From positions 1-27,454 of IMG/VR virus record IMGVR_UViG_3300025133_000504: a stretch of 27,454 nt of DNA; one strand, 5' to 3'. Numbering within the stretch: position 1 is the first letter of the stretch; the number at the start of each line of letters is the position of its first letter. The position numbers and the translations under genes are program-made. Below, piece by piece: positions 1-27,454 of the stretch. The notes under the pieces were generated by a model. That model was not told the origin of the DNA, made no database searches, and saw nothing but the letters and a program-made list of their open reading frames with translations. The stretch is from a virus.

Positions 1-112
1 GCAGTGATACAGCTGAGCCACCACCTCTAGTGAATAGCTGTGTCGCGCTCAGGTCACGTAAGTCATACGCTGTGAGAAGTCCAAACTGTGGAGCTGGGTT
101 GTTAAGTGGCAT
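1..112 (-). CDS. Partial tail protein, N-terminus only
   Basis: An ATG at 112-110 opens a frame that stays open to the window edge (37 complete codons, beginning MPLNNPAPQFGLLTAYDLRD). It overlaps the tape measure stop as TAATG, the same coupling seen elsewhere in this phage, so I take it as a real gene cut by the window end. By position, directly after the tape measure gene, it is probably a distal tail or tail-tip protein, but the fragment is too short to assign a family. The remaining sequence lies outside the window. Confidence 0.6.
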   Translation of the reverse strand, partial: MPLNNPAPQFGLLTAYDLRDLSATQLFTRGGGSAVSL

Positions 113-2088
113 TATGATCTCCCTAGGTTAAGGCGTCGAGCGCCTCTGTTACGCTGATTCATTACGCCTACAAGTCTATCAACCATAGCTCTCTCTGCAG
201 CCTGACGAGTGTCATAGATTACAGCGCCACCAAAGTTGATATTGAAGACTGTGCTTGTCTCCTGAGCGCTCTCTCTCTCTGGCGTTGGTGCTATCTGTGG
301 AGCTCCACTTGGTGATGCACTACCTCCACCACCACCACCACCACCACTACTTAAGGCCATACCAGCACCGCCGGCTGTTGCTGCTAGTCCTCCAAATATA
401 CTGGCAGCTGTAAAGTGGTTAAGTGCTGCAGCTGGATTCAATACAAGAGATGCAAAGCCCTTAGCAGTCTCCATCAGAGATCTTACTGCAGCCTCCTTAC
501 CCAGCCCAAAGATGATCTGAGCTATTGACTCTTTGAATGATTCACCCATAGCTAAAGCACCAAAGCTAGCCTCAGCGAAAGCACCACCAAAAGCAGACGC
601 GAACTCACCAGCCTGATTAATCTGGTCTTGTACACTGTCTCTTAATTGAGTGAGTGTAGCCTGACTCTTTTCAAATGCATCAAGCCTGGCCTTCTCTCTC
701 TCAGCTTCTTGGCTCTTTACAAGCTCAGTCTTTGCCATCTCAAAGCGCATATCAGCCATCAAAAGTTGATTCTGATTCTCTCTAGCTCTATCACGTTCAA
801 GCTCATGCTGTGCGTCTAATACTTCAAGCTTTGTAAATCCAAGTCGCCTCATTTTTTCAATCTCTAGGGACCGAATTGCAAAGAGTTCATTTTGAGTCTG
901 ACGCTCGAGCATTAGACGTTTAGCCTCTGCAGCCTTCTCAGCAGCAAGTCTTGCACTTCTTCTCGCTTTAGCTCTAGCAGCTCTATCCTTCTCCGCCTTC
1001 TCTCGATCTGCTTTAGCTTTTGACTCTAGGTCTGAGAATCTTTTATCAATGATATCAGAGTCTAAAGTCTCTGCATTGATCGCTTCAATTGACTGCTGAA
1101 CTTCTTTATATAACTCTACAAGCTGTGTTTTATCTCGTTTACCTACGATGGCTAATTTCTCAGATTCTTTAAATCTGCTCTGAAGTCTATTGTGCTGGCC
1201 CTCAAGCTCTAATTTATACTTTTCACGCTCAAGCTCTGAAACTTGAGCTACTTCAGCCTCCCTAAGTTCTAAGCTCTTAAGAATCACTATGTTTTCTGTT
1301 AAGCGTCGGGCAATTTCTACCGGTGCTCTTGACTCTAAATTTAGAAACTCAGTCTCTGCTCTGTATAGCTTCTCTTGAGTATCTGCTTGAGCAATAGTCT
1401 GAAGCCTTATAAGTTTGTCTGATTTTACTCTTTGCGCATCTAAATCATCAAGTAACTCAAGCTGCGTCTTGTAATATCCAATGCCTGTCAGAAGGCTATC
1501 AAATGCCTTTGTCCATCCCTCCTTCCTTCGCCTTGAGTACTTCTCTGACTTCTCTGTCTGTATCTCCTCCTCTTTAGCCATAGACCTAGCCACAGCCTTA
1601 GATTTCTTCTCTAGCTTTTCTTTAGACAGCTGAGCAGATAGCGTTAACCGAGTAAACTTCCTCAGCTCCTTATTAGTCGGTTTAACTCCTTTTTCAGCTA
1701 ACATCTCAAGCTTAGATTGCAAGTCAGCAGAGGTTGTGGCAAGTGCATCCTCTGCTTGATCCGCTTCATGTGCAGCTCCTGAGATATTTATAAATGTCTC
1801 ATATAAAGCAAAGCCCACCGCGACTAGGCCACCAATAGCCGGGATCAAAGACACAATAGATGCTTTGCCTCCTTTGCTCATTGAATCAAGGGTATCAGTG
1901 AGATCTTTAAAAGCTCCACCGGCCTCCTCTATATTTCCAACTAAAGAGCCTAGGCCCTCACCCATGTGGGTGTTCGACTTATCGAATCTATCAGCCATTG
2001 ATGAAGCTGTCTCACCAATACCCTTGAGGCCTTTTTTAGCTTCTTCAGCCCCATCAAGTCTTACCTCAATATCTACTGTTCTACCCAT
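112..2088 (-). CDS. Tape measure protein
   Basis: A 658-residue protein that should sit inside the tail tube and set tail length. The N-terminus (VDIEVRLDGAEEAKKGLKGI) is typical of siphovirus tape measure proteins. Residues about 130-470 are almost continuous charged, Ala/Arg/Glu/Lys-rich helix likely to form coiled coil. A hydrophobic Ala/Gly-rich stretch (about 495-580) follows, then a polyglycine linker and a short folded C-terminal tail. It follows the two chaperone frames, the standard order chaperone - frameshifted chaperone - tape measure. It overlaps the preceding reading frame by 8 bp. At 658 residues it is short for the family, and the usual rule of about 0.15 nm per residue suggests a tail near 100 nm; this is an estimate only. 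No peptidase or lysozyme domain is apparent. Confidence 0.88.
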   Translation of the reverse strand: MGRTVDIEVRLDGAEEAKKGLKGIGETASSMADRFDKSNTHMGEGLGSLVGNIEEAGGAFKDLTDTLDSMSKGGKASIVSLIPAIGGLVAVGFALYETFINISGAAHEADQAEDALATTSADLQSKLEMLAEKGVKPTNKELRKFTRLTLSAQLSKEKLEKKSKAVARSMAKEEEIQTEKSEKYSRRRKEGWTKAFDSLLTGIGYYKTQLELLDDLDAQRVKSDKLIRLQTIAQADTQEKLYRAETEFLNLESRAPVEIARRLTENIVILKSLELREAEVAQVSELEREKYKLELEGQHNRLQSRFKESEKLAIVGKRDKTQLVELYKEVQQSIEAINAETLDSDIIDKRFSDLESKAKADREKAEKDRAARAKARRSARLAAEKAAEAKRLMLERQTQNELFAIRSLEIEKMRRLGFTKLEVLDAQHELERDRARENQNQLLMADMRFEMAKTELVKSQEAEREKARLDAFEKSQATLTQLRDSVQDQINQAGEFASAFGGAFAEASFGALAMGESFKESIAQIIFGLGKEAAVRSLMETAKGFASLVLNPAAALNHFTAASIFGGLAATAGGAGMALSSGGGGGGGGSASPSGAPQIAPTPERESAQETSTVFNINFGGAVIYDTRQAAERAMVDRLVGVMNQRNRGARRLNLGRS

Positions 2089-2506
2089 GCTTACTCTCCT
2101 CTATTAATCTCTGCTGTGCTCGGCTCTGAGCTGACTCTGTATGATAGTGTAGAGTGTCTACAGCTTCAACCAATGCACATGATGGTGATGGGTGTGATAC
2201 TGAGATGGGGTATAGACCTGATCTATGACGATGATAAGCAGAGATGATGCTTGCTAGTCTATTAGAACCAGCGACAGGACAAGACCTGATTTTAAGGTCG
2301 CTGTACTCAGCGCCACTATCAGGAGCGACTCGATAACCAGGCACATAGAGCCCATGATCATCACGTTGCACCATAGGTAGATTCTCTTTAAATGCACCGC
2401 CACAGTTACCACGCTTGTTACGTAGTCCTTGGCTTGACTTGCATTGATCACATGACCACGAGCGTCCTCTGTTATAGCTTAGCCAAACAGAAGACGCGCA
2501 CATCAT
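2081..2506 (-). CDS. Tail assembly chaperone, frameshift extension (GT-like)
   Basis: A 141-codon frame starting ATGATG at 2506, lying in the -1 frame relative to the upstream chaperone and overlapping its stop codon. It is most likely the T part of a G/GT-type tail assembly chaperone. Ribosomes slipping back one base on GGGAAAA at 2512-2506 would read straight into it and make a fusion of about 310 residues. The predicted protein carries a CDQC motif, further Cys residues and a conserved-looking middle, but I recognise no family. Independent initiation at the ATG is also possible, since ATG and the upstream TGA overlap. It ends 8 bp inside the tape measure gene. Role inferred from order and slip site; in the lambda model GT binds the tape measure protein and recruits tail tube subunits. 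Confidence 0.75.
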   Translation of the reverse strand: MMCASSVWLSYNRGRSWSCDQCKSSQGLRNKRGNCGGAFKENLPMVQRDDHGLYVPGYRVAPDSGAEYSDLKIRSCPVAGSNRLASIISAYHRHRSGLYPISVSHPSPSCALVEAVDTLHYHTESAQSRAQQRLIEESKHG

Positions 2507-3012
2507 TTTCCCTGATCACCCAGTAAGCTTATTCTCTGTATATGAAGTACCAGCTCACTGATCGTCTGCACTCGATGGCTCTCAGGCCTGATCATCTGGA
2601 GCTGTTCAAGCGTTGCATCTACATCATCAATACTAACGAGTGAAGCTCCAATCATCTCATTATAGACATTGGTCAAATACTGTTGGTACTGACTCATGGC
2701 CTCACGCTCATCATCACTAAGCCCATGGTGCCACACAGCCTTCTCACGTAGATCATCTGGAGCTTCAGACCAGAGTAGACGCCCTAGCTCTGATCGAGTC
2801 ATAGCACCGGCTCTGATCTCAGCCTGTTCACGCTCAGCTGGTGACAACGCTTTAAGCGTAAACGTCGTAGCGCCATCACCTATTTTCAAGTGAAGCATGT
2901 CACCTGTGTCTAGGTATTTAGAGCGCTCATCATCAGTACACTCTATTGATGGATCACAAGTGACAACTACCTCAAGAGTCTGAGATGATGACGTGAGAAA
3001 AGATAAGCCCAT
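2503..3012 (-). CDS. Tail assembly chaperone (G-like)
   Basis: A 169-residue soluble protein with a beta-rich N-terminal half (about 1-55) and a helical, acidic C-terminal half. It contains a WxxGLSDDE-type segment near 92 and ends ...SLLGDQGK. Between the tail tube and tape measure genes this is the expected place for the tail assembly chaperone. Its last two sense codons, GGA AAA, together with the preceding G form a canonical slippery heptamer directly before TGA, so a minority of ribosomes should continue into the -1 frame. The start ATG abuts the tail tube stop (TAAATG). Family assignment rests on context and the slip site rather than a recognised domain. Confidence 0.78.
   Translation of the reverse strand: MGLSFLTSSSQTLEVVVTCDPSIECTDDERSKYLDTGDMLHLKIGDGATTFTLKALSPAEREQAEIRAGAMTRSELGRLLWSEAPDDLREKAVWHHGLSDDEREAMSQYQQYLTNVYNEMIGASLVSIDDVDATLEQLQMIRPESHRVQTISELVLHIQRISLLGDQGK
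2506..2512 (-). other. -1 ribosomal frameshift site GGGAAAA
   Basis: On the minus strand the end of the chaperone gene reads CAG GGA AAA TGA. The heptamer G GGA AAA fits X XXY YYZ with the correct zero-frame phase, and differs from lambda's G-GT slip site (GGGAAAG) only in the last base. After slippage the next codons are ATG ATG TGC, the frame of the downstream 141-codon ORF. The stop codon lies immediately 3' of the slip site. Confidence 0.8.
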
Positions 3013-4302
3013 TTAGATGCCCATTCCTAGTCTGAATGGTGAGTTAGTGGCGTTGCTTCCACTCACGTCACCGCTGAAGCGTGATTGATTATAGGTGAGC
3101 TGCTGTCTCACAATGTCATTACCTGAAACATCATAAGCGCTAGGATCAACAGCAAGCTGAGCGGCGGGTAACATGATTGCACAGCCTAGACCATCACCGA
3201 TGGGACCTGTGCCAATAACGACTTGACGCAAAGTACGATTGAAAAAATCGTCATTGATAAGAGTCAATGGAGTAGAGAGAGTCATGGTGAGCTCTACAAC
3301 TACATCACTGATCTCCATATCACTCATAGCTAGAATACTATTAGAATGCCCCATAGGTGTAAGCGTGTTGGTTACTGTTAAGCTGAAGTCTTCACAATCT
3401 ACCTCAGTTCTCGCAAGCATATCACCTGTTGTTACAGCAGATAGAGACGTTGGAGCTGTGCTCGATAACACAGCATATGCACCTCTAAAAAACGGAGGTG
3501 ATCCACTGTTATATGTGGGCTCAATTGGTCCTACAGCGCTACCATGATCATCTTGAATAAGAGCAGATTGATAAGTGAACTCACCCATTAATCGACCATT
3601 GTCTAGTGTGATGCTTAGAGACTCGAGCACACAGCCATAGCAGAATGTTCTGAAGCCAACGCCATCGACACGAAAGCTGAGAGAGTTCTCTCTAGTGCCT
3701 GTTGCGTTTTGCCCAGGTACATACCAAGTTTGTAGATGACGAACAGTCTTTGATCCTGTGAACGCTGCACTAAATGCAGGTGAGAGATTCACATCACCAC
3801 TATTAGTATCATCAGTGATGGCGCTATACTCGGCTCGACCATTTAAGTCAGCGCCAATGATTGTACCTACATCATCATTGTTGGGTCCTGATGCCGGTGT
3901 ATAGCTATTAACATCTACAACAGTGGCTGTATCACTCAACACGCTAGGGACACGAGTCTTAAACCCGGCGCCTAAAAGATATCCTAGATAATTGGCTGAG
4001 TAGTTCGCTGAAGCTGTGCCAATAGTAGTGAGATCCACTCGGCACACAACTTGACCGGTTCGACGTCGAACTCTTGAGCCTGCGCTGAAGACAGTGTCAG
4101 GCTCAGGAGGTAACATGAAGTTACCATCTCGAGCATCATTGCGCTCACTCACCACAGGCTCACCAAAGATTACAATTGGATCACGCTCACAGGGGATTGA
4201 AACATAAGTTAAACCACTGTTGTCAGGTAGGCCGGTTGATGACGAGAGTGAGCCAAAAGAGCTCTCTACTGCCACTGATAATGTTCTGTGTGTTACTGTC
4301 AT
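3013..4302 (-). CDS. Major tail tube protein
   Basis: A 429-residue, strongly beta-rich structural protein. The N-terminus (RTLSVAVESSFGS) followed by an IPCERDPI segment and later RRRTGQVVCRVDL resembles the large tail tube proteins of the Phage_tube_2 type, which form the inner channel of siphovirus tails. It is larger than the 200-300 residues usual for simple tube proteins, so an extra surface domain is likely in the middle or C-terminal part. It follows the tail terminator candidate with no gap and precedes the chaperones, the normal tail order. No sheath gene is found beside it, which argues for a non-contractile tail. Assignment comes from N-terminal resemblance plus position. Confidence 0.75.
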   Translation of the reverse strand: MTVTHRTLSVAVESSFGSLSSSTGLPDNSGLTYVSIPCERDPIVIFGEPVVSERNDARDGNFMLPPEPDTVFSAGSRVRRRTGQVVCRVDLTTIGTASANYSANYLGYLLGAGFKTRVPSVLSDTATVVDVNSYTPASGPNNDDVGTIIGADLNGRAEYSAITDDTNSGDVNLSPAFSAAFTGSKTVRHLQTWYVPGQNATGTRENSLSFRVDGVGFRTFCYGCVLESLSITLDNGRLMGEFTYQSALIQDDHGSAVGPIEPTYNSGSPPFFRGAYAVLSSTAPTSLSAVTTGDMLARTEVDCEDFSLTVTNTLTPMGHSNSILAMSDMEISDVVVELTMTLSTPLTLINDDFFNRTLRQVVIGTGPIGDGLGCAIMLPAAQLAVDPSAYDVSGNDIVRQQLTYNQSRFSGDVSGSNATNSPFRLGMGI

Positions 4303-4761
4303 TTATGACTCCAGATAAAGAAGTGTGAACGGTACTGACAACATGAAGCTTTGCTCATCAGTATCAATGGGACCATAGATGGGTGGGTCTGGTATCACTG
4401 AGAGTATACCCGTTGTAGCTAGAGAATAGTTGGGTCCCTTTAGTTTTAGCAGAATGTACTCAGCATCCTCAGCAGCTAGGCGCTGAAGATAGAGAGTATC
4501 AGACTGAGGCACATCATAACGCACGTCACATGATACTTGCACACGTCTACGACCTGATAAACCTGCAGCGCCGTCATCCTCTGGAAAGGCCTCAAGAGAT
4601 AGTTGGAAGTATCTGGTACTATTAAAGCGCTGATCAAGTGGGCTCACAGCGCCGTTTGCTCGATTGTGACAAACAAAACCATGATGCACATCTGTCTTTG
4701 GTAAAATTCTCATGATCTGATCTTCAAGAAACGTCAGCGCTGAGTTTATCCCTTGGCTCAT
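4303..4761 (-). CDS. Tail terminator / tail completion protein
   Basis: A 152-residue protein with the size and layout of tail terminator proteins: a short N-terminal helix (GINSALTFLEDQIMRIL), then alternating strands including RRRVQVSCDVRYDVP, a helix (LQRLAAEDAEYILLKL) and C-terminal strands ending SFMLSVPFTLLYLES. Such proteins cap the tail tube and join it to the head. It lies between the HK97 gp10-like neck protein (4-bp overlap) and the tail tube gene (back to back). The family was judged from length, secondary-structure pattern and neighbours, not from a diagnostic motif. Confidence 0.6.
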   Translation of the reverse strand: MSQGINSALTFLEDQIMRILPKTDVHHGFVCHNRANGAVSPLDQRFNSTRYFQLSLEAFPEDDGAAGLSGRRRVQVSCDVRYDVPQSDTLYLQRLAAEDAEYILLKLKGPNYSLATTGILSVIPDPPIYGPIDTDEQSFMLSVPFTLLYLES

Positions 4762-5258
4762 GACATCAACTTCTTTCTAATCTCAATTTCTATTGATCTC
4801 ACAAGTATATCGACATCAGTTAGAGATAGCCCTAAAAACTCGCGAGTCTCATTAACGGCATAGCCATACATACCATGAGCATTTAAGCCCACTATAAAAT
4901 ATGTTGGTGTCGCTTTATGAACAACTAGACTGTTCATCATGTTGCCGCTCAGGACTAAATCAACCTCTGCGCTATCATCTGATGAACCGCGTCTTCTTGA
5001 TTCATGCTTATACTGTTTATATCCACCGCTATAGAACACACCATTTTTAGTCTTCACACCACCTTTAGGTTTCAGTCTAGCGCCACGATTAGCGACATAG
5101 AGTGGCCTCGTGGAGTAAGGCTTAAAAGGCATGTTGTGAGCATCTAGGCCTTTAGCTGTCCTCATCTTAATAGTTGCCAGTGTATTCATAGCCAAGCGCA
5201 TAGAATCGCGTTTAGTCCATAAAGACCTTGGTAGATTGAGGTTAACTAAAGTAGCCAT
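4758..5258 (-). CDS. Head-tail joining protein (HK97 gp10 / virion morphogenesis-like)
   Basis: A 166-residue basic protein. Its middle (MPFKPYSTRPLYV ... VFYSGGYKQYKHE ... VDLVLSGNMMNSL) matches the usual pattern of phage virion morphogenesis or HK97 gp10-like neck proteins: a substrate-like arginine/tyrosine-rich loop, then an xDLxxSGxMxxSL segment, then a beta strand and a C-terminal helix (VDILVRSIEIEIRKKL). These proteins help complete the head-tail connection. It lies between a connector-like protein (2-bp gap) and the tail terminator candidate (4-bp overlap). Confidence 0.68.
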   Translation of the reverse strand: MATLVNLNLPRSLWTKRDSMRLAMNTLATIKMRTAKGLDAHNMPFKPYSTRPLYVANRGARLKPKGGVKTKNGVFYSGGYKQYKHESRRRGSSDDSAEVDLVLSGNMMNSLVVHKATPTYFIVGLNAHGMYGYAVNETREFLGLSLTDVDILVRSIEIEIRKKLMS

Positions 5259-5260
5259 AC

Positions 5261-6208
5261 TTAATGCCTCATCCCTCTAGCTATTTTGAAGAATGAATCA
5301 TTCTCACTCTTTGTGTATGTAGAGTATGACGCCCTAAAATCTGTGGAGCTCCCACCCTCTCTTCTAAGATTCTCCTCACCTGCATCTACAACGCCATCCC
5401 CATCAAGATCGAGAGTGACAGATCTTAGAGCGAGGTCTAACATCTCATGATATCGAGCTCTCATATTGTCTGAAGCGTCGAACTGCATATTCATCTCATA
5501 GATGTGAGCAGCTGCACAGTAGACATGAGCTCTCTTGAATGACTGCTGATTGAAGACCTCATCCTCTGTGATGTTGTCAGGCACTACATGATCTCTGATA
5601 GCTAGTATCATCTCATCTAGTGAAGCTCTGATCTGAGGAGCAAAATCACTCTGACGACGTGGGACCATATCAGCAAGATTAGCCATCGAGCCCACCAGCT
5701 CATCATGGTCAAGGCCAGTATCGAAAGGTCGAGCAGTAACTTTTAACAGTCCTGTTTCAACTCTTTTAGCGCCTACGATATCATCATAAGCTATAGTGTA
5801 TGGATAGACTCCTGATGTACCTGTGTTAGCTGATCCAATATCAACATAGCTCATAGCAAAGTTTAAGACGGCTGATGTGCTAAGGTCGATCTCTCTCGGT
5901 AGAGGTTCGGCTAGTAGAGCAGTCCCTGTTACGAGCCTAACCACCTTCACAGCATAGTATGTATCAGCTGATGTCTTCAGGTATGCTCTGACCTCATCAC
6001 GCTCGAGCGCTGAGCCTATGGCTCCACTAGTTGTGAGTGTGCGTCGATCATTGGCTACTGCTGTGATGGTCACATCAGCTCTGCTCTGTGCAAAGATGCC
6101 ATTGAAGTCACCGCCGGCAAACTTAACTGTAAGCGTGGGATTGTTTGTGTATGGTCGTGGTGGATCCCAGACAAAATGACAGTCTTGTCCTTTGATTGCC
6201 TTCTTCAT
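5261..6208 (-). CDS. Structural connector protein with an EF-hand-like loop
   Basis: A 315-residue protein of the head-completion region. Residues about 1-125 are beta-rich and Ig-like in pattern. Residues 160-265 are helical with SFKRAHVYCAAAHIYEMNMQF, reminiscent of gp6/gp15-type head-tail adaptors, so this may be a connector fused to a decoration-like domain. At residues 267-278 (5375-5410) the segment DLDGDGVVDAGE fits every ligand position of a calcium-binding EF-hand loop (D1, D3, D5, G6, D9, E12). It overlaps the preceding minor head gene by 4 bp. The adaptor role is inferred from location; the calcium loop is seen in the sequence but binding is untested. Confidence 0.6.
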   Translation of the reverse strand: MKKAIKGQDCHFVWDPPRPYTNNPTLTVKFAGGDFNGIFAQSRADVTITAVANDRRTLTTSGAIGSALERDEVRAYLKTSADTYYAVKVVRLVTGTALLAEPLPREIDLSTSAVLNFAMSYVDIGSANTGTSGVYPYTIAYDDIVGAKRVETGLLKVTARPFDTGLDHDELVGSMANLADMVPRRQSDFAPQIRASLDEMILAIRDHVVPDNITEDEVFNQQSFKRAHVYCAAAHIYEMNMQFDASDNMRARYHEMLDLALRSVTLDLDGDGVVDAGEENLRREGGSSTDFRASYSTYTKSENDSFFKIARGMRH

Positions 6209-7104
6209 TTCTTACCACCTTTATTAGCGTTGCTGATGTCTGTGTTTGTCGCTAAGTCAAGATTAGCAGCCTCAACAAAAGACTCTGTGACCGGTGACCA
6301 GGAGTGTCTGCAATTATAACCACCACAGCTAGTCTTTACAGCTAGGCCTTGACCGTTCCTCAGCTTACTCATCTGCTTATCATCGACCACCTTATTTATC
6401 AGCGCTTTGCAGAATGGTCGAGTTAGTCCATCTCTGGGACCAGTATAGAGATAGTTAGTAAGCCCAACCTCATCAGCTATTCTAGCTGTGACAGTTCGCC
6501 CATATTGACTGATACGTGTCTTAACCTCTGTAAGCTGTCTACCTTCTGAACTCTCTAGCCGTTGGTTTAGTGTGCTCTTAACGATAGAGAGAGGGACTTC
6601 AGTTGATAGAGCTAACAGTGCATCACGTGTAGCTCTCTTGAAGTCAGGGATGATCACATCTTCAAACACTGCGCTAGCGCTTTGAGCTTGGATCAGGTCA
6701 AGTTGAGGGAGCGATTGAGGATTATACTCTAAGCCGAGTACCTCAAAGGATCTCTCAACACTTGCTCTGATTTTATCAGACGATTCAATGAAATCATCAA
6801 TGGCTAGACCTAGGCCACCCCTTAGAATCAAGTCTAAGAGTTGTTCATCATCAAAGCTTAATAAAAGCTCAGGCTCAGTCGATACTGACGCCATCTCGAT
6901 GATACTCACTAGGTCTTTTCGAGCTTTCGCGAGAGATGTTTTGAATGCTCGCTCAGCTTGAACCTCTGCCTTTAATTGATCTCGTCTTGAACGGACTAGT
7001 TGAGCCATAGGACCGCGCTGACCCTTAACCTGACGGGTAAGGTCTGCAATGGCCTCCTCATCTGCATCAATCTCTGAGAGTTGATGATGGCTCAACATAT
7101 CCAT
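6205..7104 (-). CDS. Minor head protein, head morphogenesis (Mu gpF-like C-terminus)
   Basis: A 299-residue, mostly helical protein. The C-terminal part (from about residue 210) reads YLYTGPRDGLTRPFCKAL, then KVVDDKQMSKLRNGQG, then CGGYNCRHSWSPV. This matches the closing motif of Mu gpF/SPP1 gp7-type head morphogenesis proteins, in which a DxxTRPxC segment is followed by a Cys/His-rich CxH turn. Those proteins are minor capsid components involved in head assembly and genome ejection. It is unusual in lying after the major capsid gene; in Mu-like and SPP1-like clusters the gene normally follows the portal. The long N-terminal coiled part has no motif I recognise. Confidence 0.62.
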   Translation of the reverse strand: MDMLSHHQLSEIDADEEAIADLTRQVKGQRGPMAQLVRSRRDQLKAEVQAERAFKTSLAKARKDLVSIIEMASVSTEPELLLSFDDEQLLDLILRGGLGLAIDDFIESSDKIRASVERSFEVLGLEYNPQSLPQLDLIQAQSASAVFEDVIIPDFKRATRDALLALSTEVPLSIVKSTLNQRLESSEGRQLTEVKTRISQYGRTVTARIADEVGLTNYLYTGPRDGLTRPFCKALINKVVDDKQMSKLRNGQGLAVKTSCGGYNCRHSWSPVTESFVEAANLDLATNTDISNANKGGKK

Positions 7105-7107
7105 GTC

Positions 7108-8118
7108 TTAGATGCACGCAGTCAGGACGTAGCCAAGTGAAGCGTCAATGAGCTTCATCTGATGGACCTCTTCAGCGTAGACATAACGGCGTGTTGAATC
7201 GAGTGAGTCATATTGACCAGCCTGCATACCACCGAATTCAAGGTTAACTGCAGCCGTTGGCATACCTTTGACGTTACCGCTCTTTTGAACAATGGCGTCT
7301 GATCCTCGGAGGATACCCATGAAGATCTTAGTATCTGCCCAAATAGCAGACTCATCAGAAGTAGCACCAGGAACAGCAGTGTCACGTAGAGCCTGACCAA
7401 CATAGATGTTGGGGATACCGAGGATGTCACGTAGCACAGCTTTGACAGCTTCATCAGAGAGGATCTGATTAGCACCGCCGGCGACGCCAATGGTACCAGC
7501 ACCACCGACTTGCACATAGCCACGAACCTCAGGGTTGCGAGCTAGAGCGCGAAAGGTGCCACGTCCTAGAATCATGGTATCTGGGTTAATGCCATGAGCG
7601 TTAGCAAAGACAGTATCTTTGATCGTGTCAAGATAAGTCAAAGGCTCAGCGCCAATGGCGTCAAACTTAGTGGCAGGAGCTGCGGTATATCCTGCAAAGT
7701 TAGTAGCACTATCAAAGAGGACGTTAGCTGCTCGAGCTTCTTTAGCGAGCTTCATCACTCGGCTAACTTTACGAGCTAGACGCGCTTCTTCACTGCCAGG
7801 ATACTGACTGTCAAAAATATCTTCCATCGCGATAGAGTCAGACGCTGCATAGATCTTAGCTTTAAAGGTCTGTGAGGTACGATCGAAACCGCCGATGGTT
7901 GCACGTGATGCACCGGGTGCGCGCTCGAGGTCAAGACCAGCGCCCGCTCCCATGAAGTTGCGTGACTCTTCAAGAAGAATAGTTCCTGAGCGCTCAGGCA
8001 CTTTGATATTCTCAAAGACTTCACCAGCTATAAGCTGGCTGTCACTAGGTACTGCCTCTACTACGAGGCTAGTTAGAATCTGATCTACTGGGTGTAGATT
8101 ACTATATGAGCTTGCCAT
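7108..8118 (-). CDS. Major capsid protein
   Basis: A 336-residue protein with the expected features of an HK97-fold capsid subunit: a start NLHPVDQILTSLVVEAVPSD, an E-loop-like segment with alternating charged strands (IGGFDRTSQTFKAKIYAASDSIAMED), a long spine-type helix (EEARLARKVSRVMKLAKEARAANVLF), and a C-terminal domain with PDTMILGRGTFRALARNPEVRGYVQ and RRYVYAEEVHQMKLIDASLGYVL. The overall pattern resembles capsid proteins that pair with DUF2190 decoration proteins and Mu I-like proteases. The start is fixed by AAGGAG eight bases before the ATG. It sits directly after the decoration gene and is expected to be among the most highly expressed late genes. Confidence 0.85.
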   Translation of the reverse strand: MASSYSNLHPVDQILTSLVVEAVPSDSQLIAGEVFENIKVPERSGTILLEESRNFMGAGAGLDLERAPGASRATIGGFDRTSQTFKAKIYAASDSIAMEDIFDSQYPGSEEARLARKVSRVMKLAKEARAANVLFDSATNFAGYTAAPATKFDAIGAEPLTYLDTIKDTVFANAHGINPDTMILGRGTFRALARNPEVRGYVQVGGAGTIGVAGGANQILSDEAVKAVLRDILGIPNIYVGQALRDTAVPGATSDESAIWADTKIFMGILRGSDAIVQKSGNVKGMPTAAVNLEFGGMQAGQYDSLDSTRRYVYAEEVHQMKLIDASLGYVLTACI

Positions 8119-8129
8119 GATTTTACTCC

Positions 8130-8522
8130 TTAGCTAGCACGTGAAACAGGGCCGAAGAAGAAGACCTTCATCTGGTCACCGTCCGCTGTCGTAAGTTGAT
8201 TAACATTTGGCAAAGCGCGCGCCACAGGAAAGAATGTAGTGTCTGCGACTTGGCAAGCTTGAACTTTGCCGGCTGTCGTCACTGCCAAGATCGGTGTGGT
8301 TGCGAGTGTTAAAGCAGCGCCTGAGATAACACGAGTGACACCATGGATGACAATATCCACAGCTTCACCAGCACTAGCTGCTCTCTGTGCTACTCCGAAG
8401 GTGCTGTCGGCTGTTGCTAGAGTTGCAACCTCCACCTTTCCAGCGCCGTTAATTTTGACTAGTGCGAACTCAGTAATTGCACCACCAGCAATCATTGAAA
8501 CAATTGTCTTTGAATCAGACAT
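8130..8522 (-). CDS. Head decoration protein (DUF2190-like)
   Basis: A 130-residue small beta-barrel-type protein with AGGAITEFALVKINGAGKVEVAT, FGVAQRAASAGEAVDIVIHGVTRV and a Gly/Ala/Thr-rich remainder. This is the usual layout of DUF2190 or head-fibre/decoration proteins that bind the capsid lattice and stabilise it. It lies between the protease/scaffold and major capsid genes, the standard place. The Shine-Dalgarno GGAGG is contained in the last codons of the scaffold gene (TTT GGA GGC TGA), so translation of the two is likely coupled. Confidence 0.75.
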   Translation of the reverse strand: MSDSKTIVSMIAGGAITEFALVKINGAGKVEVATLATADSTFGVAQRAASAGEAVDIVIHGVTRVISGAALTLATTPILAVTTAGKVQACQVADTTFFPVARALPNVNQLTTADGDQMKVFFFGPVSRAS

Positions 8523-8524
8523 GA

Positions 8525-9184
8525 TCAGCCTCCAAAAGCTTTCATATAATAGTTAGGATTGTCCGCGCGAAATTGATCCAACGCTTCAGAATAGGTGATA
8601 CCCTTCTCTGTTTTGAGCTTATGCACTGCCTCGTCAAGAGACTTAATATTGACCTCAGCGCCACTAGCACCATGACCAATTTCAGTCAACGGCACTGATG
8701 AGCCAGACTCACGAGAGCTAAACATCTGCCAAAACTCAGGCTGAGTCTTGCGGACCTCCCACGCCTTCTCAGCAGTATCTTTCTCACTTGGTGATACTTT
8801 GCCTTCACTAAGAAGCATATCGACTGCTCGACCACACTCTACAGCATCACGCTCTGAGCGTAATTTCTTAATCTCTGCATCCTGAGCGCTGACCTTCTCA
8901 TTAAGCGCGTGGATCTCAGAGAGCATCATAGGTGATAATGATTCACTCAATTTAGTCTCCTTGTCATCATCATCTTTTGAAGACTCCTCAAGCTTCTTAG
9001 GCTCTTCTTCATCTTCTTTTAATGACTCTTCTTTATCTTTATCGTCTTTTGACTCTGTTGAGAGTGAAGCTTCTGAGTCTTGCTTCATCTCTTTGATTTG
9101 GTCCTCAAGCTCGCGGACCATCTCATCTTTGGCGATGAGCATCTGCTTGAGCTCTTCAGGTGACATGCTGTCAATGCTGTCCAT
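8525..9184 (-). CDS. Scaffold protein from an internal start (Mu Z-like)
   Basis: An in-frame ATG at 9184-9182 (codon 216 of the protease/scaffold gene) is preceded by AGAGGAG with about six bases spacing, a better ribosome site than that of many genes here. It would give a 219-residue protein starting MDSIDSMSPEELKQML, i.e. the acidic coiled scaffold domain without the protease. Phage Mu makes its scaffold Z the same way, from an in-frame start within gene I. The start falls precisely at the junction between the protease domain (ending EEIQ) and the scaffold, which supports it. Confidence 0.65.
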   Translation of the reverse strand: MDSIDSMSPEELKQMLIAKDEMVRELEDQIKEMKQDSEASLSTESKDDKDKEESLKEDEEEPKKLEESSKDDDDKETKLSESLSPMMLSEIHALNEKVSAQDAEIKKLRSERDAVECGRAVDMLLSEGKVSPSEKDTAEKAWEVRKTQPEFWQMFSSRESGSSVPLTEIGHGASGAEVNIKSLDEAVHKLKTEKGITYSEALDQFRADNPNYYMKAFGG

Positions 9185-9829
9185 CTGAATCTCCTCTGTT
9201 AGTGTTACTCGATCTATTTGGTCATGTGACTGTGCAGGTCGAGGGGTAAGTGTGATGGCTAGTAGTTGAGCGTCTCCAACTTTAGAGCCACCGAGTCTGT
9301 CAAATACTTCACCGGCCAAGAACTCAGGTGAAGACCAGAGCACACCGCCGGCTTTAGTAACTACATCAAGACCGCGCTCATTATATGCAGGTGTCGCATA
9401 GAGCCCATCGTCTCTGAGATCGAGATCAATGATAAGACCTAGCGCGTTGCCAGATTCGGGGGGCGCTGGTGATCCTGATTGGAATGGTGATGTAGCGTGT
9501 TGCCAGTCGATAATCACAGGGTCATTCTCTTTACGAGCGTTAAAGACTCTGACCATCTCAGTAAGCATCTCTACATCAATCTCTTTACCAATGGCGTCTC
9601 CGCTCATACGAGAAGACACCTGACCTAGGCCAAGAGTCTTAAACGGCTTACCAATCGTGAGCCCATCAGGTATGTCATAGCTAGAGACTTCAGAGAGCTG
9701 TACAGCCTCACCATAAGCTCTTAATGTAGATGGGCGCTGAAGCATCAAGCGCTTCTCAGTCTGTTGTCTTTGCTTATATGAATGACGCTTGAAGCTCGTG
9801 TTGATGCTCCTATTTCGCTTTTTTGCCAT
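8525..9829 (-). CDS. Prohead protease with C-terminal scaffold (Mu I-like)
   Basis: A 434-residue protein of two parts. Residues about 50-205 match Mu gpI-like proteases (LTEMVRVFNARKENDPVIIDWQHAT, GNALGLIIDLDL..DGLYATPAYNERG, GGVLWSSPEFLA, LLAITLTPRPAQ), with the DWQH His and WSSPEF Ser as the likely catalytic residues. Residues about 216-380 are a highly charged Asp/Glu/Lys/Ser coiled segment typical of scaffolding proteins, followed by a short tail (SLDEAVHKLKTEKGITYSEALDQF ... NPNYYMKAFGG). The protease should cleave scaffold after prohead assembly. An internal in-frame ATG at 9184 with a strong Shine-Dalgarno would make the scaffold part separately. The frame overlaps the portal end by 20 bp. 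Confidence 0.82.
   Translation of the reverse strand: MAKKRNRSINTSFKRHSYKQRQQTEKRLMLQRPSTLRAYGEAVQLSEVSSYDIPDGLTIGKPFKTLGLGQVSSRMSGDAIGKEIDVEMLTEMVRVFNARKENDPVIIDWQHATSPFQSGSPAPPESGNALGLIIDLDLRDDGLYATPAYNERGLDVVTKAGGVLWSSPEFLAGEVFDRLGGSKVGDAQLLAITLTPRPAQSHDQIDRVTLTEEIQMDSIDSMSPEELKQMLIAKDEMVRELEDQIKEMKQDSEASLSTESKDDKDKEESLKEDEEEPKKLEESSKDDDDKETKLSESLSPMMLSEIHALNEKVSAQDAEIKKLRSERDAVECGRAVDMLLSEGKVSPSEKDTAEKAWEVRKTQPEFWQMFSSRESGSSVPLTEIGHGASGAEVNIKSLDEAVHKLKTEKGITYSEALDQFRADNPNYYMKAFGG
9187..9196 (-). promoter_or_regulatory. Internal Shine-Dalgarno for the scaffold
   Basis: On the minus strand AGAGGAG lies inside the protease/scaffold coding sequence, about six bases before the in-frame ATG at 9184-9182. 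It is the element that would allow separate production of the scaffold. Confidence 0.6.
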
Positions 9830-11228
9830 CTCGCCTCCTTCTGATTAGTTGCTCAGTGAGTGCAGACACAGCACCACCACTGCCAATGCTAGACACTCGA
9901 GAGATAGCTGAGCGCTGTGCATCCTCAGGCAGGTCTCCAGCTCCTAGCCTCTCTCTGATTGCTCTCTCAAGATCATCATCAGGAGTGAGTAGACCAGACT
10001 GAACAAGGCCTGGGAGCATGCCAAGAGAGTCAGCTAGATCATCAGTGTCTAAGCCAGTGTGAGTAAGTTTTGGTAGCTTGCTAGGATCGATACAACCATA
10101 ATTCCAACGGATCAGCCGGCCTATGGTCCCACCACCACGTCTATCAATGCCACTAGCTTGAGATGCTACGAGATCACAAAGGTTGATAGCAGCACGTCTA
10201 AAGATTGATAGGTGGATTTCACCAACACTACGAGCACCGGTCTCAGTATTTCCGAGGTCAGCAAATTGAGCTAGGAAGGCTGATGCAATCTGTGAGTCAC
10301 ACTTAGTGATAATGTTGATAGGGCCATCAGCGTATAGGTTGGGTGTCGCTGCATAGGTGTCAAACTTAACAGCAGCGTTCTCGACTAAATAACTTTGCTC
10401 AGCGCTGATAAATGCCTGTGCTTGTACTTCAGCGTCATTGACCATGGAGTCAATGTCACCATCACTGAGGCCTAGAGACTCAGCAACAGAACGATCAACT
10501 ACTACTTTAGGTGTTGGCACTGCCCACCGGTCAAGACCTACACACATGAGGTTAGCGACACGTTGCTTAGTACGCCACCACCACCACACAGGCCTCAGCA
10601 TACCAACGCCCTCAAAGTTTGAACCCGTCTTATTGAGGGTGAGTAAGAGGAGCTTGTTAGCTGGGATGGGTTGTGGCTGTTTACCCACACCTACTGTGTT
10701 TTGAAGCACACCATCTAGTCTCTGATTATCACGTGATAACCACTGTGAGTGAGCTGATGGCTCACGATCTGCATAGTGTGACAGCCACACCCTGACTCTA
10801 CCATCTGAGTCTGGTCCTACTTTGTAGACTTCTTCAGCGTATCGATAACCAAGAGGGATGAACTCTAGGAGATAAGCAAGTTGCTCCTCCCATGAGATAG
10901 ACATCTGACCTGAGAATCCATCGAGGCCCCAGCACTCATTTGCATATCTAGCGAGCTCGTCAGCTACCTCATCATTCTCAACGCCAGGCTCCCAACGCCA
11001 TGAAGCTGAAAGAAGAGTCTGTCTTAGCATGTGCCAAGATCGTCTAACGATGGGATCAGTCCTCATCATCTCTTCAGCCTCAGAGACCCAGTTGAGGCCT
11101 GTGAGTTGAGGGTTGTTCTCTTTGCCGGTGATGTTACCACCAGCGAGTTGAGTACCTGAAATTCCTTTCACCCCTAAACGCGGGTGCAGTGCTTTAAGGT
11201 GTTTGGGTGGCCTCTGTTCGTCTATCAT
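9810..11228 (-). CDS. Portal protein (Mu gp29 / DUF935-like)
   Basis: A 472-residue portal candidate; twelve copies form the DNA channel at the capsid vertex. Supporting segments are EEMMRTDPIVRRSWHMLRQTLLSASWRWEP near the N-terminus, LLEFIPLGYRYAEEVYKVG, the wing/stem region NKTGSNFEGVGMLRPVWWWWRTKQ, and a late AINLCDLVASQASG ... GGTIGRLIRWNYG helix typical of DUF935 portals. It lies in the normal place before the protease. Unlike most phages the portal gene does not directly follow the large terminase: four accessory genes lie between them. The start ATG has AGGGG about six bases upstream. Confidence 0.8.
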   Translation of the reverse strand: MIDEQRPPKHLKALHPRLGVKGISGTQLAGGNITGKENNPQLTGLNWVSEAEEMMRTDPIVRRSWHMLRQTLLSASWRWEPGVENDEVADELARYANECWGLDGFSGQMSISWEEQLAYLLEFIPLGYRYAEEVYKVGPDSDGRVRVWLSHYADREPSAHSQWLSRDNQRLDGVLQNTVGVGKQPQPIPANKLLLLTLNKTGSNFEGVGMLRPVWWWWRTKQRVANLMCVGLDRWAVPTPKVVVDRSVAESLGLSDGDIDSMVNDAEVQAQAFISAEQSYLVENAAVKFDTYAATPNLYADGPINIITKCDSQIASAFLAQFADLGNTETGARSVGEIHLSIFRRAAINLCDLVASQASGIDRRGGGTIGRLIRWNYGCIDPSKLPKLTHTGLDTDDLADSLGMLPGLVQSGLLTPDDDLERAIRERLGAGDLPEDAQRSAISRVSSIGSGGAVSALTEQLIRRRRDGKKAK

Positions 11229-11281
11229 ATGGACCCCTATTACGTGAGTGTGTCACGCTAGCATAGGCGAGAATACAGATT

Positions 11282-11773
11282 TTAATCACCTCTGTCCACA
11301 GATTCAATTTCAGGCAACCACTCCTCGACCGTAGGGGGGAGTATAACTTGATCAGGATCTTTCGTCTTAATCGGTCTTTCGCCTGAAAAGATGGATAGCT
11401 TCTCTATGACTGCTGTCTGTAGTTCTGAGATCTGCTCTCGGCTGAGTTGCATCTGAATCTGTGCATCCCTCAACCGGCCTATCAATGCTTCTCTGTCAGC
11501 GTTGGCAGATGCTAGCTTGTCTTTGAGGTCCTCGACTTCTGAAGGATCACGACCTGACGCTATAGCCATCATAGATGAGATAGAGCCGGTGATCATCCCG
11601 AGTATGCCTACTAAGACATCTCTGTTCTTTTCAACTATCTCCACATAAGTTAAGAATAGGATGAGCCCAACGACCAAGAGCATAAAAAATACACTAAACC
11701 ACCATCCCCGTTTGGTTTTCTCTTGGGCGCTGAGCTCTTTCTCTGTCTTACGCTGTTTAATATCCTGAGCCAT
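11282..11773 (-). CDS. Two-TM membrane protein with coiled coil
   Basis: A 163-residue protein I do not recognise. A basic, charged N-terminus (about 1-23) is followed by a transmembrane segment (WWFSVFFMLLVVGLILFLTY, 24-43), a short charged loop (EIVEKNRD), a second hydrophobic, small-residue-rich segment (VLVGILGMITGSISSMMAIA, 53-72), then a coiled coil (about 78-124) and an acidic tail. Both ends are predicted to lie on the same, probably cytoplasmic, side. It overlaps the cyclase homologue upstream by 17 bp, so the two are very likely translated together. The layout could fit a holin-like or pore-forming effector or a membrane scaffold; no cyclic-nucleotide-binding domain is seen. It lies 53 bp before the portal gene. 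Confidence 0.75.
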   Translation of the reverse strand: MAQDIKQRKTEKELSAQEKTKRGWWFSVFFMLLVVGLILFLTYVEIVEKNRDVLVGILGMITGSISSMMAIASGRDPSEVEDLKDKLASANADREALIGRLRDAQIQMQLSREQISELQTAVIEKLSIFSGERPIKTKDPDQVILPPTVEEWLPEIESVDRGD

Positions 11774-12560
11774 AAAACATTCTCACTATAAAGTTGGCTG
11801 TAATCTGTAACCATCTCACATATCCCTGAGCGCTCAAGTAGGGCCACAGTGTGCAGATGATGTAGATGAGATTGATCAGAGCCCATCGAGGTAACACCCA
11901 CATGATCCACTCTAAGACTTTACGGTCACGCGCTCTACTCTTGACCTTCTTAGGACCACCTAGTCGTTTTACTTTGTCAGTACCCTCAGGAGGCTGAAGC
12001 GACTTAATATCACTGCCTACTGCGTAGAGAGTCTGAGGAGTCTTTACACCTTTGAACTTATAGAGACCTATCATCACATATCGAGTCCCTTTTGGCGTAA
12101 ATGCATTGGTCGCGCCCTTGACAGACTCTAGCGCTTCAGATGTTAGAAGCACCTGACCAGCTCCACAGAGTGACATGGTGCGCGCTGCTATATTCTTACT
12201 GATACCCTCAAGCTCAACTCGTTTTGCTCCCACTGCTGTCCACGTGTCATCTTGGATAACCTCGATGACTGTATCCCAATGGATCCCTATTCTAGTATTC
12301 AAGTAAGTCTTGGCAGGAATAGTCTGTTGATAGATCAGTGCAAAGTTGACAGCATCGATGGGTCTATCAAAGCTCAGCATAAAACCATCAGATCTATCTA
12401 TCTCTCTACCGTCGAACTTATACAGCAAAGACCTGGTTAAACGGTCATGATACTGAAGCCAGATAGCAGCGTCCCTAGCGCCCACCTTCTCAACAAAAGC
12501 TGTACTGCCTATGAGGTCGAGTAGTACAATTGCTAACTGTCTCTCTTTGAGGTCGACCAT
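11757..12560 (-). CDS. Class III nucleotide cyclase homologue with C-terminal membrane segment
   Basis: A 267-residue protein. Residues about 8-182 form a class III adenylate/guanylate cyclase-type domain. Visible elements are the first metal Asp (D15 in LLDLIGST), the second (D58 in RSDGFMLSF), RIGIH at 90-94, the transition-state pair N123/R127 in KNIAARTMSL, GAGQVLLTSEAL, and KFKGVKTPQTLYAVG. The usual adenine-selecting Lys four residues before the second Asp is Ile54, and the Asp partner position is Glu116, so ATP or GTP preference cannot be assumed. A basic linker (about 196-214) leads to a hydrophobic region (216-242) and an amphipathic tail, placing the enzyme on the membrane. It overlaps dCMP deaminase upstream (28 bp) and the two-TM protein downstream. 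Pycsar cyclases belong to the same superfamily; membership here is unproven. Confidence 0.82.
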   Translation of the reverse strand: MVDLKERQLAIVLLDLIGSTAFVEKVGARDAAIWLQYHDRLTRSLLYKFDGREIDRSDGFMLSFDRPIDAVNFALIYQQTIPAKTYLNTRIGIHWDTVIEVIQDDTWTAVGAKRVELEGISKNIAARTMSLCGAGQVLLTSEALESVKGATNAFTPKGTRYVMIGLYKFKGVKTPQTLYAVGSDIKSLQPPEGTDKVKRLGGPKKVKSRARDRKVLEWIMWVLPRWALINLIYIICTLWPYLSAQGYVRWLQITANFIVRMFYGSGY

Positions 12561-12997
12561 CTTCTCACCACCTTCACATCATGCTTAATAAGATAATCAA
12601 TACCCGGCTGATCACCATCGTCTGGTGAGTATACCGCCTTGATGCCAGCATGGTGTATTAACTTAGCGCAGTTCAAGCAAGGTGAACGTGTGACAGCTAG
12701 ATGAGCATTTAGGGTAGATGCTCCAAGCCTTGAAGCGTTAACAATGGCGTTGGCTTCAGCATGGTGACACCCAACCTCAACACGCTGACCACTGATGATG
12801 TTGAGGTCAATACGTGAGCAAGTGTGATCTGAATGACACAGCCTAGACCCTCCTCGAGGAGGTCCATTATAACCATCTGAGATCACAGCCCATGACTCAG
12901 GATCATATATGACAGCACCCACTTGACCACGTGGACAAGGTGAGCATGAGGCTAAGAGCTCAGCCTGATCAATTCTCAGCTTGATGTGTTTTAACAT
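12533..12997 (-). CDS. dCMP deaminase
   Basis: A 154-residue deoxycytidylate deaminase-like enzyme converting dCMP to dUMP, the substrate of the ThyX encoded just upstream. The zinc site is intact: HAE (His79, Glu81 in HHAEANAI) and PCLNC (Cys107, Cys110). A family segment QVGAVIYD ... ISDGYNGPPRGG lies N-terminal. Additional Cys/His (LCHSDHTCS) are typical of the phage T4-type enzymes. I prefer the ATG at 12997; a TTG two codons upstream at 13003 is possible, and neither has a clear Shine-Dalgarno. The gene overlaps the end of thyX by about 29 bp and the cyclase start by 28 bp. Confidence 0.88.
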   Translation of the reverse strand: MLKHIKLRIDQAELLASCSPCPRGQVGAVIYDPESWAVISDGYNGPPRGGSRLCHSDHTCSRIDLNIISGQRVEVGCHHAEANAIVNASRLGASTLNAHLAVTRSPCLNCAKLIHHAGIKAVYSPDDGDQPGIDYLIKHDVKVVRRWSTSKRDS

Positions 12998-13649
12998 GAT
13001 CAACCAAGAGGGATGTTAGACTAATAGGCCAGATCTTACCCAGCTGAATCATGATGGCCTCAGCTACCTCTCTAGTCTCTGGCTGTGAGTGTGAGTCGAG
13101 CCTGAGTCTCAGAAACTTTGACCAGTTCAAGAGGTTACCTGTCATCCAAAAGGTAGTGTTGAGGGACTGAGGCAGAACGGCGCGCGCTTGCTCTCTAGCC
13201 ACTCCTGACTCGATCAGCTCATTATACATCTCCAAGCTCAACTCCTGATGACGCTCGATGAGCTCCACGAACTCTTCAGACCGGTTCACTACTTCAGAGG
13301 TCGAGCATTGCAGATTACTTTTAGCCTGTGCTCTCAACTCATCGGGTAGATGAAAGTCAAGCGCCTCTGATGTATAGCGCCGGCTCACCTCATTATAGCT
13401 GAATGTTCTATGTCTCATGATCTGCCTAGCTACATAGATAGGACAGTCGATGACAAAGGTGGCTGTCTGATGCTCAAAGGGTGATGTGTGCTGATGCTTA
13501 GCTAGGTATTTAATCAGCCTGAGATTACGATCATTCATCAGCTGATTCTCGTGGTCAGCAAAACTAACACGCGCTGCTAAAGCTGGTGTGTAGTCGTTAC
13601 CCATTGATGAAAGCAAACAGGCGTATCCTTGCCCTCCATAAATATTCAA
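12969..13649 (-). CDS. thyX: Flavin-dependent thymidylate synthase
   Basis: A 226-residue ThyX, which methylates dUMP to dTMP using FAD, NADPH and methylene-tetrahydrofolate. The signature RHRTFSYNEVSRRY occupies residues 79-92, fitting RHRxxSxNExSxRY exactly. The N-terminal ARVSF (26-30) and SPFEHQTATF (56-65) segments and the later ARAVLPQSLNTTFWMTGNLLNW and ETREVAEAI segments also fit. Length is normal. The likely start is TTG at 13649, overlapping the terminase stop as TTGA, with a purine-rich GGGGGAAGG close upstream. Together with dCMP deaminase it gives the phage a dCMP to dTMP route, common where a phage boosts thymidine nucleotide supply. Confidence 0.95.
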   Translation of the reverse strand: MNIYGGQGYACLLSSMGNDYTPALAARVSFADHENQLMNDRNLRLIKYLAKHQHTSPFEHQTATFVIDCPIYVARQIMRHRTFSYNEVSRRYTSEALDFHLPDELRAQAKSNLQCSTSEVVNRSEEFVELIERHQELSLEMYNELIESGVAREQARAVLPQSLNTTFWMTGNLLNWSKFLRLRLDSHSQPETREVAEAIMIQLGKIWPISLTSLLVDHVKTHQAEN

Positions 13650-15007
13650 AACCTTCCCCCTTTACCGCCTACTTTAACCTTTCGGCTTATCGGCGTCCTA
13701 GATGTGTATGACCTCTGATCAACCAGAGTGTCTGACCAGTTCCACGTTATTGCGTCATAGCGCAGTGCGTCAAGTGGGTCTTCACGTCCATCCTTTTTAG
13801 GTTGCTCTTTATTATCCTCCCACCCATAAGAGTAGATAGCTTTACGCAGACTGTTACCTGTGGCGCGCTCACCTGCATCCCATACCTCACGTGTTACTAA
13901 ATACTGACCTCGAGCAAAGCACCTCTTTAAGCGCTGAATACCATTAAGCACATCTGTCCTGATGGGGTCTGTGTTTGACCTCAGAGGCATACCTATCCCC
14001 AAAGGTGGTGGTGCTCTCATAGCTTTAAAGGCAGACCTACCTGTCTGATCATTCCTAGCTCTACCTGCTTTGTCAGCTACTCCATAGTCTAGCCAGATTC
14101 GCTCTCCAGGCGCTTCACTCTTCAGTGACCTAGGCCACGCGGTCATGAGTATGAGTCTAGCTAACTCATCGACGGTGACCTCAGCAGGGTTCAGCTCATG
14201 ACAGATTACATCAGCGCCTAGCTCATCATCATGGGCAATAATCTGCACTGATGGCTTTCGGAATCCCCAGTCTATTGCGATACGTCCACTCATCGATGGC
14301 CTATACTTCCAACCCTCGATGACGTGGAGCTCCTCATTAAACTCTGAGTAGATTAAACCGGTGGGTGGCCTTGGCTTATTGAGGACCATGGCGTCACGCT
14401 CCGCTTTGGGTAGTAGCTTAGTTGCCTCAAACCATTCAGCGCTGAGATTGTCCTCGTTAACATAAGACGTGTACAACATAGGCTGACACCCTGCTGTCTC
14501 TGCCATCTCTACCCACCATGCACCGGATACAGGCAGACCAACGAGGATCATGATGGGTGTTGGCCCTGCTCTTAATCGACCTAAAGCTTTGTGCGCCACT
14601 TCTGATGATAGCGTCTGGCACTCATCGATGAGACAGACCCCACTAGTCACATTTAGACCCTCAAGGGGATTATGAGTCGCGTCTCTTGTCCCCGGTCTAT
14701 AGTAGGACCTACACCACACTGTTGAGCCGGTCTGCGGATCTGCCCATTGGCGCAACGTGTGGTTGTAAGTCCACCCGAGAGGTGACAACCACTTCTCCAT
14801 CTCGGGCAACAGCACAGAGTTATAACGTGGATTCGTATCTGTGACAAGTAAGGAGCTGCGACCTGCTCTCCACTTGCTGATGAATAGAAGTGAAAAGACT
14901 AGCGCTGATGTCTTGCCTGATCCCCAACCACATCGAGCTGAGATAATGCGCTCCTCTCCTCTGATCGCTCCAATTATATCCTGTTGAAGCGGGTTGAGGC
15001 TAAGCAA
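13646..15007 (-). CDS. terL: Terminase large subunit
   Basis: A 453-residue packaging motor ATPase/nuclease. The Walker A-like loop is CGWGSGKT (26-33) and the Walker B is CLIDE (Asp128, Glu129), followed by a coupling-type segment (PTPIMILVGLPVSG). The C-terminal nuclease domain begins RIAIDWGFRKPSVQII with its first acidic residue, continues RIWLDYGVADKAGR, and ends with REDPLDALRYDAITW, the usual last acidic cluster. It cuts concatemeric DNA and pumps it through the portal. The most likely start is TTG at 15007, since GAGGG lies eight bases upstream and the first visible motif needs this length. It overlaps the small ORF upstream by 8 bp. Confidence 0.93.
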   Translation of the reverse strand: MLSLNPLQQDIIGAIRGEERIISARCGWGSGKTSALVFSLLFISKWRAGRSSLLVTDTNPRYNSVLLPEMEKWLSPLGWTYNHTLRQWADPQTGSTVWCRSYYRPGTRDATHNPLEGLNVTSGVCLIDECQTLSSEVAHKALGRLRAGPTPIMILVGLPVSGAWWVEMAETAGCQPMLYTSYVNEDNLSAEWFEATKLLPKAERDAMVLNKPRPPTGLIYSEFNEELHVIEGWKYRPSMSGRIAIDWGFRKPSVQIIAHDDELGADVICHELNPAEVTVDELARLILMTAWPRSLKSEAPGERIWLDYGVADKAGRARNDQTGRSAFKAMRAPPPLGIGMPLRSNTDPIRTDVLNGIQRLKRCFARGQYLVTREVWDAGERATGNSLRKAIYSYGWEDNKEQPKKDGREDPLDALRYDAITWNWSDTLVDQRSYTSRTPISRKVKVGGKGGRF

Positions 15008-15251
15008 AAGGTAAACCCTCTGAGGTTGCTACTTTTTTAGTCGTCTTTGTAATTCCATTGATATCAACTTCTAGTACATAAACTATAGTGCCCTGCATAA
15101 CATCAATTAGGTCATAGTAGATGATCAACCACCCTGTAGACTCGTCGAGTTCCTCAACCTTGTGATACGTTCCCTCGACTCTGTAATAGGTTCGCTCTCT
15201 ACTCGGCTCAACTGTCCACTGGCGCTTCAGCTTCACTCGTACTTTCATCAT
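15000..15251 (-). CDS. Small hypothetical protein between terminase subunits
   Basis: An 83-residue protein I do not recognise, predicted to be mostly beta strands (KVRVKLKRQWTV, YYRVEGTYHKVEEL, WLIIYYDLI, TIVYVLEVDINGITKTTKKV). A compact small barrel is plausible. It overlaps the end of the small terminase gene by 44 bp and the start of the large one by 8 bp. This tight nesting supports a real gene co-translated with the packaging genes, but gives no function. Confidence 0.6.
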   Translation of the reverse strand: MMKVRVKLKRQWTVEPSRERTYYRVEGTYHKVEELDESTGWLIIYYDLIDVMQGTIVYVLEVDINGITKTTKKVATSEGLPFA

Positions 15252-15663
15252 TTATTTCCTCGTCTGCTATACGTCTGGAATACGCCTGATTACTCTGCTC
15301 GACCATCAGAGCGAACATCTCATCAGACTGCTTATGTGGGTTGTTTACATGGAGCTCGACTTCTCGCTTTGCTCCCCATCTCTGAGGAAAGCGTCTCTCT
15401 AGGATCCATGCCAAACCACGCCAATCTTCTTTAAGCTCAGCTGTCTGCTTAATCTTAGAGAGTAAAACAGCCTCTGAGAATGTGATAGCGGCGTCTACTT
15501 CACGAGTCCACTCACCACCTTCACCGCTCGACTTTAACCACTCATAGTACGTCGCCTTGGCTATGCCGGCCTGAGCACATGAGGCTTCAACAGTGAGCCC
15601 GTCTCTGAGGTTAGCTAAGAGCTGATCCTTTTGGCGCTTCGTCTTTTTTCGACCTTTACCCAT
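15208..15663 (-). CDS. terS: Terminase small subunit
   Basis: A 151-residue protein with a basic N-terminus (GKGRKKTKRQKDQLLANLRDG) and a helix-turn-helix (LTVEASCAQAGIAKATYYEWLKSSG, about 24-48), then a helical oligomerisation region (VDAAITFSEAVLLSKIKQTAE, DWRGLAWILERRFPQRWGAKREVEL) and an acidic C-terminal tail. This is the pattern of HTH-type small terminases that recognise the packaging site and load DNA on the large subunit. RRFPQRWG is common in this group. It overlaps the STPR-like gene by 8 bp. Confidence 0.85.
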   Translation of the reverse strand: MGKGRKKTKRQKDQLLANLRDGLTVEASCAQAGIAKATYYEWLKSSGEGGEWTREVDAAITFSEAVLLSKIKQTAELKEDWRGLAWILERRFPQRWGAKREVELHVNNPHKQSDEMFALMVEQSNQAYSRRIADEEINDESTSEAEAPVDS

Positions 15664-15985
15664 GTCTACGTTTCCTATTAGCTAAACGCTGATATTCAAG
15701 ACGTGCCTGTCTTTTCTCAGGTGTCTCATTATCTCTAGCTCTTTGATTATAAACACGCTGTCTAGCTAGTCGAGCTTCTCTCTGTTCAGGCGCTTCACTG
15801 TGCCTATGCTTTCGATTCGCTGAGCGCTGATTCTCTAGTCGAGTCTGCCTCTGCTCAGGAGTCTCAACCTCTCGGCGGGCTCGAGCATACTCTCTCTGCT
15901 TAGACAGTCTGGCCTCTTTTTGCTCAGGAGTCTCTTGGCTCCTGGCTATCCTCATCCTGATTGCATCGTAGCTCATCACTTGCAT
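15656..15985 (-). CDS. STPR-like four-repeat DNA-binding protein
   Basis: A 109-residue, very basic and Arg/Gln/Glu-rich protein. After a 17-residue lead it consists entirely of four tandem repeats of exactly 23 residues, each starting E(T/A)PEQ(R/K) and containing ARLxxQR then an Arg-rich turn. This matches the STPR (score-and-three amino acid peptide repeat) described in silkworm FMBP-1, where four 23-residue helical repeats bind AT-rich double-stranded DNA. Repeats 1 and 3, and 2 and 4, are most alike, so a 46-residue unit seems to have been duplicated. A start at the fourth codon (ATG, with GAGG nine bases upstream) is about as likely as the annotated one. It lies between an 80-residue ORF and the small terminase. 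DNA binding is inferred. Confidence 0.75.
   Translation of the reverse strand: MQVMSYDAIRMRIARSQETPEQKEARLSKQREYARARREVETPEQRQTRLENQRSANRKHRHSEAPEQREARLARQRVYNQRARDNETPEKRQARLEYQRLANRKRRHG
15659..15934 (-). repeat. Four 69-bp tandem coding repeats
   Basis: Four in-frame 69-bp units (15866-15934, 15797-15865, 15728-15796, 15659-15727), each coding one 23-residue repeat. They differ at the DNA level but keep phase exactly. Alternate units resemble each other most. Confidence 0.85.
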
Positions 15986-16166
15986 CCTCTAGCTGTTGAT
16001 TGGCCATAAGTGTGCTTACGATGGTATCATAAAGACGCTGAGTTTCTATTCTCGCTTCATCAGTCTCACTAAGCCCTTCTAGTTTCTCAGCAAACCTAGC
16101 TTTGAGATCATGAAGAGTTTTAATAATGCTCGCGTGCGCGTGTGTAGGTGTGTCCATTTTGTCCAT
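15924..16166 (-). CDS. Small hypothetical protein
   Basis: An 80-residue acidic, helical protein with no recognised domain. It begins MDKMDTPTHAHASI, then has heptad-like helices (LHDLKARFAEKLEGL, RIETQRLYDTIVSTLMANQQLEDA) and an acidic tail. An AAAGG site lies about seven bases upstream of the ATG. It overlaps the STPR-like gene by 62 bp, more than usual here, so either this gene is real and coupled or its true extent differs. Function unknown. Confidence 0.5.
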   Translation of the reverse strand: MDKMDTPTHAHASIIKTLHDLKARFAEKLEGLSETDEARIETQRLYDTIVSTLMANQQLEDASDELRCNQDEDSQEPRDS

Positions 16167-16188
16167 AAATTAACCTTTATTCTCTCTC

Positions 16189-16851
16189 TTATCCTATCGC
16201 GAGGTTTAGATTAATAAAGCTACTAATAGTCTGCTGCCATAGAGGTGACAAGTTGCTTGCTGAGACAAAGTTTTTAAAGTTCTCACCCTCTATCTTTAAA
16301 AGTCTGCTTTGCTCATTTTGCCCTAAGATGATCTGAACAGAATGATATTTAAGTATTGAAAAGTCCTGAGCTAATAGCATAGCCGGATCTTTGTACATAA
16401 AGACTGCGAGCATAAACGGCTTGCCAGAGTTCGCCATCTCATCAAGCTGTTTCTCAACACCTTTTAAATTATACAGACAAGATAGACAGCTTAAGCAGAT
16501 ACCATGCTTGTCTCTATGAGACTTAAACTCGACAACAGCATCACAGCTGGTCGTAAAGTCATAGCATGGTATCTTCGTGTGGTAATTCCTGTCCCAGTTT
16601 TTACTCGATGGATAATATACCTTATTCATCTTGCTAGCTGATACTTCGTTTAAGAATGTCTTAAAGTAATATTCTAAGATAAAGCCTAAGACTTGCCCTA
16701 ATTCATAGCGGTTATAGTCAGCTAAATGCTCTGCTTTGGGTTTACCAAAATCTATCCTCTTTTTCCTAACAACCTTAAGACCGTAATTCTTACCTTTTCT
16801 AGTCGCGCTGTTAAGTTTAGACGTGATGTCTTCATCTGTAAGCACAGTCAT
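16189..16851 (-). CDS. Putative PD-(D/E)XK nuclease (short form)
   Basis: A 220-residue protein. The core GQVLGFILEYYF (52-63, with Glu60), CYDFTTSCDAVVEFKSHR (96-113: Asp98, Glu108, Lys110) and GKPFMLAVFMYKD fit a PD-(D/E)XK nuclease layout: helix Glu, then D-x9-ExK, then a strand. CLSCLSC after the core could bind metal. The same pattern is found in the 436-residue protein encoded at 17793-19103, so the two look related. Its ATG overlaps the upstream gene's stop (ATGA). A role in phage recombination, DNA degradation or Holliday junction processing is possible; the fold is a prediction from motif spacing. Confidence 0.55.
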   Translation of the reverse strand: MTVLTDEDITSKLNSATRKGKNYGLKVVRKKRIDFGKPKAEHLADYNRYELGQVLGFILEYYFKTFLNEVSASKMNKVYYPSSKNWDRNYHTKIPCYDFTTSCDAVVEFKSHRDKHGICLSCLSCLYNLKGVEKQLDEMANSGKPFMLAVFMYKDPAMLLAQDFSILKYHSVQIILGQNEQSRLLKIEGENFKNFVSASNLSPLWQQTISSFINLNLAIG

Positions 16852-17243
16852 GACTCAGACTCATTACGCCATGCACCATGTCTCTTCATCTCCTCTGAGA
16901 AATAACAGACATCAGGCTTAACTGTTGTATAGATCATCTCTCCCTCTTTGTTCTCTTCGCCTTGGATATAGCAGAGTTGATGGTCGAGTAGTTGATTGCG
17001 CTTCATGTCTGACATCTTAGACCAGCGTACATAGTCGATAGAGATGACGAACTTGTAACGATGGTCACATAGAGCAGCTGCTGTGCTGTTGAGCTTCACA
17101 GTCTTAGCAGTGATCTTACTACCCTTCTCTTTAAACGTGATCATGATCTGCCCAACGAGGTCAGCCAGGTGATGATGATACATACTGATGATTTGATTAA
17201 GCCGGTTGAGGTCAGTCTCTTCAGCTTTCCATTCCTTAGACAT
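16848..17243 (-). CDS. Phage metallopeptidase homologue with lost metal ligands
   Basis: A 131-residue protein resembling the putative phage metallopeptidase family (PhageMetallopep). HRYKFVISIDYVRWSKMSD followed by RNQLLDHQLCYI aligns with the family's YDFxIxxxxxxWxxLxxxQRxxLLDHELCH, and VKPDVCYFSEEMKRHGAW aligns with its HDxxxFxxxxxRYGxW end. In this copy the active-site HExxH is HQLCY (Glu to Gln, second His to Tyr) and the later His before Asp is Pro, so zinc ligands and the catalytic Glu are gone. It is therefore probably not a protease in the family's inferred sense. The gap from the upstream gene is 8 bp and it overlaps the downstream gene by 4 bp. Family consensus is quoted from memory. 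Confidence 0.6.
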   Translation of the reverse strand: MSKEWKAEETDLNRLNQIISMYHHHLADLVGQIMITFKEKGSKITAKTVKLNSTAAALCDHRYKFVISIDYVRWSKMSDMKRNQLLDHQLCYIQGEENKEGEMIYTTVKPDVCYFSEEMKRHGAWRNESES

Positions 17244-17251
17244 TGTCTCTC

Positions 17252-17812
17252 CTATTGTGGCCCATACTTAAAGGGCTCTCTTTTAATTAAGTTTTCATTC
17301 CAATCTGACATTGGGTGTGAATATCTCCACAGCCCCCATGCATCAAACAGCGCTAAGACTTCACCTTGTCTACGCTCGAGATCTACCCACCGACCATTTA
17401 ATTGTAGATCCTGATTCATCATAATCTGCAAGACTTGTCTGGGTGTTAGGTCTCTCTGTGGCAGTGGCTCGTAGGGGTTAGGTATATACTTAGGATTAGG
17501 CGCGTGTTTTGAAATAAATGCGCTAGGCCATATCACCTCTACTTCAGCCTCTACCTCTGTCTCTACCTCTACCTCTGTCTCTACCTCTACCTCTGTCTCT
17601 ACCTCTACCTCTGTCTCTACCTCTACCAGCTCCCCATGATCATTAAACGCTGGATCATCGATGACTGCTTTGGGTAGACGATAAGTTTTAGTAGAGTGTT
17701 TAGCCTCTGATGCTGATTGTCTAGCAAGTTCTAGCTTGCTAATCAGGCCACGCTTGTCACTGGGTGACACGTGCTGACTTGACCAGCTGCCTTTAACCAT
17801 CTTGATCTTCAC
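17252..17812 (-). CDS. Hypothetical protein with VEVETE repeats
   Basis: A 186-residue protein of unknown function. The N-terminal 60 residues are basic and helical. Residues about 62-95 are a Glu/Val/Thr repeat (unit VEVETE, four perfect copies plus a degenerate one), likely a rigid or extended acidic spacer. The C-terminal part (LTPRQVLQIMMNQDLQLNGRWVDLERRQGEVLALFDAWGLWRYSHPMSD) is a compact helical domain. It overlaps the putative nuclease upstream by 20 bp and lies 8 bp before the metallopeptidase homologue, in the DNA metabolism cluster. Confidence 0.6.
   Translation of the reverse strand: MKIKMVKGSWSSQHVSPSDKRGLISKLELARQSASEAKHSTKTYRLPKAVIDDPAFNDHGELVEVETEVEVETEVEVETEVEVETEVEAEVEVIWPSAFISKHAPNPKYIPNPYEPLPQRDLTPRQVLQIMMNQDLQLNGRWVDLERRQGEVLALFDAWGLWRYSHPMSDWNENLIKREPFKYGPQ
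17555..17626 (+). repeat. Four perfect 18-bp tandem repeats
   Basis: CTCTGTCTCTACCTCTAC is repeated four times without a single difference at 17555-17572, 17573-17590, 17591-17608 and 17609-17626, with degenerate copies on the left. It encodes (on the minus strand) VEVETE units and the length is a multiple of three, so copy number can change without breaking the frame. Confidence 0.9.
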
Positions 17813-19103
17813 CTAGTTGAGCATAGAGATGGTTGATAAGCTCTCGGTTCTTATGCTCTCTCTTCTCATTAGATAGATGACTCTTCTTCATAAGCAGAAG
17901 GTCACACTCCAAGATAGTTATCTTCTCACTGAGCTCCTTAAGCCGGTCATCAAGAAGGTCTATGTTGTCTTTGTTCGCATTGATGTCACCTTTGCATTCG
18001 TCGGCTACAAGGCTAGACACTGACACACACTCATCATACTTTTCAGCTGAGGCCTCCCGGTTAAGCTTTAGCTCAGCATTAATCATGTCAACAGACTCAC
18101 AGAGATACTTGCCATGTTTCTGAAAGTCCTGAAATATCTGAGCATCAACTTTTGACGCCTTATCTTCGAGTCTCTCAAGTCTTTTATTCGTCTGGTCAAA
18201 CTCATTATGCACTGAGTGAACAATAAGATTGTTACTCGCTTTTAGTAGGCAATCATTTAATTCTTCAGCTTCTTGATGATGGCGTCTTGCGTTCTCTCTG
18301 TGCTTTGCAATCTTAGCCTCAAGTACCTCTATGGGGCTTGGTGCCTCTGGCTCAAGCGCCTCTGGCTCAAGCTCTACATTGGCGCTAGGTAAGTAAAGCT
18401 TCTTATACTCTTGAAGACTTAGTACCGAGTCACCTTCAACATTCCTCATGCCAGCATCTGCTGATAATCCCTCTGCAATCTCGATGAGGGGGCATTGTGC
18501 ATAGTTCGGGTCTGTAATATCAAGAATCTGAGCTAGAGGCTCCTCTTCACTTGATAAGTCTAACCAGCCACCAAACTCACCATAACCTACATAAACATAA
18601 AACTTATACCATCCTGATACCTTGCAGACGGTGTCATGATCATAACCTCTTGGGGCTGTGTAAACGTCGTTATCTTTATCATAAAAGGCAAGATTTGAAA
18701 CAACATCACTCACACTAGCTTCATATTGGCCCACGATGATTGCAAAAGGGACACCGGTCTCTTTTAGGTCTTGTCTCTGAGGCTCGATGATGTCCTTTAG
18801 TGTGTGAGGTTTAAATGATCCATCAACAGAGCGCCTTGACTTAATCTCAAGGTAGCACAAAGTTTTATCATCTCTGTTCATCTCAATATCAAACAGGCGC
18901 CTCTTAGCTGCATTATGGTTAAATGTTGATTGAACAGACCCATAGCCATTATCATGACTATTTGAAAGCGTGTTAAACAGTACACTCTCTAGCAAAAATC
19001 CTAGATGTTTCCCGTTGTGAGCTGCTGTACCTGCTGGCGCTCCATTCTCATATTTAAAGTTTGCATCAAAGCCAATGCCATTACCTTGGATCTTCATGTT
19101 CAA
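17793..19103 (-). CDS. Putative PD-(D/E)XK nuclease with coiled-coil C-terminus
   Basis: A 436-residue protein. Residues about 25-160 carry a nuclease-like pattern: HLGFLLESVLF (Glu39), KRRLFDIEMNRD (Asp72), CYLEIKSRR (Glu86, Lys88), GVPFAIIVGQYE. The spacing D-x13-ExK fits the PD-(D/E)XK fold, and the segments parallel those of the 220-residue protein encoded at 16189. From about residue 260 to 436 the protein is long, charged coiled coil (HRENARRHHQEAEEL, TNKRLERLEDKASKVDAQI, LDDRLKELSEKITILE), perhaps for oligomerisation or DNA tethering. Next to SSB and in a phage with a RecT-like annealing protein, it is a candidate exonuclease partner. It lies 9 bp after SSB. Function is inferred; fold unverified. 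Confidence 0.55.
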   Translation of the reverse strand: MNMKIQGNGIGFDANFKYENGAPAGTAAHNGKHLGFLLESVLFNTLSNSHDNGYGSVQSTFNHNAAKRRLFDIEMNRDDKTLCYLEIKSRRSVDGSFKPHTLKDIIEPQRQDLKETGVPFAIIVGQYEASVSDVVSNLAFYDKDNDVYTAPRGYDHDTVCKVSGWYKFYVYVGYGEFGGWLDLSSEEEPLAQILDITDPNYAQCPLIEIAEGLSADAGMRNVEGDSVLSLQEYKKLYLPSANVELEPEALEPEAPSPIEVLEAKIAKHRENARRHHQEAEELNDCLLKASNNLIVHSVHNEFDQTNKRLERLEDKASKVDAQIFQDFQKHGKYLCESVDMINAELKLNREASAEKYDECVSVSSLVADECKGDINANKDNIDLLDDRLKELSEKITILECDLLLMKKSHLSNEKREHKNRELINHLYAQLGEDQDG

Positions 19104-19112
19104 GACTTCCTC

Positions 19113-19661
19113 CTATGGAATGATGTTTCCATCTTTAGCTCTAGGTTGTGGGGATGCCCATTGATCATGCTTTTGCTCAGGCCAAGTATTCTCAGCGCCC
19201 TTATCCCATGCACTCTGTGGAGCTGGTCGCTGATCTACATAGGGGTATGATGTGTTAGTCACCCTTTGAATCTGCTGGTCTTGGCTTGCCCAGTCGTCAT
19301 TGATCTGAGCTTGATTGAAGTCTTGACCTTGGTGTGACTTTCGTTGATCTGGCGTCTTAAACCAACGTGTGCACATCACATACCACTTAGTGACCTTTGT
19401 CTCTTCGTTAATATAATTCTTGTGACTGCCTTCAATCACCACATAGTCACCTTTGTTTAAGCGCTCCATTGAACGAGCGCCAGACTCTCCATAGACTCGG
19501 ACATCAAACCAATTAGTGTTATTGGTCCACTCTCCATTAATCTTGTAGTTGTCATCTACAGCGACACTGAATCTAGCATATCGTTTACCTTGATGTGTTG
19601 TTTCTGCTGTTGGTTTGGCTCCCAGCCTACCTGAGATAACAAGACTGTTAGTACTGGCCAT
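19113..19661 (-). CDS. ssb: Single-stranded DNA-binding protein
   Basis: A 182-residue SSB. The N-terminal OB fold covers about 1-110: SLVISGRLGAKPTAETTHQGKRYARFSVAVDD, WTNNTNWFDVRVYGESGARSMERLNKGDYVVIEGSHK, TKWYVMCTRW, matching bacterial SSB strands. A Gln/Pro/Asp-rich disordered linker follows. The last residues DGNIIP resemble the bacterial DDDIPF interaction tip but lack the terminal Phe, so partner binding may be altered. It should protect ssDNA during phage replication and recombination. Its ATG overlaps the stop of the small ribbon-helix-helix gene as TAATG. Confidence 0.9.
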   Translation of the reverse strand: MASTNSLVISGRLGAKPTAETTHQGKRYARFSVAVDDNYKINGEWTNNTNWFDVRVYGESGARSMERLNKGDYVVIEGSHKNYINEETKVTKWYVMCTRWFKTPDQRKSHQGQDFNQAQINDDWASQDQQIQRVTNTSYPYVDQRPAPQSAWDKGAENTWPEQKHDQWASPQPRAKDGNIIP

Positions 19662-19846
19662 TATTTATCCTTATCCTTGTTGATGAAAGTAGACTCAAAC
19701 TCTCCATAGTACCCTGCAAAGATAATATGCTCGATGAGCTTACTAACGCTGATCTGTTTAGCTCGAGCCTCATTAGAGAGCATGAGGTGTTGAGCTGGCG
19801 TGCATCTGACGCTTAAGTTTAATTTAGGCTCTTTAGCCTTCTTCAC
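19661..19846 (-). CDS. Small ribbon-helix-helix-like protein
   Basis: A 61-residue basic protein with the Arc/MetJ-type pattern: a strand (KLNLSVRCTP), helix (AQHLMLSNEARAKQ), turn (ISVS) and helix (KLIEHIIFAGY). Such dimers usually bind operator DNA. The start is GTG at 19846 with AGGAGGT 4-5 bases upstream. It is first in an operon with ssb and overlaps it, so it may regulate that operon; inverted repeats just upstream (19870-19952) are candidate binding sites. The regulatory role is inference. Confidence 0.7.
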   Translation of the reverse strand: MKKAKEPKLNLSVRCTPAQHLMLSNEARAKQISVSKLIEHIIFAGYYGEFESTFINKDKDK

Positions 19847-19869
19847 TGTGACCTCCTATCAAATGAAAA

Positions 19870-19952
19870 GGCTTGAGTCAGACGGTGAACGCTCAGCAAT
19901 GTTCAAGTAAGTCTAACTCAAGCCCTAACTTAACTTACATCAGTTTAAGTTA
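19870..19952. promoter_or_regulatory. Inverted repeats upstream of the RHH-ssb operon
   Basis: Two dyads lie just before the operon. GGCTTGAGT (19870-19878) pairs with ACTCAAGCC (19916-19924), and TAACTTAA (19926-19933) pairs with TTAAGTTA (19945-19952). A perfect TTGACA on the minus strand at 19959-19954 lies beside them but has only a weak -10 (TAAGTT, 16 bp away), so a regulated minus-strand promoter is plausible. CTTGAG/CTCAAG motifs recur in the divergent control region at 22115-22161. Confidence 0.45.
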
Positions 19953-19966
19953 ATGTCAAATACTTA

Positions 19967-19993
19967 TTGACTAGTCTAGTTAATACTTATACT
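19967..19993 (+). promoter_or_regulatory. Possible plus-strand promoter
   Basis: TTGACT (19967-19972) and TATACT (19988-19993) resemble sigma-70 -35 and -10 boxes, but the 15-bp spacer is shorter than the usual 16-18. If used, it would transcribe the hairpin at 20023-20099. Confidence 0.3.
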
Positions 19994-20022
19994 CTGTGTT
20001 TGCATTTTAGGTTCGTTGGTTA

Positions 20023-20099
20023 ATGACTAAGGCTGTGATCGGTCGTCCAGCCTCACAGGGTGCTAGTTATCTAGTAAACTTGGTTACAGCCTTAGTCAT
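20023..20099 (+). ncRNA. Candidate structured RNA (20-bp stem)
   Basis: ATGACTAAGGCTGT (20023-20036) is perfectly complementary to ACAGCCTTAGTCAT (20086-20099). In plus-strand RNA the stem extends by six more pairs (20037-20042 with 20085-20080) that include G-U wobbles; the same positions would be C-A mismatches in a minus-strand transcript. This favours a plus-strand RNA. Inside the loop, CTAG-TTAT-CTAG and CCT-CAC-AGG are small local hairpins. There is no T-tract, so it is not a simple terminator, and it lacks tRNA T-loop features. Alternatively it acts as a DNA cruciform near the origin. Confidence 0.4.
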
Positions 20100-20305
20100 C
20101 AGCTTCCTCTAAAGCCTCATACACTTCTTCGCGGTGGCCTAATACTTTGAAGGGAGTGATGGGGCTTTCTTTATTTTGGCGTAAAGCTCTAAGACACCCT
20201 GAGATTATTTTGGCACTCGCCTGATGATCGAGCTGAGATTATTTTGGCGTAAAGCTCTAAGACACCCTGAGATTATTTTGGCACTATTTTGGCGGGGAGC
20301 ATTTA
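20092..20305 (-). pseudogene. Small gene broken by tandem duplications
   Basis: Reading the minus strand from ATG at 20303, the frame is interrupted within ten codons. If one copy of an 11-bp tandem unit (GCCAAAATAGT) and one copy of a 68-bp tandem unit are removed, an uninterrupted 43-codon ORF appears, beginning MLPAKIISGCLRALRQ and ending REEVYEALEEADD before TAA at 20094-20092. The 3' 48 codons (20092-20238) are open but lack a start. Neither duplication is a multiple of three. The end of the predicted product is strongly protein-like. It lies between the helicase loader and RHH genes, in the same direction. No clear Shine-Dalgarno is present, and a chance ORF cannot be excluded. Confidence 0.35.
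20171..20293. repeat. 34-bp-spaced iterons, candidate replication origin
   Basis: TTATTTTGGC occurs at 20171-20180, 20205-20214, 20239-20248 and 20273-20282, exactly 34 bp apart each time, with a fifth variant CTATTTTGGC at 20284-20293, 11 bp further. A larger 47-bp direct repeat (20171-20217 and 20239-20285) contains these. The array is directly downstream of the initiator and helicase loader genes and next to an AT-rich stretch (19950-20020), the layout of an iteron-type origin. Binding by the initiator is inferred; regulatory use is an alternative. Confidence 0.55.
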
Positions 20306-20338
20306 AGTCTTAGTTTTCAGATGATTGTCAATTCGGCC

Positions 20339-21358
20339 CTAATTGGTCCACGCGCTGTAAGGAGCTGCTTGGACTCTCTTAGACTCTCCAACCATTTTGA
20401 CAGGCACAAACATCTCTTTAATCCGATCTTGAGCTTGTGTGCTCTCAATAAACTGCACACCAGTCATATTAGATGAGATGATCACTTGTAGCTTACCATT
20501 CAACCACTTCTCATAGATCTGGATGAGTGTGTTTTGTCCAAACTCGAGCCACCATTTATTACTAAGCATTGATCCATTATTGCCTCCAAACTCATCGATG
20601 AATAGGAAGTCCACGCCCTTTATCCACAAAGGTACTTCAGCTTCCTTGTCATCCTTGCCCTCTGATGAAGCGACCATAGGATTCTTCATGTCTTTATTAT
20701 TCCATGAAGTCGTCTGTTGCCCTCTTAGCGCCTGATGAGTGATGAACTTAACCTTATGCCCATAGTAACAAGCCTCTCTTGCCATAGCATACATAAATGA
20801 GGTCTTGCCTGTACCCTTTGTGCCACATAGATAAAGAGCTGGCTTTGGAATGCGCCTTGGCTGCTCATCTTCTGGTAAGAGTCTAACCCTCTGCTCTTCT
20901 TTTAATCTCCCAATGAAGTCATCAGCGTGACTCTTTAGCTCAGGGAATGACTCAAACGAGTACCCACCCTCATCAGTTTCCTCACTTTTAAAATACATCC
21001 CTGAAGCTTTGGAAGGTAGCTTAACTGAAGCTAGGCGCTCGAGCCATCTTCTAGGGACCTCACACCTTTGACATGGTCCTCCTCTTGGAGCTGTTGTCCC
21101 TGTTCGTCTTACTGTCGACCATTGGCCATTGGCGCAGTTACTATGGCCACAGTAGTGAACTGGTTTAGGGATTAGCAGATGAGGATGGCCAGAGATATAG
21201 TCATTGGCCTCCAGGTTGCTCGGCTTTAAATAGCTAAAGTCATCAGCGTTAAGGTCAGTCTCTACCGGCTGATAAGTATCCTGACCTCTTTTCTTAGCAA
21301 TATTCTTTTTAAAGAGATCCAGATTCATAAAATTTATAGCTTCACCAATGCTCTTCAT
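20339..21358 (-). CDS. DnaC-like helicase loader ATPase
   Basis: A 339-residue AAA+ ATPase. Walker A is GTKGTGKT (179-186) and Walker B is FLFIDE (Asp255, Glu256), followed by LSNKWWLEFGQNTLIQIYEKWLNGKLQVIISSNM, which includes the sensor-1 Asn, and a late arginine-containing helix. An N-terminal zinc-binding type region (CGHSNC at 70-75 and CQRC at 96-99) precedes it. This is the layout of phage DnaC/IstB-type loaders that place the host replicative helicase at the origin. The start overlaps the initiator gene's stop (ATGA). Together they form an initiator/loader pair like lambda O and P. Confidence 0.85.
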   Translation of the reverse strand: MKSIGEAINFMNLDLFKKNIAKKRGQDTYQPVETDLNADDFSYLKPSNLEANDYISGHPHLLIPKPVHYCGHSNCANGQWSTVRRTGTTAPRGGPCQRCEVPRRWLERLASVKLPSKASGMYFKSEETDEGGYSFESFPELKSHADDFIGRLKEEQRVRLLPEDEQPRRIPKPALYLCGTKGTGKTSFMYAMAREACYYGHKVKFITHQALRGQQTTSWNNKDMKNPMVASSEGKDDKEAEVPLWIKGVDFLFIDEFGGNNGSMLSNKWWLEFGQNTLIQIYEKWLNGKLQVIISSNMTGVQFIESTQAQDRIKEMFVPVKMVGESKRVQAAPYSAWTN

Positions 21359-22068
21359 GAGTAGCTCCTAGCTTTAAGTGATGATGCAGCGTTTATCTGT
21401 GAGTGTATAGATGAGTTCTTGTGGCGCTTCTGGCTCCTGAGTTTTGCTTTTTGATAATCAGATAAATGAGAGTCATCCTCCGCGCCCTCTTCTTTTAGAT
21501 CTTCTTTTTTTACTTTATTAAGACTTAAAGAGATTTTATTGTGTGCCAAGTTGTCAGGGAGGGTAGGCCAATTTGACACTGGTGGTGGACAATCTGACAC
21601 TGGTGGGTGTGCCAAGTTGTCATGGGGAGGGTGACAATCTGTCATGGGGGGGTGACAATCTGACACTGTCTTGTCCTGCTCAGGAGGGTGACAATCTGTC
21701 ATGGGAGGGTGACAATCTGACACTAGTGGTGGATTACTCATCTCGACCAGTTTATCAATATTAAGAGTAATCACGTGGTCACCCTTTGAGCGATTCTCTG
21801 ACATTGTGATTACTCCTAAGCTCTGGAGCTCCTTAAGCGCTCTCTTGATTGTCCTCATCGAGACAGACTCATCATGCATCTCATCAGAGTCAGCGCCTGA
21901 GTATCGATTAAACCTCTTATATATATAAGACGCCGTTATCCTCTTCGACCATGTCGACCAGTCAAAACCACCGCCTGAGTTGCCGCATAGGCTCATCAAT
22001 ACCATCTTAGCTGTGTGCATCTTAATAGGTGCGCTCTCGGCTAGTCTGTAAACATCACTTTGCTTCAT
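21355..22068 (-). CDS. Replication initiator, winged-helix protein with intragenic iterons
   Basis: A 237-residue protein. The N-terminal part (about 5-110) is a winged-helix of the phage O/RepA-like kind: AESAPIKMHTAKMVLMSLC, RITASYIYKRFNRYSG, SVSMRTIKRALKELQSLGVITMSENRSKGDHVITL. A low-complexity middle has HPP-containing peptides (TDCHPP, SDCHPP, DNLAHPP), and the end is a basic helical tail. I place the start at ATG 22068 because AAAGGA lies 5-6 bases before it; the longer frame from 22095 has no ribosome site. The repeat region is also a DNA iteron array, as in lambda O. It is the first gene leftward of the divergent control region and couples to the helicase loader. Confidence 0.75.
   Translation of the reverse strand: MKQSDVYRLAESAPIKMHTAKMVLMSLCGNSGGGFDWSTWSKRITASYIYKRFNRYSGADSDEMHDESVSMRTIKRALKELQSLGVITMSENRSKGDHVITLNIDKLVEMSNPPLVSDCHPPMTDCHPPEQDKTVSDCHPPMTDCHPPHDNLAHPPVSDCPPPVSNWPTLPDNLAHNKISLSLNKVKKEDLKEEGAEDDSHLSDYQKAKLRSQKRHKNSSIHSQINAASSLKARSYS
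21546..21722. repeat. Eight intragenic iterons, candidate origin
   Basis: Eight copies of an 11-bp motif (A/C)CAA(T/G)(C/T)TG(A/T)CA begin at 21546, 21568, 21589, 21612, 21634, 21655, 21691 and 21712, mostly 21-23 bp apart, i.e. about two helical turns. Two copies extend to the palindrome TGACA-ATC-TGTCA. The spacing is not always a multiple of three, so copies fall in different reading frames. This points to selection on the DNA rather than on the protein, as at lambda ori inside gene O. Confidence 0.65.
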
Positions 22069-22203
22069 CACTTTCCTTTCATGAATATTTAACATATTTG
22101 TATATTGACAACACGCTTGAGCTATGTCAAGTTGTTTGAGTAACTACAACTAACTTGAGTTGCTTAAATCTAAACACTCAGGATAAATGAAGGAAGGTCC
22201 AAC
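22069..22203. promoter_or_regulatory. Divergent control region with CTTGA/TCAAG operators
   Basis: This 135-bp gap separates the leftward replication genes from the rightward regulator operon. It holds CTTGA-GCTATG-TCAAG (22116-22131), TCAAGTT (22127-22133) paired with AACTTGA (22152-22158), and AACTTGAGTT (22152-22161). A minus-strand TTGACA (22130-22125) with a weak -10 about 18 bp on, and a plus-strand TTGACA (22105-22110), lie among them. The layout suits a repressor or activator acting on both directions, probably the HTH protein encoded alongside. Promoter positions are uncertain. Confidence 0.5.
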
Positions 22204-22662
22204 ATGGATGAACTAAAGAGGATAAGACTAAGAGGATTAGCTGAGCGTGGGCTCTCATCTCTAGCTGATGAGGTAGATATCGACCTACCACAGCTATCGA
22301 GGATTATTGCCGGAAAGACTCCATGCTCATTAAAGAGAGCTGTTACTCTTTGCTATGTGACAAACCGTATGGCTAAAGCTGTTAATCAGTCACCAGACTT
22401 TACCCTCCAAGATTTTAGAGCTGATGCAGAGGGTGAAGCGCTAAAGCCTGATCATAAGTTTTGGATCACAGAGGTCTTATTCAAGGGGGCTGCTGGGTTC
22501 ACAGCTGGTGAGATACTTGAGCGCCCTGAGTTCAAGACCAATCAAGATCTCATGCTTGCGCTTCATCATGCATTAAACACAGACAAGACCGGTCACTCAT
22601 GGGGCTCCTGGCTAATCAGCCACAGTTCATCACGCAAACCTTGGTTCTCAGAGGAGTCTTAA
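22204..22662 (+). CDS. HTH transcriptional regulator (Cro/CII-like)
   Basis: A 152-residue protein with an N-terminal helix-turn-helix (LRGLAERGLSSLADEVDIDLPQLSRIIAGK, about 9-38); the DLPQLSRIIAG recognition helix resembles phage Cro- or CII-type regulators. The C-terminal part is unrecognised and not an obvious peptidase (no LexA-type cleavage domain). It starts after AAGGA, on the plus strand at the head of the divergent region, and is expected to act on the CTTGA/TCAAG sites nearby. Whether it represses or activates, and whether the phage is temperate, cannot be told from this window. Confidence 0.7.
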   Translation: MDELKRIRLRGLAERGLSSLADEVDIDLPQLSRIIAGKTPCSLKRAVTLCYVTNRMAKAVNQSPDFTLQDFRADAEGEALKPDHKFWITEVLFKGAAGFTAGEILERPEFKTNQDLMLALHHALNTDKTGHSWGSWLISHSSSRKPWFSEES

Positions 22663-22665
22663 ATA

Positions 22666-23001
22666 ATGGACACCACAACACAACTATTCATCCGACCCGT
22701 AAAGCTCGAGCACAACATGCACCCAGATAAACAACTAAAATCCGACATGACAATGATTGGCCTCTTGATCCTGTCCATCTTCATCATGGGCGCTATCTGC
22801 TCAGTAGGTAACACTCATGACTCTAATAGAGACTGCGCTTTAAAGGTGACTAAAGGGTTATCACCCTTCCAAGGTCGTCTGCTGATCCGTAAAGAAGCGA
22901 CTTATGCCAATGCCTCACAGTGGTGCGCTCGACATACAGACACCAGCTATGAGCAGATCAATCAGGCTAAACAGTGGCCTATGTTCCCATCACAATACTA
23001 A
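22666..23001 (+). CDS. Small one-pass membrane protein
   Basis: A 111-residue protein of unknown function. One hydrophobic segment (MIGLLILSIFIMGAICSV, about 30-47) follows a 29-residue N-terminus. A C-terminal domain of about 60 residues has two Cys (NRDCALK, SQWCARH) that could form a disulphide outside the membrane. It follows the regulator by 3 bp. Its stop overlaps the Shine-Dalgarno of the RecT-like gene (TAAGGAG). A role in exclusion or cell-envelope change is possible but unsupported. Confidence 0.6.
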   Translation: MDTTTQLFIRPVKLEHNMHPDKQLKSDMTMIGLLILSIFIMGAICSVGNTHDSNRDCALKVTKGLSPFQGRLLIRKEATYANASQWCARHTDTSYEQINQAKQWPMFPSQY

Positions 23002-23012
23002 GGAGTGAACCC

Positions 23013-24215
23013 ATGAGTATATCCATGTATGTCCCTAAAACTATGGCTGAGTTGCACGATATCGCGCTATCCGTTGCTCAAGCGCATAATGAACACCCTC
23101 AGAAGATCATCAGTAAGTTTATGGCTTTTGGCCACATGTACGGTCATGACGTTGCAAGAACTGCAATGCTAACATATATGAGAGGCAACAGCCCATGCTT
23201 AAAGGCTGAAGGTCTGAAGTGTGCTGTGCTTGCTTCTGGTAAACTCCTTTGGTTCCGATATATTGAGCAAAGCGCCGAACGTTGCATCATTGAGGTAAAG
23301 CGCTCCGACTTCCCGTCTGATGTACCGCCCCAACGCTTTGAATACACTTGGGAAGATGCAGTAAGAGCAGGTAACAGTCGACAGGCGAACTATATCAAGA
23401 TGCCTGCTGCCATGCTTACTGCTAGGTGTTGGAGTAAAATGGCGCGCGATTATTTCCCTGATGTCGTTGGTGGTTTCTATTCAATAGAGGAGATGATGGA
23501 TAATGAAAATATGAACGATGATGAGCGAGCTATGATCTCAGCTCAATCGATGGGCGAAGAGATCAATCTCTCTACTCGACCACAGCCTCAATCGGCTCCA
23601 CCGCCAACGGCTCAGCCTCAGCCTCAGCCAGTGCCACAGCCAGCTCCTCAGCACATTGAGATTGATCAGTCTATTAATAGTCTGCCTGTGCCACAGATGC
23701 CCACCGGTCGAAAGCATCGAGCTGATGACCCCATTGCTTATGCACCTACTCCAAGCACAGGTTTTAATGATCTAGTTAAGCTGGAGGCTACATATAAGAA
23801 CATAGGCTTACAAGTCGTGGAGGCTGCCAAGTCGATGTCTGATCGTGGCCTTGATGCCAATGTACTCAGCCCTGAGGATCACAAGACATTTTTCTATCGA
23901 TGGGCCTTCTCTGAAGTTGTGAGAGAAAACAATGCTCTTGAAGATGAGTGGTGGCAGCGTCGAACCTCATACTCACATGTCTTTAATGAGATACAGCTAG
24001 AGTTCAAGCTACTCTCAAGCGTGGACCACAGTGATATCGTCAGAGCTTTCGTAGAGGTCAATGATGCTTTTTTTGAACTGTGCCGAGTAGCAGCATACAT
24101 TAAAGAGGGTGGATCACTCTGGGTGCTTGCTCAGCAGACCTTGAAGGCTATTATTGAGAAGAAGAAGGGCATGCCAGCAGTTAGAGAGATCTATAATAAA
24201 GTTATGGGGTATTAA
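23013..24215 (+). CDS. RecT-like single-strand annealing protein
   Basis: A 400-residue protein. Residues about 15-165 carry a RecT-type core: IISKFMAFGHMYGHDVARTAMLTYM, LKAEGLKCAVLASGKLLWFRY, and IKMPAAMLTARCWSKMARDYFPDVVGGFYSIEEM, matching the xMPxxMLxARxxSxxxRxxFPDVxxGxYxxEE region of RecT-family annealases. A long Pro/Gln linker (about 185-235) and a separate helical C-terminal domain follow. It should anneal complementary ssDNA in recombination-dependent replication, with a phage exonuclease and SSB. I choose ATG at 23013 because AAGGAG lies seven bases upstream; an in-frame GTG at 22974 inside the previous gene has no such site. It ends base to base with the oppositely directed gene at 24216. 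Confidence 0.7.
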   Translation: MSISMYVPKTMAELHDIALSVAQAHNEHPQKIISKFMAFGHMYGHDVARTAMLTYMRGNSPCLKAEGLKCAVLASGKLLWFRYIEQSAERCIIEVKRSDFPSDVPPQRFEYTWEDAVRAGNSRQANYIKMPAAMLTARCWSKMARDYFPDVVGGFYSIEEMMDNENMNDDERAMISAQSMGEEINLSTRPQPQSAPPPTAQPQPQPVPQPAPQHIEIDQSINSLPVPQMPTGRKHRADDPIAYAPTPSTGFNDLVKLEATYKNIGLQVVEAAKSMSDRGLDANVLSPEDHKTFFYRWAFSEVVRENNALEDEWWQRRTSYSHVFNEIQLEFKLLSSVDHSDIVRAFVEVNDAFFELCRVAAYIKEGGSLWVLAQQTLKAIIEKKKGMPAVREIYNKVMGY

Positions 24216-24458
24216 CTATCTCTGCTCGATGTGAGTAAGCACAGCTTCTACTCTAGCTAAGCTCGCTTTGATGTCAGAGAGATCACGCTCGATATCATTG
24301 AAGCGTTCATCCCATCGGCCTCCTCTAGCTTCTAATGAGTGTACCTGCTGTTTTAGACGCCCCATCTCCTCCGCTTGTCTAGCTGAGTCCTGAGCGCCTT
24401 TAATAACTAGGCCTACTATGGCGACAATAACGCCAATGTCTACGCTTGAAAAGTCCAT
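24216..24458 (-). CDS. Small holin/XhlA-like membrane protein
   Basis: An 80-residue protein with an N-terminal hydrophobic segment (VDIGVIVAIVGLVIKGA, about 6-22) and a long coiled coil (MGRLKQQVHSLEARGGRW, FNDIERDLSDIKASLARVEAVLTHIEQR). This resembles XhlA-type lysis accessory proteins, though those normally have the hydrophobic segment at the C-terminus, so the topology is reversed. Last gene of the fibre/lysis run, 4 bp after the previous one. Its stop codon abuts that of the RecT-like gene on the other strand. Lysis role is inferred. Confidence 0.55.
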   Translation of the reverse strand: MDFSSVDIGVIVAIVGLVIKGAQDSARQAEEMGRLKQQVHSLEARGGRWDERFNDIERDLSDIKASLARVEAVLTHIEQR

Positions 24459-24462
24459 GGGA

Positions 24463-24915
24463 TCACTTCCTGATAATGATGATGGTAGTAGTAAGTATAG
24501 CGCTAAGACCTACGAGGCCCGCGCTCACCCACTTCCATTTAAAACGCTTCTGTTCAGTCTCTGCAAGTGTTCCCTCAACAGCGCTGAGCTTTACTTTATA
24601 GCTGTCAATGATCTGCTGATCCTCAACAGTTCTCTGACTAACGAGACTAGCTAAAGATTCAGCTGAGTCTCTGCAAGCGCTGGCTGTTGAAGTTACAGCT
24701 AGATGACAAAGACCCGGCTGATTCTGCACAACGTCTTTGACTTGCAGAAAATTGCTAAGAGTTAGAGTCATACAGAATCCTGTTAAGCTTTTACATCTCG
24801 AGCGCTCCCCCACAATCGGCTTGATGTGCTCACCCATGTAGATCGTGTTGGCTGGTATTTGCTCAGGCATCAGAGGCGACAGCCAAATGATAAGAGAGAG
24901 AAGACTAGTCACCAC
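24463..24915 (-). CDS. Membrane protein with signal peptide and C-terminal TM
   Basis: A 150-residue protein of unknown function. A cleavable or uncleaved N-terminal hydrophobic segment (MVTSLLSLIIWLSPLMP) is followed by a domain with four Cys residues (RCKSLTGFC, LCHL, ACRD), a coiled-coil stretch (VSQRTVEDQQIIDSYKVKLSAVEGTLAE) and a C-terminal TM (WVSAGLVGLSAILTTTIIII). Starts at GTG 24915 with AAGAGG upstream; overlaps the spanin-like gene by 11 bp. Disulphides outside the inner membrane would fit a lysis or envelope role, which is inference. Confidence 0.6.
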   Translation of the reverse strand: MVTSLLSLIIWLSPLMPEQIPANTIYMGEHIKPIVGERSRCKSLTGFCMTLTLSNFLQVKDVVQNQPGLCHLAVTSTASACRDSAESLASLVSQRTVEDQQIIDSYKVKLSAVEGTLAETEQKRFKWKWVSAGLVGLSAILTTTIIIIRK

Positions 24916-25222
24916 ACATCACCTCTTGTAAGTCTTGTAACACAGAGTCAACACGCTCCTGAGCTATTGCCTCACAGTTGAGCGCGCACTTGCCAGCCTT
25001 GATCGCTTCACACTCGACAAGCTTAAGTTGAGCGTCGACTACTTGAGTCTGAACTTCATCGATCTTGATGACACACTCAGCGAGCTCCTGCTCATGAGTC
25101 TTCTTAGACTGTGCAGCTCCGAGATGAATGCCCCATACATAAGCGCCTAGCCATGAGCCAAAGACCACAGCGACAGCACCAACATACTTTAAAGTGTCTT
25201 TTGGCAAATTAACATTAATCAT
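24905..25222 (-). CDS. Rz-like i-spanin candidate
   Basis: A 105-residue protein with an N-terminal TM (YVGAVAVVFGSWLGAYVWGIHLG, about 13-35), then a charged coiled coil (KKTHEQELAECVIKIDEVQTQVVDAQLKLVECE) and a C-terminal part with several Cys (CALNCEA, VMCGD). This is the usual architecture of inner-membrane spanins (Rz), which bridge to the outer membrane in Gram-negative hosts. GGAGGT precedes the ATG. Adjacent membrane genes would supply holin and outer partner, but no separate lipobox o-spanin was found, so this remains a candidate. Confidence 0.5.
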   Translation of the reverse strand: MINVNLPKDTLKYVGAVAVVFGSWLGAYVWGIHLGAAQSKKTHEQELAECVIKIDEVQTQVVDAQLKLVECEAIKAGKCALNCEAIAQERVDSVLQDLQEVMCGD

Positions 25223-25223
25223 T

Positions 25224-25658
25224 TTAGACCTCCAAAATCTTCACAAAAGAATAGTCGTCTTCAACATGACAAGTACCTGCAAGCGTTGTGATTTTGATTT
25301 TAATTGTCTTCGTTCCTGTCTCTATAGACAATGCACAAACACTAGCATCAACACCGATTTTGTTATCCTGAGTAGTTGAAGCTGGAGAGCTTTGAGCAAC
25401 GCCATCTACAGTTAAATTAAAGTCGACATAATTACTAATGGGATCTGCTGAATTGTTTATCCCTAAGCCAGCATCAATCATGTAGTTGCCAGGCCCTAAG
25501 ACGATATTGTCACTATTGATAGTTGCTGTTGTTGTGTTTAAAATCGGAGTTGTATTTAATGCAATGATATCATTTACAGTGAGTGAGCCCGTACCGTTAT
25601 TCGTCTTTAATAAAAGCAGTTTTACAGGGACAGGGACTGCACCATTTGCATACGTCAT
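25224..25658 (-). CDS. Beta-rich structural protein (hypothetical)
   Basis: A 144-residue Thr/Asn/Ile/Val-rich protein with alternating strands (VPVKLLLLKTN, IIALNTTPILNT, GPGNYMIDAGLGI, YVDFNLTVDGVA, TKTIKIKITTLAGTCHVEDDYSFVKILEV), which suggests a jelly-roll or C1q-like fold as seen in phage fibre tips and decoration proteins. GGAGG lies seven bases before the ATG. The neighbours are other small beta proteins after a fibre gene, so a role in receptor binding is plausible. No family recognised. Confidence 0.55.
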   Translation of the reverse strand: MTYANGAVPVPVKLLLLKTNNGTGSLTVNDIIALNTTPILNTTTATINSDNIVLGPGNYMIDAGLGINNSADPISNYVDFNLTVDGVAQSSPASTTQDNKIGVDASVCALSIETGTKTIKIKITTLAGTCHVEDDYSFVKILEV

Positions 25659-25659
25659 G

Positions 25660-26160
25660 TCAGAACCTCCAAATTAATGCTCGAGCGTTTACATAACTAA
25701 GACCAGACCCACTAGGGGTATCAACAGCAGTCAACATGCCTGATGTTGTTTTCAATCTTAACTCATACGTGCCCCCCAGTGTTGCAAACTTTGCAGTCTC
25801 ATCAGCTACAATGTCACCTGACCGCCCCTCTGAAATATTAAAGCCTGAGCATATATTCGATTGAATACCCACATACGCTGAGGCTGTGACATCATACCAA
25901 CAGCAAACAGCATAATTATAGTTAATCACAGGGTAGGATGTATGCCAGTAAACAATTGATGCTTCTAAATAATAAGATGAGCCATTGATCGGCAGCGTAA
26001 ACTCAGAGCCCGACCTTGATATAGTGAAGCTTTTTCCAAACGAAGTATCTTCACTAGCATAGGTTATTGGCTCATCGTTTGCTATTGTAGCGCTAGCATC
26101 ATAATAAACATTCAGATTACAATCTAATTGTTGTGGCAGACCTGATTTCACAAACGTCAT
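25660..26160 (-). CDS. Beta-rich structural protein (hypothetical)
   Basis: A 166-residue protein, probably starting at ATG 26160 because GAGG lies six bases upstream and TAATG overlaps the previous stop; an upstream TTG at 26181 is less likely. Strands such as FTISRSGSEFTLPINGSSYYLEASIVYWHTSYPVINYNYAVCCWYDV and YELRLKTTSGMLTAV point to a globular beta fold. Tail-fibre accessory or receptor-binding role is inferred from the position only. Confidence 0.55.
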   Translation of the reverse strand: MTFVKSGLPQQLDCNLNVYYDASATIANDEPITYASEDTSFGKSFTISRSGSEFTLPINGSSYYLEASIVYWHTSYPVINYNYAVCCWYDVTASAYVGIQSNICSGFNISEGRSGDIVADETAKFATLGGTYELRLKTTSGMLTAVDTPSGSGLSYVNARALIWRF

Positions 26161-26579
26161 TATAGCCTCATAATCTTGCAATGTGTCAGGGTTGTATCAG
26201 GAGCTGTGCCCATACCTGCTACTCTTAACCATTGTTGAAATTGAGCGTTATTATATCCAAAAGACATATCATCACCACGCCCGGAACCACCGGCACTACT
26301 GACGTTTGACTCAGGCATTATTTGACCTTGAGTATGAAGAGAAGCACCATTTACGCCTACTCTTGCACTTCCATACGTATTAGATGCAGGTGAAAAACAC
26401 GCCTCTGTAAAAAAATAGTATGTTGATTCAAGATTTCCTGTGCTCGTGTCTAGTGAGAGCCATGAGACATTGAAAGTGTCAAAAATCTGATGAGACCCAA
26501 TCGCTGTGCCTCCTGACATTTTAGCAATATCAAACGGGGTTACACCTGCATTGGTCGAACTGCGCTGAATATAACTCAT
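26160..26579 (-). CDS. Beta-rich structural protein (hypothetical)
   Basis: A 139-residue protein starting in an ATGA overlap with the fibre gene and running into the next gene. Gly/Ser-rich with an RGD tripeptide in GSGRGDDMSFG and strands FNVSWLSLDTSTGNLESTYYFF and QQWLRVAGMG. Probably part of the virion adsorption apparatus; no domain recognised. The end CKIMRL is followed directly by the next gene. Confidence 0.5.
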   Translation of the reverse strand: MSYIQRSSTNAGVTPFDIAKMSGGTAIGSHQIFDTFNVSWLSLDTSTGNLESTYYFFTEACFSPASNTYGSARVGVNGASLHTQGQIMPESNVSSAGGSGRGDDMSFGYNNAQFQQWLRVAGMGTAPDTTLTHCKIMRL

Positions 26580-27454
26580 ATGATAATCCAGTTTGAACCG
26601 TCAGACATCAATGTGATCGAGTCATATTGTGCAGGGATTGCAAGCGTACTTTGCCCAGCGTGATCAATAGTTTCTGAACCGTCAGGATCAATTGATACAG
26701 TGCCTGTCCCTAGTCGTTTTAGCTGATACTTGAAGCCTGACCCCACAGTAGCTGAGGCCACCAGCGCTATAGTGACATTATATGTTGTATTATTGATTTT
26801 GTAGACATCTTCAATAACGCCAGCGCTCGGAGCTGATAGTGTATGAGTCTGATTTGATGTAGCTGTCAAAGTCGTTAGTGTAGGCGCTGATCCGCCACTG
26901 CTTTGAGTAGTCCAGCTCAACACGCCAGAGCCATTGGTCTTAAGAACTTGGTTTGCTGTTCCATCATCGACTGGCAAAGTTAATGTATAGTCACCGCCTA
27001 GATCTGCATCTGCTGGCGCTTTTAGAGCTATGTAATTAGTGCCCGCCTCATCAAAAAATCTCACTTCTGCTGGATTTGTATTACCACCTAGCTTGATGTG
27101 ACCTGTTCCATGAGGTGTGAGCTCCACATTACCATTGCTAGCTGAAGTCAGCTTGTTGCTGTTTAGATCGAGGTCACCACCAAGTTGAGGGGAAGTGTCA
27201 TCTGCAACGCTTAATGATGTATCAACCCATGCTGATCCTGAATACCTTAAATACTCGCCAGTTGATGCACCTGTGATGGTCACATCACTTAGGTCATTGA
27301 GTGCTGATGGGACTGTAGGCTTGCCACTTAAGTCACTGTAAGCTCCGCTAGTCGCCACCGTTGCCAAGCTAGGTGTACCACTCAGATCACTGTAAGCTCC
27401 ACTAGTCGCCACCGTTGCCAGACTCGGTGTACCGCTCAGATCACTGTAGGCTAG
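26576..27454 (-). CDS. Tail fibre-like protein, 5' truncated
   Basis: An open frame reaching the window edge, about 292 visible codons, so the true N-terminus lies beyond 27454; the GTG at 27412 is internal. The N-terminal visible part has YSDLSGTP repeats (18 residues each) typical of phage side-tail fibres, then LNDLSDVTITGAS, YLRYSGSAW, LGGDLDLNSNKL and HIKLGGNTNPAEVRFFDEAGTNYIAL, a trimeric beta-structured fibre shaft pattern found in many phage fibre proteins. It probably binds host receptors or links to the small proteins encoded downstream. Coupled to the next gene by ATGA. Confidence 0.7.
   Translation of the reverse strand, partial: LAYSDLSGTPSLATVATSGAYSDLSGTPSLATVATSGAYSDLSGKPTVPSALNDLSDVTITGASTGEYLRYSGSAWVDTSLSVADDTSPQLGGDLDLNSNKLTSASNGNVELTPHGTGHIKLGGNTNPAEVRFFDEAGTNYIALKAPADADLGGDYTLTLPVDDGTANQVLKTNGSGVLSWTTQSSGGSAPTLTTLTATSNQTHTLSAPSAGVIEDVYKINNTTYNVTIALVASATVGSGFKYQLKRLGTGTVSIDPDGSETIDHAGQSTLAIPAQYDSITLMSDGSNWIII
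27312..27454 (-). repeat. 54-bp tail fibre repeats
   Basis: Near-identical units coding ATSGAYSDLSGTPSLATV (18 residues, 54 bp) occur twice with a third, divergent unit (GAYSDLSGKPTVPS), and the array continues past the window end. These are coding repeats of the fibre shaft. Confidence 0.75.

Follow-up and report, generated by a model that had tools for sequence, protein, structure and literature searches.

An array of eight iteron-like dyad sites lies within the putative replication initiator gene of an uncultivated phage (IMG/VR virus record IMGVR_UViG_3300025133_000504, positions 1 to 27,454; this whole stretch of 27,454 nucleotides is referred to as the window). As judged from the sequence, the array very likely constitutes the initiator-binding part of a phage replication origin, which would reside inside the initiator's own gene as it does in lambda. 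The relevant features are given below, where L002 denotes the sole close relative found in IMG/VR.

19113..19661 (-): single-strand binding protein gene of the same replication module (Pfam SSB, E = 3.1e-17)
20171-20282: 34-bp repeat array, 3.3 copies, noncoding, located past the loader gene
20339..21358 (-): gene for a helicase loader (PHROG_50, DnaC-like, E = 1.9e-19)
21355..22095 (-): initiator gene, 246 aa (PHROG matches, AlphaFold model, Foldseek)
21493..21542 (-): AT-rich stretch, 82% A+T, candidate unwinding element, one base past the last iteron
21544..21722 (-): array of eight iteron-like dyad sites, 13 bp each (motif search; more than in recoded genes; all kept in L002)
21544-21556, 21566-21578, 21587-21599, 21610-21622 (-): dyad sites 1-4
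21632-21644, 21653-21665, 21689-21701, 21710-21722 (-): dyad sites 5-8
21544..21556 (-): second-frame copy, PDNLAH (SVKLAH in L002)
21610..21622 (-): second-frame copy, HDNLAH (PDKLTY in L002)

A sequence-only reading of this DNA had reported eight copies of an 11-bp motif from position 21546, spaced by 21-23 bp and once by 36 bp. Motif search recovered all eight, with start-to-start steps of 22, 21, 23, 22, 21, 36 and 21 bp in window order. The repeats are thus real, but a 13-mer dyad, TGNCA-N3-TGNC(A/C), fits them better than an 11-mer, and the array starts at 21544. All eight sites fit the gene-strand consensus TGNCARNTTGNC; in the order of the list above, their gene-strand letters are TGTCAGATTGTCA, TGACAGATTGTCA, TGTCAGATTGTCA, TGACAGATTGTCA, TGACAACTTGGCA, TGTCAGATTGTCC, TGTCAAATTGGCC and TGACAACTTGGCA. 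Hyphenated dyad symmetry is present, with arms matching at five of five positions in two copies, at four in four copies and at three in the remaining two. The whole array is contained in the coding sequence of the initiator ORF (21355-22095), where the sites occupy, in gene order, frames 1, 1, 1, 1, 2, 1, 1 and 2. The six frame-1 copies encode (V/M)(S/T)DC(H/P) or VSNWP peptides, and both frame-2 copies encode DNLAH. The earlier statement that the copies fall in different frames therefore applies to two of the eight, while the other six share one frame.

Such a number of sites exceeds what chance gives in synonymous sequences. When codons were shuffled among synonymous positions, 1.4 sites were obtained on average (maximum no higher than 5; 5000 trials), and recoding of the same protein with phage codon usage yielded a mean of 0.7 (again at most 5; 5000 trials). 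Taken together, none of these 10,000 trials reproduced the eight sites.

Conservation of DNA and of protein was compared between the window and its one close relative, L002. The initiator of L002 shares 85% amino-acid identity with that of the window in a gap-free alignment and keeps eight sites at the same places. Motif columns T1, G2, C4, A5, T8, T9, G10 and C12 were picked from the window alone, being invariant among its own eight copies. None of the 64 positions so defined differs between the two phages, as opposed to 40 of 115 positions elsewhere in the array (Fisher p = 2e-9). Third codon positions follow the same partition: differences were found at 0/24 in the motif, at 18/36 in the rest of the array and at 31/187 outside it. 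At the protein level, 26 of 62 residues are changed in the array versus 10 of 184 outside. Both out-of-frame copies retain the site in L002, although HDNLAH is replaced by PDKLTY and PDNLAH by SVKLAH. Linkers between copies are altered in concert (HPP to HTP), so the array may have been homogenised repeatedly. By this comparison the array is conserved as DNA and not as protein. The same had been proposed before, a view at odds with any homologue that preserves the peptide and loses the motif; in L002 the motif stands at all eight places and the peptide is changed.

The protein encoded by the gene resembles known initiators. Over its whole length it matches PHROG_270 (replication initiation protein, E = 2.3e-6) and PHROG_391 (O-like, E = 5.6e-6). 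With the N-terminal 122 residues alone, that is with the repeats left out, the E values are 2.5e-3 for PHROG_270 and 4.5e-3 for the O-like family, and the list still consists mostly of initiator families; the match owes part of its signal to the repeats. An AlphaFold model built on 31 related initiators comprises a winged helix (approximately residues 12-120), a low-confidence linker (121-207) and a C-terminal helix (213-242). Foldseek relates the model to the winged-helix regulators Fur, MarR and TubR (E about 1e-2, probability about 1), a relationship that concerns a single domain only. Residues of the low-confidence linker are those encoded by the array together with the AT-rich stretch, and on the basis of the model the array-encoded segment is probably a disordered linker.

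The surroundings of the array are also in line with an origin of this kind. The adjoining AT-rich stretch is the AT-richest 50-mer of the initiator gene, its value being reached by 0.01% of window 50-mers, and 3 of 60 bases differ there from L002. The loader gene follows directly, its start overlapping the initiator stop (ATGA), and its product is DnaC-like and not P-like. GC skew provided no usable origin signal, and Rfam search of the region returned no structures. Upstream, where genes 21355-22095 (-) and 22204-22662 (+) diverge, three CAA-N5-(C/T)TTGAG sites with exact 19-bp steps are located at 22109-22159. They are conserved in L002 and, by their sequence, resemble a set of three operators for a phage repressor of the Cro/CI type. 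A ninth iteron in promoter position, TGTCAAGTTGT at 22125, was considered but not counted: the 22 best profile hits of the window do not include it, and it forms part of this operator-like triad. Two further observations were made elsewhere in the window. ORF 11757-12560 (267 aa), situated between ORF 11282-11773 and a dCMP deaminase-like gene, presumably encodes a protein with a nucleotide cyclase-type domain (LLDLIGSTAF...), an unusual phage cargo. At 17548-17627, a perfect 18-bp tandem repeat (4.4 copies) encodes the acidic repeat EVEVETEVEVETEV in ORF 17252-17812.

The following course of events can be envisaged. The winged-helix N-domain of the initiator would bind the dyad sites, most simply as one dimer per site, the sites being aligned at about two helical turns. 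The resulting nucleoprotein complex would melt the AT-rich stretch beside the last site. The product of the next gene, the DnaC-like loader, might then be recruited by the C-terminal part of the initiator and would deliver the host helicase. Since the disordered linker presumably tolerates many peptides, the copies would be free to occupy either of the frames that avoid an in-frame TGA.

Similar arrays occur in other phages. Viral contigs were scanned for three exact TGACA-N3-TGTCA dyads joined by gaps of 5-30 bp; 71 stretches were found, compared with 2 for a scrambled dyad of the same composition. Fifty-six of these arrays are contained within one open frame, and 36 of the 56 mix frames. Collapsing at 50% protein identity resulted in 23 clusters of mid-sized ORFs, mixed frames being present in 14 of them. 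Initiator-like genes with this dyad are spread over about twenty phage groups. PHROG_270 is matched by 39 of 50 proteins (44 from the scan and 6 others), a match to which the repeats can contribute. Among the 20 clusters tested for their downstream neighbour, 11 have DnaC-like or P-like loaders or DnaB-like helicases at this place. In the 60 bp 3' of the array, A+T averages 0.61 compared with 0.51 for the gene (p = 2.5e-4). Lambda has a purine bias beside its iteron array; such a bias is not general in the census.

In seven cases (L023, L049, L069, L072, L032, L037, L066) dyads are packed in ORFs at 15-bp steps. Arrays of this type, a few of them in other genes, may serve another purpose, because the gene that follows the array in L049 codes for a terminase large subunit. 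In L040 and L059 the dyad array is situated at around codon 790 of open frames that comprise nearly 1000 codons, and the encoded protein is much larger than the usual initiator. A scan of bacterial genomes (L082-L197) gave a different picture: 104 of 116 triplet stretches lie outside any open frame of at least 140 aa, mostly in intergenic regions. Intergenic triplets of Bacilli occupy promoter-like places, with dyads typically 28-40 bp apart, and resemble operators of a conserved transcription regulator. Since the bacterial stretches are mostly operator-like triplets of this sort, they were not used as evidence for origins. To judge from these sequences, the dyad seems to be used by other regulators too. 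The motif alone is consequently not diagnostic, and the assignment as origin relies on the context described above.

Exact dyads obey a simple coding rule. In one frame the dyad starts with TGA, a stop codon, and the other two frames encode (V/M/L)-T-x-C-(H/Q) or D-x-x-S; only two peptides can therefore be encoded. All 91 exact copies in census clusters are in these two frames (59 and 32, respectively). A 22-bp step can only move from the first frame into the second, a step of 23 bp can only do the reverse, and this pattern matches the census. Both the peptides and the steps follow from the genetic code, and no further mechanism is needed. On balance we favour, with some reserve, the view that winged-helix initiators from unrelated phage groups widely use TGACA-N3-TGTCA as their origin iteron, which is placed in the linker-coding part of the gene and recognisable by its two-peptide signature.

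Two other functions of the array have to be weighed against that of an initiator-binding array. The repeats could be a feature of the protein, a tandem VSDCHPP/MTDCHPP peptide that slippage has multiplied within a disordered linker, the likeness of DNA being only a by-product. One frame is indeed common to six of the eight copies, linkers between copies change jointly and no structure is predicted for the segment. Yet the two copies in the other frame still hold the DNA site, motif positions are unchanged where two fifths of array residues are not (0/64 versus 26/62), recoding of the same protein fails to give the sites, and unrelated phages share the DNA dyad with different linkers and frames. 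The substitution pattern and the recoding control led us to reject a protein repeat that arose by slippage only, and we regard this explanation as very improbable. Alternatively, the array might act as an operator or roadblock through which the initiator or another regulator controls transcription of its own operon, and not the start of replication. Iteron-binding initiators of plasmids are known to regulate their own synthesis, and the intergenic triplets of Bacilli beside promoter-like sequence are in line with such a role. The array of the window is, on the other hand, located in the middle of a gene, some 370 bp past the start codon and next to the AT-rich stretch, and census arrays mostly occur in initiator genes that are followed by loader or helicase genes. 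Transcriptional control as the function of the array is thus unlikely, whereas autoregulation is compatible with origin function and the two could coexist.

The 34-bp array had been put forward, together with the array in the initiator gene, as one of two candidate origins around the loader gene. Its existence was confirmed: GCCAAAATA recurs within 20171-20293 at steps of 11, 34, 34 and 34 bp. If both arrays started replication, the arrangement would be reminiscent of phage SPP1, which has two origins (PMC6316719), and the position in a noncoding gap after the loader gene would suit this role. The 34-bp array nevertheless sits in a noncoding insertion of about 230 bp that is missing from L002, profile scan detected no iteron inside it, and no counterpart was retrieved from the viral contigs searched. 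Moreover, the SPP1 origins share one initiator, whereas the two arrays of the window are unrelated in sequence. No further cluster of the iteron motif was found in the 27-kb window, which is possibly a genome fragment. These sequence comparisons give no support to a second origin at the 34-bp array, and we hold a pair of origins to be extremely improbable.

The array within the initiator gene, which we take as the likely origin, shares its general design with oriLambda. In both phages dyad iterons are located in the initiator gene and in several frames, with an AT-rich neighbour and a helicase loader gene next to it; adjacency of iterons and an AT-rich region has been described for oriLambda (PMC6022878). 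Gene O contains four iterons, at steps of 20, 24 and 23 bp and in frames 0, 2, 2 and 1, so the comparison with lambda made by the sequence-only reading is apt, and mixed-frame iterons inside an initiator gene are already present in that phage. The differences concern the components: four 18-bp iterons ATCCCTCAAAACGAGGGA in lambda versus eight 13-bp sites TGNCARNTTGNC in the window, and loader P versus a DnaC-like loader. BLAST comparison of the window initiator with lambda O gave no match. By analogy the array may work like oriLambda, but because its iteron sequence differs and the O-like PHROG match of its initiator is not accompanied by a BLAST match to O, we did not classify it as a lambda origin. 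A related layout is known from oriL of SPP1, where direct repeats and an AT-rich unwinding element reside in initiator gene 38 and a loader gene follows (PMC6316719), as they do in the window; SPP1 differs in that its initiator binds at a further origin as well, whereas no second array of the same sites was found in the window. A putative origin inside an initiator-like gene has also been proposed for Francisella phage KIRK (PMC7924643).

Vibrio phages 1.016.O, 1.216.O, D171 and 252E42.2 (L004-L007) carry TGACA-N3-TGTCA or a close variant at steps of 21, 22 and 30 bp. As in the window, their sites are placed directly past the winged helix and the last copy is in another frame, but protein identity is only about 25%, copies number 4-5 and other genes follow downstream; in L004 and L005 the next gene codes for a DnaB-like P-loop NTPase. 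Apart from L002, the closest census relatives are viral contigs L011, L027 and L057. They resemble the window in having 7-9 copies that alternate between DTMS and TPCH frames, and in L011 a DnaC-like loader is likewise next. They differ in the core triplet, mostly CCA instead of GAT, in the strict TGACA/TGTCA arms of most copies and in 18-bp steps besides those of 22 and 23 bp.

Searches of papers outside subscription journals brought up no description of this iteron class, and the exact motif strings tried occur in none of the papers searched. Added here are a direct test of DNA against protein conservation and evidence for one dyad serving many phage initiators. A likely replication origin is pinned down in an uncultivated phage, and conservation of DNA and of protein is separated within one coding sequence. 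According to the census, initiators of many unrelated phages appear to be served by one and the same iteron sequence, and research on origins gains a natural set of arrays in which the site is the same and number, spacing and frame vary. If the dyad is indeed such a widespread iteron, its two-peptide signature, D-x-x-S and T-x-C-H/Q repeats that come after a winged helix, would be a simple origin flag in phage proteins annotated as hypothetical, and the origins of many unannotated phages could be located by protein sequence alone.
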